DNA of 64,000 bases from Xanthobacter dioxanivorans (GTDB lineage: Bacteria > Pseudomonadota > Alphaproteobacteria > Rhizobiales > Xanthobacteraceae), in contig NZ_CP063362.1 of assembly GCF_016807805.1 (NCBI RefSeq), forward strand, positions 1,725,001 to 1,789,000, in the 5' to 3' direction. Of this stretch, positions 1 to 64,000 are shown piece by piece. How positions within the stretch are numbered: the stretch's first letter is position 1; each line of letters opens with the position of its first letter. The notes under the pieces are model-generated. The model did no database searches and was not told where the DNA came from. It saw nothing but the letters and a program-made list of their open reading frames with translations. Made by a program: the position numbers and the translations under genes.

Positions 1-572
1 CCGGCGGGAAACGCGGCGGCCTGCACCTGCGAATGGTCGTTGGTTGCGAGCAGGCGCGCGCCCTCGGGCAGGGCCTCCACCTCGTCCAGATGCACCGTCA
101 TGGCATCGAACACCGCCGGCTTGCCGGCGAACAGGGGATGGGCGCCGCCGTCCGGCGTCAGCCGGATGCGCCGCCCGAATCCCACTTCCCGCCCGCGCGG
201 ATTGCGCCGCACCCGGCCGCCCGCCGCCACGGTGAGCAGCTGCAGGCCCCAGCAGCTGCCGAAGATGGGAACCCGGGTGGTGAAGGCGGTGCGCATCAGG
301 TCGACCTGCTGGCCGATCTCGCGCCCGCCATTGTAGATGTTGAGCGAGGAGCCGGTGACGGCGATGCCGTCATAACCCTCCAGGCCGCCGGCATCGGGCA
401 GGTTCGCGCCCGGGTCGGCCGGATAGCAGATGTCGACCGTGACCGCGCCGGGGAAAAGCTCGCGCAGCAGCTGGGCGTAGCCCTCGCTCGCCACCTGACC
501 GCCGAATGCCACCTGCCGCGCCCGCGCCTCCGCGGTATTTCCTTCGACGACGAGAAGACGGGCGGCGGCCAT
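1..572 (-). CDS. Type 1 glutamine amidotransferase, 3'-truncated by window edge
   Basis: The minus-strand frame opens at ATG 572 (MAAARLLVVEGNTAEARAR) and stays open to base 1, giving 190 codons of a class I glutamine amidotransferase, the family that releases ammonia from glutamine for transfer to a partner or substrate. Around residues 85-110 it shows the hallmark nucleophile elbow PIFGSCWGLQ with the catalytic Cys, preceded by GIAVTGSSLNIYNGG. The catalytic His-Glu pair would lie beyond the window edge. It resembles the stand-alone GMP-synthase-like amidotransferases; the substrate is unknown. The family call is firm, the specific role is not. Confidence 0.8.
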   Translation of the reverse strand, partial: MAAARLLVVEGNTAEARARQVAFGGQVASEGYAQLLRELFPGAVTVDICYPADPGANLPDAGGLEGYDGIAVTGSSLNIYNGGREIGQQVDLMRTAFTTRVPIFGSCWGLQLLTVAAGGRVRRNPRGREVGFGRRIRLTPDGGAHPLFAGKPAVFDAMTVHLDEVEALPEGARLLATNDHSQVQAAAFPA

Positions 573-700
573 GACAATCCTGCGGGCTGATGCGGATCGG
601 CAAAGCATAGGGCGGTTTTTGGCGAAACCGAGAAGATGATCGGCACCCCTGGCCCTCGGATCATGCATGCCGCGCCGGGAGGCCGGATCCCCCACCGACC

Positions 701-1606
701 TCAGGCGCCGGCCGGCCGGCTGCGATGCTCCATGACCAGCAGATAGCCGCCGGAAGCGATCACCACGCATGCGCCGGCCAGGGTCCACGGGCTCGGGACC
801 TGCCCGAACACCAGCCAGCCAAGGGCGATCATGCTGACGATCTGGGTGTAGATGAACGGCGCCAGCGTCGCCGCCGGGGCCCGCGCATGGGCGAGAATCA
901 GCAGGAAGTGGCCGACGCCGGCGACGATCCCGAGCCCGAGCATGGCGCCGATCATCAGGGGCTCGCGCGGGGTTTCCCATACCAGCGGCAAGGGCAGGCT
1001 CGCGGCGATGGAGCCGACCAGCGAGGAATAGAAGAGCGTGGTGGCGCTCGAATCGGTGCGCGCCAGCATGCGCGTGGTGATGGCGTAGAGGGCATAGGTG
1101 GCCGCCGCGCCGAGGCAGAGGAGCGCCGCCGGGTGAATGCCGCCGCCGCCCGGCCGCACCACCAGCAGGATGCCGATGAAGCCGACGAGGATGGCCACCC
1201 ATCGCCGCACGCCCACGCGCTCCCCGAGCAGCGGCCCGGCGAAGAGCGCGATGAAGAAGGGCACCGAGAACATGATGGATACGGTCTGGTCCAGCTGCAG
1301 GAACTGGAGCGCGGTGAAATTGAGGGCGGTGGTCAGGAACAGCAGGGTCGAGCGGCCGATCTGGAGCAGCGGCCGGCGGGTCCGCAGGAGGCCCGGCACC
1401 GTCCAGGGATTGAACACCGCCAGCGAGAACAGGAAATGGATGACGTAGCGCGCCCACACCACGACGAAGACGCTGGTGTGTCCGCCGAGCCATTTCGCTG
1501 TGGTGTCCGTCAGGGCGAAGGTCATGACCGCGAGACACATGAGGCCGATGCCGACGAAGGCGGACGCGTGCGCCCCGGCGGACTGTGGACCCTCGGGCAC
1601 ACGCAT
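701..1606 (-). CDS. EamA/DMT-family membrane transporter
   Basis: About 301 residues with some ten hydrophobic segments arranged as two repeats of five, the drug/metabolite transporter (EamA, RhaT-like) layout. Conserved-looking pieces are FALTDTTAKWLGG near the N-terminus and PLLGERVGVRRWVAIL before the second half. It is probably an inner-membrane exporter of a small metabolite; the substrate cannot be told. I start at ATG 1606 (MRVPEG), which has GAGG upstream. A GTG at 1645 would extend it by 13 residues, but that GTG lies inside a REP-like palindrome, which makes it an unlikely start. Confidence 0.85.
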   Translation of the reverse strand: MRVPEGPQSAGAHASAFVGIGLMCLAVMTFALTDTTAKWLGGHTSVFVVVWARYVIHFLFSLAVFNPWTVPGLLRTRRPLLQIGRSTLLFLTTALNFTALQFLQLDQTVSIMFSVPFFIALFAGPLLGERVGVRRWVAILVGFIGILLVVRPGGGGIHPAALLCLGAAATYALYAITTRMLARTDSSATTLFYSSLVGSIAASLPLPLVWETPREPLMIGAMLGLGIVAGVGHFLLILAHARAPAATLAPFIYTQIVSMIALGWLVFGQVPSPWTLAGACVVIASGGYLLVMEHRSRPAGA

Positions 1607-1907
1607 GGCACCGGCCTCTGGAGCGTTTTCGAGCGAAGTGGACACCGGTTCGCGCCGGGAAAACGCGACCGCTCGGCGACATGGAGGGTTTCCTGCTTCC
1701 AGGAAGCGGGGACACCCTCTGGTGGATCAAGGACGGGTGGTTCGACCGCGACGGATGGGGGACCCGGCTGTCGCGGTCGGAGCCTTGGCACGCGATCGGC
1801 CCATATCGAATCGCCGAGGCGATGCAAGATGGGTCGCAAGTCCGTTTCTTTCCAATCGTTCAGAGGGCGATCCCGCGGAGCCGCCCGGCGGTTCCGCGGG
1901 ATCGCCT
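1607..1907. other. Intergenic region with two palindromes
   Basis: About 300 bases with no convincing gene. It holds a REP-like palindrome next to the EamA start (1623-1666) and a long hairpin at the end of the SDR gene (1862-1909). Between them I see no conserved coding signal, although an open frame runs through on the plus strand. Confidence 0.6.
1623..1666. repeat. REP-like palindromic repeat, copy 1
   Basis: The arms GCGTTTTC (1623-1630) and GAAAACGC (1659-1666) enclose GAGCGAAGTGGACACCGGTT. The same core in the opposite orientation is found at 7828-7864. The motif (GCGTTTTC-GAGCGAAGTGG-CCGGTTCG) resembles an intergenic palindrome I know from many Hyphomicrobiales genomes. It lies immediately upstream of the EamA transporter start. 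Confidence 0.7.
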
Positions 1908-1909
1908 CT
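1862..1909 (-). terminator. Long hairpin overlapping the SDR stop codon
   Basis: The arms GGCGATCCCGCGGA (1866-1879) and TCCGCGGGATCGCC (1893-1906) are perfectly complementary over 14 bases. Four more pairs outside (AGAG/CTCT) form with one bulged G, and the loop has a further short inner stem. The hairpin reaches into the TAG stop of the minus-strand SDR. It lacks a run of U on either strand, so it is a strong structure of terminator type but not a textbook intrinsic terminator. Confidence 0.55.
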
Positions 1910-2660
1910 AGTACGTGGCCCGCCCGCCGGACAGGTCGAACACCGCGCCGGTGGTGAAGGAGCAGTCGGAGGACGCGGCGAACGCGATCGTCGCCGCGAC
2001 CTCGTCCACGGTGACGAATCGCGCGCGCGGGATCTTCGACAGCATATAGTCGATGTGCTGCTGGCTCATCTGGTCGAAGATGGCCGTGCGCGCCGCCGCC
2101 GGGGTCACGCAATTGACCGCGATGTCGTACTCGGCCAGTTCCTTGCCGAGCGACTTGGTCAGCGCGATCACCCCCGCCTTGGAGGCGGAATAGGCGGAGG
2201 CGTTGGGATTGCCTTCCTTGCCGGCGATGGAGGCCACGTTCACGATGCGCCCGTAGCGCTGCGCGATCATGTGGGGCACCACGGCGCGGCAGCAGTGGAA
2301 CGGCCCGTCGAGATTGATCGCCATCACCTGCCGCCAGGCGTCCTCGGGATAGTCCCAGAGCTTGAGGTTGGGGCCGGAGATGCCGGCATTGTTGACTAGG
2401 ATGTCGATGCGGCCGAGCGCGGCATGGGCCTCGCCCACCGCCCGCTCCACGTCGGCGAGCCGGGTCACGTCGGCGATCACGGGCAGCACCCGGTCGCGGC
2501 CGAGGGCGTCGGCGGTCTTGGCCGCGAGGTCGCCGTCCCGGTCCAGGATGGCGACGCGCGCGCCGGAGGCAAGAAAGCGCTCCACCACGGCGCGGCCGAT
2601 GCCCTGGGCGCCGCCGGTGACGATGGCGGTGCGGTCCTGAAGGTCGATGGCGTTGGACAT
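1908..2660 (-). CDS. Short-chain dehydrogenase/reductase (FabG-like)
   Basis: A 250-residue classical SDR, an NAD(P)(H)-dependent oxidoreductase. The cofactor motif TGGAQGIG is at residues 15-22, NNAGISGP near residue 88 and the active-site YSASK near residue 157 with the catalytic Ser upstream. Length and motif order match the 3-oxoacyl-ACP reductase/sorbitol dehydrogenase group; the substrate is unknown. ATG 2660 is chosen because GGGGGAAG lies just upstream. An upstream in-frame start would add 16 residues with no family resemblance. It stands alone between EamA and a MarR gene; the MarR protein could regulate it, but nothing shows this directly. Confidence 0.85.
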   Translation of the reverse strand: MSNAIDLQDRTAIVTGGAQGIGRAVVERFLASGARVAILDRDGDLAAKTADALGRDRVLPVIADVTRLADVERAVGEAHAALGRIDILVNNAGISGPNLKLWDYPEDAWRQVMAINLDGPFHCCRAVVPHMIAQRYGRIVNVASIAGKEGNPNASAYSASKAGVIALTKSLGKELAEYDIAVNCVTPAAARTAIFDQMSQQHIDYMLSKIPRARFVTVDEVAATIAFAASSDCSFTTGAVFDLSGGRATY

Positions 2661-2863
2661 TCTTCCCCCGGCGGGCCGTTTCCTGCCGCCCGCATTGTTG
2701 TGATGCATCTGACTCTAATCGTTTGAATTACTGTTTAGCGCGCGGCCCTTGCCGAGGGAAGGGGCACAATTCGCATATGCCGCCGCCGCGCCATGCGCGC
2801 AGGGAAGGGCGGCCGCCTTCGGCGGATGGTCGAAGGACACGCCGGCCGAGCGGTGATCCCGCG

Positions 2864-3355
2864 TCAGCCCTCCTCGTCCTCGTCGCCGGCCTCCACCTCG
2901 TCGTCGAGGCCGCCGTCGGTGCCGAGCCGCGAGGCGAGATTCTTCTCCACCTTGCGCAGCAGCTTGCGCAGCCGCTTGCGCTCCTTGTTGTCGAGGCCCG
3001 CCACCATCTCGCCCTCGATCTGGTCCCAGACCCCGTCGATGGAGGCGCCGCGCTCGCGGCCCAGTTCGGTGAGGAACACCCGCACCAGGCGGCCGTCGCC
3101 ATCGGTGGCGCGCCGCTCCACCAGGCCCTGGGTGGTCAGCCGGGCGATGGTCTTGGAGGCGGTGGGCGGGCGCACCCTGAGGGCCGAGGCAAGATCGCCC
3201 ATGGTCCGGCCATCCGCCTCGCATAACAGCTTCAGCACCGATTCCTGCCCGGGAAACAATCCGAGATTGGCCAGGAGCCGGGCGGAAAGCGCCTTCTGCA
3301 GGCGCGCGGTATGCGTCAGCCTGTAGCCGATGGTCTTCTGGACCGGATCCTTCAT
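2864..3355 (-). CDS. MarR-family transcriptional regulator
   Basis: About 163 residues, with a winged helix-turn-helix in the middle ([19 protein letters not shown], then [19 protein letters not shown]) and the wing segment [19 protein letters not shown], typical of MarR. Such proteins bind palindromic operators as dimers and are often released by small aromatic ligands. The C-terminus is unusually acidic ([12 protein letters not shown]). ATG 3355 ([12 protein letters not shown]) is preferred with GGGGGATGAC upstream; an in-frame start 11 residues earlier exists. It is divergent from metX. Target genes are unknown; the SDR downstream on the same strand is a candidate. Confidence 0.87.
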
Positions 3356-3405
3356 GTCATCCCCCGCCGGGCCGCGCAGCGGCCGCACCGGCCGAGCCCC
3401 AACAG

Positions 3406-3424
3406 AGGCTCCGCCGCGGAGCCT
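3406..3424. promoter_or_regulatory. Hairpin in the marR-metX divergent region
   Basis: AGGCTCCG and CGGAGCCT form an eight-pair perfect stem with a three-base loop, 130 bases before metX and 50 before the MarR start. It could be an operator or leader structure. I looked here for a SAM-II riboswitch, common before alphaproteobacterial metX, and saw none. Confidence 0.35.
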
Positions 3425-3554
3425 ACTTATCCACGCGCCGGCTTACAATTTTGCGAAGGTCCCGGCCTGTGCCGCCATCCGTCCCGCGCGCCGGTCGGCG
3501 CAGCCGCACCCGCCCCCGCTTGACAGGGGCGCTGCCGCGTCGCTTGGTTCGCCG

Positions 3555-4775
3555 ATGACTTCCTTCGTCGCATCGGACGTCCCCCGCCGCGGCCGACGCC
3601 GGCGCCTCCGCGCCCCAGGCGCGGCGCGAGGCGGACGATCCGCATTCCCCGGTGGCGCGGTTCGGCGCCCACAAGCCGCTGAAGCTCGATGCGGGGTCGA
3701 GCTGCCGCACCTGCAGATCGGCTACCAGACCTATGGCGAGCCCAATGCCGCGCGCTCCAACGCCATCCTGCTCTGCCACGCGCTGACCGGCGACCAGCAC
3801 GCCGCCAGCCTCAATCCGGTCACCGGCAAGCCCGGCTGGTGGGAGACCCTGGTGGGGCCGGGCAAGCCCATCGACACCGAGCGCTTCTACGTCATCTGCT
3901 CCAACGTGCTCGGCGGCTGCATGGGCTCCACCGGGCCGGCCTCCACCAATCCGGCCACGGGGCAGCCCTATGGCGTCGACATGCCCCTCGTGACCATCCG
4001 CGACATGGTCAACGCCCAGGCCATGCTGCTCGATCATCTCGGGATCGAGAAGCTCTTGTGCGTCGCCGGCGGGTCCATGGGCGGCATGCAGGTGCTGCAA
4101 TGGGCGGCGAGCTATCCCGAGCGCGTCTTCTCGGCGCTGCCCATCGCCACCGCGGCGCGCCATTCGGCGCAGAACATCGCCTTCCACGAGGTGGGCCGGC
4201 AGGCGGTGATGGCCGATCCCGACTGGCGCGGCGGGCGCTATCTCGCCGATGGGGTGCGGCCGCATCGCGGCCTCGCCGTGGCGCGCATGGCGGCGCACAT
4301 CACCTACATGTCCGACCAGTCCCTGCACCGCAAGTTCGGCCGCCGGCTGCAGAACCGCGAGATGCCGACCTTCGGCTTCGACGCCGACTTCCAGGTGGAG
4401 AGCTACCTGCGCCACCAGGGGGAATCGTTCGTGCAGCGCTTCGACCCCAACTCCTACCTCTACGTGACCCGCGCCATGGATTATTTCGACCTCGCCGCCG
4501 ACCACGGCGGCGTGCTCGCCAATGCCTTCCGGGGCTCCAAGACGCGCTTCTGCGTGGTCTCCTTCACCTCCGACTGGCTGTTTCCCACGGTGGATTCGCG
4601 CGCCATCGTCCATGCGCTCAACGCCTCGGGGGCGAGCGTCTCCTTCACCGAGATCGACACCGACAAGGGCCACGATTCCTTCCTGCTGCACGAGCCGGAG
4701 CTGACCGCCATCACCCGCGGCTTCCTCGACAGCGCCGCGCGGGCCTTCGGCCTGCCGGCGGCGCGGCGGGACTGA
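3555..4775 (+). CDS. metX: Homoserine O-acetyltransferase, with compensating N-terminal frameshifts
   Basis: MetX acylates homoserine with acetyl-CoA (or succinyl-CoA) in methionine synthesis. From residue 47 on the protein is a full family member: HALTGDQH, the nucleophile elbow [13 protein letters not shown], the catalytic Asp in [10 protein letters not shown] and the His in [17 protein letters not shown] 3555 ([10 protein letters not shown]) is the start. Residues 11-46 are arginine-rich and unlike MetX. In the next frame the same DNA reads [17 protein letters not shown], the expected N-terminal segment. One extra C in the run at 3581-3585 and one missing G in the run at 3693-3696 explain this, and they cancel, so the frame stays open. 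metW follows two bases after the stop. Confidence 0.9.
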
Positions 4776-4777
4776 CC

Positions 4778-5431
4778 ATGGCGCTGCGTGAACCCGTGCT
4801 GGACGAAGGCGTGGTGCGCCTGCAAGGCGGCCGCGTCGACCTCGTGGTGGTGGCCGAGATGGTGGCGCCCGGCTCCCGCGTGCTCGACGTGGGCTCCGGT
4901 GACGGGGCGCTGCTGGAGCTGCTCGCCACCACCCGCGGCTGCGATGCCCGCGGCATCGAGCTCTCCCGCGAGGGGGTGAATGCCGGCGTGGCCCGCGGCC
5001 TCGCCGTCATCCAGGGCGACGCGGACGTGGACCTTGCCCACTATCCCGACGACGCCTTCGACTACGTGATCCTGTCCCAGACCCTGCAGGCCACAAGGCG
5101 GCCGCGCTGGGTGCTGGAGCAGATGCTGCGCATCGGCCGCCGGGCCATCGTGTCCTTCCCCAATTTCGGCCACTGGCGCTCGCGCCTCGATCTGCTGGTC
5201 AATGGCCGCATGCCGGTGACCGACAACATGCCCATCGTCTGGTACGAGACGCCGAACATCCACTTCTGCACCATCCGCGATTTCGTGGCGCTGGTGGAGG
5301 TGCTGGACGCCGGCATCGAGCGCGCCGTGGCGCTGGATTCGTCCGGCCACCGGGTGCGGGTGACCATGCCGTGGTGGGTGTGGAACCTGCTCGGCGAGCA
5401 GGCGGTGTTCCTGCTGACGCGCAAGCGCTGA
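4778..5431 (+). CDS. metW: Methionine biosynthesis protein MetW
   Basis: A 217-residue SAM-dependent methyltransferase-fold protein that works with MetX in homoserine acylation in proteobacteria. The SAM-binding motif LDVGSGDGALLELL is near residues 32-45, followed by the acidic GIELS, and the MetW-typical SFPNFGHWRSR and NIHFCTIRDF come later. ATG 4778 is two bases past the metX stop, so the two genes are a translationally close operon. The stop at 5431 is three bases from the convergent methyltransferase gene. Confidence 0.95.
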   Translation: MALREPVLDEGVVRLQGGRVDLVVVAEMVAPGSRVLDVGSGDGALLELLATTRGCDARGIELSREGVNAGVARGLAVIQGDADVDLAHYPDDAFDYVILSQTLQATRRPRWVLEQMLRIGRRAIVSFPNFGHWRSRLDLLVNGRMPVTDNMPIVWYETPNIHFCTIRDFVALVEVLDAGIERAVALDSSGHRVRVTMPWWVWNLLGEQAVFLLTRKR

Positions 5432-5434
5432 GGC

Positions 5435-6172
5435 TCACCCGGCGGGCGCCGCGCCCGGCACCAGTCCCGGCTCCATCGCCGGCTCGAGCGCGGGGGCGAG
5501 GCGGGGCCGGCGCACCGGGATCGGGCGATAGAGCTGCTTGGTCGCCTCCACCACCAGCACCCCCGAGAACGGCAGCGACAGCCGCGCCCCGACGCGCTCC
5601 CAGGCCACCGCCGTGCGCAGGAACCACGGGCTCGGCGGCGCGTAGAGCGCCTCGTCCCAGCCCACCGGCGTGAACAGCGCCTCGCGCAGCAGGCTCACCA
5701 CCTGCCCGCGCGAGAAGGGACGGCCATTGCCGAACGGCGTGGTGTCGAGCCGCGCCCACACGCCGCGCCGGTTCGGCACCACCGCCAGCAGCCGCCCGCC
5801 GGGCGCGAGCACCCGCCACACCTCGCGCAGCATCTCGGCGGCGTTGGGCGTCATCTCCAAGGCGTGCACCGCCACCACCCGGTCCATGCTGGCGGTGGGC
5901 AAGGGCAGCAGGGTCTCGTCGGCCAGGGTGGCGAGGGTGGGCGCGGCCGAGGGCCAGCGCACCACGCCCTGCGCCGCCGGCATCACCGCGATGCAGCGCT
6001 CCGCCTCCTCGCGGAACACGCCGAGATAGGGCGTCGCATAGCCAAGGCCCAGCACCGCCATGCCGGTGACGTTGTCGAAGCGGGCGCGGATGGCCCGGCC
6101 GAGCAGCCGGCGGGTCATGATGCCGATGGGCTGGGCGTAGAAATTGCGCAGATCGACGACGTCGAGAAACAT
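5435..6172 (-). CDS. Class I SAM-dependent methyltransferase
   Basis: A protein of about 245 residues beginning MFLDVVDLRNFY. It has an AdoMet-fold motif VLGLGYATPYLGVF near residue 40, the acidic/charged second strand and the late motif VWRVLAPGGRLLAVVPNRR of class I methyltransferases. It matches a group commonly found beside gloB in Hyphomicrobiales; the substrate is unknown. ATG 6172 has GAGAGGG upstream, so I prefer it over an in-frame ATG at 6184 or a more distal start. It is divergent from gloB and convergent with metW. Confidence 0.85.
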   Translation of the reverse strand: MFLDVVDLRNFYAQPIGIMTRRLLGRAIRARFDNVTGMAVLGLGYATPYLGVFREEAERCIAVMPAAQGVVRWPSAAPTLATLADETLLPLPTASMDRVVAVHALEMTPNAAEMLREVWRVLAPGGRLLAVVPNRRGVWARLDTTPFGNGRPFSRGQVVSLLREALFTPVGWDEALYAPPSPWFLRTAVAWERVGARLSLPFSGVLVVEATKQLYRPIPVRRPRLAPALEPAMEPGLVPGAAPAG

Positions 6173-6469
6173 GGACCCTCTCATCCCGGCCCGCACCGGG
6201 TGCGCCCGATGCGCGCAGGCCGCGCCCCCGGTTCGCCGCTCCGGAGGCCGCCGATCCCGTGGATCCGCCTCCGGCCCCGGGGCCAACACCATCCCGCCGC
6301 GCGGATCGGCTCCGCTCCGGGGCCGCGCGCGCCGGGCGACCGCACTTCCGCTTCGCGCCCTAATAGAGGATCATGCGCGGCGGGTCCGCAACTTCCGTGC
6401 GGGCCGGGGCGTGCCGCTCAGCGGAGGGTCGACCCCGATACGCCTCGTGTCGGTCTGCCCGCGTCCTCC

Positions 6470-6511
6470 TGCCTTGCGTCCCCCGCCTTGCGTTTTCCGC
6501 CTTGCGTTTTC
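6470..6511. repeat. Three 14-bp tandem units before gloB
   Basis: CGCCTTGCGTTTTC occurs twice in succession (6484-6497, 6498-6511), preceded by a degenerate copy TGCCTTGCGTCCCC (6470-6483). The array ends 26 bases before the gloB GTG start, so it would lie in the leader or promoter region. Confidence 0.75.
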
Positions 6512-6537
6512 CTGCCACCGATCCGGAGAGCGAGACC

Positions 6538-7311
6538 GTGCCGGCCGAAATCCGCCTCGTCCCCTGCCTGAGCGACAATTACGCCGTGCTTTTGCACGAT
6601 CGCGTGACCGAGGCCACCGCCGTCATCGACGTGCCGGAGGCGACGCCGGTGATCGCCGCACTGGAGGCGGAAGGCTGGAACCTCACCCACATCCTCGTCA
6701 CCCACCACCACGCCGACCACGTGCAGGGCATTCCTGCGGTGAAGGCGCGCTATGGCGCCACCGTGGTCGGGCCGAAGGCCGAGGCGGCCGGGATCCCCGG
6801 CCTCGACGTGGCGGTGGTGGACGGCGATCCGGTGGCGGTGGGCTCGTTGATCGGCCGCGTGCTGGAGACGCCGGGCCATACCGCCGGGCCCGCCTCCTAT
6901 CTGTTCGAGGGCGAGGGGCTGCTGTTCGCCGGCGATACCCTGTTCACCCTCGGCTGCGGCCGCCCCCTGGAGTGCGAGCCGCCGGTGCTGTGGGCCTCGC
7001 TGCAGCGGCTGCGGGCCCTGCCCGAGACCCTCGCGGTCTATAGCGGCCACGAATACACCCTCGCCAACGCGCGCTTTGCCCTCTCCGTCGACCCCGACAA
7101 TCCCCTGCTCGCCCGGCTGATGGCCGAGGCGGAGGCGAAACGGGCGGCGGGACAGCCCACCATTCCCTCGCGCCTCGGCGAGGAATGCGGTGCCAACCCC
7201 TTCCTGCGCGCCGACGACCCGGCCATGGCGGAGCGCCTCGGCCTCGCCGGCGCCGATCCGGCGGCGGTGTTCACCGAGCTGCGTGCCCGCAAGAACGTCT
7301 TCAGGGGCTGA
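6538..7311 (+). CDS. gloB: Hydroxyacylglutathione hydrolase (glyoxalase II)
   Basis: A 257-residue metallo-beta-lactamase-fold thiolesterase. It hydrolyses S-lactoylglutathione to lactate and glutathione, the second step of methylglyoxal detoxification. The metal motif THHHADHVQG is at about residues 52-61, the bridging Asp in FAGDTLF, and GHEYTLANARFA marks the start of the C-terminal glutathione-binding domain. The start is GTG 6538 (MPAEIRLVPCLSDNY) with GGAG upstream. Longer upstream frames carry no homology and include the tandem repeat. The cupin gene follows four bases after the stop. Confidence 0.95.
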   Translation: MPAEIRLVPCLSDNYAVLLHDRVTEATAVIDVPEATPVIAALEAEGWNLTHILVTHHHADHVQGIPAVKARYGATVVGPKAEAAGIPGLDVAVVDGDPVAVGSLIGRVLETPGHTAGPASYLFEGEGLLFAGDTLFTLGCGRPLECEPPVLWASLQRLRALPETLAVYSGHEYTLANARFALSVDPDNPLLARLMAEAEAKRAAGQPTIPSRLGEECGANPFLRADDPAMAERLGLAGADPAAVFTELRARKNVFRG

Positions 7312-7315
7312 TGCC

Positions 7316-7774
7316 ATGACGGCCGGGGCGACGCCGGGCACGGATGCGAAGGACCTGTCGGCGGCGGAGGTGATCGCGCTCCTCGGCCTCGCGCCGCATC
7401 CGGAAGGCGGCCATTTCCGCGAGACCTTCCGCGATGGCGCGGCGGGCGGGCGCGGGGCCTCCACCGCCATCTACTTCCTCCTACGCGCCGGGGAGCGATC
7501 CCACTGGCACCGGGTCGACGCCGCGGAGGTGTGGCACTGGCATGCCGGCGCGCCGCTGCGCCTGTCCATCGCCGACGCGGGCGGCCGGCGCGACCTCGTG
7601 CTCGGCGCGCGCCTCGGATCGGGGGAACGGCCGCAGGGCGTGGTGCCGCCGCATGCGTGGCAGGCGGCGGAGAGCCTCGGGGCCTGGACCCTGGTGGGCT
7701 GCACCGTGGCGCCCGCCTTCGATTTCGCGGGCTTCGAGCTTGCCCCGCCCGGGTGGGAGCCGGAGGGCGTTTAG
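7316..7774 (+). CDS. Cupin protein, DUF985 family
   Basis: 152 residues with the DUF985 pattern: LGLAPHPEGGHFRETFRD, STAIYFLL, then the metal-type cupin residues HWHRVDAAEVWHWHAGAPL and VVPPHAWQAAE. It is a small double-stranded beta-barrel protein with sugar-epimerase-like features and unknown substrate. It begins four bases after gloB and so is probably co-transcribed. The neighbourhood (methyltransferase, gloB, cupin) recurs in related genomes as far as I recall. No signal peptide is seen. Confidence 0.85.
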   Translation: MTAGATPGTDAKDLSAAEVIALLGLAPHPEGGHFRETFRDGAAGGRGASTAIYFLLRAGERSHWHRVDAAEVWHWHAGAPLRLSIADAGGRRDLVLGARLGSGERPQGVVPPHAWQAAESLGAWTLVGCTVAPAFDFAGFELAPPGWEPEGV

Positions 7775-7827
7775 AGCGTTTCCCCGTTTCACGGAATCGG
7801 GGAGGCGCCACACGTCTTCGCGTCATC

Positions 7828-7864
7828 GCGTTTTCGAACCGGCCGCCACTTCGCTCGAAAACGC
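7828..7864. repeat. REP-like palindromic repeat, copy 2
   Basis: The arms GCGTTTTCGA (7828-7837) and TCGAAAACGC (7855-7864) are ten perfect pairs. The core reads, on the minus strand, GCGTTTTCGAGCGAAGTGG then CCGGTTCG, matching copy 1 at 1623-1666. A second CCCCG...CGGGG structure lies just before it (7782-7804). The element fills the convergent gap between the cupin gene and ecfG and could end transcripts from both. Confidence 0.75.
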
Positions 7865-7899
7865 GCCTCGCCGGCCTCAGGCCACGGACGGAAAAGGCG

Positions 7900-8529
7900 T
7901 CAGCTGCGGGCGGCGGAGAGGGCGACGGCGTCGCTGGCCACCACGTCGGCGGTATCGTCCGCGCCCATGAGGACGAGAAGCTTCGCGCGGGCCCGGTTCA
8001 CCCGGCTCTTGATGGTGCCGAGGGCACAGCCGCACACCTCGGCGGCCTCCTCATAGGACAGGCCGGCCGCGCCCACCAGCACCAGCGCCTCGCGCTGGTC
8101 GTCGGGCAGGTGGCCGAGGGCCTCCTTGAGCGAGGACAGGGTTGCCGACCATTCCTGGCTGGGCCCGATATTGGTGTCGAGCTGCGACAAGGCGGAAATG
8201 CCGTCGCTCTCGCGGCGCCGCTTGCGTATCTCGGTGTAGTAGGTGTTGCGCAGGATCGTGAACAGCCACGCCCTGAGGTTCGTCCCCGGATCGAACTTGT
8301 CGATGTTGGAGAGGGCCTTCAGCAGCGTCTCCTGCACCAGGTCGTCCGCCTCGGTGCGATTGCGCGTCAGCGAGCGGGCGAACGCGCGCAGGGCCGGCAG
8401 GAACTCCAGCACCTGGGTGCGCAAACTGGCGGCATCCATCTCCTGGCGAGCCTCTCGGTCCGGTTGGTCCTTCTTTGCATACGCGTGACGGTCTCCGGGC
8501 AGATCCATCGGCGGCGTGTCTTTCGGCAT
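7900..8529 (-). CDS. ecfG: EcfG-type (ECF15) general stress sigma factor
   Basis: An extracytoplasmic-function sigma factor of about 209 residues. Region 2 is LPALRAFARSLTRNRTEADD with LVQETLLKAL. Region 4 is LPDDQREALVLVG, LSYEEAAEVCGCALGTIKS and RVNRARAKL, close to the EcfG consensus. EcfG directs RNA polymerase to general-stress promoters and is normally held by NepR, which phosphorylated PhyR removes. ATG 8529 is taken; GTG 8568 or ATG 8511 are alternatives, and no strong ribosome site decides. The promoter at 8683-8708 fits the factor's own consensus, suggesting autoregulation. No nepR is seen upstream, where it usually sits. Confidence 0.85.
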   Translation of the reverse strand: MPKDTPPMDLPGDRHAYAKKDQPDREARQEMDAASLRTQVLEFLPALRAFARSLTRNRTEADDLVQETLLKALSNIDKFDPGTNLRAWLFTILRNTYYTEIRKRRRESDGISALSQLDTNIGPSQEWSATLSSLKEALGHLPDDQREALVLVGAAGLSYEEAAEVCGCALGTIKSRVNRARAKLLVLMGADDTADVVASDAVALSAARS

Positions 8530-8682
8530 CGGGTTGGGCCTCGGGACGGCGCACAGCACCTGCGGCACGTCATGTCCGGCGGCGCACCCGCCCGATGCGG
8601 AGGCCGGGGAGCCAGGGAGAAAACCTCCCTCGGTCCCGAGCCTCCGGAAGCGAGCATAGCGCCTGCCGGCCTGTTGTCCTGT

Positions 8683-8708
8683 AACGTTTGCGCGGGCTTC
8701 GTGGTTCC
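8683..8708 (-). promoter_or_regulatory. EcfG-dependent promoter of ecfG
   Basis: On the minus strand GGAAC (8708-8704) is followed by 17 bases and CGTT (8686-8683). This is the published alphaproteobacterial EcfG consensus GGAAC-N16/17-CGTT. It lies 153 bases before the chosen ecfG start and implies positive autoregulation. Confidence 0.75.
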
Positions 8709-8741
8709 CCGGCGGGCGATGCGGCCAGTCCAGCTGCGGGA

Positions 8742-9023
8742 TCAGTTGGCCCCGCCATTATTGCTCTGGGCGTTGCTCTTCTGGCCGCCCTTCTGGCCGG
8801 CCTGGGAGGCGAGGGTGCGATCGCGCGAGAAGCTGCGCTGCTCGTCCGCCACGCTCTGTCCGCCCTTGCGCCCGGCCTCGGCCGCGAGGGCGCGGTTCTG
8901 GAAGAAGCTCCGCTTTTCGGCCGGAACGCTCTCTCCGCCCTTACGGGCGATGGCGCGCTGCTTTTCCGCATCCATCGCAGCGAATCCGCGTTGGGATGTG
9001 CCCTTGGATCGAGCCTTGTCCAT
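8742..9023 (-). CDS. KGG-motif general stress protein (YciG-like)
   Basis: A small, very hydrophilic protein of 93 residues with two to three copies of the KGG stress motif: RGFAAMDAEKQRAIARKGG, then SVPAEKRSFFQNRALAAEAG and RKGGQSVADEQRSFSRDRTL. Such proteins are induced in stationary phase and osmotic stress in many bacteria; the molecular role is unclear. ATG 9023 (MDKARSKG) is chosen because GGAGGAG stands eight bases upstream. A consensus EcfG promoter is 53 bases ahead. Its placement inside the phyR/ecfG locus and its promoter make it a clear stress-regulon member. Confidence 0.88.
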   Translation of the reverse strand: MDKARSKGTSQRGFAAMDAEKQRAIARKGGESVPAEKRSFFQNRALAAEAGRKGGQSVADEQRSFSRDRTLASQAGQKGGQKSNAQSNNGGAN

Positions 9024-9075
9024 CTGCTGTGCTCCTCCGAACTGGCAATGCATCGCCACGTCGATACTCAGGAAG

Positions 9076-9100
9076 AACGAACCCGGCCGCCTTCGGTTCC
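9076..9100 (-). promoter_or_regulatory. EcfG-dependent promoter of the KGG stress gene
   Basis: On the minus strand GGAAC (9100-9096), 16 bases, CGTT (9079-9076), an exact consensus match. The start codon of the KGG gene follows 53 bases downstream. Confidence 0.78.
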
Positions 9101-9264
9101 GGTGCAGATTGCATTCGTTCGGCGGCGGCCCGCCGCGCGCCGTGGCATGATCACCAAATCCTTGAGAAAGAGGATGAATCCCGGGAGCGCGGCGCCGTCC
9201 TCCCGGCGCTCAATCCGCCCGGACCGCGCGCATGTCCGATCGGGACCGTTTTCGACCCTTGGAG

Positions 9265-11019
9265 CTAGAAGGCGTGCGCCGGCCGTGGCTTGGGGACCGG
9301 GCGGCAGGGGAATTCGCCCGCCACGAGGAAGGCGCCGTCCTCGGCCTTGCTCCGCGTCAGATTGCCGCCGAGCTGGGTGGCGAAGCCGCCGGCGAGGCTG
9401 GTGGGCTCGGCGGCGTCGTCCCAGCTGCCGGCGGCGCTGCGCACCGTGAGCTGCAGCCGATCGCCGACCACTGCGCCGCGCAGGGCGATGGCGGTGGAGC
9501 CCGACGGCAAGGACAGGGACAGCACCACCTCCACCACCATCAATGCGAGGGGCACCGCCATGTCGGTGGGCAGGCGCACGTCCTCGGCCTCCACCGTGAT
9601 GCGCGCATTGCACTCGACGCTGCCCTCCAGCAGCGAGGCGAGCTCGCCCAGAAGCTCCCGCAGCAGCACCTGCGACCCGTCGCTCGCCTCGTAGAGGATG
9701 CGGTGGACGAGGGCGAGCGTGTTGACCCGGGTGCGCAGCTGCTCGAAGCGCCGCCGGTCGTCGCCCCGCCCGATGCCCGAGCCGTAGAGGCTGAGCAGGC
9801 TCACCACCACCTGCAGGGAGTTCTTGATGCGGTGGTGGATCTCGCGCACCAACGCGGTCTTTTCGGCGAGGCTCTCGCGCAGGCGCGCATCCCGCAGCCG
9901 CACCGCCAGGGCCATGTTCTCCACCGCGTGGCCGAGCACCCGGAATTCGCTCGGCGCGGCGTCGAGGCGCGTGGGGCGGAAGCCGTAATGGCCCTGCGCA
10001 TAGACCGCCGTGACCCGCCGCAGATAGAGCAGCCAGCGCAGGATGATGCGGTCCACCGCCACCCACAGGGCGACAAGGGACAGGATGACGATGACCGCGG
10101 GCAGGGCCAGGCTCGCGGCGATGGCGAGGAAGGTCCAGCCGAACAGGCGATCGGACGGCATGGCGAACGCCACCGTGAGGCCGCGCCGGTCGAGCTTCGC
10201 GGTGGCGAAGGTCCAGCGCTGGCCCTGGGCGTCGGTGGCCTCGTGCAGGGTATGGCCGCCGGCGCCGAGGCTGGTCTCGAGATTGGCGGCGTCGAACAAG
10301 GCGGCGCTGACGCCGCGCGAATTGGAGACGAGTTCCTCGCCCAACGGGGAAAACAGGGCGACCACCCCGTTGGCGGGGGGGGTCTGCTGGCGCAGCTGAT
10401 TGTCGAGCCACGCCACGTCGATCCCCACCGCGAGGACCTTCTCCAGCTGGCCGGCATCGGTGCGCAGCGGCAGCGTCCCCACCAGCACCTGCTTGCCCGC
10501 CGCCGGGCTCTGCACCCGGCCGAAGAGGCTGAAGCCGGGCTGGGCCACCGCCGCCTGCCACCACGGGTCGTGGGCCACCTCGTCCTCCGTCACCGGGAGC
10601 GCGGCGCACAGCACCCGCCCTGAGGCATCGAGCACGCCGATATTGGCGACGAAGGGCAGGCTCACCGTGGCGCCGCGCAGGGTGGCCTGGCAGGTGGCGC
10701 CGCCGGTGCGCACCTCCTCCACGTTCTTGAGGGCGTAGAGCACGTTCTCGGCGGAGGCGAAGATGCTCTCCTGGGTCGCGGCGGCGGCGAGGGCGCGCTG
10801 GAGCAGATGCTGGCGCGCCTCCTCCTCCGCCCCGTTCAGCTGCATCACGCCCTGGGCGATGTTGAGGGCGGCGATGGGGGCCATGGCCAGCAGCACCACC
10901 AGGAGAAGCCGGCGCCGCACGCTGTCGAACAGGGACCGCGGCTGTCCCGCCACCGTCGCAAAGATGGCGTTGCGCTGCCTGTGGCGTCCCGGCACGGCCT
11001 TCGCCTTGCTCAATTCCAT
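9265..11019 (-). CDS. Membrane HisKA_2-type sensor with degenerate ATP site (PhyK/PhyP-like)
   Basis: 584 residues. A first membrane helix (about 37-58), a periplasmic sensor region to about residue 285, a second helix (about 290-325), a linker, then the phosphoacceptor box REIHHRIKNSLQVVVSLLSL with His intact near 410. In the catalytic domain the N-box should read like PLALIVNELVTNA, but here it is PLALMVVEVVLSLSL, lacking the Mg-binding Asn. The glycine-rich end (LAGGFATQLGGNLT) is weak. It may therefore be a phosphatase or scaffold acting on PhyR, as described for PhyP, rather than a kinase. It is divergent from phyR. Confidence 0.82.
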   Translation of the reverse strand: MELSKAKAVPGRHRQRNAIFATVAGQPRSLFDSVRRRLLLVVLLAMAPIAALNIAQGVMQLNGAEEEARQHLLQRALAAAATQESIFASAENVLYALKNVEEVRTGGATCQATLRGATVSLPFVANIGVLDASGRVLCAALPVTEDEVAHDPWWQAAVAQPGFSLFGRVQSPAAGKQVLVGTLPLRTDAGQLEKVLAVGIDVAWLDNQLRQQTPPANGVVALFSPLGEELVSNSRGVSAALFDAANLETSLGAGGHTLHEATDAQGQRWTFATAKLDRRGLTVAFAMPSDRLFGWTFLAIAASLALPAVIVILSLVALWVAVDRIILRWLLYLRRVTAVYAQGHYGFRPTRLDAAPSEFRVLGHAVENMALAVRLRDARLRESLAEKTALVREIHHRIKNSLQVVVSLLSLYGSGIGRGDDRRRFEQLRTRVNTLALVHRILYEASDGSQVLLRELLGELASLLEGSVECNARITVEAEDVRLPTDMAVPLALMVVEVVLSLSLPSGSTAIALRGAVVGDRLQLTVRSAAGSWDDAAEPTSLAGGFATQLGGNLTRSKAEDGAFLVAGEFPCRPVPKPRPAHAF

Positions 11020-11120
11020 AACTGCTCCGCAAAGCGCCGCACGCCGGATCAGGTCTCCGCCCGGGCGCTTTCGTACCGGACCGCAAAGTCGTCGCTGCGC
11101 GCGACCGCCGTCCGCACTAT

Positions 11121-11145
11121 AATGCGTTGCGATGCAGCAGGTTCC
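11121..11145 (-). promoter_or_regulatory. Near-consensus EcfG promoter for the sensor gene
   Basis: On the minus strand GGAAC (11145-11141), 16 bases, then CATT (11124-11121) where the consensus has CGTT. One mismatch; the position, about 100 bases before the sensor start, is sensible. Weak evidence. Confidence 0.3.
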
Positions 11146-11155
11146 CCAAGAGGAC

Positions 11156-11180
11156 GGAACTTAACCGCAAGGCCGGCGTT
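11156..11180 (+). promoter_or_regulatory. EcfG-dependent promoter of phyR
   Basis: GGAAC (11156-11160), 16 bases, CGTT (11177-11180): an exact match to the EcfG consensus, 42 bases before the phyR start. PhyR would thus be under the control of the sigma factor it releases. Confidence 0.8.
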
Positions 11181-11222
11181 ACCGGGCTTGGCTACGTCGA
11201 ACCAGCTTCCAAGGGATATCGC

Positions 11223-12020
11223 ATGGCTCCGAATGCGCTCGTCAAGCAGCTTCCGTACCTGCGCCGCTACACGCGGGCGCTGGTCGGCTCGCAGGCGAAG
11301 GGCGATCTGCTGGTGCAGAACACCCTGCAGGCGATCCTCGACGGCAAGGTCACGGTGGACGCCCAGGTCTCGCCGCGCGTCGCCCTCTACAAGGCGTTCC
11401 ACGAGGTGTGGAACCGCCGCCCGGCGACCGCGGGCGGAGCGACCTCGCGGGCCGACGCCCGGCTTCAGGCCATGGACCCGGCCTCGCGCATCGCGCTGCT
11501 GCTCACCGCGATGGAAGGGTTCTCCTACGCCGAGACCGCCAACATCCTCGGCACCAGCGTCGCCGACATCGAGGTGCAGGTGGTGTCGGCGCAGCGGGAG
11601 ATCGACCGGCAGATCGCCACCCGCGTCCTCATCATCGAGGACGAATGGGTGATCGCCCTCGACCTGAAGACCCTCGTCGCCGAGCTCGGGCACGAGGTGA
11701 TCGGCGTCGCCCCGACCCATACCAAGGCGGTGGAGCTCGCCAAGGCCGGCAATTTCGGCCTCGTGCTGGCCGACATCCAGCTGGCCGACGGCTCCTCCGG
11801 CATCGAGGCGGTGACCGAGATCCTGGAGAGCTTCAACGTGCCGGTGATCTTCATCACCGCCTTCCCCGACCGCCTTTTGACCGGCGAGCGGCCGGAGCCC
11901 ACCTATCTCATCACCAAGCCGTTCCTCACCGAGACGGTGAAGGCGACCATCGCCCAGGCGCTGTTCTTCCACGAAGCCCGGGCGCAACCCGAAGGCGCCG
12001 TCTCTGCCCGCACCGCCTGA
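11223..12020 (+). CDS. phyR: General stress anti-anti-sigma response regulator PhyR
   Basis: 265 residues. Residues 1 to about 130 form a sigma-factor-like domain (LPYLRRYTRALVGSQAKGD, then IALLLTAMEGFSYAETANIL) and residues about 135-255 a receiver. The receiver shows the acidic pair in VLIIEDEW, the phosphoacceptor Asp in LVLADIQLADGSSG and the Lys in YLITKPF. In the known mechanism, phosphorylated PhyR uses its sigma-like domain to bind NepR and free EcfG. ATG 11223 follows a consensus EcfG promoter by 42 bases. The DUF883 gene lies 40 bases downstream and is probably in the same transcript. Confidence 0.95.
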   Translation: MAPNALVKQLPYLRRYTRALVGSQAKGDLLVQNTLQAILDGKVTVDAQVSPRVALYKAFHEVWNRRPATAGGATSRADARLQAMDPASRIALLLTAMEGFSYAETANILGTSVADIEVQVVSAQREIDRQIATRVLIIEDEWVIALDLKTLVAELGHEVIGVAPTHTKAVELAKAGNFGLVLADIQLADGSSGIEAVTEILESFNVPVIFITAFPDRLLTGERPEPTYLITKPFLTETVKATIAQALFFHEARAQPEGAVSARTA

Positions 12021-12060
12021 AACCCCTTCCCCTGAGCTCTTGCCCGCGGAGATTCCCGAA

Positions 12061-12369
12061 ATGGCCGACAAGCCCGCAACCATAAAGTCCGTCTCCGCCG
12101 ATGCCGAGCCGAGCCTCGCCGATGTGCGCGAGGATCTCGACCAGCTGCGGACCGATTTCGCCCGCCTGCTGGAGACCCTCGGCAAGACGGCCCGCCACGG
12201 CGTCGAAGGTGCCGCAGGCGAGGCCGGGAGCGCGGCGGCCGACGTCACCGACTGGGCCGAGGGCCAGTACCTGACCCTGCGCGAGAGCATCCGCGAGCAG
12301 CCCATCACCGCCTGCGCCGTCGCGGCGGCGGTCGGCGTCATCCTCGGCCAGTTCCTTCTGCGCCGCTGA
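12061..12369 (+). CDS. DUF883 (ElaB/YqjD-like) membrane-anchored protein
   Basis: 102 residues beginning MADKPATIKS. A charged helical N-terminal half (LADVREDLDQLRTDFARLL) leads to a C-terminal transmembrane helix ACAVAAAVGVILGQFLLRR, the YqjD/ElaB plan. In E. coli these tail-anchored proteins associate with ribosomes in stationary phase. Position 40 bases after phyR and before a terminator suggests it is the second gene of a PhyR-EcfG stress operon. Confidence 0.85.
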   Translation: MADKPATIKSVSADAEPSLADVREDLDQLRTDFARLLETLGKTARHGVEGAAGEAGSAAADVTDWAEGQYLTLRESIREQPITACAVAAAVGVILGQFLLRR

Positions 12370-12407
12370 TCGACCGGCGCGCGCCGGGCCGGGTCGGTGT
12401 GAATTCG

Positions 12408-12447
12408 ACGGGGCGGCCGGATCCCTCGCGGGGACCCGCCGCCCCGT
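12408..12447 (+). terminator. Terminator hairpin of the phyR operon
   Basis: ACGGGGCGGC (12408-12417) pairs perfectly with GCCGCCCCGT (12438-12447) over ten bases with a 20-base loop that can fold further. It lies 38 bases after the DUF883 stop. The following T-run is short (two T), so termination strength is uncertain. Confidence 0.55.
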
Positions 12448-12507
12448 TCGCGTTCGGGGTGGTGCCGGGGCGATCCCGGCCCGGGCGCCTGAAGCCGGGG
12501 CGGCGGG

Positions 12508-15357
12508 CTATTCGTCCGGAACGTCGAAGCCGAGCTTTTGCAGCGCCCGCCGCAGGGTGGCGCCGTCATAGGGCTTGCCCATGAGCGCGATGCGGGCCGA
12601 GCCGCCGAATTCGCCCTCCAGATCGGACGTGCCGTAGCCGGTGGCGATGATCACCGGCAGGTCGGGGGCGATCTCGGCGAGGTCGCGCACCACGGCGTCG
12701 CCGCGCATGTCGGGAAGCCCCACGTCCACCACCGCGAGCACCACCGCGCCCGGGGCCGCCGCGCGCGCATGGGCAAGGGCGGCATGGCCATGGGAGGCGA
12801 CGGTGACGTCGAAGCCGTGATCCTCCAGGATCTGCCGGGCTACGAGGGCGACAAACGGCTCGTCTTCCACGAGCAGCACCGTGCCGCGGTTGGCGGGTTC
12901 CTCCAGGACGTCTTTCACTTTCTCGACGAGCTCCCCCTGGCTGAAGGGCTTCGTGAGGAGCTGGGCCCGGGGACCCAGCCGCCCGTGATGGACGAGCGCA
13001 TTTCTGGCATATGCGGTGGTGAATAGCACCCGGATATTGGCAAGGCGCCGCTTTACCTCCTCGGCGAGGGCGCGGCCGTCCATGCCTTCGCCGAGGCGGA
13101 TGTCGGTGAACAGCAGGTCGGGGGTCTCGCCCTGGTCGAGGAGGACGAGGGCCGCGGCCGCGTCGGCGGCTTCGGCCACGTGATGCCCGGCGTCGCGCAG
13201 GGTGGCGGTGGTGAGGGCCCGCAATTGCGCATCGTCCTCCACCACGAGGATGGAGGCCGGGCGGGCGTGCGCCCCCCGCTGCGGCCGGGCGGGCGCGTTC
13301 TCCGCCGGCGCGGTCTCCTCGAGGCGCGGCAGATAGAGCTTTACGGTCGTGCCTTCGCCGCGCTCGCTGTAGATCATCACGTGACCGCCGGATTGCTTGA
13401 CGAAGCCGTAGACCTGGCTGAGGCCGAGCCCGGTGCCGTCGCGCGGGCCCTTGGTGGTGAAGAAGGGCTCGAAGGCGCGGGCGCGCACCTCCTCGGTCAT
13501 GCCGGTGCCGGTGTCGCTCACGAACGCCGCCACATACTGGCCGGGCAGGAGGTCCTCCAGGTCGGCGCAATAGGCCTCGTCCAGATAGGCGTTGGCGGTC
13601 TCGATGGTGAGCTTGCCGCCGTCCGGCATGGCGTCGCGGGCGTTGACGGCGAGGTTGAGGATGGCGTTCTCCAGCTGGTTGTGGTCGATCTCGGTGCGCC
13701 ACAGGCCGCCGGCGAGCACGGTCTCCACCATCACGCGCTCGCCCAGCGCGCTGCGCAGCATGTGCGACATGCCGGTGACGAGGCGGTTCACGTCGGTGGG
13801 ACGCGGGTCCAGCGGCTGGCGGCGGGAGAAGGCAAGGAGGCGCTGGGTGAGGGTCGCCGCCCGCAGCGCGCCCTGGCGGCCATAGTCGAGGAAGCGGCGG
13901 ATCTCGACCGCGTTCGGCGACACGCGCCGCTCGGCGGCCTCGAGATTGCCGATGATGACCGTGAGCAGGTTGTTGAAATCGTGGGCGATGCCGCCGGTGA
14001 GCTGGCCCACCGCCTCCATCTTCTGCGCCTGGCGCAGCTGCGCCTCCGCCTTCAGGCGATCCTCCATCTCCTGCTTCAGCAGGAGGTTCGTCGTCGCCAG
14101 CTCGGCCGTGCGCGCGGCGGCGAGGCGCTCCAGGTCCTCGTTGGTGCGGGCGAGGGCCTCGCGCGCGGCGACGATCTCGGAAATATCCGTGCAGCTGCCA
14201 TACCAGCGATCGATGCGGCCGTTGGCGTCCCGCACCGGCACCGCCCGGCACAGGAACCAGCGATAGGAGCCGGCGGCCGACCTCAACCGGCATTCGCGGG
14301 AGAAGGGCGCGCCGCTGCCGAGCGATGCGGCCCAGGCGTCGAGCGCCGGCGCGCTGTCGTCGGGATGGAGGAAGGTGTGCCATTCCCGCACCTGGCCGGG
14401 TTCCGGCGTCTCGCCGGTGAATTCGGCCCAGCGGCGGTTGTAATAGTCGCCGTGGCCGTCCGGCGTGCTGGTCCACACCATCTTCGGGAGGGCTTCGGCC
14501 AGAAGCCGGTAGCGCTGCTCGCTTTCGGCAAGGTCGCGCTCGGCCTTCTTGCGCTCGGTGATCTCCACCACGATGAGGCCGACCAGGCCGATGCTCTCGC
14601 CCTGGGTGCGCACCGGGAAATAGCTCACCAGCCAGTGCCGCCACACCGCGGGGGCGGCGGGGGTGGCTCCCTCCACCTCCACGTCGGCGATCACCGCCCC
14701 GGTCTCGATCACCCGCGACAGGCCGGGGGTGATGGCGGCGGCAAGCTGGGGCAGCAGCTCCGCCATGGAGCGGCCGGGATGCTCCGCGACCGGGATGCCG
14801 TTCATGCGCGCCAGCGTCTCGTTGACCCGGACGAAGCGCAGGTGGCGGTCGAAAAAGGCGAAGCCCACCGGCGCGTGGTCGAGCAGGGCCTCCAGCGTCG
14901 CCACGGTGGCATGCTGCGCCGCGACCGCCGAATGGAGGCGCGCCCGCGCGGCCTCGATGCGCCGCACGCCGGCACCGAGCCCGACCCCGGTGAGGAAGGT
15001 GGCGAGCGAGCCGAGGGCGAAGGAGGCGAAGGCGGCGCGCGCCACATGCGGCTCCGGCGCGCCCGGCGCCAGCGCGGAGGCATCGCGCGAGACGTGCAGC
15101 ATTCCGTCGCCGGCGACGAACACGAGCAGGGCCACGAGCCCGATGCGCGCGCCGCAGACCAGCGTCAGCATGAACAGCACCGGGATGTGGATGACGAACG
15201 GCGCGAATTCGCCCAGCTCGGGGCCGAAGGCGTAGCGCAGGCCGAATGCCGCCACCAGCGCCAGCGCGGCGAAGCCGAGCCGCCAGGCGGGCGGTCTTTG
15301 TTGTGTGATGATGGTGAGGAATGGGCCGGCCAGGCCCGGGTGGACTGATCCATCCAT
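12508..15357 (-). CDS. PAS-containing hybrid histidine kinase with two receivers
   Basis: 949 residues. Three to four membrane helices (about 25-125), two PAS-type sensor domains (about 150-275 and 280-400, the second with [13 protein letters not shown] and a PAC end), then a HisKA box [17 protein letters not shown] and an intact catalytic domain ([28 protein letters not shown]). Two receiver domains follow ([12 protein letters not shown] with [29 protein letters not shown] with [13 protein letters not shown]), both with their phosphoacceptor Asp. A phosphorelay role is inferred; output unknown. ATG 15357 has AGGAG upstream. No cognate regulator is adjacent. It is convergent with the phyR operon. 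Confidence 0.9.
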
Positions 15358-15575
15358 TCTCCTGCGAGGCGGGGGCCGCCACCATGCCCCCGATGGGCCG
15401 CCGGGTTCAACCTCGCCTTGGAGCCCGATCCGACCGGATGGCAGCGGACGCCGTGCCCGCGCGGTCGGGCAGCCGCCGCCAAGCTATTGACTGGATACGC
15501 AATTGCCCACCCGCAGCGACGCGCCCCGGGCGTTTCGATACGGGTGATCCAGGTCTCGGGGGCGCAGGCGCGCGA

Positions 15576-15600
15576 AAGGCGGGAGCCGGGCTCCCGCCTT
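15576..15600 (-). terminator. Terminator hairpin after the PRC-barrel gene
   Basis: AAGGCGGGAGC (15576-15586) and GCTCCCGCCTT (15590-15600) are eleven perfect pairs with a three-base loop. On the minus strand it follows the PRC-barrel stop by 45 bases and is trailed by three T. Confidence 0.6.
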
Positions 15601-15644
15601 CGCCGCCGTGCCGTTGCGGCGCCTCGCCTTCAGGCGTGGGCCAG

Positions 15645-16151
15645 TCAGCGCGACGGGGCGGGCGGCGGGGTGGCCGGCCGGGTCGTGCTGCCCACGCTGC
15701 CGGTGGTGGCCGGAGCCGAATCATACCTGGCGAAGGTCGGGGCGGCCTTCAGCTCGTCCTTGGTCTTGCGCAGCACCAGGCGCTCGCCCTTGTCGTTGCG
15801 GGTGATCTCCACGGTGCGGAAAGGCACGGCGACGTTCTTCTCGCCGACGCCGAGGAAGCCGCCTACGCCGATCACAGCGGCCATCACGTTGCCGGTGCGA
15901 TCCACCAGGAGATCGTTGATTTCGCCGAGGTTCTCGTCGGCGGCCCCATAGACGGTCATGCCGATGAGGTGGGAGGCGAGAAACTGATCGGCCGCCTGCC
16001 GGTTGATGAAGGCGACGGAGCCGGTGGCCGAACTCATGGGCGGCGTGACCTGCACGCCGGGGGCGGCGGGATTGGGCGTCACCTGCTGCGCCATGGCAGT
16101 GGTGGAAAGAAGAGCAGCGGCAGCCGCGGCGTAGATTGACATCTTGTTCAT
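15645..16151 (-). CDS. Secreted PRC-barrel domain protein
   Basis: 168 residues with a signal peptide (MNKMSIYAAAAAALLSTTAM, cleavage probably after AMA). The PRC-barrel segment runs from about residue 50 to 125: HLIGMTVYGAADENLGEIND, LVDRTGNVMAAVIGVGGFLG, then VAVPFRTVEI. Small periplasmic PRC-barrel proteins are numerous in Hyphomicrobiales; their ligand is unknown. The C-terminal tail is Pro/Thr/Ser-rich. ATG 16151 is chosen for the signal peptide and GAGGAGGAC upstream; a longer frame to 16256 lacks support. Confidence 0.88.
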   Translation of the reverse strand: MNKMSIYAAAAAALLSTTAMAQQVTPNPAAPGVQVTPPMSSATGSVAFINRQAADQFLASHLIGMTVYGAADENLGEINDLLVDRTGNVMAAVIGVGGFLGVGEKNVAVPFRTVEITRNDKGERLVLRKTKDELKAAPTFARYDSAPATTGSVGSTTRPATPPPAPSR

Positions 16152-16469
16152 AGGTGTCCTCCTCAAGAGAGCATGTACTTTCCGGACGGAACAGGTTGAT
16201 GAGGCCACGTCGGACGGGACCGCAGGCACAAGTGGCATGCGCTGCGAACCGGACATGCGAAGAGCACGTTCTTCCGGGTCCCATGTGGCGTCTGGAGCGT
16301 GGATCGTCTTCCTTCCGCTGCGAAATCAACTCGAATCACGACGGGATGTTCCAGAAGAATGCGCGCCGCTGTGTCGCCCCGGGGCGCGGGCGCCGGGGCG
16401 AGCGGGCCTTGCACGCCGTCGGGCGCCATGGCAACAGGCGGAAAGCCCCGAGCCGAGGATTGAAGGCGC
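16152..16469. other. Intergenic region before the terB-like gene
   Basis: About 318 bases between divergent genes, with no gene seen. It contains an eight-pair hairpin, CGCCCCGG (16375-16382) with CCGGGGCG (16393-16400). No EcfG-type promoter was found on either strand. Confidence 0.6.
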
Positions 16470-16949
16470 ATGTTCCGCACCCTCTCCGACTTCATCACCG
16501 ACATCACCGGCGGACAGCGCGAGGCCGCCGCCTTCGACGAGAACGACTACCGCCTCGCCGCCGCCGCGCTCCTGGTGCACGTGATGTCCATCGACGGCGC
16601 GGTGACCGAGGACGAGCAGGTCGTGCTCAAGGACATCCTCGCCACGCGCTTCGGCCTCGATGCCGGGGAAAGCGAGGCGCTGGTGGAGCTCGCCATTGCC
16701 AAGGATGCCGAAGCGGTTGATCTTTACGCCTTCACCAGCGTGCTCAACCGGGCGCTGGACGACGAGGGCCGCATGCGCATCGTCGAGATGATGTTCGAGG
16801 TCGCCTATGCCGATGGCGGCCTGAGCGAGTTCGAGGACAATCTGGTGTGGCGCGCGGCCGAGCTGCTCAACGTGGGCTCGCGCGACCGTATCCGCATCCG
16901 GCGCGAGGTGCGGGAGGAGACGGAATCAGGCGGTGAGCAACAGGAGTAG
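16470..16949 (+). CDS. TerB-family tellurite-resistance-like protein
   Basis: 159 residues, all-helical, with the TerB metal/acidic repeats: AALLVHVMSIDGAVTEDEQ (about 32-50) and MFEVAYADGGLSEFEDNLV (about 108-126). The DG/E pattern twice is characteristic. TerB-domain proteins are cytoplasmic and their role outside ter operons is unclear. The last 17 bases overlap the next gene, so the two are probably translated from one message. Confidence 0.87.
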   Translation: MFRTLSDFITDITGGQREAAAFDENDYRLAAAALLVHVMSIDGAVTEDEQVVLKDILATRFGLDAGESEALVELAIAKDAEAVDLYAFTSVLNRALDDEGRMRIVEMMFEVAYADGGLSEFEDNLVWRAAELLNVGSRDRIRIRREVREETESGGEQQE

Positions 16950-17721
16950 GCCGGACAGCGCGGGGAGCCCCCGCGGCAGCGACGAGGCGGCGCAGGGGCC
17001 GGGCGTTTCGGCGGGTACGGCGCCGGTGGGAACCGTGCTGGTCGTCCTCCACCAGGCCCGCTCCACCCCCGGCCGCATCGGCGCGCGGCTGCAGCGGCGG
17101 GGCTACGGGCTCGACGTCCGCCGGCCGGCGCTGGGCGAGGACTTGCCGCAGACGCTCGACGGGCACTGCGGCGTGGTGGTGTTCGGCGGCCCCATGAGCG
17201 CCAACGATCCCCACCCCTTCCTGCGCGAGGAGACCGTGCTGCTGGAGCGCGCCCTCGCGCGGAGCGTGCCGACGCTGGGCGTCTGCCTCGGGGCGCAGCT
17301 GATGGCGCGGGCCCTGGGGGCACGGGTCGACGGCCACCGGGAGGGCGTCTGCGAGATCGGCTATTATCCGCTGGAGGCGACCCCCGCCGGGGCGGCCCTC
17401 CTGCCCTGGCCCGACCATGTCTACCACTGGCATTCGGAAGGCTTCGACCTGCCCGAGGGGGCGGAGCTTCTGGCCACCGGCCGGACCTTTCCCCACCAGG
17501 CCTTCCGCTACGGCATGAACGGATACGGCCTGCAGTTCCACCCCGAGGTGACGCGTGAGATGATGGCCGCCTGGACCGAGCGCGGCGCCCACCGGCTCAC
17601 CCATCCCGGCGCCCAGCCGGCCGAGGCGCATTTTTCCGGCTTCGACCGCCACGACGGCGCCGTCTGCCGCTGGCTCGACGCCTTCCTCGATGCCTGGCTT
17701 GCTGCCGCCCCGCTGAAGTGA
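16933..17721 (+). CDS. Class I glutamine amidotransferase-like protein
   Basis: 262 residues from GTG 16933, overlapping the TerB gene by 17 bases. The nucleophile elbow LGVCLGAQLMA (catalytic Cys about residue 118) and YGLQFHPEVT (His-Glu, about 198-207) make the triad complete. It starts with a disordered stretch of about 30 residues. It belongs to the stand-alone GuaA-like amidotransferases (gamma-glutamyl-hydrolase-like relatives also exist); the substrate is not predictable. The start could be further in, since residues 1-35 are not conserved-looking. Confidence 0.85.
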   Translation: MSNRSRPDSAGSPRGSDEAAQGPGVSAGTAPVGTVLVVLHQARSTPGRIGARLQRRGYGLDVRRPALGEDLPQTLDGHCGVVVFGGPMSANDPHPFLREETVLLERALARSVPTLGVCLGAQLMARALGARVDGHREGVCEIGYYPLEATPAGAALLPWPDHVYHWHSEGFDLPEGAELLATGRTFPHQAFRYGMNGYGLQFHPEVTREMMAAWTERGAHRLTHPGAQPAEAHFSGFDRHDGAVCRWLDAFLDAWLAAAPLK

Positions 17722-18005
17722 AGCGCCCGTTACCTTTCTGATGTCGGCCGCGCAAAGTGCTTTCCGCAGCGCAGCAAGGAAGTATTATCGTCATGGAGCA
17801 GGGGTAGTCTCGTGGCGGCCCGCGCCGGAATGCGCGGCCCCGTGCGGGTGATTGCGGCCTTCTGCTCCGGTTTGCCTGACCAGTTTTTGCTTAGCCCCAG
17901 GTCTTTGCCTGTGTGCCGCGTGCCTCAGGCCTCGGGCGTTTTCGGCTCAAGGGATGGCCTGCGCTCCGCATGGCGAACCAGCCACATCCGAGGGAGGACA
18001 CGCAC

Positions 18006-18929
18006 ATGGACGCCCGCACCCCTGCCGACCCGATCCGAGGGATCGGCTATTCGATCCGCGCCACCTCGCCCGATTTCGACGATATCGACACGAAGCTCGA
18101 CGAGGCCGAGCGCCTCGGCGTCGAATTCGTGGAGCTGCCCGTCTTCGCCTGGACGCTGGTGGTGGACGGGCGGGTCCTGACCGACCGTCTCGACCGCCTC
18201 GTGCGGGCGACGCGGGACCGCCCGTTCGGCTACACGGTGCACGGACCCCTCGCCATCAACCTGATGGCCTCCAAGGCGCGCCTCGCGCGGCACGAGGCGG
18301 TGCTGGAGGCCTCCATCGCCATTTCCGGCGCCCTCGGGGCCAGCAGCCTGGTGATCCATTCCGGCTGCGTGCGCGGCGAGGACGACGTCGAGCTCGCTTA
18401 TGTGCGCCAGCGCGAGGCCCTCGGCCGCGCCGGGGACAAGGCCGCGGCGGCGGACGTCACCTTGTGCGTGGAGAACATCTTCCGCTTCGAGCCCATGCGC
18501 GAGACCGCGCTGCCCTCGCGCCTCGCGGCGGAGCTCGACGCGCTGGACCATCCGAGCGTCCGCGCCACGCTGGATGTGAGCCATGCCTTCCTGCGCGCCA
18601 CCGAGGCGCGGGTCGACTTCATGGGCGAGATCGCCGCCCTCGCCCCCTATGCCCGCCACGTGCACGTGCACGACAGCTTCGGCCGGCCGCTGGAGAGCTG
18701 GGCCATCGACGACGCAGAGCGCGCCGCCCTCGGCGAGGGCGACCTGCATCTGCCCCTCGGCTGGGGCAGCATCGACTGGGAGGAGGTGGCCCGCCGCTGC
18801 CGGTTCGCGCCGGGCGCCGTGGTGAATCTGGAGCTGCACCGGCGCTACTGGAGCGAGCTGCCGGGCCAGATCCCGCTGCTGCGGGCACTGGCGGAAAAGT
18901 TCGCCGCCGGCGTGCCGGTGGCGGCCTGA
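18006..18929 (+). CDS. Sugar phosphate isomerase/epimerase (AP endonuclease 2 fold)
   Basis: 307 residues of a TIM-barrel protein of the xylose-isomerase-like superfamily. Metal-ligand positions can be recognised in FVELPVFAW, LCVENIFRFEP (Glu), LDVSHAFLR (Asp, His) and HVHVHDSFG (His-Asp), with a late Glu in NLELHRRYW. Members isomerise sugars or inositol derivatives; the substrate is unknown. ATG 18006 has GGGAGGA eight bases upstream. It is flanked by gene-free DNA and probably monocistronic. Confidence 0.85.
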   Translation: MDARTPADPIRGIGYSIRATSPDFDDIDTKLDEAERLGVEFVELPVFAWTLVVDGRVLTDRLDRLVRATRDRPFGYTVHGPLAINLMASKARLARHEAVLEASIAISGALGASSLVIHSGCVRGEDDVELAYVRQREALGRAGDKAAAADVTLCVENIFRFEPMRETALPSRLAAELDALDHPSVRATLDVSHAFLRATEARVDFMGEIAALAPYARHVHVHDSFGRPLESWAIDDAERAALGEGDLHLPLGWGSIDWEEVARRCRFAPGAVVNLELHRRYWSELPGQIPLLRALAEKFAAGVPVAA

Positions 18930-18963
18930 GCCGGCGCCTGTCGCCTTCGCTGCCGACTTCCCC

Positions 18964-19079
18964 GGAGCGCGATCCGATCAGCTTGAAATCAACCTGATCG
19001 GTGACTCGCCCGCCAAAAGTGGGAAGGAGACCGCGTCATCCGACCAGATGGCAGTGCAATCCGACGGGCGCGTGCTCTA
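18964..19079. repeat. REP-like intergenic element with CCGATCAG hairpin
   Basis: Between the isomerase and glutamate synthase-like genes. CCGATCAG (18974-18981) and CTGATCGG (18994-19001) form an eight-pair stem, followed by CGCCAAAAGTGGGAAGGAGA. Layout and wording resemble a Hyphomicrobiales intergenic repeat that begins near GAGCG(C/T)GATCC and ends at a GCTCTAG-like edge, as here. Only one copy is in the window. Confidence 0.5.
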
Positions 19080-19105
19080 GCTTGGCGGCGGGAGGACCCT
19101 CCACC

Positions 19106-20815
19106 ATGCCAGTCGCCACCGATCCCGAAAACAAGATCGGCGCGTCCGTAACGGATGCGCCGCGGGGCACCTTTCTTTCGCCCGCCACCCGCATGCTGCT
19201 CAAGCGCTACAGCGTCTTCATCGCCCTCGTCATCGCCACCCTCGCCAGCCTCGTCCTGTCCTTCGGCGGGCATCCGGTCTGGCTCGCGATCTTCTGCGTG
19301 CTGTTCCCGCTGGTTCTGGTGGGCGTGTTCGACATCACCCAGTCCGAGCATTCGCTGCTGCGCAACTATCCGGTCATCGGCTCGGTGCGCTGGATCTTCG
19401 AGGCCCTGCGGCCCTATCTGCGGCAATATCTCATGGAGGACGACCAGTCCGGGCGGCCGTTCAACCGCGAGGACCGTTCCATCGTCTATGCGCGCGCCAA
19501 GAACGAGGAAGACCGCCAGCCCTTCGGCACCCAGCTCGACACCTATGCCGCCGAATACGAGTGGATGACCCACTCGCTCGCCCCCGCCCCGGTGGCGAAG
19601 GAGCCGTTCCGCGTGGAGGTGGGCGGGCCGGAGTGCGCGCGGCCCTATTCGGCCTCGGTGCTCAACATCTCCGCCATGAGCTTCGGCTCGCTCGGGCGCA
19701 ACGCCATCGAGGCGCTCAATCTCGGCGCGCGCAACGGCGGCTTCTACCACGACACCGGCGAGGGCGGCTTCTCGCCCTATCACCGCATCCACGGCGGCGA
19801 CATCGTGTGGGAGCTGGGCTCGGGCTATTTCGGCGCCCGCAACCGCGACGGAACCTTCTCGCCCGAGCATTTCGCCGAGCGCGCGGCGGACGACCAGGTG
19901 AAGATGGTGGAGATCAAGCTGTCGCAGGGCGCCAAGCCCGGCCACGGCGGCGTGCTGCCCGCCGCCAAGGTGACGCCGGAAATCGCGCTGACGCGCGGCG
20001 TGCCCATGGGCGAGGACTGCATCTCGCCGTCCCGCCACTCGGCCTTCTCGACGCCGGCGCAGATGATGGAGTTCGTCGCCCGGCTGCGCGCGCTCTCCGG
20101 CGGCAAGCCGGTGGGCATCAAGCTGTGCGTCGGCCACCCCAGCGAGGTGTTCGCCCTCGCCAAGGCCATGGTGAAGACCGGCATCCGCCCGGATTTCGTG
20201 GTGGTGGACGGGGCCGAGGGCGGCACCGGCGCCGCCCCGCACGAGCTGGCCGACCATCTCGGCATGCCGCTGCGGGAGGGGCTCATCCTCATGCGCAACG
20301 CGCTGGTGGGCACGGGCCTGCGCTCGGAGGTGCGGCTTGCCGCCTCGGGCAAGGTGACCTCCGGCTTCTCCATGGCGGCCAACATGGCCATCGGCGCCGA
20401 CTGGTGCAACGCCGCCCGCGCCTTCATGTTCTCGCTGGGCTGCGTCATGTCCATGCGCTGCCACACCGGCGCCTGTCCCACCGGCGTCACCACCAACGAC
20501 CCGCATCTCCAGCGCGGCCTCGTGGTGCCGGAGAAGGCGGCGCGGGTGACCTCCTTCCAGCACCACACGGTCGGGGCGCTGGCGGACCTGGTGGCGGCGG
20601 CGGGCCTGTCCCATCCGCGCGAGCTCTTGCCCCACCACGTGTGGCACCGGGTCAGCCCCATCGAGGTGAAGCCGCTGGACCGCATCTATCCCTTCCTCGC
20701 CGCGGGCGTGCTGCTCGAAGGGCCGGAGGAGACCCCCTATGCGGCGGAATGGGAGGCGGCCGACGCCGACAGCTTCGCCCCGGTGTCGCCGGTGGGACCG
20801 CGCCGGGCCGCGTGA
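19106..20815 (+). CDS. FMN-binding glutamate synthase family protein (GltB large-domain type)
   Basis: 569 residues. Two N-terminal membrane helices (about 29-75) precede a glutamate-synthase-like FMN barrel: SASVLNISAMSFGSLGRNA, GEGGFSPYHRIHGGD, QGAKPGHGGVLPAAK, VVVDGAEGGTGAAP and the Fe-S cysteines in SLGCVMSMRCHTGACPTG. The glutaminase domain and the small subunit of true GOGAT are absent, so this is the stand-alone membrane-anchored type whose reaction is uncertain. ATG 19106 has GGGAGGA upstream. No partner gene is adjacent; Hsp20 follows after 140 bases. Confidence 0.9.
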   Translation: MPVATDPENKIGASVTDAPRGTFLSPATRMLLKRYSVFIALVIATLASLVLSFGGHPVWLAIFCVLFPLVLVGVFDITQSEHSLLRNYPVIGSVRWIFEALRPYLRQYLMEDDQSGRPFNREDRSIVYARAKNEEDRQPFGTQLDTYAAEYEWMTHSLAPAPVAKEPFRVEVGGPECARPYSASVLNISAMSFGSLGRNAIEALNLGARNGGFYHDTGEGGFSPYHRIHGGDIVWELGSGYFGARNRDGTFSPEHFAERAADDQVKMVEIKLSQGAKPGHGGVLPAAKVTPEIALTRGVPMGEDCISPSRHSAFSTPAQMMEFVARLRALSGGKPVGIKLCVGHPSEVFALAKAMVKTGIRPDFVVVDGAEGGTGAAPHELADHLGMPLREGLILMRNALVGTGLRSEVRLAASGKVTSGFSMAANMAIGADWCNAARAFMFSLGCVMSMRCHTGACPTGVTTNDPHLQRGLVVPEKAARVTSFQHHTVGALADLVAAAGLSHPRELLPHHVWHRVSPIEVKPLDRIYPFLAAGVLLEGPEETPYAAEWEAADADSFAPVSPVGPRRAA

Positions 20816-20955
20816 GGCCGTCGGCGCCGCGTCTTGCGGGGGAAGGGTGACCTTCCCATATGCGTACCTGTCGGGGTGCCGTAAGGGCCCCGGCGGGCGC
20901 GGCCGGAGTGGTGCGCGCCCGGCAATGCAAAGTCGCTTGACGAGGGCTTTGACGG

Positions 20956-21381
20956 ATGTCGCGGATGTCTTCGCTGTCGTCCCCCTTTCTTCTGGGGTTC
21001 GACGAGGTCGAGCGGGCACTCGACAGGGTGGCCAAGAGCGCCGAGGGATATCCTCCCTACAATGTGGAGAGGATCGAGGCCGTCGAGGAGCCGCTGCGCC
21101 TGAGAATCACTCTGGCGGTGGCGGGGTTCACGGCGGATCAGCTCGAGGTCGTCCTTGAAGAGAAGGAGCTGACCATTCGCGGCCGCCAGGTCGAGGATGG
21201 GCAGGGCCGCGTCTTCCTGCATCGGGGCATCGCCGCCCGGCAGTTCCAGCGGACTTTCGTTCTGGCGGAGGGCATGAACGTGCTCGGCGCCGAACTGAAG
21301 AACGGGCTGCTCTCGGTGGACCTGGTGCGTCCGGAACCCGCTCGCCACGCCAAGCGCATCGCCATCGTCTCGCGCCCGTAA
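20956..21381 (+). CDS. Small heat shock protein Hsp20
   Basis: 141 residues of the IbpA-like alpha-crystallin family, ATP-independent chaperones that hold unfolding proteins. The alpha-crystallin domain spans about 35-130: YNVERIEAVEEPLRLRITLA, ELTIRGRQ, and the late GAELKNGLLSVDLVRP. A C-terminal IAIV element stands in for the IxI/V motif. ATG 20956 or ATG 20965 could be the start. CTTGACGAGGGC just upstream may be part of a heat-shock promoter but is close to the start. I see no clear ROSE thermosensor. Paired with the DUF1150 gene 42 bases downstream. Confidence 0.93.
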   Translation: MSRMSSLSSPFLLGFDEVERALDRVAKSAEGYPPYNVERIEAVEEPLRLRITLAVAGFTADQLEVVLEEKELTIRGRQVEDGQGRVFLHRGIAARQFQRTFVLAEGMNVLGAELKNGLLSVDLVRPEPARHAKRIAIVSRP

Positions 21382-21423
21382 GGGCGAGGCGAGCCACGTT
21401 GCCAGGAGTGAGGAGTAAGGCAG

Positions 21424-21678
21424 ATGACACACGATATCGAACATGAGATCAGCCAGGAGGCCCTCGCGGTGCTTGGCGGCGGAGAGATCGCTTATGTGCG
21501 CTCCATCCGTTCCGAGGACGTGGCCTCGCTGTTTCCCCAGGCGCCGCAGATCGCGCCGGGCATGACGCTGTTCACGCTGCATGCGGCGGACGGCACGCCC
21601 ATCATGCTGACCGACAGCCGCGAGGCGGCGCTGGCCAATGCCATGGAGCACGAGCTGGTGACGGTGAGCGTGCATTGA
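21424..21678 (+). CDS. DUF1150 protein
   Basis: 84 residues: GGGEIAYVRSIRSEDVASLF, then GMTLFTLHAADGTPIMLTDS and EAALANAMEHELVTVSVH, matching DUF1150, a small alphaproteobacterial family usually encoded right after hsp20. Function unknown. A good ribosome site (GAGGAGTAAGG) precedes ATG 21424. The pairing with Hsp20 suggests a heat-stress role. Confidence 0.9.
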   Translation: MTHDIEHEISQEALAVLGGGEIAYVRSIRSEDVASLFPQAPQIAPGMTLFTLHAADGTPIMLTDSREAALANAMEHELVTVSVH

Positions 21679-21694
21679 CCCCGCGCGCGGGGGA

Positions 21695-21714
21695 TGCGGC
21701 CTGACCGGGCCGCA
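21695..21714. terminator. Bidirectional hairpin between DUF1150 and ptsN
   Basis: TGCGGCC (21695-21701) pairs with GGCCGCA (21708-21714) over seven bases with a six-base loop in the 39-base gap between the convergent genes. There is no T-run. Confidence 0.4.
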
Positions 21715-21717
21715 GCC

Positions 21718-22182
21718 TCACGCGGCGTTGGACGCCGAGGTGGCGGTGAGCAGGGCATGCATGGCGCCCGCGTCGCGGGTGGCGCGCAGCTTCTCCACCA
21801 CGTCGGGGTCGCGCAGCATGCGGGCGACGCGGGCGAGGGCCTTCAGATGGTCGGCGCCCGCCGCTTCCGGCGCGAGCAGCAGGAAGACGAGGTCGACCGG
21901 CGCGCCGTCCAGCGCCTCGAAGTCGATGGGCTTTTCCAGCCGGGCGAACAGCCCGAACAGCTTGGTGAGGCCCGACAGCTTGCCGTGCGGGATGGCGATG
22001 CCGTTGCCGACGCCGGTGGAGCCGAGCCGCTCCCGCTGCAGCAGGGTCTCGAAGATCTCGCGCTGGTCGCGGCCCATCAGCAGCGACGCATTGTGCGCGA
22101 GTTCCTGAAGGGCCTGTTTCTTGCTGCTCGCCCGTAGCATCGGGAATACCGCGTTCGGCGCGAGAAGGTCGGCGAGAGGCAT
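21718..22182 (-). CDS. ptsN: Nitrogen PTS EIIA component PtsN
   Basis: 154 residues of the EIIA-Ntr family, which receives phosphate from NPr and regulates potassium transport, nitrogen and carbon metabolism by protein contacts. The phosphorylated His is in GNGIAIPHGKL (about residue 66-76), and FARLEKPIDFEALDGAPVDL follows. ATG 22182 (MPLADLLAP) matches the family length; an in-frame extension of 40 residues has none. It follows hpf on the same strand, the classical rpoN-hpf-ptsN order without rpoN visible here. Confidence 0.93.
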   Translation of the reverse strand: MPLADLLAPNAVFPMLRASSKKQALQELAHNASLLMGRDQREIFETLLQRERLGSTGVGNGIAIPHGKLSGLTKLFGLFARLEKPIDFEALDGAPVDLVFLLLAPEAAGADHLKALARVARMLRDPDVVEKLRATRDAGAMHALLTATSASNAA

Positions 22183-22242
22183 GGATCGGATCCCTGCGGC
22201 GAGCGGCCGTTGCTCAAGAAGCGGCGGCCGCAAGAGCCGGAT

Positions 22243-22280
22243 GCTTTGCGGAGGAACAGCTCCGCGGCCCCCCGCAAAGC
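22243..22280. promoter_or_regulatory. Hairpin upstream of ptsN
   Basis: GCTTTGCGG (22243-22251) and CCGCAAAGC (22272-22280) are nine perfect pairs, 60 bases before the ptsN start. It could be an operator, processing site or weak terminator between hpf and ptsN. Confidence 0.4.
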
Positions 22281-22357
22281 CAGATCCGTCTCTGTTCAAC
22301 ACGCGGGGAGCGATCCCTCACGGAGGTCGTCATTTCGCCTCCATCTAAAGGGATCGC

Positions 22358-22390
22358 GCCCAAGTCTCAAGCTGCGACTCCATCTTGGGC
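22358..22390 (-). terminator. Hairpin after hpf
   Basis: GCCCAAG (22358-22364) and CTTGGGC (22384-22390) pair over seven bases. On the minus strand this lies 68 bases after the hpf stop and is followed shortly by CCCTTTAG. It may separate hpf from ptsN transcription. Confidence 0.4.
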
Positions 22391-22457
22391 CGCGAGCCGG
22401 GTCCAAACCGCGGGCTTCAGGCCGTGCCCGGCCGAAATCCGCGGGGGAGGGAGCGCC

Positions 22458-23048
22458 TCAATGGAGTTCCTCGGTCGCCGGGTCGATCCAGCCCACATGG
22501 CCGTCGGCGCGGCGATAGACGACGCTGACCCGTCCATGCCCCGCATGGCGGAACACCACCACCGGAGCCCCGGTGATGTCGAGTTCCACCACGGCGTCGG
22601 CCACGGACAGGCTGCGCAGGCGCGTCACCTGCTCGGCCACCACGGTGGGGCTCCAGCCTTCGAGCTCCTCCTCCACGTCCGATTCGGGGGCGCTGAGCAC
22701 ATAGCTCTGGGCGGCGTAGTCGCCCTCATAGTCGCCGCCGCCATTGCCGTGGCCGTGGCGATCCTTCAGCCGCTGCTTGTAGCGCCTCAGGCGCTTCTCG
22801 ATCTTCTCCACCGCCGAATCGGCACAGGAATTGGCATCCTGCGCGGCGCCGTGCGCCTGCAGGTTCACCCCCGAATCGAGATGGAGCATGCATTCCGAGC
22901 GGTAACCGGAGCCGTCCCGGGTGACGGTGACATGTCCCGACCATCCGCCATCGAAATATTTGGCGAGGACTTCGGAGACCCGCTCAATGAGACGCTGGCG
23001 AAGGGCTTCGCCCACGTCGAGATTCTTTCCGGACACGCGTAGGGCCAT
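22458..23048 (-). CDS. hpf: Long-form ribosome hibernation promoting factor
   Basis: 196 residues. The N-terminal RaiA/YfiA domain (about 1-105, VSGKNLDVGEALRQRLIERV, RRYKQRLKDRH) binds the 30S decoding region. After a variable glycine-rich linker, a C-terminal domain (about 140-196, VVFRHAGHGRVSVVYRRADG then HVGWIDP) dimerises ribosomes to inactive 100S particles. ATG 23048 (MALRVSGKN) fits the family; a longer frame upstream is not homologous. Upstream of ptsN as in other proteobacteria. Confidence 0.94.
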   Translation of the reverse strand: MALRVSGKNLDVGEALRQRLIERVSEVLAKYFDGGWSGHVTVTRDGSGYRSECMLHLDSGVNLQAHGAAQDANSCADSAVEKIEKRLRRYKQRLKDRHGHGNGGGDYEGDYAAQSYVLSAPESDVEEELEGWSPTVVAEQVTRLRSLSVADAVVELDITGAPVVVFRHAGHGRVSVVYRRADGHVGWIDPATEELH

Positions 23049-23194
23049 GCGATTTGATCCCCTATGAACGGAGCCGATTGGAACCCCGTTCTGCATTACA
23101 AACCGGCCGGCCATACAAGTGGTAGGAGTGCTTCGCCGGCATGTCAACGGAAACACGGAGCGTGCGCGCGCCCGCCCGGCCGGCGACGGCGGGC

Positions 23195-23763
23195 TCAGCG
23201 CGAGAGGCCGGGCCACATGCGCGAGAACACCCCGTCGCGCTTGATCACGCCGTGGAACAGGCCGGCGCCGATGTGCAGAACCAGCAGTCCCGTCATCAGG
23301 TAGCCGAGGCGCTGGTGCCAGTTGCCGAACAGGTCGGCCAGGGCGTCGTCCTTGCCGACGATGTTGGGCAGGGTGAACAATCCGAACACGCTGACCGGCG
23401 AGCCGAAGGCGTTGGAGGCGAGCCAGCCCAGCACCGGCATCACGAAGATCAGCGCATACAGGGCGTAGTGCACGGCTTCCGCCGTCAGCCACATGTGCCG
23501 GTGCATGCCTTCCGGCCGTCCGGGGGTGGGTTGAGGATGCGCACCAGCACCCGCAGCACCGCGAGGCACAGGATGGTGAAGCCGATGGAGCGGTGGAGGT
23601 CGAACAGGCGGTCCTGCGCCGGGCCGGACGCCATGTTCATCATCACGAAGCCGGCGGGAATCACCGCGAGCACCAGCGCCGCCATGATCCAGTGCAGCCA
23701 CCTAGCCGGCGGCGCGTAGGGCTTCAGGATCGCGGCCTCGGGGGGCCTGCTCGTCGGGCTCAT
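23195..23763 (-). pseudogene. Cytochrome b561, frameshifted at a G-run
   Basis: A diheme b561-type membrane protein split over two frames. The first frame from ATG 23763 gives MSPTSRPPEAAILKPY, helix 1 (LHWIMAALVLAVIPAGFVMM) and helix 2 with RLFDLHRSIGFTILCLAVLR. The next frame gives WLTAEAVHYALYALIFVMPV, then FGNWHQRLGYLMTGLLVLHI and GAGLFHGVIKRDGVFSRMWP. Haem His residues are present in both. One extra C on the coding strand at the run 23522-23526 restores NPPPGRPEGMHRHMW and a 189-residue protein. The gene is complete apart from this base, so a sequence error is as likely as a real lesion. It overlaps the 3' end of the RibD-like gene by 62 bases. Confidence 0.85.
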
Positions 23764-24559
23764 GGCTCACGGTCTCCCTTCGGTCTTCGTGCGTCCCGCC
23801 GCAATCCGCCGCGCGGGACAGGTCGCATTCGAACAGCACGTCGCCATCCGGAAAGACCTGCACGCGGGCGGGCGGGCGCAAGGCATCGGCGAGACTGTCG
23901 CACGCGTCGCGTTCGAGGCCGAGCCGCCCGGCGCCGAGGATCACCGGGGACACGAAAACGTGAAGGGCATGGATCGCGCCGGCCGCGAGGAAGGCGCGCA
24001 GCGTGCTCGGCCCGCCTTCCAGCAGGATGCGTCCCATGCCCCGTTCGGCCAGCGCCGCGAGGATGGCCGCCGGGGCGAAGGCCGCCGCGCCGGCGAGCAC
24101 GATCTCCTCCACCCCCTCCGCCATCGGCCGGTCGAGGCCGGCCCGGCGCACCACCATGCGGCGGGCGCCGTCGGCGCGGAAGCAGAGGGCGGCGGGATCG
24201 GCGCGGCCGGACGGGTCCACGACCACCCGCGCCGGGCTGCGGCCGGGGATGCGGCGCACGGTGAGCAGCGGGTTGTCGGCGGCGATGGTGCCGACCCCCA
24301 CCACCACCGCATCCACCGACGCGCGCAGGGCATGCAGGTGGTCGAGGGCATGGGCGCCGTTGATGTATTTGGATTCCCCCGACGTGGTGGCGATCCGCCC
24401 GTCCAACGACTGGCCGAGCTGGGCGATGACGAAGGGTCGATCACGTTCGCGCGGGCCGTCCGGCGCCTTGTGGGCGGCCGCCGGGATCGCCACCTGAACG
24501 CAGGCTGCGGCGGCGGGCCGGCGCGAAGCCCGTTTCGGCCGTCCGGTCGTGTCATCCAT
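23702..24559 (-). CDS. RibD C-terminal domain reductase (riboflavin-type, stand-alone)
   Basis: 285 residues of the RibD_C/dihydrofolate-reductase-like fold: FVIAQLGQSLDGRIATTSGE, DAVVVGVGTIAADNPLLTVR and RILLEGGPSTLRAFL. These are the reductase half of RibD (5-amino-6-ribosylaminouracil reductase) without the deaminase half. It faces ribA-like GTP cyclohydrolase II divergently, which supports a riboflavin or related pterin/pyrimidine role. The last 37 or so residues, from RAADCGGTHEDRR on, look unconserved and overlap the cytochrome b561 gene by 62 bases, so the true end may be earlier. Confidence 0.85.
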   Translation of the reverse strand: MDDTTGRPKRASRRPAAAACVQVAIPAAAHKAPDGPRERDRPFVIAQLGQSLDGRIATTSGESKYINGAHALDHLHALRASVDAVVVGVGTIAADNPLLTVRRIPGRSPARVVVDPSGRADPAALCFRADGARRMVVRRAGLDRPMAEGVEEIVLAGAAAFAPAAILAALAERGMGRILLEGGPSTLRAFLAAGAIHALHVFVSPVILGAGRLGLERDACDSLADALRPPARVQVFPDGDVLFECDLSRAADCGGTHEDRRETVSHEPDEQAPRGRDPEALRAAG

Positions 24560-24662
24560 CGGTCGGGGTCCGCCGTAAGGTGTTCATGGGATTGGAACGC
24601 AGCTTATCCGCATTTTGTTACGTCTCTTCCAATCGGACGGATCGCATTTTCGAGAGGTCGGC

Positions 24663-25787
24663 ATGGCGTTCGTGAATGATGGTCTCGGCCTCGGGGGCGC
24701 GTCCGGCGGTATTGCGGTGGAACGCGCGCTGTCGGAAGTGCGGGCGGGACGCGCGGTGCGCGTCGAGGACGGGGCCGAGGCGGTGATCGTCCTGGCGGCG
24801 GAGACCTTCGGCGCCGATGCCGGCGCGGCCCTGGAGGCCGGGGGCGCCTGCGATGCGCGCCTCGTCCTGCCCGCCCCCCGCCTGCTGCGGCTCGGCGCGC
24901 CGCGGGAGAAGGCGGGCCAGAAGGCCGGAATGCTGGCGCTGCCCCGCCTCGATGCGGCCCGCATCGCCACCCTGACCCTGAAGGTCGATGCCCGCCTCGA
25001 CGCGCCGGTGGCGCCCGCCGGCGCGCTCGACCTCGCGGCGCTGGAGCTTCTGGGCCTCGCCCTGGTGCTTCCGGCGGCGGTGGTGGCGGTGCTGCCGCCG
25101 GAGCAGGCGGCCGGCCTTGTCCGCGTCGCCGGCGCGGAGGTGATGGCCTACCGCGCGGCGCAGGTGGCGCGCCTGGCCATCGTCGGTCGCGCGCCGGTGC
25201 CGCTGGAAGGCGCGCCCGAGACCGAGTTCGTGGTGTTTCGCGGCGGCGAGGGCCTGCGCGACCAGGTGGCCATCGTGGTGGGCCGGCCGGACCTTGCCGC
25301 CCCGGTGGCGGTGCGGCTGCATTCGGCCTGCCTCACCGGCGATCTGTTCGGCTCGCTCAAGTGCGACTGCGGCGACCAGCTGCGCGACACCGTGCGCGGC
25401 ATGGCGGAAGGGGAGGGGGGCATCCTGCTCTATCTGGACCAGGAGGGGCGCGGCAACGGCATCTCCAACAAGATGCGCGCCTATGCCCTGCAGGCGCAGG
25501 GCCTCGACACCTACGACGCGGACGCCGCGCTGGGCTTCGACCTCGACCAGCGCCGCTTCGACTTCGCCGCCGAGATGCTGCGCCAGCTGGGGGTGAGCGC
25601 CGTGCGCGTGCTCACCAACAACCCGCAGAAGATCGCCGCGCTGACGGCGGCGGGGCTCGATGTGGTGGCCGAGCAGCGGGTGCTCGGGCGCCCCACGGCG
25701 GAAAACGTGCGCTATCTGGCCTCCAAGCGCGACCGCGCCGGCCACTATATCGACTTCGACGCCCTCGCCGCCCGCGCGCCCGACTGA
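24663..25787 (+). CDS. ribA: GTP cyclohydrolase II with degenerate RibB-like N-terminus
   Basis: 374 residues. The C-terminal 195 residues are GTP cyclohydrolase II, first step of riboflavin synthesis: zinc ligands in [20 protein letters not shown], catalytic [17 protein letters not shown] and VLTNNPQKI. The N-terminal 170 residues start like RibB ([20 protein letters not shown]) but lack its acidic active-site motif, so that half is probably inactive. ATG 24663 has GAGAGG upstream. It is divergent from the RibD-like reductase. Confidence 0.92.
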
Positions 25788-25906
25788 TCCATCCGGCTGC
25801 CGGCGCTCGGCCGCGGGGACAAAGCTGCGCCGCGGCGGTTGTCGGGCGGGCTCAAAACGATTTAAAACGCTCCGGCAACGCACGGCAAGACGCGGGGAGA
25901 GCGAGC

Positions 25907-26662
25907 ATGAGCAGCAAGGGCAGGAAGATCGCCATCATCACCGGCGCCGGCTCGGGGGTGGGACGCGCGGTGGCGGTGGCGCTGGCCGGCGCCGGCTTCT
26001 CCGTCGCCCTGGCCGGCCGCCGCCTGGAAGCCCTGGAGGAGACCGCCGCCGCCATTTCCGGCGGCGACGTCCTCTGCGTGCCGACCGACGTGACCGATCC
26101 CGATTCGGTGCGGGCGCTGTTCACCGCGACGGTGGAGAAGTTCGGCCGGCTCGACCTGGTGTTCAACAATGCCGGCACCGGCGCCCCCGCCGTGCCCATG
26201 GAGGACCTCACCTTCGCCCAGTGGAAGCAGGTGGTGGACACCAACCTCACCGGCCCCTTCCTGTGCACCCAGGAGGCCTTCCGCGTGATGAAGGCGCAGA
26301 CGCCGCGCGGCGGGCGGATCATCAACAACGGCTCCATCTCCGCCACCGCCCCGCGCCCGTTCTCCGCCCCCTACACCGCCACCAAGCACGCCATGACCGG
26401 CCTCACCAAGTCGACCTCGCTGGACGGGCGCGCCCATGACATCGCCTGCGGCCAGATCGACATCGGCAATGCCGACACGCCCATGGCCCAGAAGATGAAA
26501 GCCGGCGTGCCGCAGGCGGACGGCTCCATCAAGGTGGAGCCGGTGATGGACGTGGCCCATGTGGCGAGCGCCGTGGTCTACATGGCGAGCCTGCCGCTGG
26601 AGGCCAACGTGCAGTTCATGACGGTGATGGCCACCAAGATGCCCCTCGTCGGCCGCGGCTGA
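25907..26662 (+). CDS. Short-chain dehydrogenase/reductase
   Basis: 251 residues, classical [23 protein letters not shown] (cofactor), [10 protein letters not shown], and the catalytic [12 protein letters not shown]. Active-site Ser is in [12 protein letters not shown]. The unusual end, with a long loop QMNAD-like [18 protein letters not shown], resembles an SDR subgroup often annotated as 3-oxoacyl-ACP reductase-like. The substrate is unknown. ATG 25907 is taken with GAGCGAG upstream. It is convergent with recF, 20 bases apart. Confidence 0.87.
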
Positions 26663-26682
26663 GGCGGTCTCGGGCGCGGCTG

Positions 26683-27831
26683 TCAGGCCCGTGCCACGCG
26701 GCCGGGCGTCACGTCGAAACGCTCGGCCCCGTCGAGGGCGGCGAAGGCGGAAGGGTCGGCCCCGGTCATCCAGACCTGGGCGCCCAGGCGGCGCAGGGCG
26801 TCGAACAGGCCGGCCCGGCGCGCCGCGTCGAGATAGGCCGCCACGTCGTCCAGCAGCAGCACCGGCGACAGCCCCTGCATGGCCGCCACCAGGCGCGCAT
26901 GGGACAGGGTCAGTCCGATGAGCAGGGATTTCTGCTCCCCGGTGGAGCAGCGCGCAGCCGGCAGGCGCTTCTCGCCGTGGCTCACCGCGAGGTCGGTGAG
27001 GTGCGGCCCCGCCAGCGTGCGCCCGGCCGCCTTGTCGCGCGGGCGGCCCTCGCGCAGGACGGCGCGGTAGCGGTCCTCCACCTCCAGCGCCGGACAGGCG
27101 GCGATGAGCCGCTCCACCTCCCCGTCCAGGGCCAGCTCGGCGAAGGGAAAGGGGGAGGCCTCGTCGCGATGGGCGGCGATCTCGGCGCCGAGCCGCCCCA
27201 CGGTTTCCAGCCGCGCGGCGGCCACCGCCACGGCGAGCTCGGCCACCTCGTGCTCCACCGCGTCGAGGAAGCGGGCGGAGCCGTTCTCCTCCAGCAGCCG
27301 GTTGCGCGAGCGCAAGGCGCGTTCGAGCCCGTTCACCCGCGTGCCGTGGGCGCCGTCCACCGCCAGCACCAGGCGGTCGAGATAGCGCCGGCGGTCGCCG
27401 GGCGGGCCGAGGAACAGGCCGTCCATCTCCGGCGTCAGCCAGAGCACCTTGAGATGGTCGAGGAAGGCATTGGCGGAGGGGACGGGCTCGCCGTCGATGC
27501 GGCAGCGCCGCTGCCCGCCATCCTGGGCCGGGTCGAAGCCGGTGCCCAGCCGCGCCTCGCCCAGGGCGCCGTCCACAAGGGCGGACACCGCCCAGGCGGC
27601 GCCGGGGCCGGTCTCGCCGGTGGGGTCCGATGCCCGGCGGCCCACGTCGCCGAGCTGGGCACGCCGGAGCCCGCGGCCGGGGGAGAGGAAGGAGAGGGCT
27701 TCGAGGATGTTGGTCTTGCCGGCCCCGTTCGGCCCGGTGAGCACCACCGGCCCGTCGCCCGCGCCCAGCTGCGCCGCCGCGTAGGAGCGGAAGCCGGTGA
27801 GGGTGAGCTTGACGATGGCGGCGCGGGGCAT
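26683..27831 (-). CDS. recF: DNA replication/repair protein RecF
   Basis: 382 residues of an SMC-like ATPase that loads RecA at single-strand gaps with RecO and RecR. Walker A LTGPNGAGKTNILEALSFLS is at about residues 30-49, the signature ARCSTGEQKSLLIGL near 290 and Walker B PVLLLDDVAAYLD near 325. ATG 27831 (MPRAAIVKLTLTGFRSY) matches the family N-terminus; an in-frame upstream extension of 19 residues does not. It follows dnaN by 61 bases on the same strand. Confidence 0.95.
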   Translation of the reverse strand: MPRAAIVKLTLTGFRSYAAAQLGAGDGPVVLTGPNGAGKTNILEALSFLSPGRGLRRAQLGDVGRRASDPTGETGPGAAWAVSALVDGALGEARLGTGFDPAQDGGQRRCRIDGEPVPSANAFLDHLKVLWLTPEMDGLFLGPPGDRRRYLDRLVLAVDGAHGTRVNGLERALRSRNRLLEENGSARFLDAVEHEVAELAVAVAAARLETVGRLGAEIAAHRDEASPFPFAELALDGEVERLIAACPALEVEDRYRAVLREGRPRDKAAGRTLAGPHLTDLAVSHGEKRLPAARCSTGEQKSLLIGLTLSHARLVAAMQGLSPVLLLDDVAAYLDAARRAGLFDALRRLGAQVWMTGADPSAFAALDGAERFDVTPGRVARA

Positions 27832-27892
27832 GCGGGCGGACGGGCTCGGGCCGGATTCTGGATGCGCGGCCTCGCCCTGCCCCCGCAACGCC

Positions 27893-29014
27893 TCACACCC
27901 GCATGGGCATGAGCACGTAGAGCGCGTCGGTCTTGGTGGAATCGCGCACCAGGGTCGGCGAGCCGGGATCGGCGAGCTTCAGCTCCGCCGTGTCGCCTTC
28001 GAGCTGCGAGGTGATGTCCAGCAGATAGCGGGAGTTGAAGCCGATATCGAGGGGCTCGGCGGCATAGTCCACCTCCAGCTCCTCGGTGGCGCTGCCCGAA
28101 TCGGGATTGGTGACGGAGAGCGTCATCTTGCCGTCGGCCAGCGAAAGCTTGACCGCCCGGCCGCGCTCGCTCGACACCGTGGAGACGCGGTCCACCGCGG
28201 CGGCGAACTCGTCCTTGTCGACGATGAGGGTCTTGTCGTTGCCCTGCGGGATCACCCGGCCATAGTCGGGGAAGGTGCCGTCGATGAGCTTGGAGGTGAG
28301 CACGATGCCGCCCACCTGCACCCGGATCTTGGTGGTGGAGAGGGAGATGGTGACCTCCGCCTCCTTGTCCTCCAGCAGCTTCTGGATCTCGGCCACGGTC
28401 TTGCGCGGGACGATGACGCCGGGCAGGCCCTGGGCCCCGGCCGGGGCTTCCAGCTCCGCCTGGGCGAGGCGGTGGCCGTCGGTGGCCACCGCGCGCAGCA
28501 TGGGCTTGCCGGCGGCGCCGTCGGTCACGTGCAGGTAGATGCCGTTGAGGTAATAGCGCGTCTCCTCGGTGGAGATGGCGAACTGGGTCTTGTCCACCAG
28601 GCGCCGGAAGTCCGCGCCCTTCACCTTGAAGGTGTGGGAGAATTCGCCCGCCGCCAGGTCCGGGAAATCGGCCTCGGGCAGGGTCTGGAGGGAGAAGCGG
28701 GCGCGGGAGGCGCGCACCGTGAGCGTGCCGCGCTCGCCGCCGGCCTCCAGCTGCACCTGCGCGCCCTCGGGGAGCTTGCGCACGATGTCGTAGAGCACGT
28801 GGGCGGGCACGGTGGTGGCGCCCGCCTGCCCGACTTCCGCCGGCACGCTCTCCACCACCTCGAGATCGAGGTCGGTGGCCTTCAGCTCCAGCCCGTTCTT
28901 GCCGGCCTTGATCAGCACGTTGGCCAGGATCGGGATGGTGTTGCGCCGCTCCACGACACGGTGCACGTGGCTGAGCGATTTGAGAAGCTCGGCGCGCTCG
29001 ACGGTGACCTTCAT
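27893..29014 (-). CDS. dnaN: DNA polymerase III beta subunit (sliding clamp)
   Basis: 373 residues, the ring-forming clamp that tethers DNA polymerase III to DNA. Three clamp domains are visible in order, beginning [20 protein letters not shown], with [46 protein letters not shown] and the C-terminal [10 protein letters not shown]. The start at 29014 fits the family exactly. It lies between dnaA (303 bases upstream) and recF, the classical order. Confidence 0.97.
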
Positions 29015-29317
29015 GGTCCTGGCCCGTTCACTCTTCGCTCGGAGCCGGACCCGCGCGGGCAGATGCTTTGCACCGCCGGGGTCCGCCTCGACATTCGGGA
29101 ATGGAGAACGTTGCTCGCCCGACCGCCGTCGCGGCCAGACGGAACGTGCTCCAGGGTGGCAGCCACGCGGCGACGCAAGCATTGCCGCGCAGGGCGCCCG
29201 CACGGGCGGGCACCGGGCCGCAGACATTGCCGTTCAAGCCGCGCCAAGGCAAGGGTCGGATGCGATTTTAGAAACAACATGCGCCGCGCAGGGGGGCGGC
29301 GCGGTTGAAAACCGGGC
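29015..29317. other. dnaA-dnaN intergenic region
   Basis: 303 bases with no gene. It would hold the dnaA end signals and the dnaN promoter. I saw no clear intrinsic terminator or DnaA box. Confidence 0.6.
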
Positions 29318-30931
29318 TCAGGGCTCGAGCACGAGCCGCTTCAGCACCTCGATCTCCTCGGCCAGCGCCCGGTCGGTGGCGACGAGGCCGTCGATCTTGC
29401 GCACCGCGTGCAGCACGGTGGTGTGGTCGCGGCCGCCGAAGCGCCGGCCGATCTCCGGCAGCGAGCGCAGGGTGAGGGTCTTGGCCAGGTACATGGCGAT
29501 CTGGCGCGGCTTCACCACGGTCGCGGTGCGCCGCTGGGAGAGCAGGTCGGCGCGGGTGACGTTGTAGTGTTTGGCCACCACGCGCAGGATGTCGTCCACC
29601 CGCACGCGCTTGGGATCGGTGGGGCGGATGAGGTCCTTGACCGCATTCTCCGCCATCTCCAGCGTCACCGGCTCGCCGGTGAGCTGGTTGAACGCCAGCA
29701 GCTTGTTGAGCGCGCCGTCGAGGTCGCGCCCGCTCTGGCCGACGCAGCGGGCGAGGAATTCGAGCACCGGTGCGGGCACGGCGAAGCTGCGGTGCTGCTC
29801 GGTGAGTGCCTGGTAGCGCGATTTCAGGATCTCCAGGCGCAGGTCCTCCTCCAGCGCGCCGAGCTCCACCACGAGGCCGCCGGCAAGGCGCGAGCGCACG
29901 CGCTCGTCGAGGTGCTCGAGCTCGCCGGGCATGCAGTCCGCGGCCACCACCACCTGCCGCCCGCCATCCAGCAAGGCGTTGAGGGTGTGGCAGAATTCCT
30001 GCTGCAGATTGTTGCCCTTCAGGAATTGCAGATCGTCGATCACCAGGGTGTCGATGGTGCGCAGCGTGTCCTTGAAGGCGATGGACGAATGGGTCTTCAG
30101 GGCGGCCACGAAGCCGTACATGAAGCGCTCGGCGGTGAGGTAGGTGGTGCGCCGGCCATGCGCCGCGCCGGCCCGGGCCACCGCCTGCAGGAGATGGGTC
30201 TTGCCGAGGCCGACCGCCGCATGGAGATAGAGCGGATTGAAGACGGGGGCGGCGCCGGGCGCCGTCTCGGCCACCTGCCGCGCGGCGGCGAAGGCGAGCG
30301 AGTTGGACTTGCCCACCACGAAGCTCTCGAAGGTCAGGCGCGGATCCAGCGGCGAGCCGGAGGAGACGTCGCCGGCCGCCGGCAGCGCCGCGGCGTCACG
30401 GCTCTCCGCCGCGCTGCGCGCGTCCTGGTTCCGCTGCTCCTGGGTCCGGGGCGGCTGCGCCCGCTGATCCTGGCGCGATGTCTCCTGCCCGCGGGCATCC
30501 TGGGAGCGGTTCTCCGGCGCACGGGCCTGGGGGGCTCGCGCGTCGGGACGCTCGCTCACCACCTCGCGGCCGCCGTTGGTCTTCAGCGCCACCGGGCGGG
30601 CAAAGGCATTGCGCACGGACAGGTCGATGCGGCGGCGCGCGCCGCTCTCCTCGGCCCAGATCTCGGTGATGCGGGGCAGGTAGTTGTCCTGAATCCAGGA
30701 CTTGAGGAATCGGGTGGGCACCGACAGGCGCACCGCCTCGCCGGTGAGGGCGTCGAGGTCCATGCGGGCGAACCAGCTCGAGAACTTCTCCTCGCCGATC
30801 TCTTCGCGCAGGCGTTGGCGCACGCGCTCCCAGGGTGATGAAGCGCAATCCATGCCGGCGGTCTCCGCAAGGGCGGGCTGAAAGGCAGCGGTTCCGGCAC
30901 GTGTGGCGGCCGACGAATGTGGCTTGAGCAT
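29318..30931 (-). CDS. dnaA: Chromosomal replication initiator DnaA
   Basis: 537 residues. Domain I (about 27-110) holds [20 protein letters not shown]; domain II is a long Arg/Gln/Asp-rich linker (about 125-200) with repeats such as RSQDARG and RNQDARS. The AAA+ domain has [16 protein letters not shown] and [13 protein letters not shown], and domain IV the DNA-binding signature [14 protein letters not shown]. The first Walker A glycine is Ala, as in other Hyphomicrobiales as far as I recall. ATG 30931 (MLKPHSS) has GGAG five bases upstream; ATG 30853 is the alternative. Confidence 0.95.
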
Positions 30932-32016
30932 AGAAGCTCCGACCGCCCGCAAGGCGGTTCCCTGGTTGTGGCGCAAAAGCCTCCCGCGCCCTCGCGGGCT
31001 GCGCGGCTTCATGCGGATCTGGTTGAAACGAAACGGGGCGCCTGTCTCGACGCGGGCAGCGTCAGCGCAGCTTCATGCGCGGTCCCTGCTGCCGAGGGGG
31101 CGACCCGCCTGGGCCGCCGGCGGGGTCGCCACCGTGGGACACGCGAGCGGCGGGCTTCCCGTCCCGGCCGCCCGGACAGGACGCGGGCGGGCCGAAATGA
31201 AGGTGAAGTGCGCCATGTCCGCTGCCGCTTGTATCCCAGAAGTCATAGCCGCCCCATTTCCGCCGATGGAAAACACCGGCAGCCTTTGGATTGAAGCAGA
31301 TTTTTGCTTGTTCTCACACGCGCCGAGAGTCGGACCTGATGTCCACTCTCAGCATAGCTCCGACGGAAGAGGGTTCCAGGTACGCCAAATACTGCTGGTC
31401 AACGGGGGCTCGTGAACGAATACAGACACGTTGCGCCCCCTCCTCATCCACGAAGGCCGTGAAATCTTCAATCTGTCGGTAAACCCGGTGTCGCTCCCGG
31501 AGTGAGATTGAACATACACAGGGCCCCTTGGGGGTGCAACGCCTTTCCCCCGCGCCATGGGATAACGGGGGCAAGACAGGTTTTCGGGGGCGACCCCGGG
31601 AGCTTTCCATCAGCCGGCAAACCTCTGTCGCTGCAACGAGAATCCGCCGTGCGCCGCGGCCCGGACGGGCGGAGCCGCCGCTTTGGGGAGGGGTCTTCTG
31701 GTACCGTGGAAAAGGGGCCGCCTTGGGGCCTAACTGAGCCTTTGCTCCTAACCTCTTCACCGGGATGTTGTTTTTCTGAGCGGTTTGCGACAGGCGAAAA
31801 TTGTCGGCTAACGACCCTCGGAATCCGCCTCTTGACGGCGTGCGAGAATCGGCTTTGCGACGTTCTGCCGCCGCGCGCGGCGCCGGCGACCCACGGCGTG
31901 CCGCGACCACGGACCGGCCGGATGCGGCGGGCGGCGTGCGCCGGGAGCGCGCGCAAACAAAAAGGCCCGGTAATACCGGGCCTTTACATTCGGTCAGCAA
32001 GATTGATTGATCTAAA
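30932..32016. other. Gene-free dnaA-rpsT region, possible origin
   Basis: About 1.1 kb with no convincing gene. It is less GC-rich than its surroundings in 31260-31500 and 31740-31810. One near-consensus DnaA box, TTTTCCACG, is read on the minus strand at about 31706-31714, and looser matches occur (CATCCACGA near 31445, TTATCCCAT near 31557-31565 on the minus strand). dnaA transcription must start here. Many alphaproteobacteria have oriC elsewhere (near hemE), so this is only a candidate. Confidence 0.4.
31961..31985 (-). terminator. Intrinsic terminator of rpsT
   Basis: AAAGGCCCGG (31961-31970) and CCGGGCCTTT (31976-31985) form a ten-pair stem with a five-base loop. On the minus strand the stem ends in TTTTTGTTTG, a textbook intrinsic terminator 31 bases after the rpsT stop. 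Confidence 0.92.
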
Positions 32017-32283
32017 TCAAGCGCTGAGCTTCTTCACGCGCGCAGCAAGGCGGGAAACCTTGCGCGAAGCGGTATTCTTGTGGATCACGCCCTTGGTCAC
32101 CGCGCGCATGATCTCCGGCTCGGCGGCCTGGAAGGCGGTTGCGGCGGCGGTGGCGTCACCGGCGGCGAGCGCATCCTCCAGCTTGCGCAGGTAGGTGCGC
32201 ACGCGGGACCGGCGCGACCGGTTCACTTCAGTGCGGCGCTCGATCTTGCGCACCGCTTTCTTGGCGGAAGGCGTATTGGCCAT
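32017..32283 (-). CDS. rpsT: 30S ribosomal protein S20
   Basis: 88 residues, very basic: [39 protein letters not shown] and a final [20 protein letters not shown], the complete S20 family. It binds 16S rRNA early in 30S assembly. The true start is ATG 32283; an in-frame extension of 76 residues is not part of S20. It is a monocistronic unit ending in a strong terminator. Confidence 0.98.
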
Positions 32284-32598
32284 CGGCCGTCCTTGCTGGT
32301 TCGCGCCGTGCAGATCGGCCCTTTGGCCAGCCCGCGTCGCGCATGAATGGGTGAACAAGCCGGCAGCTATCGCCGCCAGCGAAGTGCCGGGCTTATAGGG
32401 GTGGCGCGCGTCCGCGTCAATACATGTGTGCGGGACCCCGTGTTCCGGCCCGGTGTCCGCCGGGCGGGGCGGGCCGCCGGCAACAGCCGGCTTTACGGAG
32501 CGGGGCGGCATCGCGTATGTGCTGCGCGCACTCTATATATGAGCGGGCCGGCGCCACCGATGCGTGCCGGCGCGGAGCCGGCAAGGCGGGGGTTCGGC
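32284..32598. other. Divergent rpsT / NDUFA9-like intergenic region
   Basis: 315 bases between divergent genes. It must carry the rpsT promoter and that of the trp-linked cluster. Apart from TATATATGAG near 32535-32545, which could be part of a minus-10 box, I see no distinct signal. Confidence 0.5.
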
Positions 32599-33585
32599 AT
32601 GAGCGATGTGACGGTGACCGATCGTCCGGTGAGCGACAGCCTGGTGACGGTGTTCGGCGGCTCGGGCTTTCTCGGGCGCCATGTGGTGCGGGCGCTGGCC
32701 ATGCGCGGCTACCGCGTGCGTGTCGCGGTGCGGCGCCCCGAGCTCGCCGGCTTCCTCCAGCCCATCGGCTTCGTCGGCCAGATCCAGGTCAGCCAGGCCA
32801 ATGTGCGCTATCCCGACAGCGTCGCCCGCGCGGTGGACGGCGCCGAGGCGGTGGTGAACCTCGTCGGCGTGCTCGCGCAGGGCGGCCGCCAGACGTTCGA
32901 TGCGGTCCATGTGTTCGGCGCCCGCGCCGTGGCGGCGGCCGCCGCGGCGCAGGGCGCGCCGCTGGTGCACGTCTCCGCCATCGGCGCCGACGCCGCCTCC
33001 CCCTCCGGCTACGGCCGCAGCAAGGCCGAGGCCGAGGCCGCCGTGCGCGCCGCCGTACCCGAGGCCGTCATCCTGCGCCCCTCGCTGGTGTTCGGGCCCG
33101 AGGACGACTTCTTCAACCGCTTCGCCGCCATGGCGCGCCTGTCCCCGGTGCTGCCGCTGATCGGCGGTGGCGCGACCCGCTTCCAGCCGGTCTTCGTGGG
33201 CGATGTCGCCGCCGCCGTCCTGCGGGCGGTGGACGGCAAGGCCAGGGCGGCGACCACCTACGAGCTGGGCGGTCCCGAGGTGCGCACCTTCCGCGAGCTG
33301 ATGGAGCTGATGCTGCGCGAGATCGGCCACAGCCGCCTGCTCGTGGACCTGCCGTTCGGCCTCGCCAACCTCATGGCCCGGCTCACCCAGTGGGCGCCGG
33401 GCGCGCCGCTCACCACCGACCAGGTGGCCATGCTGCGCGCGGACAACGTGGTCTCGGACGCCGCCCAGGCGGAAGGCCGTACCTTCGGCGGCCTCGACAT
33501 CACGCCCACGGCGCTCGCGGTGGTCCTGCCCACCTATCTCTGGCGCTTCCGCAAGGCGGGGCAGTTCACCCGCGTGGAGACGTGA
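32599..33585 (+). CDS. NDUFA9-like NAD-dependent epimerase/dehydratase (complex I-associated family)
   Basis: 328 residues of an atypical extended SDR. The dinucleotide motif VFGGSGFLGRHVVRAL is at about residues 17-32, and VVNLVGVLAQGGRQTF, VHVSAIGADAASPSGYGRSK (YxxxK retained) and ILRPSLVFGPEDDFFNRFA follow. In alphaproteobacteria this family is the relative of mitochondrial complex I subunit NDUFA9. Role in complex I assembly or quinone biology is inferred. ATG 32599 has a G-rich ribosome site. It precedes trpF by 70 bases. Confidence 0.88.
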   Translation: MSDVTVTDRPVSDSLVTVFGGSGFLGRHVVRALAMRGYRVRVAVRRPELAGFLQPIGFVGQIQVSQANVRYPDSVARAVDGAEAVVNLVGVLAQGGRQTFDAVHVFGARAVAAAAAAQGAPLVHVSAIGADAASPSGYGRSKAEAEAAVRAAVPEAVILRPSLVFGPEDDFFNRFAAMARLSPVLPLIGGGATRFQPVFVGDVAAAVLRAVDGKARAATTYELGGPEVRTFRELMELMLREIGHSRLLVDLPFGLANLMARLTQWAPGAPLTTDQVAMLRADNVVSDAAQAEGRTFGGLDITPTALAVVLPTYLWRFRKAGQFTRVET

Positions 33586-33655
33586 CCGGGACGCCTTGCG
33601 TCCCGCCGACGCCGCGCCGCCCGCCGGGCGGGCGGCAGCCGCAAGGGGCAAAGTG

Positions 33656-34389
33656 ATGGGAAGCGACGACCGGCGTCTCGAGGTGAAGATCTGCGGCCTG
33701 AAGACCGCCGAGGCCCTGGATGCGGCCCTCGATGCGGGCGCCGATCTCGTCGGCTTCGTCCATTTCCCCAAGAGCCCGCGCCATCTCGCCCTGGCCGAGG
33801 CGCCGGCCCTGGTGGCGCGCGTCGGCGGCCGGGCGCGGACGGTGGCGCTCCTCGTCGATCCGGACGAGGCCCTCCTCGCCGAGGTGGTGGCGGCGTTCTC
33901 CCCCGACCTGCTCCAGCTCCACGGCAAGGAGACGCCCGCGCGCGTCGCCGCCATCCGCGCCCGCTTCGGCCGGGAGGTGATGAAGGCGCTGCCGGTGGCG
34001 AGCCGGGCGGACCTCGACAATCTGCCGGCTTACGCCGAGGTGGCCGACCGCATCCTGTTCGATGCCAAGCCCGATCCCGGGGCCCTGCTGCCCGGCGGCA
34101 ACGGCCGCCCCTTCGACTGGCATCTGGTGGCCGGTCTTGACGTCGGCCGGCCTCTCATGCTTTCCGGAGGCCTCACGGCCGACAATGTGTCGCAGGCCCT
34201 GTCCGAGGTCCGGATGGACGGGGTCGACGTATCGTCCGGCGTGGAAGACGCGCCGGGCGTGAAATCCCCGGCGAAGATCCGGGCTTTCGTCGCGGCGGCC
34301 CGCCGCGCCGCGGCCGGCTTCCCCGACCCGTCGGCCCGCGCCTTCAAGGCGGATGGGCCAGAGGATCTCTCACCGAAAGTCCGCGCGTC

Positions 34390-34393
<4 letters not shown>
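33656..34393 (+). CDS. trpF: Phosphoribosylanthranilate isomerase
   Basis: 245 residues, TIM barrel: [20 protein letters not shown] with the catalytic Cys, [22 protein letters not shown], and [15 protein letters not shown] with the phosphate-binding residues plus [15 protein letters not shown]. It performs the third step specific to tryptophan synthesis. The C-terminal 25 residues (after AARRAAAGF) are longer than usual. The stop overlaps trpB (GTGA), so the two are translationally coupled. GTG 33653, directly before ATG 33656, could also start it. Confidence 0.95.
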
Positions 34394-35639
<1,246 letters not shown>

Positions 35640-35643
<4 letters not shown>

Positions 35644-35984
35644 AGCCTTTTTCCGTCGCACTGTTCGCCGTCCTTCTCGCCGGCGCCGCGCTGCCCGCGT
35701 CCGCCCAGACCCAGACCCAGGCTCCCGGCCTGGTGCTCTCCACGGGCAAGGTCTTCACCGACGCCGCCGGGGCCTACATCTCCGTGTCGGTGAAGAATGC
35801 CGGCACGGCCACGGTGGCGGAGGCCTACGTCGCCTGCGAGTTCTTCGCCGGCAACCGCACCCTCGGCAAGGCGGCCACCACGGTCTTCTCCATCGTCGGC
35901 GGGATGACCGGATCGGATCAGGTGCGCATGCTCGGCGCCTCCCGCGCCACCCGCGCCGCGTGCGCGATCACCGGCCAGAAATAG
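35640..35984 (+). CDS. Small secreted protein inserted between trpB and trpA
   Basis: 114 residues beginning [20 protein letters not shown], a signal peptide with cleavage probably after ASA. The mature part of about 90 residues ([40 protein letters not shown], late [11 protein letters not shown]) has two Cys that could pair, suggesting a small beta-rich periplasmic protein; I do not recognise a named family. Its ATG overlaps the trpB TGA, so it is translationally coupled, and trpA starts 38 bases after its stop. A link to tryptophan metabolism is not evident. Confidence 0.75.
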
Positions 35985-36022
35985 GGCGCTTCGCCCTCCC
36001 GCTCCCCCATCCAGGCAGGCCC

Positions 36023-36850
36023 ATGACCACCCGCATCTCCGACCGTTTCGCCGCGCTGAAAGAGGAAGGCCGGCCCGGCCTCGTCACCTTCGTCACCGCG
36101 GGCGATCCGGACGGCGAGACCTCCCTCGCCATCCTCAAGGCGCTGCCGGGCGCGGGCGCGGACGTGATCGAGCTCGGCGTTCCCTTCACCGATCCCATGG
36201 CCGACGGCCCGGCGATCCAGGCCGCCGGCCTCCGGGCGCTGAAGGCCGGGCAGACCCTGGCCAAGACCATCGACATGGTCCGCGCCTTCCGCGCCGAGGA
36301 TCACACCACGCCGGTGGTCCTGATGGGCTATTTCAATCCCATCTACGTCTATGGCGTGGAGCGCTTCCTCACCGACGCCAAGGTGGCGGGGGTGGACGGC
36401 CTCATCGTCGTCGACCTGCCGCCGGAAGAGGACGAGGAGCTGTGCCTGCCGGCGCTGTCGGCCGGCCTCGACTTCATCCGCCTCGCCACTCCGACCACCG
36501 ACGACAAGCGCCTGCCGGCGGTGCTGAAGCACACGGCGGGCTTCGTCTATTACGTGTCCATCACCGGCATCACCGGCTCCGCCACCCCGGATGCGGGCCT
36601 GGTCTCGGCGGCGGTGGCGCGCATCAAGACCCACACCGAGCTGCCGGTGGCGGTGGGCTTCGGCGTGCGGACGCCGGAGCAGGCCAAGGCCATCGCCGCC
36701 GGCGCCGACGCCGTGGTGGTGGGCTCGGCTTTGGTGGAGGTGGTGCGGCGGACGCTGGACCAGGATGGCAATGCCACCGCCAACACCCTGGCGGGCGTGG
36801 AGGCGCTGGTGAACGAGCTGGCCGAGGCGGTGCGCGGCGTGCGCGCCTGA
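36023..36850 (+). CDS. trpA: Tryptophan synthase alpha subunit
   Basis: 275 residues, TIM barrel cleaving indole-3-glycerol phosphate. Catalytic Glu in [20 protein letters not shown] and Asp in [13 protein letters not shown] are present, with [14 protein letters not shown] and [16 protein letters not shown] for phosphate binding. ATG 36023 (MTTRISDRF) has AGGC-type spacing and follows the secreted protein. It closes the trpF-trpB-trpA set; accD begins 189 bases later. Confidence 0.97.
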
Positions 36851-37039
36851 CCGGGGCATCCGGCGCCCGCCCGTGCCGGTGCGCCGGCGCGCGGCAGGAC
36901 CGATGAGGCATCCGGTGAGGCAAATGGTCGGTCGCGGCCGCTTCGCCGCACTTTTGCCGCGACGGACTTGCCATTAGAGCAGGTCGGGGCATATGTGCGC
37001 TGCAGCGCGATGCCGCCCGCGCGTCCCGGAGATGGTCCC

Positions 37040-37933
37040 GTGAACTGGATTTCCAACGTCGTCCGTCCGAAGATCCGCGACTTCCTGGCCCGCCGCGAAG
37101 TTCCGGAGAACCTCTGGGTGAAGTGCCCCGAGACCGGGCAGATGGTGTTCCACAAGGACCTGGAGGCGAACCTCTACGTCATCCCGGCCTCCGGCTATCA
37201 CATGCGCATGGACGCGGTGATGCGGCTCAAGGCCACCTTCGACGATGGCGCCTACGAGGAAGTGGCGCTGCCGGACGTGGCCACCGACCCGCTCAAGTTC
37301 CGCGACGAGCGCCGCTATATCGATCGCCTGAAGGACGCCCGCACCAAGACCGGCTACCAGGATGCGGTGAAGGTGGCCACCGGCCTCCTCACCGAGCTGC
37401 CGGTGACCATCGCCGTCCAGGATTTCGGCTTCATGGGCGGCTCGCTCGGCATGGCCGCCGGCGAGGCGGTGGTAAAGGGTCTGCAGACGGCGGCGCAGAA
37501 GGGCACGCCCTTCATCATGTTCGCCGCCTCCGGCGGCGCGCGCATGCAGGAAGGCATCCTCTCCCTGATGCAGATGCCCCGCACCACGGCGGCCATCCAG
37601 GAGCTGCGCGAGGCGAAAAAGCCCTACATCGTGGTGCTCACCAACCCCACCACCGGCGGGGTGACCGCCTCCTACGCCATGCTGGGCGACGTGCAGATCG
37701 CCGAGCCCGGCGCCCTCATCGGCTTCGCCGGCCCGCGGGTGATCGAGCAGACCATCCGCGAGAAGCTGCCGGACGGATTCCAGCGCGCCGAATATCTGCG
37801 CGACCACGGCATGCTCGACATGGTGGTGCACCGCCACCAGATGCGTGACACGCTGGGCCGCCTGTGCCGGATGCTGGTGAAGGCCCCCGCATTGCCGCCC
37901 AAGGGCCGCCTGCCGCGCCCGCAGGCCGCCTGA
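37040..37933 (+). CDS. accD: Acetyl-CoA carboxylase carboxyltransferase beta subunit
   Basis: 297 residues from GTG 37040 ([20 protein letters not shown]). It transfers the carboxyl group from biotin to acetyl-CoA for fatty acid synthesis. Crotonase-like motifs [36 protein letters not shown] and [15 protein letters not shown] are standard. Only one Cys remains in the N-terminal region ([20 protein letters not shown]), so the four-Cys zinc ribbon of E. coli AccD is absent, as in other alphaproteobacteria I know. folC follows 44 bases later. Confidence 0.95.
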
Positions 37934-37977
37934 AGAGGCGGCTCCACGGGGCCTCGGCCCCGAGCCGAAGATCGACC

Positions 37978-39303
37978 ATGGCCCTGCCCCAGCCCGCCCG
38001 CGCCACCGACGAGATCCTGTCCCGCCTCGCCGCGCTCCACCCGAAGAAGATCGACCTCTCCCTCGCCCGGATGGAGCGGCTGCTTGCGGCCCTGGCCCAT
38101 CCCGAGCGGCGCCTGCCGGCGGTGATCCACGTGGCGGGCACCAACGGCAAGGGCTCCACCATCGCCTTCATGCGCGCCATGCTGGAGGCGGCGGGCAAGC
38201 GGGTGCATGTCTATACCTCGCCGCATCTGGTGCGCTTCAACGAACGCATCCGCCTCGGCGCGCCGGGCGGCGGCGTGCTGGTGTCCGACGCGGCTCTCGC
38301 CGATGCCCTCGACCGGGTGGAGGCGGCCAATGCGGGCGCGCCGATCACCCTGTTCGAGATCACCACGGCGGCGGCGTTCCTGCTGTTCTGCGAGCACCCG
38401 GCGGACGTGCTGCTGCTGGAGGTGGGCCTCGGCGGGCGGCTCGACGCCACCAACGTGGTCGACCAGCCCCTCGCCAGCGTCATCACCCCCGTTTCCATCG
38501 ACCATGTGGATTATCTCGGTACCACCATAGAGGCCATCGCCGGGGAGAAGGCCGGCATCATCAAGCCGCGCCGTCCGGTGGTGGTGGGCACGCAGCCGGC
38601 GGACGCCCTCGCCGTCATCGAGCGCGCGGCGGCGCGGAAGCTCGCTCCGCTGTTCGTCCGCGGCGAGCACTGGCACGTGCAGGAAGAAGGCGGCCGCCTC
38701 GTCTATGCCGACGAGGACGGCCTGCTCGACCTGCCGCGGCCGCGCCTCGTGGGGCCGCACCAGATCGACAATGCGGGGCTCGCCGTCGCCGCCCTTCGGG
38801 CCGTGCGCCTGCCGGCGGCCCACGAGGCCGGCATCCTGCGCGCCGACTGGCCGGCCCGGCTGCAGCGGCTGCCCGCCGGGCCCTTGCTGTCGCGCGCCCC
38901 GGCCGGGGTCGAGGTGTGGCTGGACGGCGGCCACAACGCCGCCGGCGGCGCCGCCCTCGCCCACGCTTTGTGCGAGCTGGAAGAACGCTATTCGCGGCCG
39001 CTGGTGCTGGTGCTCGGCATGCTCGGCACCAAGGACGTCACCGGCTTTCTGGCGCCGTTCGCCGGCCTCGTGCGCGAAGCCATCGCCGTGCCGGTGCCGG
39101 GCGAGCACGCCGGCCTGAAGCCGGAGGACGTGGCCGCCGCCGCCGCCGGCCTCGGCATTCCCGCCCGCGTGGCCTCCGATGTCGGCAGCGCGCTCGGCTC
39201 CATCGCCCGGGCGTCGCAGGTGCCGCCGCCGCGCGTGCTCATCTGCGGCTCGCTCTACCTGGCGGGGGCGGTGCTGGCGGCCAACGGCGCGGATCTGGCC
39301 TGA
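37978..39303 (+). CDS. folC: Folylpolyglutamate/dihydrofolate synthase
   Basis: 441 residues of the Mur-ligase-like ATPase that adds glutamate to folates. The P-loop AGTNGKGSTIAFMRAML is at about residues 47-63, YTSPHLVRFNERIRLG near 79, the glutamate/metal region ITPVSIDHVDYLGTTIEAIA and EKAGIIKPRRPVVVG later, and DGGHNAAGGAALAHAL in the C-terminal domain. ATG 37978. It follows accD, a common pair. Confidence 0.95.
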   Translation: MALPQPARATDEILSRLAALHPKKIDLSLARMERLLAALAHPERRLPAVIHVAGTNGKGSTIAFMRAMLEAAGKRVHVYTSPHLVRFNERIRLGAPGGGVLVSDAALADALDRVEAANAGAPITLFEITTAAAFLLFCEHPADVLLLEVGLGGRLDATNVVDQPLASVITPVSIDHVDYLGTTIEAIAGEKAGIIKPRRPVVVGTQPADALAVIERAAARKLAPLFVRGEHWHVQEEGGRLVYADEDGLLDLPRPRLVGPHQIDNAGLAVAALRAVRLPAAHEAGILRADWPARLQRLPAGPLLSRAPAGVEVWLDGGHNAAGGAALAHALCELEERYSRPLVLVLGMLGTKDVTGFLAPFAGLVREAIAVPVPGEHAGLKPEDVAAAAAGLGIPARVASDVGSALGSIARASQVPPPRVLICGSLYLAGAVLAANGADLA

Positions 39304-39328
39304 GACCGGCCGGCGGTCGGGACGGGGC

Positions 39329-39865
39329 CTATTCCAGCCCCTGGATGTGCCCGATGAACGGCAATTGCCGGAAGGCGTGGGCGACATCCATGCCGTAGCC
39401 CACCACGAACAGATCGGGGCAGGTGAAGCCGACGAAGTCGGCCTCGATCTGCACCGCGCGCTTTCCGGGCTTTTCCAGCAGCACGCAGACCAGCACCCGC
39501 CGCGCCCCGCGCGCCATCAGCAGATCCTTGGCGAAGGCGAGGGTGCGGCCGGATTCCAGGATGTCGTCGATGAGCAGCACGTCGCGGTCGCGCACGTCGC
39601 TCTCCACGTCCTTCAGGATCTCCACCTGTCCCGAGGAGACGGTGGCCTCGCGGTAGGAGGAGATGTGCACGAACTCCACCTCCGGCTCGAGGCCGGTGCT
39701 GTGCAGGGCGCGCAGCAGGTCGGCGGCGAACATGAACGAGCCCTTGAGCACCGCCACGGCCAGCAGCCGCTCGGGTGCCGCGGCCGCGATCTCGGCGGCC
39801 AAGGCGTGGTTGCGGGCGCTGATGCGGCTCTCGTCGAAGAGAATGGTGATGTTCGGCGGGTGCAT
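39329..39865 (-). CDS. hpt: Hypoxanthine phosphoribosyltransferase
   Basis: 178 residues of purine salvage PRTase: VAVLKGSFMFAADLLRAL, FVHISSYREATVSSG and the PRPP loop DVLLIDDILESGRTL with DFVGFTCPDLFVVGYGMDVA. It converts hypoxanthine or guanine with PRPP to IMP or GMP. ATG 39865. It ends 25 bases from the folC stop (convergent) and is divergent from ftsE. Confidence 0.95.
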   Translation of the reverse strand: MHPPNITILFDESRISARNHALAAEIAAAAPERLLAVAVLKGSFMFAADLLRALHSTGLEPEVEFVHISSYREATVSSGQVEILKDVESDVRDRDVLLIDDILESGRTLAFAKDLLMARGARRVLVCVLLEKPGKRAVQIEADFVGFTCPDLFVVGYGMDVAHAFRQLPFIGHIQGLE

Positions 39866-40028
39866 GGGTCCTCGTCGCAGGGCGGGCGGAGAATGGACCC
39901 TCCGGGGCGGGGCGTCCAGCGAGCCCGGCGCGCCGGGACGCCGCGCCAGCCTCGGCGGTGGCAGGTTGTCGCGCTTCGTTTATGTTTGGCCGGCGCGCTG
40001 GGGCGCGATTCGGCCAAAGGGTGGGGCG

Positions 40029-40688
40029 TTGGTCCGGTTCGAGAATGTCGGCCTGAGATATGGCATGGGGCCAGAGGTGCTGAAGGACGTGTCCTTCGGC
40101 ATCGAGCCGAACTCGTTCCAGTTCCTGACCGGGCCCTCGGGCGCGGGCAAGACCACGCTCATGCGCCTGCTGTTCCTCTCGCTGAAGCCGACGCGGGGGC
40201 TCATCACCCTGTTCGGGCGCGACGTGTCGTCCCTCGACCCGGACGAGGTGGCGGTGCTGCGCCGGCGCATCGGCATCGTGTTCCAGGATTTCCGCCTGCT
40301 CGACCACCTCACCACCTACGAGAACGTGGCGCTGCCCCTGCGGGTGCTGGGCAAGGACGAGGCGAGCTACCGCGCCGAGGTGACGGAGATCCTGCAATGG
40401 GTCGGCCTCGGCGACCGCATGCACTCGCTGCCGCCGGTGCTCTCGGGCGGGGAGAAGCAGCGCGCCGCCATCGCCCGCGCCCTCATCGGCCGGCCGGAAT
40501 TCCTGCTGGCGGACGAGCCCACCGGCAATGTGGACCCCACTTTGGCGCGCCGCCTGCTGCGCCTGTTCATCGAACTCAACAAGTCCGGCACGTCGGTGCT
40601 GCTGGCCACCCACGACATCGCGCTTATGGACCAGTACGACGCCCGCCGCCTCGTGATCGCCGACGGCCGCCTCTATGTCTACGACTGA
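40029..40688 (+). CDS. ftsE: Cell division ATP-binding protein FtsE
   Basis: 219 residues of an ABC ATPase that with FtsX controls septal peptidoglycan hydrolysis. Walker [15 protein letters not shown], signature [18 protein letters not shown], Walker [13 protein letters not shown] and the H-loop ATHDIAL are intact. The start appears to be TTG 40029 ([12 protein letters not shown]); no ATG or GTG in this frame gives a sensible start without a non-homologous stretch. FtsX overlaps its end by 14 bases. Confidence 0.95.
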
Positions 40689-41643
40689 CCCCGCCAGCAC
40701 CCGGAAGCCCGCCGCGCCCACCGCGGGGGAGGAGCCGCGCGCCGGCAAGGCGCGGGGGCAGACCTCCATCGTGCCGTCCGCCACCATCGCCGGGCGGGCG
40801 CTGGTGGCGGTGGTCGCCATCATGACCTTCCTTGCCGGCCTCACCATCGGCACCGCGTTCGCCGTGCGCGCCACCGCCAGCCAGTGGCGCTCGGACGTGA
40901 CGCGGGAGGTGACCATCCAGATCCGCGCCGGCGATCCGAAGACCACCGACGGGCAGGTGCAGGCCGCCGCCGACATCGCCCGCAAGACCCCCGGCATCGG
41001 CGACGTCCATGTGCTCAGCTTCGACGAGACCGCGCGCCTGCTGGAGCCGTGGCTTGGCGCCGGGCTCGACCTCGGCGACCTGCCGGTGCCGCGGGTGGTG
41101 GTGCTCAAGCTCGACGGGGCGGGCGCCGCCGACCTTGCCCGGCTCAGGCGCACGCTCACCGACAAGATCCCCACCGCGACCCTCGACGACCATCGCGGCT
41201 GGTCGCGCCGCCTGGTGGCGGTCACCGACGGGGTGATGCTGGTGAGCGTGGTGCTGCTGGCCCTGGTGGGGCTCGCCACGGTGCTCTCGGTGGTGTTCGC
41301 CACCCGCGCGGCGGTGGCCACCAACCGGGCGGTGGTGGAGGTGCTGCATTTCGTCGGCGCCCGCGACGGCTTCATCGCCGCCCAGTTTCAGCGCCACTTC
41401 CTGAAGATCGGCGCGGAAGGCGGGCTCATCGGCGGGCTTGCCGCCGCCGCCGTGTTCGGCGCCGTCGCGATGCTGCCGCCCCTCGGCCTCGGCGACGATC
41501 CGGAGGTGCCGACGGTGCTCGGCTGGCTGCATCCGGGACTATGGGGCTTCCTCGGCATCGCCGCCGCCGTGGCGGTGGTGGCTCTGGCCACGGCGTTCAC
41601 CTCCCGCGTCACCGTTTACCGGACGTTGAGGACGATCCAATGA
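40675..41643 (+). CDS. ftsX: Cell division protein FtsX
   Basis: 322 residues. A polar N-terminus, one membrane helix (about 40-65, AGRALVAVVAIMTFLAGLTI), a periplasmic loop (about 68-185, DVTREVTIQIRAGDP) and three helices at the end. This is the FtsX topology. It overlaps ftsE by 14 bases and its own stop overlaps the DUF218 gene (ATGA), so the three are translationally coupled. Confidence 0.93.
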   Translation: MSTTDPASTRKPAAPTAGEEPRAGKARGQTSIVPSATIAGRALVAVVAIMTFLAGLTIGTAFAVRATASQWRSDVTREVTIQIRAGDPKTTDGQVQAAADIARKTPGIGDVHVLSFDETARLLEPWLGAGLDLGDLPVPRVVVLKLDGAGAADLARLRRTLTDKIPTATLDDHRGWSRRLVAVTDGVMLVSVVLLALVGLATVLSVVFATRAAVATNRAVVEVLHFVGARDGFIAAQFQRHFLKIGAEGGLIGGLAAAAVFGAVAMLPPLGLGDDPEVPTVLGWLHPGLWGFLGIAAAVAVVALATAFTSRVTVYRTLRTIQ

Positions 41644-42527
41644 AATCCATGCCGGATGGAAGCGGCGGGGCGGTGTCCTCGCCTCCGCCGCATTCCACCG
41701 GCAGGATCTCGTACATGACCATGTCGAACGCCGATCGCAGAACGGCGCGGCAGATCGAGGCTGCGCCGAGGAGGAAGGGCGGGGCGTCGGGGGAAGACCC
41801 CCTCGCCCGGCGCCGCACCCGCGTGCGCCGCGCCCTGACGGCGGCGGTGCTGCTTGCCGGCCTCGGGGGCGTGGCCGGCGGGGCGGGCTTTCTCGCCTTC
41901 ACCGCCCAGATCCCGGCCCGCGAGCCCGCCGCCGTGAAGCCGGCGGATGCCATCGTGGTGCTCACCGGCGGCTCCTCGCGCATCATCGATGCCGTGGGCC
42001 TGCTGGCGGACGGCCGGGGCCGCCGGCTGCTCATCACCGGCGTCAATCCCACCACCTCGCCGGACGAGATGCGCCGGGCGCTGCCCGACGGCGAGCACCT
42101 GATGGGCTGCTGCATCGATCTCGGCCACAAGGCGCTCAACACCCGCGGCAACGCGCTGGAGGCGGCGGAATGGGCGCGCAGCCGCTCGTTCCGCTCGCTC
42201 GTCGTGGTGACCTCGGCCTGGCACATGCCGCGGGCCATGATGGAGCTCGGCCGCGCGCTGCCGGAGGTGGAGCTCGTGGCCTATCCGGTGGTCACCAACC
42301 GGATGCAGGCGGAAGAGTGGTGGAAGGACATCGCCACGGTACGGCTGCTGGTCAAGGAGTATGCAAAATACATCATGGCGGCGGCGAAGATCCGCCCGGC
42401 CCGCGCCGTGGCCGGCGCGCCGGCGCCGGACCCCGCAGCCCCCGCCGCCGAAATGCCGGCGCCCGCGCCGGCACCGGTGCCGCGCGGCGCCGCACCCGGA
42501 CCGGTTCAGGCGCGCATCGCGCCGTGA
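41640..42527 (+). CDS. YdcF/DUF218-family membrane protein (SanA-like)
   Basis: 295 residues. After a cytoplasmic head, one membrane helix (about 66-90, ALTAAVLLAGLGGVAGGAGF) precedes a DUF218 domain: ADAIVVLTGGSSRIIDAVGL, LLITGVNPTT, DLGHKALNTRGNALEAAEWA and VVTSAWHMPRAMMEL. Such proteins act in the envelope, with roles in cell-wall or lipid metabolism suggested. ATG 41640 overlaps the ftsX TGA; ATG 41715 is a possible internal start. The C-terminus is Ala/Pro-rich. The ftsEX-DUF218-plsC order is common in this group. Confidence 0.88.
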   Translation: MKSMPDGSGGAVSSPPPHSTGRISYMTMSNADRRTARQIEAAPRRKGGASGEDPLARRRTRVRRALTAAVLLAGLGGVAGGAGFLAFTAQIPAREPAAVKPADAIVVLTGGSSRIIDAVGLLADGRGRRLLITGVNPTTSPDEMRRALPDGEHLMGCCIDLGHKALNTRGNALEAAEWARSRSFRSLVVVTSAWHMPRAMMELGRALPEVELVAYPVVTNRMQAEEWWKDIATVRLLVKEYAKYIMAAAKIRPARAVAGAPAPDPAAPAAEMPAPAPAPVPRGAAPGPVQARIAP

Positions 42528-42606
42528 TATGCCGGCGGGCGCAACCCGGCGCCCGGCTTGCGGTCCATTCGGTCCGGGGCGCGCGAGGCCATCCGAGGAG
42601 CAAGCG

Positions 42607-43416
42607 GTGACGGTCCTGCGTTCGATCCTGTTCCAGATCGCCTTCTATGTGGCGACGACGCTCTACCTCCTCATCCTGCTGCCGCTGCTGCCGTTCATCT
42701 CCCGCCGCACGCTCTGGCGGGTGGGAGTGCTCAACTGGGCCGCGACCAATTGCTGGCTGCTGCGGGTGATCGCCGGCACGCGGGCGGAGTTCCGGGGCCT
42801 GGAAAACATTCCCGAGGGACCGTTCTTCATCGCCGCCAAGCACCAGTCGGCGTGGGAGACGTTCGCGCTGCTGCCGCTGTTCTCCGACACCACCTTCATC
42901 CTGAAGCAGGAGCTGATGCGCATCCCCGTCTTCGGCTGGTTCGCGGCCAAGGCGCAGATGATCCCGGTGGACCGCAAGGGCGGGTCGAGCGCCCTGCGCG
43001 CCATGACCCGCCGCGCCCGCGAGGATGCCGCCGAAGGCCGGCAGATCCTGATCTTTCCCGAGGGAACGCGCCGCCCGCCCGGGGCGCCGCCCGCCTACAA
43101 GTTCGGCGTGGCGCACATCTATTCCAGCCTCGGGGTGCCGTGCCTGCCCGTCGCGCTCAATTCCGGGCTCTACTGGCCGCGCCGGGCGCTGATGCTCCGG
43201 CCCGGCACCATCCGCGTGGAGATCCTGCCGCCCATACCGGCGGGCCTCGGCCGGGCGGCGTTCCTCGCCCGCCTGCAGCACGACATCGAGGGCGCTAGCG
43301 ACCGGCTCCTGGAGCAGGGTCTCGCCGAGCTCGGCGAGCGCGCGCCGGAGGAGCTGAAGCAGCGCGCCGCGGCGGCCGCGTCATCCCCGCTATCCACCCC
43401 TGTGGAAAACTCTTGA
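42607..43416 (+). CDS. plsC: 1-acyl-sn-glycerol-3-phosphate acyltransferase
   Basis: 269 residues. One or two N-terminal membrane helices (about 5-35), then the acyltransferase motifs: the HX4D/E box in IAAKHQSAWETFALL, MIPVDRKGGSSALRAM, and the phosphate-binding LIFPEGTRRPPGA. It acylates lysophosphatidate to phosphatidate. The box has E in place of the usual D, as in many alphaproteobacterial homologues. GTG 42607 has GAGGAG upstream. Downstream of the DUF218 gene. Confidence 0.93.
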   Translation: MTVLRSILFQIAFYVATTLYLLILLPLLPFISRRTLWRVGVLNWAATNCWLLRVIAGTRAEFRGLENIPEGPFFIAAKHQSAWETFALLPLFSDTTFILKQELMRIPVFGWFAAKAQMIPVDRKGGSSALRAMTRRAREDAAEGRQILIFPEGTRRPPGAPPAYKFGVAHIYSSLGVPCLPVALNSGLYWPRRALMLRPGTIRVEILPPIPAGLGRAAFLARLQHDIEGASDRLLEQGLAELGERAPEELKQRAAAAASSPLSTPVENS

Positions 43417-43449
43417 TCGCAGACCGGGGCTCGTTCTAGTTTCGTTCTC

Positions 43450-43854
43450 ATGAACGCAACTGATTCGCTCCTTGTCCCTCTTGTGGATGCCGGCGGCCTC
43501 AACGGCCTCAAGCACGGTGCCCTCGGTGCGCGCTATCGGTTCTGGCGCGACGAAGACGGCGTGCGTCATGTGTTTTCAGTCTATTCGGCGGGCGGCGCAC
43601 CGGACTATCCGGACGCGCTCGCGGTGGTCGCGCGGCGCACGCCGGCGGGGTCCATCGCCATGTGGGCGGGCCCGGCCGGGGAGGCCGCGAAGGCCGCCGC
43701 CGAGCGGCTCAAGGCGGAAGAAATCCACATCCACGTCTTCGGCGAGCAGCAGGCGCCGGCGCTTCGGCGGCTGTTCGACCGCCCGGCGCGGGTTCCGGCC
43801 CTGTCGTGCGGGGGCGGCCTCTACCGGCGCCTCGACCGCCGCCACGCCGCCTGA
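43450..43854 (+). CDS. Conserved-looking small protein of unknown function
   Basis: 134 residues, ATG 43450 (MNATDSLLVPLVDAGGLNGL). The sequence alternates strands and helices (ALGARYRFWRDEDGVRHVFS, IAMWAGPAGEAAKAAAERLK, IHIHVFGEQQ) with no signal peptide or membrane segment and a short Arg-rich tail. I do not recognise it. It starts 34 bases after plsC, so it may be in that transcript, and ends 27 bases from the convergent chaC. Codon use looks like the neighbours. Confidence 0.7.
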   Translation: MNATDSLLVPLVDAGGLNGLKHGALGARYRFWRDEDGVRHVFSVYSAGGAPDYPDALAVVARRTPAGSIAMWAGPAGEAAKAAAERLKAEEIHIHVFGEQQAPALRRLFDRPARVPALSCGGGLYRRLDRRHAA

Positions 43855-43880
43855 CCCTCGCACGGGCCGCTTCCGGCAGC

Positions 43881-44567
43881 TCAGACCGGCGGATCCTCGT
43901 CCTCGCCCGAAGGCGGCGTGCGCGGGTGGATCCGCTCGCCGTGGAGCTGGCGGGTGAGCCAGGCGAGGTCGCGATCGATGATGCCCAGGGATTCGAGCGC
44001 GGCCACCGTGGCGACCACATAATCGGTGTTGGGGCCGGAAGAGCCGTGCGAGCGCCGCACCAGATGGAGCTGGTCCTCCAGCGACAGGCCCCGCGCATAT
44101 TGGGAATGGCCCCGGTTGGCCACATAGGCCACCGCCGGCGCCGACCGGCCCGAGCCGTCCAGCAGGCGGATGCGGCGCGTCGCCTCCCGGTAGACACCGG
44201 AAATCTGCTCCCGCTCGTTGAGATAGGCGTGGGTCTGCGGCCAGTCCTCCGCCCGCACCCGGTAGGCGATGCCGCGGCACGAGCCGCCGAGGTCGAGGCC
44301 GAGCACGAGGCCGGGCTTTTCCGGCGTGCCGCGATGGTGGAAGGAATAGATGCACAAGGAGCGGTGCGCGCCCACCAGCCGCGCCTCCGCGCGTTCGGCG
44401 AAGGCGAAGCCGGGATTCCACATGAGCGAGCCGTAGGCGAAGACCCAGGTGTCGTGCGCGGAGGTGTCGTGCGTGGAGATGTCGTGCGCGGAGATGTCGC
44501 GCCCGGGGGTGTCGCGCGCCGAAGTTTCGTGCGCCGAAGTGCCGTGCGTGGAAGCCGCGCGCGGCAC
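43881..44567 (-). CDS. ChaC-like gamma-glutamylcyclotransferase with N-terminal pentapeptide repeat
   Basis: 228 residues. The core from residue 41 is ChaC: WVFAYGSLMWNPGFAFAERA (Tyr-Gly-Ser-Leu motif), CRGIAYRVRAED and the catalytic Glu in YLNEREQISGVYRE. ChaC cleaves glutathione to 5-oxoproline and Cys-Gly. Residues 6-40 are seven tandem pentads of the type S(A/T)H(D/E)(T/I), encoded by a 15-base repeat. Start is GTG 44567 with weak ribosome site; the repeat may vary among strains. It is convergent with the unknown gene and divergent from the DUF2125 gene. Confidence 0.88.
   Translation of the reverse strand: MPRAASTHGTSAHETSARDTPGRDISAHDISTHDTSAHDTWVFAYGSLMWNPGFAFAERAEARLVGAHRSLCIYSFHHRGTPEKPGLVLGLDLGGSCRGIAYRVRAEDWPQTHAYLNEREQISGVYREATRRIRLLDGSGRSAPAVAYVANRGHSQYARGLSLEDQLHLVRRSHGSSGPNTDYVVATVAALESLGIIDRDLAWLTRQLHGERIHPRTPPSGEDEDPPV
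44448..44552. repeat. In-frame 15-base minisatellite in chaC
   Basis: Seven units of about 15 bases (plus-strand form near GTCGTGCGCGGAGAT) encode the SAHDT-type pentads at residues 6-40 of the ChaC-like protein. Unit length is a multiple of three, so copy changes keep the frame. Confidence 0.8.
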
Positions 44568-44756
44568 CTCGGGCTGCGCGCCGGATGCCGGCGCCCGGCC
44601 TGCGCATCCCGCGATCGGGGGGGAATGTCATCTTCCTCGACCATGGCCGAGCGCGACGCTCCTCGACGTTGACAGATGCCTTCGTCCGTCGCCTAACAGC
44701 CGGATCGGACCGCTGCAAGCGACGGCGTGCTCCCGCCCCAGCCTTCAAGGACGCGC

Positions 44757-45821
44757 ATGACTGCCCTCGATGCCCCGCCATCCCGCCCGAAACCCTGGCT
44801 CGTCATCGTTCCCCTCGCGCTCCTGGTGACTCTCGGCGTCGTCTGGACGGGGCTGTGGTTCTATGCCGCGAACCGCGCGGAACGGGAAATCGACGCCTGG
44901 ATCGGGCGCGAGGCGCGGCTCGGGCGCATCTGGAATTGCGGCGAGCGCACCCTCGCCGGCTTTCCGTTCCGATTCGAGCTGCGCTGCGTGAAGCCGACGC
45001 TGGAAACGCGCGGCGGGGATGCCCTGCGCTTCACCGCCGCCACCGTCCATGCGGTGGCGCAGGTGTGGGCGCCGAACCACATCGTCGCCGAGTTCGCGGC
45101 GCCCGCCCGGGTGGAGGACCTCAATTCCGGCGTGGTCTACGCCGCCACCTGGTCGCTGGTGCAGATGAGCGGCGTGGGCGACCTGTCCGGCCGGCCGCAG
45201 CGCTTCTCGCTGCAGGCCCACGACCTCCGGCTCGAGCAGCCGGGATCCTCCTTCTCCGGGTCCACCCCGCTGCTGGCGGCGCGCCTGTTCGAGTTCCACG
45301 CCCGGCGAACCCCGGACGTGGAGGGAAGGCCGGACGGGGTGGACTACGCCTCCGGCCTCCTCGGCGGGGAAAGCGCGCTGTTGTCGAATTTCGGCGTTGC
45401 CGGGCCGGTGGACATGACGCTCCAGGGCACGGTGACGGCCTCGGCGGACCTGCGGCCCATGCCGGTGGCGCAGCGCCTGCGCGCCTGGGCGGAGGCGGGC
45501 GGCCTCGCCCGGCTCGACCGCTTCGCGGTTACCGCGCCCGCCATCGCCATCACCGCCGCCGGGATCCTCTCGCTCGATCCCCAGGGCCGCCTGAACGGCA
45601 AGCTCGATCTCGGCTTCGCCGGTCTCAACGACCTGGTCCAGGGGCTCGACAAGGCCGGGGCCATCCCGCGCGAGGTGGCGCCCATCGTCCGCGCGCTCGC
45701 CATGGTGGGCAAGCCCGGCACGGTGGAGGGGCGCAAGGGCGCCACCTTCGCCCTCGGCTTCGAGGCGGGCACCCTGAAGCTCGGCGGCTTCCCGGTCGGC
45801 ATCGTGCCCCGGCTGTTCTGA
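44757..45821 (+). CDS. DUF2125 envelope protein
   Basis: 354 residues. One membrane helix near the N-terminus (about 13-38, KPWLVIVPLALLVTLGVVW) then a large beta-rich part: REIDAWIGREARLGRIWNCG, GFPFRFELRC, and LNGKLDLGFAGLNDLVQGLD. This is the DUF2125 family of alphaproteobacterial envelope proteins of unknown function. AAGGA precedes ATG 44757. It is divergent from chaC and convergent, across a REP-like pair, with phnM. Confidence 0.87.
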   Translation: MTALDAPPSRPKPWLVIVPLALLVTLGVVWTGLWFYAANRAEREIDAWIGREARLGRIWNCGERTLAGFPFRFELRCVKPTLETRGGDALRFTAATVHAVAQVWAPNHIVAEFAAPARVEDLNSGVVYAATWSLVQMSGVGDLSGRPQRFSLQAHDLRLEQPGSSFSGSTPLLAARLFEFHARRTPDVEGRPDGVDYASGLLGGESALLSNFGVAGPVDMTLQGTVTASADLRPMPVAQRLRAWAEAGGLARLDRFAVTAPAIAITAAGILSLDPQGRLNGKLDLGFAGLNDLVQGLDKAGAIPREVAPIVRALAMVGKPGTVEGRKGATFALGFEAGTLKLGGFPVGIVPRLF

Positions 45822-45878
45822 GCGCCCGCTTGAAAATTCGCCCCGTTGGGCGCGGCCGGCCCTCACAGGCGCTTTGTG

Positions 45879-45991
45879 GCCGTCATGGCCAAGCGTGCCC
45901 CGGCCATCCACGCAGGGAGGCCTGGAGCGATTTTCGCACGCTGCCTCAAGCGGGTCGGCGTGGATACCCGGGACCAGCCCGGGCATGACGG
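45879..45991. repeat. Inverted pair of REP-like elements
   Basis: One element (45879-45914) reads CCGTCATGGCC...CCATCCACGC; the second (45954-45991), in the reverse sense, reads GTCGGCGTGGATACCCGGG, then ACCAGCCCGGGCATGACGG. These match the TCATGCCCGGGCT-like palindrome known from Bradyrhizobium-type genomes. The CCCGGG arms of the second copy are perfect; the first copy is degenerate. They lie in the 231-base convergent gap between DUF2125 and phnM. Confidence 0.65.
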
Positions 45992-46052
45992 GCGGGATGG
46001 CGGTTAGGCCCTTTTGAATTCCCAAACAGGCTCCGAGCCCGCCCCGGCCCGT

Positions 46053-47186
46053 TCAGAACACCCGCTCGCCTTCCACCAGCACCTGCCGGACCACCGGCGT
46101 GCCGTCGACGATGCGGAAGCGGACGAGGTCGGCGCGCAGGCCCAGCGCCAGCCGGCCCCGGTCGGCGAGGCCCGCCATCTCCGCCGGATTGCGGGTGACG
46201 AGGGCGAAGGCGCGCGGCAGGGGCATGCCGTCCGCGAGGTGCAGGCGCGTCGCCGCCTGGAGCAGGCTCGCCGGCACGTAGTCGGAGGCCAGCGCATCCA
46301 AGAGGCCCGCGGCGGCAAGCTCCCCCATGGCGACGCCGCCGGAATGGGAGCCGCCGCGCACCACGTTGGGAGCGCCGCCGATGGTGGCGAGCCCCGCCTG
46401 CCGCGCCGCCTCGGCGGCCTCGCGGGTGGTGGGAAACTCGCTCACCGTGCAGCCGGCATCGCGGGCGATGGCCACATGCTCGCGCGTGGTGTCGTCATGG
46501 CTGGCGCGGATGATGCCGGCACCGCCCAGCATCTGCGCGAGGGGGGCGAAGTTGCGCGCCACGTTGGCGCGGCCGCGGGCGGTGCGCTCGGTGATCTCCC
46601 GCTCGGCCTCCGCCGCCTCCTTGCCGATGCCGAGCAGGAAGTTGCGCAGCACCCCCACGTTGCGCCATTGCCGCGCCCCCGGCGTGTGGTCCATGAGCGA
46701 GGCGAGGGCGAGCGCCCGCCGGCCCAGCGCCGGCTCCACCAGGTCCAGCAGGTCCGGATCGGTCATCTCGCAGCGCAGGTGGATGCGGTGGTCGGCGCGG
46801 AACAGGCCGGCGCCCGCCTCCACCGCGTCCAGCATCACCTGGAACAGGTCGCGCCGCTCCGCCTTCGCCTGGTCGAAGCCGCCGGCGCAGATGGCGTCGA
46901 ACACGGTGGTGACGCCGCCGGCCACCATCTGCCCGTCATGGGCGAGGGCGGCGGCCCGGGCATCCGGCCAGAACACCTTGGGGCGCGGCACGAAGTGCCC
47001 TTCCAGCGCGTCCGTGTGCAAATCGATGATGCCGGGGGCGAGGAAGTCGCCGTCGCAGTCCTGCGCGGCGGCGTGGCGCGACAGGCCGTCCTCCACGGCG
47101 GCGATGTGCGCGTCGCGCACCGCCAGCGTGCCCAGGACGACGGCGTCGTCGAGGATGAGGCGGGCGTTGGTGAGGATGGTTTCCAT
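46053..47186 (-). CDS. phnM: PhnM-like alpha-D-ribose 1-methylphosphonate 5-triphosphate diphosphatase
   Basis: 377 residues of the amidohydrolase superfamily: metal site LAPGIIDLHTDALEGHFVPR, DHRIHLRCEMT, IIRASHDDTTREHV, GCTVSEFPTTREAAEAARQ and GGAPNVVRGGSHSGGVAM. These are PhnM features; PhnM removes diphosphate in the C-P lyase phosphonate pathway. No other phn gene lies nearby, so it is either an orphan PhnM or a related hydrolase. ATG 47186 has GGGAG upstream; a much longer frame reading through from the preceding gene is not genuine. Confidence 0.88.
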   Translation of the reverse strand: METILTNARLILDDAVVLGTLAVRDAHIAAVEDGLSRHAAAQDCDGDFLAPGIIDLHTDALEGHFVPRPKVFWPDARAAALAHDGQMVAGGVTTVFDAICAGGFDQAKAERRDLFQVMLDAVEAGAGLFRADHRIHLRCEMTDPDLLDLVEPALGRRALALASLMDHTPGARQWRNVGVLRNFLLGIGKEAAEAEREITERTARGRANVARNFAPLAQMLGGAGIIRASHDDTTREHVAIARDAGCTVSEFPTTREAAEAARQAGLATIGGAPNVVRGGSHSGGVAMGELAAAGLLDALASDYVPASLLQAATRLHLADGMPLPRAFALVTRNPAEMAGLADRGRLALGLRADLVRFRIVDGTPVVRQVLVEGERVF

Positions 47187-47266
47187 GGGAACTCCCGGGG
47201 CGTCGGCGCTGCTGCCTTGCACCGAACCGTGACGGCGCCGTGACGGAACCCGCGCGTCCTCCCCGC

Positions 47267-48862
47267 TCAGGACGGCGGGGCGGCGGGCGGGATCACCTTG
47301 TAGAGCTGGAAGCGCTCGCCCTCGTAGACGAGCTTCAGCCGGTCGTCGTCGGGATTGGGCGCGCCGCGCTCGGTGAACAGCACGTAGACATAGTCGAAGG
47401 TGCGCGGCCAGAGGTCCCAATAGCGCGGCCCGTCGGCCGTCGGCTCCTCCTCGGTCACCAGAAGCTGCTCGATCTGCGGCGGGGTTCCGTCCTCGGTGTC
47501 CACCTGGTTCCGATAGGGCGGGTGCACGCGCAGGATCTGCTTGCCCTTCACCGTGAAGGCAGTGGTGACGAGGGACGACTTCTCGATCATGGCGAGGCAG
47601 GCGGCATGCACCAGGCCGAGGTCGCGCGGATCCGAGCCGCCCTGGATGTCGGCATAGGCCACCAGCACGCGCGAGCCCGGCTTGATCTCGTTCACCGACT
47701 GGCGGAAGGACACGGTCCACTGGGTGAGCCGGTCCCATACCACCTGCACCTCGCCGACGCGCACCGCCAGCAGCAGGATGAGCACCACGGCGAAGCCGCG
47801 CCGCGCCAGGCGATGGCGCAGGTCCGCGCGCATGGCCGCAATGACGAAGAAGGCGATGGCCACCGGCAGGCGCTGGTCCGCCATGTAGGTGGCGAAGAAC
47901 ACGCGCGGCATGGCGAGATAGATGATGCCGGCGACCAGCAGCAGCGGCAGCATCAGCGAGTGCACCTGGAGCAGGCGGTGGCGCGCCGCCCACACGCCGG
48001 CGCCGAGCACCACGGCGGTGAGAAGCACGGCCACGTAGTCGAAATAGACGTTCATGACCATTTCGACGCCGTCGATCTTGCCCTGCGGCTCCCAGTAATT
48101 GTCGCCCGACAGGCCCCAGGTGGGGCTCACGAGCAGCAGCGGCACGATGGGCAGGAACGGCAGGCCGGCCGCGACGAAGGCGACGAGGCGCGGGCGCAGC
48201 GGCGCGCCGCGGCTCTGGCGCAGCCGATCGAGCTCGAAGGCGAGCAGGCCGACGCCATAGACCCCCGCCGCGAACAGATGGCAGAAGAACAGCGCCACCA
48301 CGAAGGCGGTGGAGACCGCGAACCGCCACGGCCACGCCTTGTCGCGCAGGAAGCTCCACGCGGCCAGCGCGAACAGGGCGAGGCCGATGCCGAAATAATA
48401 GTTCATCACCCCGATGAGGAAGATGCCGTTGTAGAGCAGCGGAAAGGCGATGAGCGGCAGCGCCGACCACACCCCGAACAGGGCCCGGTTGAGGGTGAGG
48501 GTGCCGCCGGTGATGAGCGCGAAGCACAGCAGCGTGTAGATCTCGCCCGCCGTGTAGATGTTCACCACCTTGTCGATGAGGGGGACCAGAAGGTCCATCA
48601 TCAGGTTTGGCAGGACCGACCAGGAGAGGTAGTAGAAGCGGGCGATATCCGGGTCCTGCGGCAGCACGGCGATGACGTGCATGCGCGCCAGGTGGTTCAC
48701 GTAATCCGACAAAGGCGGGATCGGATGGGTGAGGATCGGGATGGATACCAGCGCCAGGCAGCCGAGGAACAGCAGCGCGATGGTGAGCGGCGGCAGATCG
48801 TGCGGCCGGCGGACCGGCGGGGCGGGATGGGGCGCGGAAGGGGACGCGGAGAGGGACGTCAT
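47267..48862 (-). CDS. Large multi-spanning membrane protein, glycosyltransferase-like
   Basis: 531 residues with about ten to twelve hydrophobic segments, then a soluble C-terminal part of about 140 residues (VLVAYADIQGGSDPRDLGLV, then FDYVYVLFTERGAPNPDDDR). The N-terminal part has SDYVNHLARMHVIAVLPQDP, the kind of first-loop acidic residue seen in GT-C-type lipid-linked sugar transferases. Function unknown. It precedes phnM by 80 bases on the same strand. The start at 48862 is plausible; a long gene-free divergent region lies before argB. Confidence 0.75.
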   Translation of the reverse strand: MTSLSASPSAPHPAPPVRRPHDLPPLTIALLFLGCLALVSIPILTHPIPPLSDYVNHLARMHVIAVLPQDPDIARFYYLSWSVLPNLMMDLLVPLIDKVVNIYTAGEIYTLLCFALITGGTLTLNRALFGVWSALPLIAFPLLYNGIFLIGVMNYYFGIGLALFALAAWSFLRDKAWPWRFAVSTAFVVALFFCHLFAAGVYGVGLLAFELDRLRQSRGAPLRPRLVAFVAAGLPFLPIVPLLLVSPTWGLSGDNYWEPQGKIDGVEMVMNVYFDYVAVLLTAVVLGAGVWAARHRLLQVHSLMLPLLLVAGIIYLAMPRVFFATYMADQRLPVAIAFFVIAAMRADLRHRLARRGFAVVLILLLAVRVGEVQVVWDRLTQWTVSFRQSVNEIKPGSRVLVAYADIQGGSDPRDLGLVHAACLAMIEKSSLVTTAFTVKGKQILRVHPPYRNQVDTEDGTPPQIEQLLVTEEEPTADGPRYWDLWPRTFDYVYVLFTERGAPNPDDDRLKLVYEGERFQLYKVIPPAAPPS

Positions 48863-49160
48863 GGCCGGGCTGGTCTCTGGCGATGGCTCGAGGGTCGGCG
48901 GATTCGGGCAACGGACATGGTGCCGGGGCGGACTGCGCCCGCTCGCGGCCTGTTGACGGTGCGAATGTGTTCGGCCGGAGGCTGCTTCTGATCACCTTTC
49001 CGCGACAGAGAAAAGGCCCCGCATGGAAAAGCCCGGGAGCGGGGCGCCGGCAGCCGCCCTTTTACCCGGCGGGAGAACCGGCTAGAAGGGCGCCGCCCGG
49101 ACGGTGGCGGGCGCGGCGGTGGGCCGTGGCCACCCGCGGCGGATCACGAGCGAGCGCCTC

Positions 49161-50078
49161 ATGAACGAGCCCATTTCCTCTCCCGTGTCGGAAGCCCAGC
49201 TGCAGGCCCAGCTTCAGGCCGAGCTGCTGGCCAAGGCGCTGCCGCACATGCAGCGCTACGACGACGCCATCGTGGTGGTGAAATATGGCGGCCACGCCAT
49301 GGGCAGCGAGGACGTGGCCCGCAACTTCGCCCAGGACATCGTGCTGCTAGAGCAGTCCGGGGTGAACCCGGTGGTGGTGCACGGCGGCGGGCCGCAGATC
49401 GGCGCCATGCTCGCCAAGCTAGGCATCAAGTCCGAGTTCGCGGCCGGCCTGCGCATCACCGACAAGGCCACGGTGGAGATCGTCGAGATGGTGCTCGCCG
49501 GCTCCATCAACAAGCAGATCGTCGGCTTCATCAACGAGGCGGGCGGCACGGCCATCGGCCTGTGCGGCAAGGACGGCAACATGGTGCTCGCCCGCAAGGC
49601 GAACCGCGTGATCGTCGATCCGGACAGCAAGATTGAGCAGGTGGTGGACCTCGGCTTCGTCGGCGAGCCGGACACGGTGGACACCACCGTGCTCGACCAG
49701 ATCCTCGGCCGCGAGCTGATCCCGGTCCTCGCCCCGGTGGCGGCGGCGGTGGACGGGGGCACCTACAACGTGAACGCCGATACCTTCGCCGGCGCCATCG
49801 CCGGCGCGCTCGGGGCCAAGCGGCTGCTGCTGCTCACCGACGTGCCGGGCGTGCTGGACAAGGACAAGCAGCTCATCCCGCGCCTCACCATCGCCGAATC
49901 GCGGGCGCTGATCGCCGACGGCACCATCTCGGGCGGCATGATCCCCAAGGTGGAGACCTGCATCTACGCCCTGGAGAAGGGGGTGGAGGGCGTCGTCATT
50001 CTCGACGGCAAGGTGCCCCACGCGGTGCTGCTGGAGCTCCTCACCGACCATGGCGCGGGCACGCTGATCACCCGCTGA
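49161..50078 (+). CDS. argB: Acetylglutamate kinase
   Basis: 305 residues of the amino-acid kinase family, second step of arginine synthesis. [20 protein letters not shown] and [20 protein letters not shown] hold the Lys and Gly phosphate sites, and [20 protein letters not shown] and [20 protein letters not shown] are family segments. The first 25 residues contain a short repeat ([14 protein letters not shown]), outside the core. ATG 49161. Its 3' end overlaps the convergent GNAT gene by 11 bases. Confidence 0.95.
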
Positions 50079-50610
50079 AACTCAGGTCCGCCTCCTCGGG
50101 CACGCCGTCGGCGCCCGGCCCGAGGGGGCGCTGCATGAGCACCGTGTCGATCCACCGGCCGAACTTGAGGCCGGTGTCGGCCAGCACGCCCACATGGTGG
50201 AAGCCGCAGACGCGGTGCAGGCCGATGGAGCCCTGGTTGGCGCTGTCGCCGATCACCGCCACCATCTGGCGGAAACCCCTGGCCTCGCAGTCGGCGATGA
50301 GCGCCTCCAGCAGGGCGCGGCCGATGCCGCGGCCCTGGGCGGCCGGGGCGACGTAGATGGAATTCTCCACCGTGTGGTGATAGGCGATGCGCGGGCGGAA
50401 GGCGCTGGCATAGGCATAGCCGGGCACCGTCCCCGCCTCTTCCATGACCAGATAGGGATAGCCCGCCTCGACAATGGCGGCGTGCCGCCGCGCCATCTCG
50501 GCGACGCCCGGGGGCGTCAGCTCGAAGGAGGCGGTGCCGGTGCGGACGGCCTCGTCATAGATGGCGGCGATGGCGGGAAGGTCGGCGGGGGTGGCGGGAC
50601 GGATCGGCAT
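50068..50610 (-). CDS. GNAT N-acetyltransferase (phosphinothricin-acetyltransferase-like)
   Basis: 180 residues: [40 protein letters not shown] and the acetyl-CoA loop [20 protein letters not shown]. These match the Pat/Bar-like GNATs, which acetylate amino groups of methionine analogues or amino acids. The natural substrate is unknown. ATG 50610. The stop overlaps argB by 11 bases. Confidence 0.9.
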
Positions 50611-50649
50611 GGCGGCGTTTTACGGCATGGCGGGCGGAGCTGAAAAGGG

Positions 50650-50722
50650 TCGGGCGCCAACGAAAGGGCCGAACAAACGAAAAGGCCGAACAAACGGAAG
50701 GGCCCTGCAAACGAAAAGGCCC
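50650..50722. repeat. Four imperfect repeats before a terminator
   Basis: Four units around AACGAAAGGGCCGAACAAACGA-like wording (CAACGAAAGGGCC, AAACGAAAAGGCC, AAACGGAAGGGCC, AAACGAAAAGGCC) at about 17-18 base spacing. The last abuts the BI-1 terminator stem, so the AAAAGG part may be duplicated terminator T-tract DNA. Confidence 0.6.
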
Positions 50723-50740
50723 CGGCTTGCGCCGGGGCCC
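50713..50740 (-). terminator. Intrinsic terminator of the BI-1 gene
   Basis: GGCCCCGGC (50718-50726) and GCCGGGGCC (50731-50739) form nine perfect pairs with a four-base loop. On the minus strand the stem is followed by TTTTCGTTTG, 30 bases after the BI-1 stop. Confidence 0.9.
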
Positions 50741-50769
50741 TCGGATCTGGCCTGCGGATCCGGCCTGCG

Positions 50770-51555
50770 TCAGTTGCTGTTGCGGTTGCCGAACAGCTGC
50801 AGCAGCATCATGAACAGGTTGATGAAGTCCAGGTAGAGGGCGAGCGCCCCCATGATGGCCTTCTTGCCCATCACCGCGGTGTCGTCGCCGGCGAAATACA
50901 TCTCCTTGATGCGCTGGGTGTCGTAGGCGGTGAGGCCCGCGAACACCAGAACGCCCGCCACGGAGACGATGAACTGCAGCATCGTCGAGCCGAGGAAGAT
51001 GTTCACCAGCGACGCGATGATGATGCCGAACAGGCCCATCATCAGGAACGTGCCCATCGCCGACAGGTCACGCTTGGTGGTGTAGCCGTAGAGGCTCAGC
51101 GCACCGAACGAGGCGGCGGTGATGAAGAACACCCGCACGATGCTGGCGTGGGTGAACACGAGGAAGATCGTGGAGAGCGAGATGCCCACCAGCGCCGCAT
51201 AGACCCAGAAGGTGATCTGCGCCGTCGCGACGCTCATGCGCTCGATGCGGAAGCTCAGGAAGAACACCGCCGCCAGCGGGGCGAACATCACCACGTACTT
51301 CAGCGGGCTGGCGAACAGCGTGTAGCCGAACTGGGTGAGGTACATGCCCGGCGCCACCTGGGCCAGGCCCGTGGGCGTGGCGCTGGTGGACAGCATGAAG
51401 ATGCCCAGCGCCGCCGCCCCCGTGATGGCGAGGCCCAGCACCATGTAGTTGTAGACGCTGAGCATATACGTGCGCAGGCCCTGGTCGATCGCGGCCTGCG
51501 AGCGTGCAACCGACGGGTTAAAACGCCCGGCGACGTTGCGATCATAATCGGACAT
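50770..51555 (-). CDS. Bax inhibitor-1/YccA-family membrane protein
   Basis: 261 residues with seven membrane helices, the TMBIM/YccA plan: YMLSVYNYMVLGLAITGAAA, then SLSTIFLVFTHASIVRVFFI, VAGVLVFAGLTAYDTQRIKE (the conserved Asp region) and LALYLDFINLFMMLLQLFGN. The family forms pH-sensitive calcium-leak channels or modulates FtsH. ATG 51555; it ends in a strong terminator. Monocistronic. Confidence 0.94.
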   Translation of the reverse strand: MSDYDRNVAGRFNPSVARSQAAIDQGLRTYMLSVYNYMVLGLAITGAAALGIFMLSTSATPTGLAQVAPGMYLTQFGYTLFASPLKYVVMFAPLAAVFFLSFRIERMSVATAQITFWVYAALVGISLSTIFLVFTHASIVRVFFITAASFGALSLYGYTTKRDLSAMGTFLMMGLFGIIIASLVNIFLGSTMLQFIVSVAGVLVFAGLTAYDTQRIKEMYFAGDDTAVMGKKAIMGALALYLDFINLFMMLLQLFGNRNSN

Positions 51556-51751
51556 CGTCGATCCCCTTCGAGAAAACCGTGATCCCCCTCCGGCCTTGAG
51601 CCGGGCAGGGCGATCCGAGGCTCAATATGGTGGGTTCGCAAAGGGGCGGCAAGACGACGGTGGATGAAATTTACGCAAGGTCACTTTACGTCAGGGGGAT
51701 GCTCAAAGCGCGCGGCCGCGTATAATTGCAACCTGGTCGGGGCGGGCGGAC

Positions 51752-52663
51752 ATGGGCGCGGGGGTGCACGTCGGATCTGGCGGGAGAAGGCCGTGCGCCC
51801 TTGCGGCGCAAGCGGCGGCGCGCGCGCTTCTGCGTCGCCGGCCTTCCCTCCTGTCGCTTTGCCTCTTGGCGCTTTGCCTGCTGGCGCCCGCCGGCCTCCG
51901 CGCCGTCGCGCCCGGCGCTGCGCATGCGGGCGCATGGACCCTGGAGGCGGGGCACGGGCAGGCCATCGCCCAGGCCGGCGCCTATTATTCCAGCTCGGAG
52001 TTCGGCCCGTCCTCGGACCTTTACACCAGCCGGCCCTACAGCAAGGTGGAGGTCACCCTCTTCATCGAATACGGCGCGACCGACTGGCTCACCCTCATCG
52101 CCGCGCCGCAATTCCTCTCGGTCAGCCTGGGCGAGCCGGCACCGTCCTCCTATGCGGGGGCCGGCTATTCGGACGTGGGCGCGCGGGTGCGGCTTCTCGC
52201 CTCCAGCGACTGGGTGGTCTCGGCCCAGGCGGTGGGCCGCTTTCCCGGCACCGGCAATTCCCAGAGCGCGGCGGCGGTAGGCTACGAGGATCCCGAGCTC
52301 GATCTGCGGCTGCTCGCCGGCACCGGTTTCACCGTGTTCGGCAAGTCCGCCTACCTCGACCTCCAGCTGGCGCAGCGCCTGCGGTTCGGGCCGCCGCCGG
52401 ACGAACTGCGTCTCGACGCCACCCTGGGCGTGCGCGTGGCCGAGCGCTGGCAGCTGCTGGCGCAGTCCTTCAACGTGGTGTCGGAAGGGGCGGGGGAGGG
52501 GCCGATCTTCGGAACCTCCTATGAATATTACAAGGTCCAGCTCGGCGCCGCCTATGACTGGAGCGCGGCGGTGACCGTCCAGATGGCGGTGGTGGGCACC
52601 TGGTTCGCCCGCAACGCGCCGCAGGAGAACGGCGTGGTGCTGAGCGCGCTCTACCGCTTCTGA
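51752..52663 (+). CDS. Predicted outer-membrane beta-barrel protein
   Basis: 303 residues. A long, twin-basic-headed signal region (about 1-60) leads to aromatic-alternating strands: GAWTLEAGHGQAIAQAGAYY, YSKVEVTLFIEYGATDWLTL, VRLLASSDWVVSAQAVGRFP and a final NGVVLSALYRF ending in Phe, as outer-membrane barrels do. Such porin-like or transporter-fold proteins are often linked to export or phenol-like uptake, but nothing specific can be said. Its stop overlaps the convergent EamA gene by 13 bases. Confidence 0.75.
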   Translation: MGAGVHVGSGGRRPCALAAQAAARALLRRRPSLLSLCLLALCLLAPAGLRAVAPGAAHAGAWTLEAGHGQAIAQAGAYYSSSEFGPSSDLYTSRPYSKVEVTLFIEYGATDWLTLIAAPQFLSVSLGEPAPSSYAGAGYSDVGARVRLLASSDWVVSAQAVGRFPGTGNSQSAAAVGYEDPELDLRLLAGTGFTVFGKSAYLDLQLAQRLRFGPPPDELRLDATLGVRVAERWQLLAQSFNVVSEGAGEGPIFGTSYEYYKVQLGAAYDWSAAVTVQMAVVGTWFARNAPQENGVVLSALYRF

Positions 52664-53577
52664 GCGCCGGCCCGCTCGCTCCCGGTGGTGACGAGGCGGA
52701 TGCCGAGGGCGATGGGGATGATGCCCACAAGGTCGAGGGGCGGCACCTTCTCCCCCAGCAGCAGCCAGCCGAACAGGAGGCCGAGGGGCGGCATCAGGAA
52801 GTGCAGGGCGCTCGCCCGGGTGGCGCTGGTGCGCCCAAGGATGAAGAACCACAGGCTGAACGCCCCGACCGAGCCGGCGAAGGTGAGATAGGCGAAGGCG
52901 ATGCCGAGCGACGGGGTGAGGTGGATGTCGGCGAGGTCCTCCCGCCACAGGGCGACGGGAAGCAGCGCCAGGCCCCCGGCCAGGGACTGGATGCCGCTGC
53001 CCACGAACAGCGAGGCCGGGGTGCGCACCCGCTTGAACAGCAGCGTCGCCGCCGACAGGGTCACCAGCGCCGCCAGCACATAGAGCACGCCTACCGGGTC
53101 CTCGTGGCCGGAGGCGATGCGCGAGCGCACCACCAGGGCCACGCCAGCCATGCCCATGAACAGCCCCAGGAGCTTGCGCGGCGTCAGCCGCTCGCCCAGC
53201 AGCGGGGCGGCGATCAGGGCGGTGAGCAGCGGATTGGCGGAGATGACCACGGCGGTGAAGCCGGAGGAGACGTGGGTCATCCCCACATAGCTCAGGCCGA
53301 GATAGCAGGCGTTGTTGAGGATGCCCATGAGGGCGAGCGCCGCCACGTCCCGCGCGCCGAGCCGGGTGAAGCCGTCGCGCGGCAGCAGCAGCGCGCAGGC
53401 GGCGAGGATGGCCCCGCCGGCCAGGAGGAAGCGCCCGGACAGGAGCAGCAGCGGCGGGCAATCCGCCAAAGCCACCTTCGCCACGGCGAAGGCCGAGGCC
53501 CAGATGAGGCAGAACAGGCCGATGAGCACCGGCAGCGCATCCAGACGGCGGGCGGGGAGGGGGAAGCTGGCATGCAT
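52651..53577 (-). CDS. EamA/DMT-family membrane transporter
   Basis: 308 residues, ten membrane helices in two EamA repeats: VLIGLFCLIWASAFAVAKVA, YVGMTHVSSGFTAVVISANP, LLTALIAAPLLGERLTPRKL and FSLWFFILGRTSATRASALH. ATG 53577 (MHASFPLPARR) is chosen; a further start at 53622 would reach into the control region. The divergent LysR gene and the AT-rich palindrome between them suggest LysR control of this exporter. Confidence 0.9.
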   Translation of the reverse strand: MHASFPLPARRLDALPVLIGLFCLIWASAFAVAKVALADCPPLLLLSGRFLLAGGAILAACALLLPRDGFTRLGARDVAALALMGILNNACYLGLSYVGMTHVSSGFTAVVISANPLLTALIAAPLLGERLTPRKLLGLFMGMAGVALVVRSRIASGHEDPVGVLYVLAALVTLSAATLLFKRVRTPASLFVGSGIQSLAGGLALLPVALWREDLADIHLTPSLGIAFAYLTFAGSVGAFSLWFFILGRTSATRASALHFLMPPLGLLFGWLLLGEKVPPLDLVGIIPIALGIRLVTTGSERAGAQKR

Positions 53578-53647
53578 GGCGGCGGTCCGGGGGCAGATCG
53601 GTTCCGGCGCACCAGAGCACACGGCATGTCAATTGAAAAATTGAATG

Positions 53648-53661
53648 ATTAGATGTCTAAT
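53648..53661. promoter_or_regulatory. Palindromic operator between EamA and LysR genes
   Basis: ATTAGATGTCTAAT is a perfect six-pair palindrome (ATTAGA, TG, TCTAAT) in the only AT-rich stretch around. It carries a T-N-A spaced form of LysR sites. It lies 28 bases before the LysR start ATG 53689 and 70 before the EamA start, where a shared regulator would bind. Confidence 0.55.
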
Positions 53662-53688
53662 AGTGGAAAATCGAATGAGGGATCTCCC

Positions 53689-54552
53689 ATGCTGGACATG
53701 GATCTCCTGAAGGCCTTCGTGAGCGTGGTGGATGCCGGCGGCTTCACCCGCGCCGGTGCCCGCGTCCACCGCACCCAGTCCACGGTGAGCCAGCAGATCC
53801 GCCGGCTCGAGGACCAGCTGGGCCACCAGCTTCTGGTGCGCGAGGCGCGCGGGGTGGCCCTCACCGCCGAGGGCGAGCGGCTGCTGGGCTATGCCCGCCG
53901 CATCCTCGCTTTGGGCGCGGAAGCGCAGGCCGCGCTCGCCGGGACGATGCCGGCGCGGGTGGTGCGGCTCGGCATCCCCGACGATTTCGCCCTCGCCGCC
54001 CTGACCTCGGTGATCGCCGATTTCGCCCGCGCCCGCCCCGGCGTGCGCCTTGCGGTGGAATGCGGGCTCAGCCGCGAGCTTTTCGCCGCCTTCGCCCGCG
54101 GCGACCTGGATCTGGTGCTGCACAAGCGGGAGCCGGGATCCGGGCCGGCGGCCGCCGTCTGGCCCGAGCAACTGCTCTGGGTGACCGGGCGCGACGTGGA
54201 GCCGGACGAGGCCTGCGCCGGCCTCGTCGCCTTCCGCCAGGGCTGCCTCTACCGCAACCGGGCGGTCCATGCGCTGGAGGCGGCCGGGCGACCCTGGCGC
54301 ATCGCCTATGAGTGCGCCAGCCTCATCGGCATCGAGGCGGCCCTCGCCGGCGGCCTCGGCGTGGCGGTGCTGAGCCAGTGGGCGGTGAGCCCGCGCCTGC
54401 GCGTGCTGGCCGAGCCCGACCGGTGGCCGCCGATTCCGCCCACCGAGCTCGCCCTGCTCGTGGACCAGCGGGCCTGCGCCGCGACGCGGGACCTTGCCGG
54501 CCTCATCACCGCCTTCTGCGACCGGGAGGCCGGCTGCGCGGCGGCGGCCTGA
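53689..54552 (+). CDS. LysR-family transcriptional regulator
   Basis: 287 residues. N-terminal winged helix-turn-helix: MDLLKAFVSVVDAGGFTRAG, RVHRTQSTVSQQIRRLEDQL, then the effector domain VVRLGIPDDFALAALTSVIA and GLGVAVLSQWAV. It probably regulates the divergent EamA exporter and itself. ATG 53689 (MLDMDLL) has GAGGGA at good spacing. The upstream ATG 53653 lies inside the palindromic operator and adds 12 non-family residues. Confidence 0.92.
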   Translation: MLDMDLLKAFVSVVDAGGFTRAGARVHRTQSTVSQQIRRLEDQLGHQLLVREARGVALTAEGERLLGYARRILALGAEAQAALAGTMPARVVRLGIPDDFALAALTSVIADFARARPGVRLAVECGLSRELFAAFARGDLDLVLHKREPGSGPAAAVWPEQLLWVTGRDVEPDEACAGLVAFRQGCLYRNRAVHALEAAGRPWRIAYECASLIGIEAALAGGLGVAVLSQWAVSPRLRVLAEPDRWPPIPPTELALLVDQRACAATRDLAGLITAFCDREAGCAAAA

Positions 54553-54571
54553 GGCAGGGGCGCCGCCCGCT

Positions 54572-55513
54572 TTATTGATCCACCAGCAGGCGCCGGCCGA
54601 TCTCGCCGATGCCCACGAGGCCGGGGGTGGCGTGCGTCACCACATGGATCGGCACGAGGGCGAGGCGGTCGGTATAGGGCGGATGCTCCTCGAACGCCGC
54701 CCGGAACGGGCTTTCGGCGAACAGGTGGGCCATGGCCCGGCCGACGCCGCCGCCGACGAAGACGCCGCCCTTCGCCTCGAAGGCGAGGGCGAGGTCGCCC
54801 AGAACCCGGCCGAGCAGGCGCAGGAAGACGTGGCAGCTTTCCTTTTCCTGCCGCTGCCCGTCGAGGGCGGCCTTGATGATGGCGTGGGAGGAGAGCTGCT
54901 CGCCGGAGAGGATGCGGTGGAGCCGCACCAGGCCGGAGCCGGAGAGCACGTGCTCCACCGAGACCGGGCCCAGGTCGCGCACCAGGTGGGCGACGATGCG
55001 CGCCTCGTCGGTGGTCACCGCGCCGAGGCGCATGTGGCCGGCCTCGCTCGGAATCACCTCGTAGCCTTCCTCGCGCGGCAGGATGAAGGCGGTGCCGAGG
55101 CCGGTCCCCGGCCCGCAGAGCAGCATGGGCGCGCCGGGCACGGCCCGCCCGGTGCCCACTTCCAGCAGGTCGTCGCGGGTGAGCAGCGGCAGGCCGTGGG
55201 CGAAGGCCTCGAAATCGTTGAGCACTTCCAGGCGCTGGAAATTGAGCTCGCGGGCGAGCGCCTCGATGGAGAAGCGCCAGTGCCGGTTGGTGAGGCGCAC
55301 CTCGTCCGCGTCGATGGGCCCGGCCACCGCCAGCGCGGCATAGCGCGGGGCCTCGCCGCTGATCGAGCCGAGATAGGTCTGCAGCAGGTCCTCCAGGGAC
55401 CCATACGAATCATTGGCTTCCAGACGGACGTCGAACGGGACGCCGTCCATGCCGGCGCGGGCGACGCGCGTGGTGGTTCCGCCGATGTCAGCGAGCAGTA
55501 CGGTGGGAGACAT
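54572..55513 (-). CDS. glk: Glucokinase
   Basis: 313 residues of the bacterial Glk family: LLADIGGTTTRVARAG (ATP phosphate loop) near residues 5-20, VAGPIDADEVRLTNRHWRFS, FAHGLPLLTRDDL, LLCGPGTGLGTAFILPREEG and GVFVGGGVGRAMAHLFAESP. It phosphorylates glucose. ATG 55513 (MSPTVLLADIGGTT) is the family start. Frames running further upstream are not homologous. It is alone, with 650 gene-free bases before the next gene. Confidence 0.94.
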   Translation of the reverse strand: MSPTVLLADIGGTTTRVARAGMDGVPFDVRLEANDSYGSLEDLLQTYLGSISGEAPRYAALAVAGPIDADEVRLTNRHWRFSIEALARELNFQRLEVLNDFEAFAHGLPLLTRDDLLEVGTGRAVPGAPMLLCGPGTGLGTAFILPREEGYEVIPSEAGHMRLGAVTTDEARIVAHLVRDLGPVSVEHVLSGSGLVRLHRILSGEQLSSHAIIKAALDGQRQEKESCHVFLRLLGRVLGDLALAFEAKGGVFVGGGVGRAMAHLFAESPFRAAFEEHPPYTDRLALVPIHVVTHATPGLVGIGEIGRRLLVDQ

Positions 55514-56163
55514 GGGCCATCCGGATGGATCAACTGCCTTCGGGAGCGGGAGCCGGCCAGGGTTCAGTCCCGGGCCGGGCCTCCGTCCCACACCTGAGGT
55601 TAAGGAGAACGCGCGAAGACCGGATCGCGGGGGGCGATCCGCTCGCAACGTGCTCCCGAGCCAAGTCCGCCCAGGTTGAACCAACCGGGGTGGCCGATCC
55701 GACTCTAGTGCGGCAAGTGGGGGCTCGATGCAAGCACGGGCCCCGGCTCCGCCGCTGCCGGGGCTCAAGCATTCCGGGCGGCCTTCGGTTCCATCTCGCG
55801 TCATCCGGACGCGCACGGTACGCCCGTAAAGGCCGGCCCGGCCGGCCGATGGCTCGCGCTCCCGGCCGTGTTCAGGCCGCCGTTCCCACATCTAAACGGC
55901 TTGACCGCCGCCGCGCGGCAGGTTCGGGTGGTGAAAGCAGCCGCCGCGTTCGTCCGGAAGGTGGCGCCGAGGGCTCACGTCCCGTAAGCTCTCCAACGAA
56001 ATCGTCCGGCAGAGGCGTCAAAGGGACTGGCGGGCGCGCGGCATCGACGTAAATAAGCGGTGGGATCCGGCCGGGTGCGGCGGGCGTCGACGGAGGGATC
56101 TCGCAAGAGGCAACGTGGTGGGGCAGTGTGCACGGCCCGACCCGAAACGCATGGCGAAGCGCA
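55514..56163. other. Gene-free divergent region, glk to Tim44-like gene
   Basis: About 650 bases. Open frames exist on the plus strand but lack any family resemblance, codon pattern or ribosome site. GC-rich hairpin-prone blocks (CCCCGGCTCCGCC, GCCGGGGC near 55740-55765) lie in it. No repeat or RNA gene was recognised. Confidence 0.5.
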
Positions 56164-56880
56164 GTGTTCGATATCTATACGATCATCTTCCTGGCCCTTG
56201 CGGTCTTCATCTTCATGCGGCTGCGCAGCGTGCTGGGCCAGCGCACCGGGCGTGAGCGGCCGCCTTACGACCCCTACTCCCGCGACACGGCCCGCCCGCC
56301 CCAGCCCGCCTCCGACAAGGTGGTGAGCCTGCCGGAGCGCAATTCCACCCCGCCCGGCGCCCCTGCCGCGGCCGAGGAGGAGGCGCCGCCCGCCTTCCGC
56401 TGGGAGGGCGTGGCCGAGGAGGGCTCCGCGACCGCCGCGGCGCTGGACGAGATCGCCCGCGTCGAGCCGGACTTCGACGCCAAGCACTTCCTCACCGGCG
56501 CCCGCGCCGCCTACGAGATGATCGTGACCTCGTTTGCCGCCGGCGACCGGCGTCAGCTGAAGGATCTTCTCGCCAAGGACGTCTATGACGGCTTCGTGAC
56601 CGCCATTGCCGACCGGGAGAGCCGGCGCGAGACCATGGAGTCGCGCTTCGTCTCCATCGAGCACGCCGATCTGCAGGAGGTGGCCGTCCGCGGCCGCACC
56701 GCCCAGCTCACGGTCCGTTTCGTGTCGAAGCTCATCTCGGTCACCCGTGGTCCGGACGGGACGGTGGTGGACGGCAGCCCCGACACGGTGGCCGACGTGA
56801 CCGATGTTTGGACCTTCGCCCGCGAGCTCGGCACGCGCGATCCGAACTGGAAGCTGGTGGCCACCGAAGCGGCGCAGTGA
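56164..56880 (+). CDS. Tim44/TimA-like membrane-associated protein
   Basis: 238 residues from GTG 56164 (MFDIYTIIFLALAVFIFMR). One N-terminal membrane helix, a Pro/Ala-rich linker (about 40-85), then a Tim44-like domain: FLTGARAAYEMIVTSFAAGD, RRQLKDLLAKDVYDGFVTAI and DVTDVWTFARELGTRDPNWK. Bacterial Tim44-domain proteins are inner-membrane bound and of uncertain role, with ties to the mitochondrial import motor by fold. The stop overlaps mltA (GTGA), giving translational coupling. Confidence 0.9.
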   Translation: MFDIYTIIFLALAVFIFMRLRSVLGQRTGRERPPYDPYSRDTARPPQPASDKVVSLPERNSTPPGAPAAAEEEAPPAFRWEGVAEEGSATAAALDEIARVEPDFDAKHFLTGARAAYEMIVTSFAAGDRRQLKDLLAKDVYDGFVTAIADRESRRETMESRFVSIEHADLQEVAVRGRTAQLTVRFVSKLISVTRGPDGTVVDGSPDTVADVTDVWTFARELGTRDPNWKLVATEAAQ

Positions 56881-58175
56881 GCCCGAAGGTGGCGTCGCGC
56901 CGCGCAGGGGAAACCGCAGGCCGGCCGGGAGGCGGCGCCCGCCGCCTCGGCGTGCTGCTTGCGGCGGCGCTCTGCATCGTGTTCACCGCGGGCGCTGCCC
57001 CGGCGTCGCAAAGGCCCGCCGTCCAAAGGTCCGCCGTCATGGTGCTTCCGCCTCCGGTGATCCCCGGCGCGCGCCTCGTGCCGCTCGGCTTCGCCGATCT
57101 GGATGGCTGGGCGGCGGACGGGCACGCCGCGGCCTTTTCCGCCTTTCTCGCCAGCTGCGCCGCCCTCGCCGCTCCGCCGCGGGAGGTGGGGCCGGCCTCG
57201 GTGCCGACCTTGCGGGACGGGCTCCGCCGCGCCTGCGCCGGTGCCCGGCGGCTAGGCCCGCATCCGCCCGGCGACCTTCTGGCCCGGCTGTTCTTCGAGG
57301 CCAATTTCCGTCTCTTCCAGGTGGTTCCGGACGATGGCGCGGGCGGCTTCTTCACCGGCTATTACGAGCCGGAACTCGACGGGGCGCGCATCCCCGGCAA
57401 CGGCTTCGACGTGCCCGTCTATGGCCGGCCCGACGACCTCGTGATGTCCGGGACCGGCCCCGCGCCCAATTCCGGCGGCGCGCTGCGGCGCGACGGCGAC
57501 CGCATGGTGCCCTATTTCGACCGGGCCGCCATCGAGGACGGGGCGCTGGCCGGGCGCGGGCTCGAACTCGTCTGGCTGAGGGACCCGGTCGACCTCTTCT
57601 TCATGCAGATCCAGGGGTCGGGCCGCATCCGCCTGCCGGATGGGCACGTGCTGCGGCTCAATTACGACGGCTATAACGGCCATCCCTACCTGCCGGTGGG
57701 ACGCCTCCTCATCCAGCGCGGGCTGGTGCCGCGCGAGGAGATGTCCATGGCGCGCATCCGCGCCTTCATGGCGGCCGATCCCGAGGCCGGCCGCGCGCTG
57801 CGGCGGGAGAACCGCTCCTATGTGTTCTTCAAGGCCCTCGACCTCGGCGCGGAGGCCGGCGCCATGGGCGCGCAGGGCGTGCCGCTCACGGCGGGGCGCT
57901 CCATGGCGGTGGATCGCAGGCTCCATACCTATGGCAGCCCGGTGTTCGTGGAGGCGGACCTGCCGCTGGCCGCGCCCGGCAGCAGCGATGCGTTCCGCCG
58001 GCTCATGATCGCGCAGGATACCGGCTCGGCCATCGTCGGGCCGGCGCGGGCGGACCTTTATTTCGGCAGCGGCCCGGTGGCGGAAGAGGTGGCCGGGCGC
58101 ATCCGCCATCCCGGCCGCTTCACCCTGCTCGTGCCCCGCCTCGCCCCGGTGATCCCTGCCGGGCGTTCGCCGTGA
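56877..58175 (+). CDS. mltA: Membrane-bound lytic murein transglycosylase A
   Basis: 432 residues. An N-terminal membrane/signal segment (about 20-42), the MltA domain (GGFFTGYYEPELDGARIPGN, DLFFMQIQGSGRIRLPDGHV, VLRLNYDGYNGHPY) and a 3D barrel end with the catalytic Asp in LMIAQDTGSAIVGPARADLY. It cleaves peptidoglycan glycan strands with anhydro-sugar formation. Start GTG 56877 overlaps the Tim44-like stop. A tandem repeat with Smr start follows. Confidence 0.93.
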   Translation: MSPKVASRRAGETAGRPGGGARRLGVLLAAALCIVFTAGAAPASQRPAVQRSAVMVLPPPVIPGARLVPLGFADLDGWAADGHAAAFSAFLASCAALAAPPREVGPASVPTLRDGLRRACAGARRLGPHPPGDLLARLFFEANFRLFQVVPDDGAGGFFTGYYEPELDGARIPGNGFDVPVYGRPDDLVMSGTGPAPNSGGALRRDGDRMVPYFDRAAIEDGALAGRGLELVWLRDPVDLFFMQIQGSGRIRLPDGHVLRLNYDGYNGHPYLPVGRLLIQRGLVPREEMSMARIRAFMAADPEAGRALRRENRSYVFFKALDLGAEAGAMGAQGVPLTAGRSMAVDRRLHTYGSPVFVEADLPLAAPGSSDAFRRLMIAQDTGSAIVGPARADLYFGSGPVAEEVAGRIRHPGRFTLLVPRLAPVIPAGRSP

Positions 58176-58183
58176 TCGGCCCC

Positions 58184-58229
58184 ATGAGCGCCACCCCATG
58201 AGCGCCACCCGATGAGCGCCACCCGATGA
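58184..58229 (+). repeat. 14-base tandem repeat forming a chain of mini-ORFs
   Basis: Three copies of ATGAGCGCCACCC(C/G) start at 58184, 58198 and 58212 and a fourth ATGAGC at 58226 is the Smr start. Each unit reads Met-Ser-Ala-Thr-(Pro/Arg)-stop, and each stop TGA overlaps the next ATG (ATGA). Confidence 0.85.
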
Positions 58230-58798
58230 GCAGGCGGGGACGCCGGCGGCTTCTCAGCGCCGAGGAGCGGGCGCTGTGGACCCATGTGGTGCGCTCGGTG
58301 AAACCGCTGAAGCCGCAGGCCGAGCCGGAGGCCCCGGCGGTGCCCGAGGTGCCGCCCCTTCCGGTGCCGGAGCCACCCGCGCCTCCCGCCGCGCCCCCGG
58401 CGAAGCGCGTGCCGCCGAAGGCGCCGGCACCGCCGCCCCTCGCCGGGCTGGAGCCGAAGGCGCGCCGGCGCCTGTCGCGCGGGGCGGAGGTGGATGCGCG
58501 GCTCGACCTGCACGGCCTCACCCAGGCGGCGGCGCATCGCCGGCTGCGGCTTTTTCTGCTGGAGGCGCAGGCGGACGGGCATTCGGTGGTGCTGGTGATC
58601 ACCGGCAAGGGCGATCCCGAGCGCCTCACCGGCCACGGCCCTGCCTTCGGCGAGGGGCGCGGCGTGCTGAAACGGGCGGTGCCGCTCTGGCTGGCGGAAC
58701 CGGACCTGCGGGCGGTGGTGGTGGGCTTCGAGCCGGCCGGACGCCGCCACGGCGGCGAGGGCGCGCTTTATGTGCGCATCCGCAGGGGGCGCGGGTAG
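58226..58798 (+). CDS. Smr/MutS2-domain protein
   Basis: 190 residues. A Pro/Ala-rich disordered half (about 30-75) then the Smr nuclease-like domain: VDARLDLHGLTQAAAHRRLR, SVVLVITGKGDPERLTGHGP and GEGALYVRIRRGRG. Smr domains are nicking/endonuclease-like; in stand-alone form linked to RNA or recombination. ATG 58226 is the fourth start in a chain of tandem mini-ORFs, so translation may depend on reinitiation from the mltA transcript. Third gene of Tim44-mltA-smr. Confidence 0.9.
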   Translation: MSRRGRRRLLSAEERALWTHVVRSVKPLKPQAEPEAPAVPEVPPLPVPEPPAPPAAPPAKRVPPKAPAPPPLAGLEPKARRRLSRGAEVDARLDLHGLTQAAAHRRLRLFLLEAQADGHSVVLVITGKGDPERLTGHGPAFGEGRGVLKRAVPLWLAEPDLRAVVVGFEPAGRRHGGEGALYVRIRRGRG

Positions 58799-58831
58799 CG
58801 CCGGAACGTTCTCCAGAACCGGGACAGGGCT

Positions 58832-59538
58832 TCAATCGCCGAGGCAGGCGCTCGCGGGCATCTCGTAGGTGCGGCCCGCGCCCAGCAGATGGGCGGTGAA
58901 GCGGTGCGGCGGGAACAGGCTGGCGATGGCCGGGTGGCGCACGCTCAGGCCGCCCGCATAGGCACCGAAGGCCGGCAGCACCATGCGGCTGCCATCGGTG
59001 ACGAAGCAGCGCCGCCGCACGCCGCGTCCGCGCACGGCGACGCGGGCGGCGGGATGCAGGTGCCCGCACACCTCCCCGGCGCCGCACCTTCCGCCGGCTC
59101 ATGCCGGAACAGCAGCGGCCCGATGGCGAGGGCCTCCGCGCCCTCGCCGCCCAGGTCGTTGGGGGCGGGGTCGTGGTTGCCGGCGATCCACACGAAGCTG
59201 CGTCCTGCCTGGAGGCGGCGGATCTCGTCGCGCACCGGATCCGCCATGCGCTCACCGGCCCAGCGGTCGTGCAGGCTGTCGCCCAGCGCGACGATGAGGC
59301 GCGGCCGGTGGAGCGCCACGGCGGCGGCGAGACGCCGCAGGGTGTCGAGGGTGTCGTAGGGCGGCAGCATCTGGCCGCGCCGGGCGAAGGCGGAGCCTTT
59401 CTCCAGATGCAGGTCCGCCACCACCATCAGCCCCTCGTCCGGCCACAGCAGGGCGCCGGACGGGTCGAGCCGCAGCTCCGCGCCGGCGAGGACGACGGCG
59501 GCAAGGGCCGGGGGAGCTGATTCGCTGCGGGCAAGCAT
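58832..59538 (-). pseudogene. pdeM: Ligase-associated metallophosphoesterase PdeM, frameshifted
   Basis: A calcineurin-like phosphoesterase read in two frames. The first from ATG 59538 holds GLMVVADLHLEKGSAFARRG, LIVALGDSLHDRWAGERM, FVWIAGNHDPAPNDLGGEGA and LLFRHEPAEG. The second holds VCGHLHPAARVAVRGRGVRR, FVTDGSRMVLPAFGAYAGGL and a normal end TYEMPASACLGD. One more G on the coding strand at 59074-59077 joins them (PGEVCGHLHP) and restores a 235-residue protein. All metal ligands are then present. The usual partners, an ATP-dependent ligase and a DExH helicase, are not in the window. Whether the lesion is real is open. Confidence 0.87.
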
Positions 59539-59627
59539 GGGGGCGGATTGTGCTGAAAGGGAGTGGCGGGGCAAGCGGGGCCGTGGCGATGGGCCGGCCT
59601 CACGGGCGGGGTCTCACGGGCGGGATC

Positions 59628-60089
59628 TCACGGGCCGGCCGGCCACACGCCGGCCTCCACCAGCATGTCGGTGACATCTTCGGGCCAGACCTGCTCGGTC
59701 GCCCGCGCCAGATCGGCCGGCGACCACCAGCCGTGCGCCGCCACCACCGCGCGCTCCTCATCGGTCCAGCCCGACGAGGAGATCTCCAGCGTCGGGACCC
59801 GGACCAGGAAATAGCGCTCGTCCGCCTCCACCAGCCCGCCGTCCGGCATGGTGAAGGTGACGCGTCGCCGGGCCACCTGCGGGCCGGGGTCGGCGAGCTG
59901 CAGGCCGGTCTCCTCGAGCAGTTCCCGGCAGGCGGCCTGCTCGAAGCTCTCGCCCGCGTCGAGGCCGCCGCCCGGGGGCGCCCAGAAGACGGAGCCCGCC
60001 AGCGCGCCGGTCCGGTGCTCGAACCGGAACAGCAGCAGGCGGCTTTCGGCATTCACCACCAGGAGGCGGGACGAGGGGCGCTGCTTCAT
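59628..60089 (-). CDS. Nudix hydrolase
   Basis: 153 residues. Nudix box GGLDAGESFEQAACRELLEE with GX5E and RELLEETG, near residues 41-62, and VFWAPPGGG before it. It hydrolyses a nucleoside diphosphate linked to another moiety; the substrate is unknown. ATG 60089 (MKQRPSSRLLVVNAESRLLL) is a normal start. Because of the priA frameshift this frame is continuous with priA, but it is a separate gene 16 bases after the priA stop. Confidence 0.9.
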   Translation of the reverse strand: MKQRPSSRLLVVNAESRLLLFRFEHRTGALAGSVFWAPPGGGLDAGESFEQAACRELLEETGLQLADPGPQVARRRVTFTMPDGGLVEADERYFLVRVPTLEISSSGWTDEERAVVAAHGWWSPADLARATEQVWPEDVTDMLVEAGVWPAGP

Positions 60090-60105
60090 GGGGCCGGACG
60101 CTGGT

Positions 60106-62279
60106 TCAAAAGAAGCTCTGCGGGTCCACGTCGATGGCCACCCGGATGTTGCCGGTGACCTTCGGCGCCACCGCCCGCCAGTCCCGCAGGTAGCGCGACA
60201 GGTCGAAGGCGCGGGGGAGCGCACCAGGAGGCGCCAGCGGTGGCGGCCGCGCAGCACCGCGAGCGGCGCTTCCGCCGGCCCGAGGATCCGCACCTCCGGC
60301 ACCAGGGGCGCCGACGCGGCGAGGCGGCGGGCATGGGCTTCCGCCGCATGGCCCTCGCTGGCCGAGATGACGAGGCTCGCCATGCGGCCGAAGGGCGGCA
60401 GCCGGGCCTCCTCGCGGGCGGCGATCTCGGTGTCGTAGAAGGCGTCCCGGTCGCCGGTCACCAGCGCCCGCATCACCGGATGCTCCGGCATGTGGGTCTG
60501 GATGAAGCCGCGCCCCTCCGCCTTGCCGCGCCCGGCGCGCCCGGCCACCTGGTGCACCAGCTGGAAGGTGCGCTCGGCGGCGCGCGGGTCGCCATGGCCG
60601 AGGCCCACGTCGGCATCCACCACGCCCACGAGGGCGAGGCCGGGGAAGTTGTGGCCCTTGGCCACCAGCTGGGTGCCGACCACCACGTCCACCTCGCCCT
60701 TGGCCACCGCATCCAGTTCCGCGCGCATGCGCTCGACCCCGCCCAGCAGGTCGGAGGACAGGACCAGGGAGCGGGCGGCGGGGAAGAGGGCCTGCACCTC
60801 CTCCTGCAGGCGCTCCACGCCCGGCCCCACGGGAACAAGGCTGTCCTTGGCGTGGCAGGCCGGGCATTCCTCCGGCACCGGTGCCTGGTAGCCGCAATGG
60901 TGGCAGGTGAGGCGGCGGCGGAAGCGGTGCTCCACCAGCCAGGCGGTGCAGGAGGGGCAGCGCATGCGGTGCCCGCAGGAATGGCAGAGCGTCAGCGGGG
61001 CATAGCCGCGCCGGTTGAGGAACAACAGCGCCTGCCCGCCCGCCGCCAGCGTGTCGTTGATCTCACCTTCCAGGCGCGGCGCGATCCAGCGGCCCCTGGG
61101 CGGGCCTTCCCGGCGCAGGTCGATGGGAGAGAGGCCGGGCACCTTCGCCCCGCCGAACCGCACCGGCAGCGCGAGGCGCTGGTAGCGGCCGCGCCGGGCG
61201 TTCACCTCGGTCTCGATGGAGGGGGTGGCGGAGGCCAGCACGATGGGGGCGCCGGCAAGGCGCGCCCGCACCACCGCCATGTCGCGGGCGTGATAGGCGA
61301 CGCCGTCATCCTGCTTGTAGGCGGGGTCGTGCTCCTCGTCGACGATGATCAGGCCGAGGTCGCGGAACGGCAGGAACAGGGCCGAGCGGGCGCCGGCCAC
61401 CACCTTCACCTGTCCCGAGGCCACCTCGTTGAGGATGCGGGCGCGGCGGCGGGTGGAGACGCCGGAATGCCATTCGGCCGGCTTCACCCCGAAGCGGGTG
61501 GTGAAGCGGTCGAGGAAGGCCTGGGTGAGGGCGATTTCCGGCAGCAGGATCAGCGCCTGCCGCCCGGCCCGGATCGCCTCGCTGACCGCCTCGAAATAGG
61601 CTTCGGTCTTGCCGGAGCCGGTGACGCCGTCCAGCAGGAACACGCCGAAGCCGCGCGCCTTCACCGCCGCGCTCATGACCTGCGCCGCCGCGTCCTGGGC
61701 CTCGGACAGGGCCGGGACCGCGAAGTCCGGGTCCGGGGGATAGGCGGCGGGCTCGGGGGGCAGCACCACCGTCTCCAGCGTGCCGTCGTCCACCAGCCCG
61801 TCCACCACCGAGGGGGAGACGCCGGCCTCTCGCGCCGCCTCGGTCTTGCCGCGCACGAAGCCGTCCGCCAGCAGCTCCATGAGGCGCGCGCGGGCGGCGG
61901 TCATGCGCTGCGGGCTGGTGCCGACGAGGCGCACCCCCACCCGCTCGCGCGCCGTGCCCGGGCTCTCCCCGTGGCGCAGCGCCATGCGCAGCACCATGCC
62001 GCGCGGGGCCAGGGTGTAGTCGGCCATCCAGTCGACGAGCTTGATCAGGTCCGGCGGCAGCGGCACGTAGTCGAGCTTCGCCTTCACCGCCTTGAGCTTC
62101 TTTGCCTCCACCGGCGGCGCCGTGCCGGCGCGTGGCCAGACGCAGCCGATGATGCCGCGCGCGCCCAGGGGCACGTGCACGAGATCGCCGGGGGCGAGGA
62201 TCATGCCCTCCGGGAGGAGGTAGGAATAGGGGGTGTCGAGGCCGAGGGGGAGCAGGACGTCGACGGTGCGCGGGCTCAT
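60106..62279 (-). pseudogene. priA: Primosomal protein N' (PriA), frameshifted near the C-terminus
   Basis: Replication-restart helicase. From ATG 62279 (MSPRTVDVLLPLGLDTPYSY): DNA-binding N-terminus, Walker A LLDGVTGSGKTEAYFEA, LIIVDEEHDPAYKQDDG, zinc cysteines in CHSCGHRMRCPSC and CHHCGYQAPVPEECPAC, VDVVVGTQLVAKGHNFPGLA. At 60213-60217 one base is missing in the coding-strand C-run. The shifted frame continues with PRAFDLSRYLRDWRAVAPKV and a normal end AIDVDPQSFF stop at 60106, 36 codons on. Uncorrected, the frame runs through into nudix as an 883-residue fusion. PriA is important in most bacteria, which favours a sequence error. Confidence 0.9.
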
Positions 62280-62395
62280 GTTCCTCTTTTGGTCCGGCCG
62301 GCGCAAAAGGTCAAAGCCGGAAAGGCGGGACCTGTTTGCGCCCGGTCCGGCCGGCGGCTAGCGTGGGCGGTGCGCCGCGCCCCATGGAGCCTCAC

Positions 62396-64000
<1,605 letters not shown>

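Follow-up and report, generated by a model that had tools for sequence, protein, structure and literature searches.

A general stress locus without nepR

The window, a 64-kb stretch of DNA analysed here over its whole length, encodes the general-stress ECF sigma factor EcfG and the anti-anti-sigma response regulator PhyR at one locus, at which the earlier note had seen no gene for NepR. Which protein, then, holds EcfG in this bacterium: a NepR whose gene has moved, a NepR too divergent to be recognised, or another anti-sigma factor?

The genes named in that note are all present. They are ecfG (7900..8508, minus strand), a gene for a KGG-repeat small stress protein of 105 aa (8742..9059, minus; Pfam KGG, 62 bits), a gene for a membrane sensor histidine-kinase-like protein of the PhyK/PhyT type (9265..11019, minus), phyR (11223..12020, plus; 265 aa) and a gene for a small DUF883-like protein of 102 aa (12061..12369, plus). 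EcfG has Pfam matches to Sigma70_r2, r4_2 and PhyR_sigma2, which include regions 2 and 4 of an EcfG (ECF15) sigma factor. It is the ortholog of the ecfG found beside phyR and nepR in relatives, with 79–89% identity to its matches within the Xanthobacter–Azorhizobium–Aquabacter clade (hereafter, the clade) versus 47–59% to those of relatives outside it; among the 25 NCBIfam models listed, the general sigma70-ECF model alone exceeds its cut-off. The N-terminal tail that had been called unusual is visible, but it is partly a matter of start-codon choice: the reading frame is open from a GTG at 8568 (7900..8568), and comparison with relatives points to the ATG at 8508, at residue 21 (MDL...), as the likelier start. 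PhyR joins a sigma-like part to a receiver (Pfam PhyR_sigma2, PhyR_sigma-like and Response_reg) and scores 345 bits against the NCBIfam PhyR family NF006623, for which the cut-off is 240. The label DUF883 holds as a likeness, although the match to DUF883_C is weak (E 0.0013; 18.7 bits, under the cut-off of 27); a homologue of this protein adjoins phyR in 18/18 clade loci.

The lack of nepR at the locus is confirmed and extends throughout the window: a six-frame hmmsearch (--max) with three NepR profiles found no encoded NepR, the best E value being 0.65. A distant NepR from the same genome, used as positive control in the same three runs, gave E values of 1e-38, 3e-5 and 3e-26; two of these profiles include its sequence.

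A single, divergent NepR half a megabase away

The profile search that the earlier note had proposed, with Pfam NepR (PF18557) against the window and the whole genome, returned one genomic match, outside the window (all 54 candidates scored). The gene lies on the minus strand at ~1,180,450–1,180,710 of the same 6.28-Mb contig (G000:C1), 552 kb from ecfG, so the absence of NepR from the whole genome is rejected. The note had named as refuting its proposal a nepR elsewhere in the same genome whose product binds this EcfG; the first half of this is borne out, and binding is predicted. The position of nepR about half a megabase from ecfG suggests a gene rearrangement rather than a new kind of switch. 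An apparent second EcfG–NepR pair at C1:94213 was discarded; it comprises another ECF sigma factor and an overlapping ORF that resembles a membrane anti-sigma factor, and no NepR match was found there.

Read with its frame neighbours, the distant protein scores 25.9 bits against the Pfam model (cut-off 25.7). The predicted protein alone scores 24.4 bits, just below that cut-off, and the NCBIfam NepR equivalog model gives 20.1 bits, far below its cut-off of 100. Identity to 13 canonical NepR rows is 18–28%. This divergence and the NCBIfam shortfall are points against reading the system as a standard switch. Pfam NepR scores in 18 clade genomes span 19.9–28.3 bits, compared with 35–65 bits for the best match in the 27 other genomes having one, and each clade genome sampled has one match (partly with at most 39 candidates scored per genome). 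The suggestion that NepR might be too divergent to recognise is thus half right: the protein is divergent, yet its core is recognised by profile. A profile–profile comparison of the 18 clade NepRs with 24 canonical NepRs gave a probability of 94.6 (E 7e-8, 43 columns), and the clade profile retrieves the solved Caulobacter NepR (3t0y_B) with an E value of 3.5e-4. These comparisons support an identity that stands at the Pfam cut-off, and it is settled by the finding that the same gene adjoins ecfG in Aquabacter-type relatives. On this gene order, the distant gene is a divergent ortholog of the NepR family.

Gene order in relatives

Relatives bear out the proposal that nepR has moved: the single nepR, ~552 kb away in the window genome, adjoins ecfG in sister genera. 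Its place in Aquabacter-type relatives is between ecfG and otsBA, and the order in G014, G019 and G031 is hk949-duf883-phyR-hk584-kgg-ecfG-nepR-otsB-otsA. The two genes are linked in Azorhizobium as well and unlinked in the window genome; such linkage is usual for NepR rather than defining. Where the clade nepR adjoins ecfG, it lies on the opposite strand, unlike in the usual nepR–ecfG operon. Outside the clade, nepR lies within 1.5 kb of ecfG in every sampled family genome that has all three genes (117/117). Distances among ecfG, nepR and phyR were taken between match starts; where a genome has more than one copy of a gene, the closest pair was counted. In G160, one nepR copy lies near phyR and another near ecfG.

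Within Xanthobacter, ecfG lies 3–4 kb from phyR in all 13 genomes where it was found, and nepR is still near otsB in 12 of 14; otsBA was not found near nepR in G004 and G013. As read from these gene orders, Xanthobacter separated nepR from ecfG, and Azorhizobium separated phyR from ecfG–nepR. Among the matches listed from the open-licence literature, the ecfG/nepR split is undescribed in titles and abstract openings, Xanthobacter is absent from work on nepR, phyR or ecfG, and co-mentions of nepR and Azorhizobium were judged incidental.

EcfG-type promoter motifs

A strict motif scan found exactly three EcfG-type motifs in the 64 kb (~1.2 expected, both strands), all upstream of genes of the ecfG–phyR locus: GGAAC-N17-CGTT before ecfG (8683..8708, minus) and GGAAC-N16-CGTT before both the KGG gene (9076..9100, minus) and phyR (11156..11180, plus). 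Upstream of nepR, too, the motif is present within 800 bp in 18/18 clade genomes; as a control, 360 permuted motifs, the true one included, gave a mean of 0.25, and the next best word pair reached 5/18. For phyR, it occurs within 350 bp upstream in 16/18 clade genomes. The strict motif is missing upstream of 2/18 clade phyR genes and 3/17 clade ecfG genes.

In the window genome, 793 bp separate the motif from the conserved core of NepR downstream of it, a distance that counts against the standard reading; co-transcription of a small gene with nepR is predicted. A 450-bp scan found the motif upstream of 0/14 Xanthobacter nepR genes; the loss of EcfG control of nepR that this suggested was dropped after a 1200-bp scan, which placed a motif 522–793 bp ahead of the NepR core in all 14. 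The GGAAC-N16/17-CGTT sequences upstream of ecfG, the KGG gene, phyR and nepR are putative EcfG promoters. The earlier suggestion of another anti-sigma factor finds no support in a genome whose one NepR gene is the neighbour of ecfG in sister genera and has an EcfG-type motif upstream.

The sensor at the locus

The membrane sensor of 584 residues, encoded between the KGG gene and phyR, carries a dCache sensor and a HisKA_2 domain with an HRxxN motif (Pfam), and a degenerate ATPase domain for which no Pfam HATPase match was found. HRxxN, the phospho-acceptor motif, is present in 14/14 clade rows covering the DHp site. None of the 16 clade rows has DxGxG; the other HisKA_2 kinase encoded in this genome does. 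The N-box asparagine is replaced in the window protein and 9 other rows and kept in 6 of the 16; loss of both ATPase motifs throughout the clade was therefore rejected, and the loss of DxGxG alone is general in the clade. A kept phospho-acceptor motif and a missing ATP-binding motif suggest that the local sensor is a PhyK/PhyT-type phosphotransferase. Its best NCBIfam match is PhyK, with a score of 248.8 bits, under the equivalog cut-off of 750, and phosphotransfer is predicted.

PhyT of Sphingomonas melonis, earlier called PhyP, and the PhyK protein of Caulobacter are likewise membrane proteins with a periplasmic sensor and HRxxN (PMC5898713, PMC5964349). The position at the phyR locus and the degenerate ATPase domain are shared with PhyT; Caulobacter PhyK, unlike the window sensor, has a conserved ATPase domain.

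A proposed switch with genes at two sites

We consider it very probable that this bacterium uses a standard PhyR–NepR–EcfG partner switch, the genes of which are split over two chromosomal sites. The window encodes EcfG, PhyR and the predicted PhyK/PhyT-type phosphotransfer protein; NepR would be supplied from ~552 kb away, where its gene follows the small gene that has the EcfG-type motif upstream, with the trehalose genes otsBA nearby. At rest, NepR would hold EcfG. Under stress, PhyR would be phosphorylated and bind NepR, which would free EcfG to transcribe ecfG, the KGG gene, phyR and the nepR unit, and transcription of the nepR unit would in turn restore the brake. From the gene set, its split, the gene order of relatives and the promoter motifs, we infer the protein binding, transcription and phosphate flow of this scheme.

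As at the canonical alphaproteobacterial phyR/nepR–ecfG locus, the three core proteins are encoded, one copy each being found here, and EcfG-type motifs precede ecfG, phyR and nepR (the last via the small gene). What differs is nepR, which is divergent, lies ~552 kb from ecfG and phyR and stands outside the ecfG operon. Methylobacterium extorquens AM1 also has its core genes at more than one locus (PMC4814048), with six ecfG genes and none at the phyR locus. Besides being multiplied, ecfG in that species encodes an N-terminal extension resembling NepR and lacks an EcfG-type promoter; the window genome, by contrast, yielded a single ecfG, which is preceded by an EcfG-type motif and encodes no such extension.

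A more specific history, to which we give only a small chance, is that a divergent member of the NepR family took the place of the clade's ancestral NepR and that its gene left the ecfG operon. Sigma and anti-sigma factor would then no longer come from one message, and the switch genes would have been scattered in two ways, mostly behind EcfG-type promoters.

Alternative explanations

The moved gene could instead encode an accessory protein of the NepR2 type, which antagonises PhyR and perhaps does not bind EcfG. In that case the operon would have lost its original nepR, with the paralogue taking over or EcfG left to another brake. The divergent sequence and inverted orientation of the clade NepR fit such an origin, and NepR2 of Sphingomonas melonis is described as binding PhyR and perhaps not EcfG (PMC6599016). 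We judge this quite improbable, since the gene adjoins ecfG in sister genera and none of the sampled clade genomes gave a NepR match besides it (again partly with ≤39 candidates scored). The phenylalanine at its PhyR-contact tyrosine also occurs, by alignment, in the solved Caulobacter NepR. Nor was a clade-type copy found outside the clade: in 297 genomes of the order (≤18 candidates scored per genome), the window genome's own match scored 128 bits and the next best 37. Such a copy had been sought as evidence of paralogy in the 296 other genomes, within the same limit on candidates.

It is highly improbable that EcfG is held by a local factor other than NepR, whether the N-terminal tail of EcfG itself or one of the small KGG and DUF883-like proteins, the candidates named in the earlier note. 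The precedent is the EcfG of Methylobacterium extorquens, with a NepR-like N-terminal extension of ~55 residues and, in that species, a gene away from phyR (PMC4814048). Against this, a NepR is present elsewhere in the genome, the EcfG tail varies among close relatives, and all three candidates lack NepR similarity: none exceeds 2.8 bits with the three NepR profiles, and the lowest E value, 0.029, arose when just four sequences were searched. A NepR-like tail of the Methylobacterium kind was tested for with these profiles and not found.

The chance that the separation is an assembly artefact is practically negligible. In its favour, most Xanthobacter relatives are drafts with ecfG and nepR on different contigs, and the contig ends 1–2 kb past nepR on the ecfG-facing side in G006, G007 and G009. 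Against it, a single long contig carries both genes in G001, G003, G012 and the window genome, with at least hundreds of kb between them, and the Xanthobacter nepR flanks examined contained no true ecfG.

Implications

This probable standard switch, split over two sites, removes a candidate for a 'NepR-free' general stress response. It also counsels caution: a genome may encode NepR even when none is seen at the locus or when the Pfam score is borderline. Most of the separated switch genes keep an EcfG-type motif. With two lineages that separated different genes, the clade offers a natural test of whether the sigma and anti-sigma genes of a partner switch must share one operon.

Location and identity of nepR

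The window (G000:C1:1725001-1789000, in the 6.65-Mb, five-contig genome of Xanthobacter dioxanivorans) contains the gene set named in the earlier note: ecfG and genes for a KGG-repeat protein, a membrane sensor, PhyR and a DUF883-like protein. That note had seen no nepR at this locus. The observation holds because a six-frame, full-sensitivity search of the entire window with three NepR profiles gave a best E-value of only 0.65, while the genome's distant NepR, itself a member of two of the profiles, scored 1e-38, 3e-5 and 3e-26 when run alongside. Searched with Pfam NepR, the whole genome yielded a single place, outside the window (C1:1180543-1180641, minus strand), at 25.4 bits, or 25.9 counting neighbours in frame (cut-off 25.7). 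The gene spans approximately C1:1180453-1180710 (minus strand), 552 kb from ecfG and 556 kb from phyR between match starts. A gene for a six-S1-domain protein, which we take to be ribosomal protein S1, lies ~0.5 kb away and otsB-otsA ~2 kb away. The earlier suggestion that nepR had moved is thereby upheld, and the suggestion of divergence also applies to the moved gene, whose predicted protein by itself scores 24.4 bits.

The motif RRDISARQD..G.ELR.LF and further positions are common to 18 sequences of the clade formed by Xanthobacter, Azorhizobium and Aquabacter-type relatives, with 23 invariant columns in total. Profile comparison of clade NepR with 24 canonical NepRs gave a probability of 94.6 (E 7e-8, 43 columns). 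The best solved-structure match was Caulobacter NepR (3t0y_B, E 3.5e-4); another solved NepR, 2lfw_B (E 0.72), fell amid chance matches. With 20.1 bits, the protein falls short of the NCBIfam NepR equivalog cut-off of 100 and is therefore a divergent member. Gene order in relatives settles the assignment of this predicted protein as NepR, because in genomes G014, G019 and G031 the same gene is the tail-to-tail neighbour of ecfG and has otsBA on its other side. Loci from Aquabacter (L134, L135, L137) and Azorhizobium (L132, L133) are consistent with this.

A second ECF sigma factor (G000:C1:94213, L004:1159-1695, minus strand), with a strong Pfam PhyR_sigma2 match (73 bits), was rejected as EcfG; its gene overlaps an ORF resembling a membrane anti-sigma factor.

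Break points of the block

Among 149 family genomes, NepR was matched in 138, PhyR in 138, EcfG in 136 and all three in 134; the 15 left out comprise six in which only one or two genes were matched and nine with none at the thresholds used. In all 117 genomes outside the clade with all three genes, nepR and ecfG match starts are ≤1.5 kb apart. PhyR is likewise encoded ≤1.5 kb from a nepR in 116 of them (a second copy in G160), the lone exception being G030, with phyR on a separate contig. The two nepR matches in G160 are >2 Mb apart; phyR is close to one and the sole ecfG match to the other, perhaps a further case, from a different genus, of a split stress locus.

Within the clade, nepR is ≤2.4 kb from ecfG in 10 of the 17 genomes with all three genes; the seven in which it is farther away all belong to the window's genus, and the window's genome has the same genus code as the Xanthobacter records. 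In 13 of the 14 Xanthobacter genomes of the relatives sample, nepR and ecfG are on different contigs or at least hundreds of kb apart, and ecfG is 3-4 kb from phyR in the same 13; ecfG was not found in the other, G006. The nepR gene is still near otsB in 12 of the 14 (not in G004 and G013). In the three genomes of the family sample assigned to Azorhizobium (G026, G093, G117), nepR and ecfG remain together, and phyR is found 30 kb or megabases off, or on another contig. Xanthobacter detached nepR and Azorhizobium detached phyR; therefore, the ecfG-nepR-phyR block is broken at different points in two lineages.

EcfG-type promoter motifs

The strict motif GGAAC-N15-18-CGTT, a consensus also published for Rhizobium etli (PMC3892343), has three matches in the 64 kb, one ahead of each of ecfG, KGG and phyR and each on the correct strand; ~1.2 occurrences are expected on both strands (20 first-order resamplings). 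It precedes the KGG gene in 21/21 clade locus records (17 genomes; four records duplicate loci), ecfG in 14/17 clade genomes and phyR in 16/18. All 18 clade genomes, which are related and so not 18 independent events, carry it ≤800 bp upstream of nepR; among 360 permuted word pairs including the true one, the next best reached 5/18 and the mean was 0.25. At ≤450 bp, it is found in only 3/18 clade genomes (no Xanthobacter), and for 17/27 nepR genes among relatives outside the clade.

In Xanthobacter, the interval from the motif to nepR appears to contain a small gene. This conserved gene (~110 residues; L002:8931-9461, minus strand) reads R-L-Y-R-(D/E)-stop at its end in 12 of 14 Xanthobacter rows of a DNA alignment inspected by eye, the exceptions being G008 (R-L-F-R-E) and G011 (a different ending). 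Its homologue at L039:8002-8352 (plus strand) matched no Pfam family at E 0.05. A DUF1328 gene (L001:2572-2754, plus strand), oriented divergently to the nepR unit, has an EcfG-type motif nearby on its own strand.

Sensor and kinases

In the 584-residue sensor, Pfam detects HisKA_2 and a dCache sensor domain but not an ATPase domain; the protein's best NCBIfam match is PhyK (248.8 bits against a cut-off of 750). HRxxN is kept in 14/14 clade sensor rows covering the motif. DxGxG of the ATPase domain is absent from 16/16 rows and present in a control, the second HisKA_2 protein of this genome. Ten rows, the window's sensor among them, carry another residue in place of the N-box asparagine, and six keep it. 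By analogy with PhyT and PhyK, the sensor is likely to relay phosphate to PhyR. Sphingomonas melonis PhyT, with a degenerate ATPase like that of the window's sensor, is reported to relay phosphate from SdrG to PhyR (PMC5898713), and Caulobacter PhyK to transfer it from MrrA to PhyR despite a conserved ATPase domain (PMC5964349). The only other HisKA_2/HWE match in the genome, a REC-HisKA_2-HATPase kinase with receiver and ATPase domains (G000:C1:740235, L140:973-2130, plus strand), is a candidate for the primary kinase of the pathway. The window also encodes a hybrid histidine kinase (12508-15357, minus strand) with PAS, HisKA, HATPase and two receiver domains; related sequence adjoins the locus in many clade genomes.

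Probably a known switch, with dispersed genes

Dispersal itself is not new, because Methylobacterium extorquens is reported to have ecfG apart from phyR (PMC4814048). Among the papers listed in searches of the open-licence literature, there was no description of nepR apart from both ecfG and phyR, or of two different break points within one clade. We conclude that this is most likely the known stress switch, with its genes dispersed.
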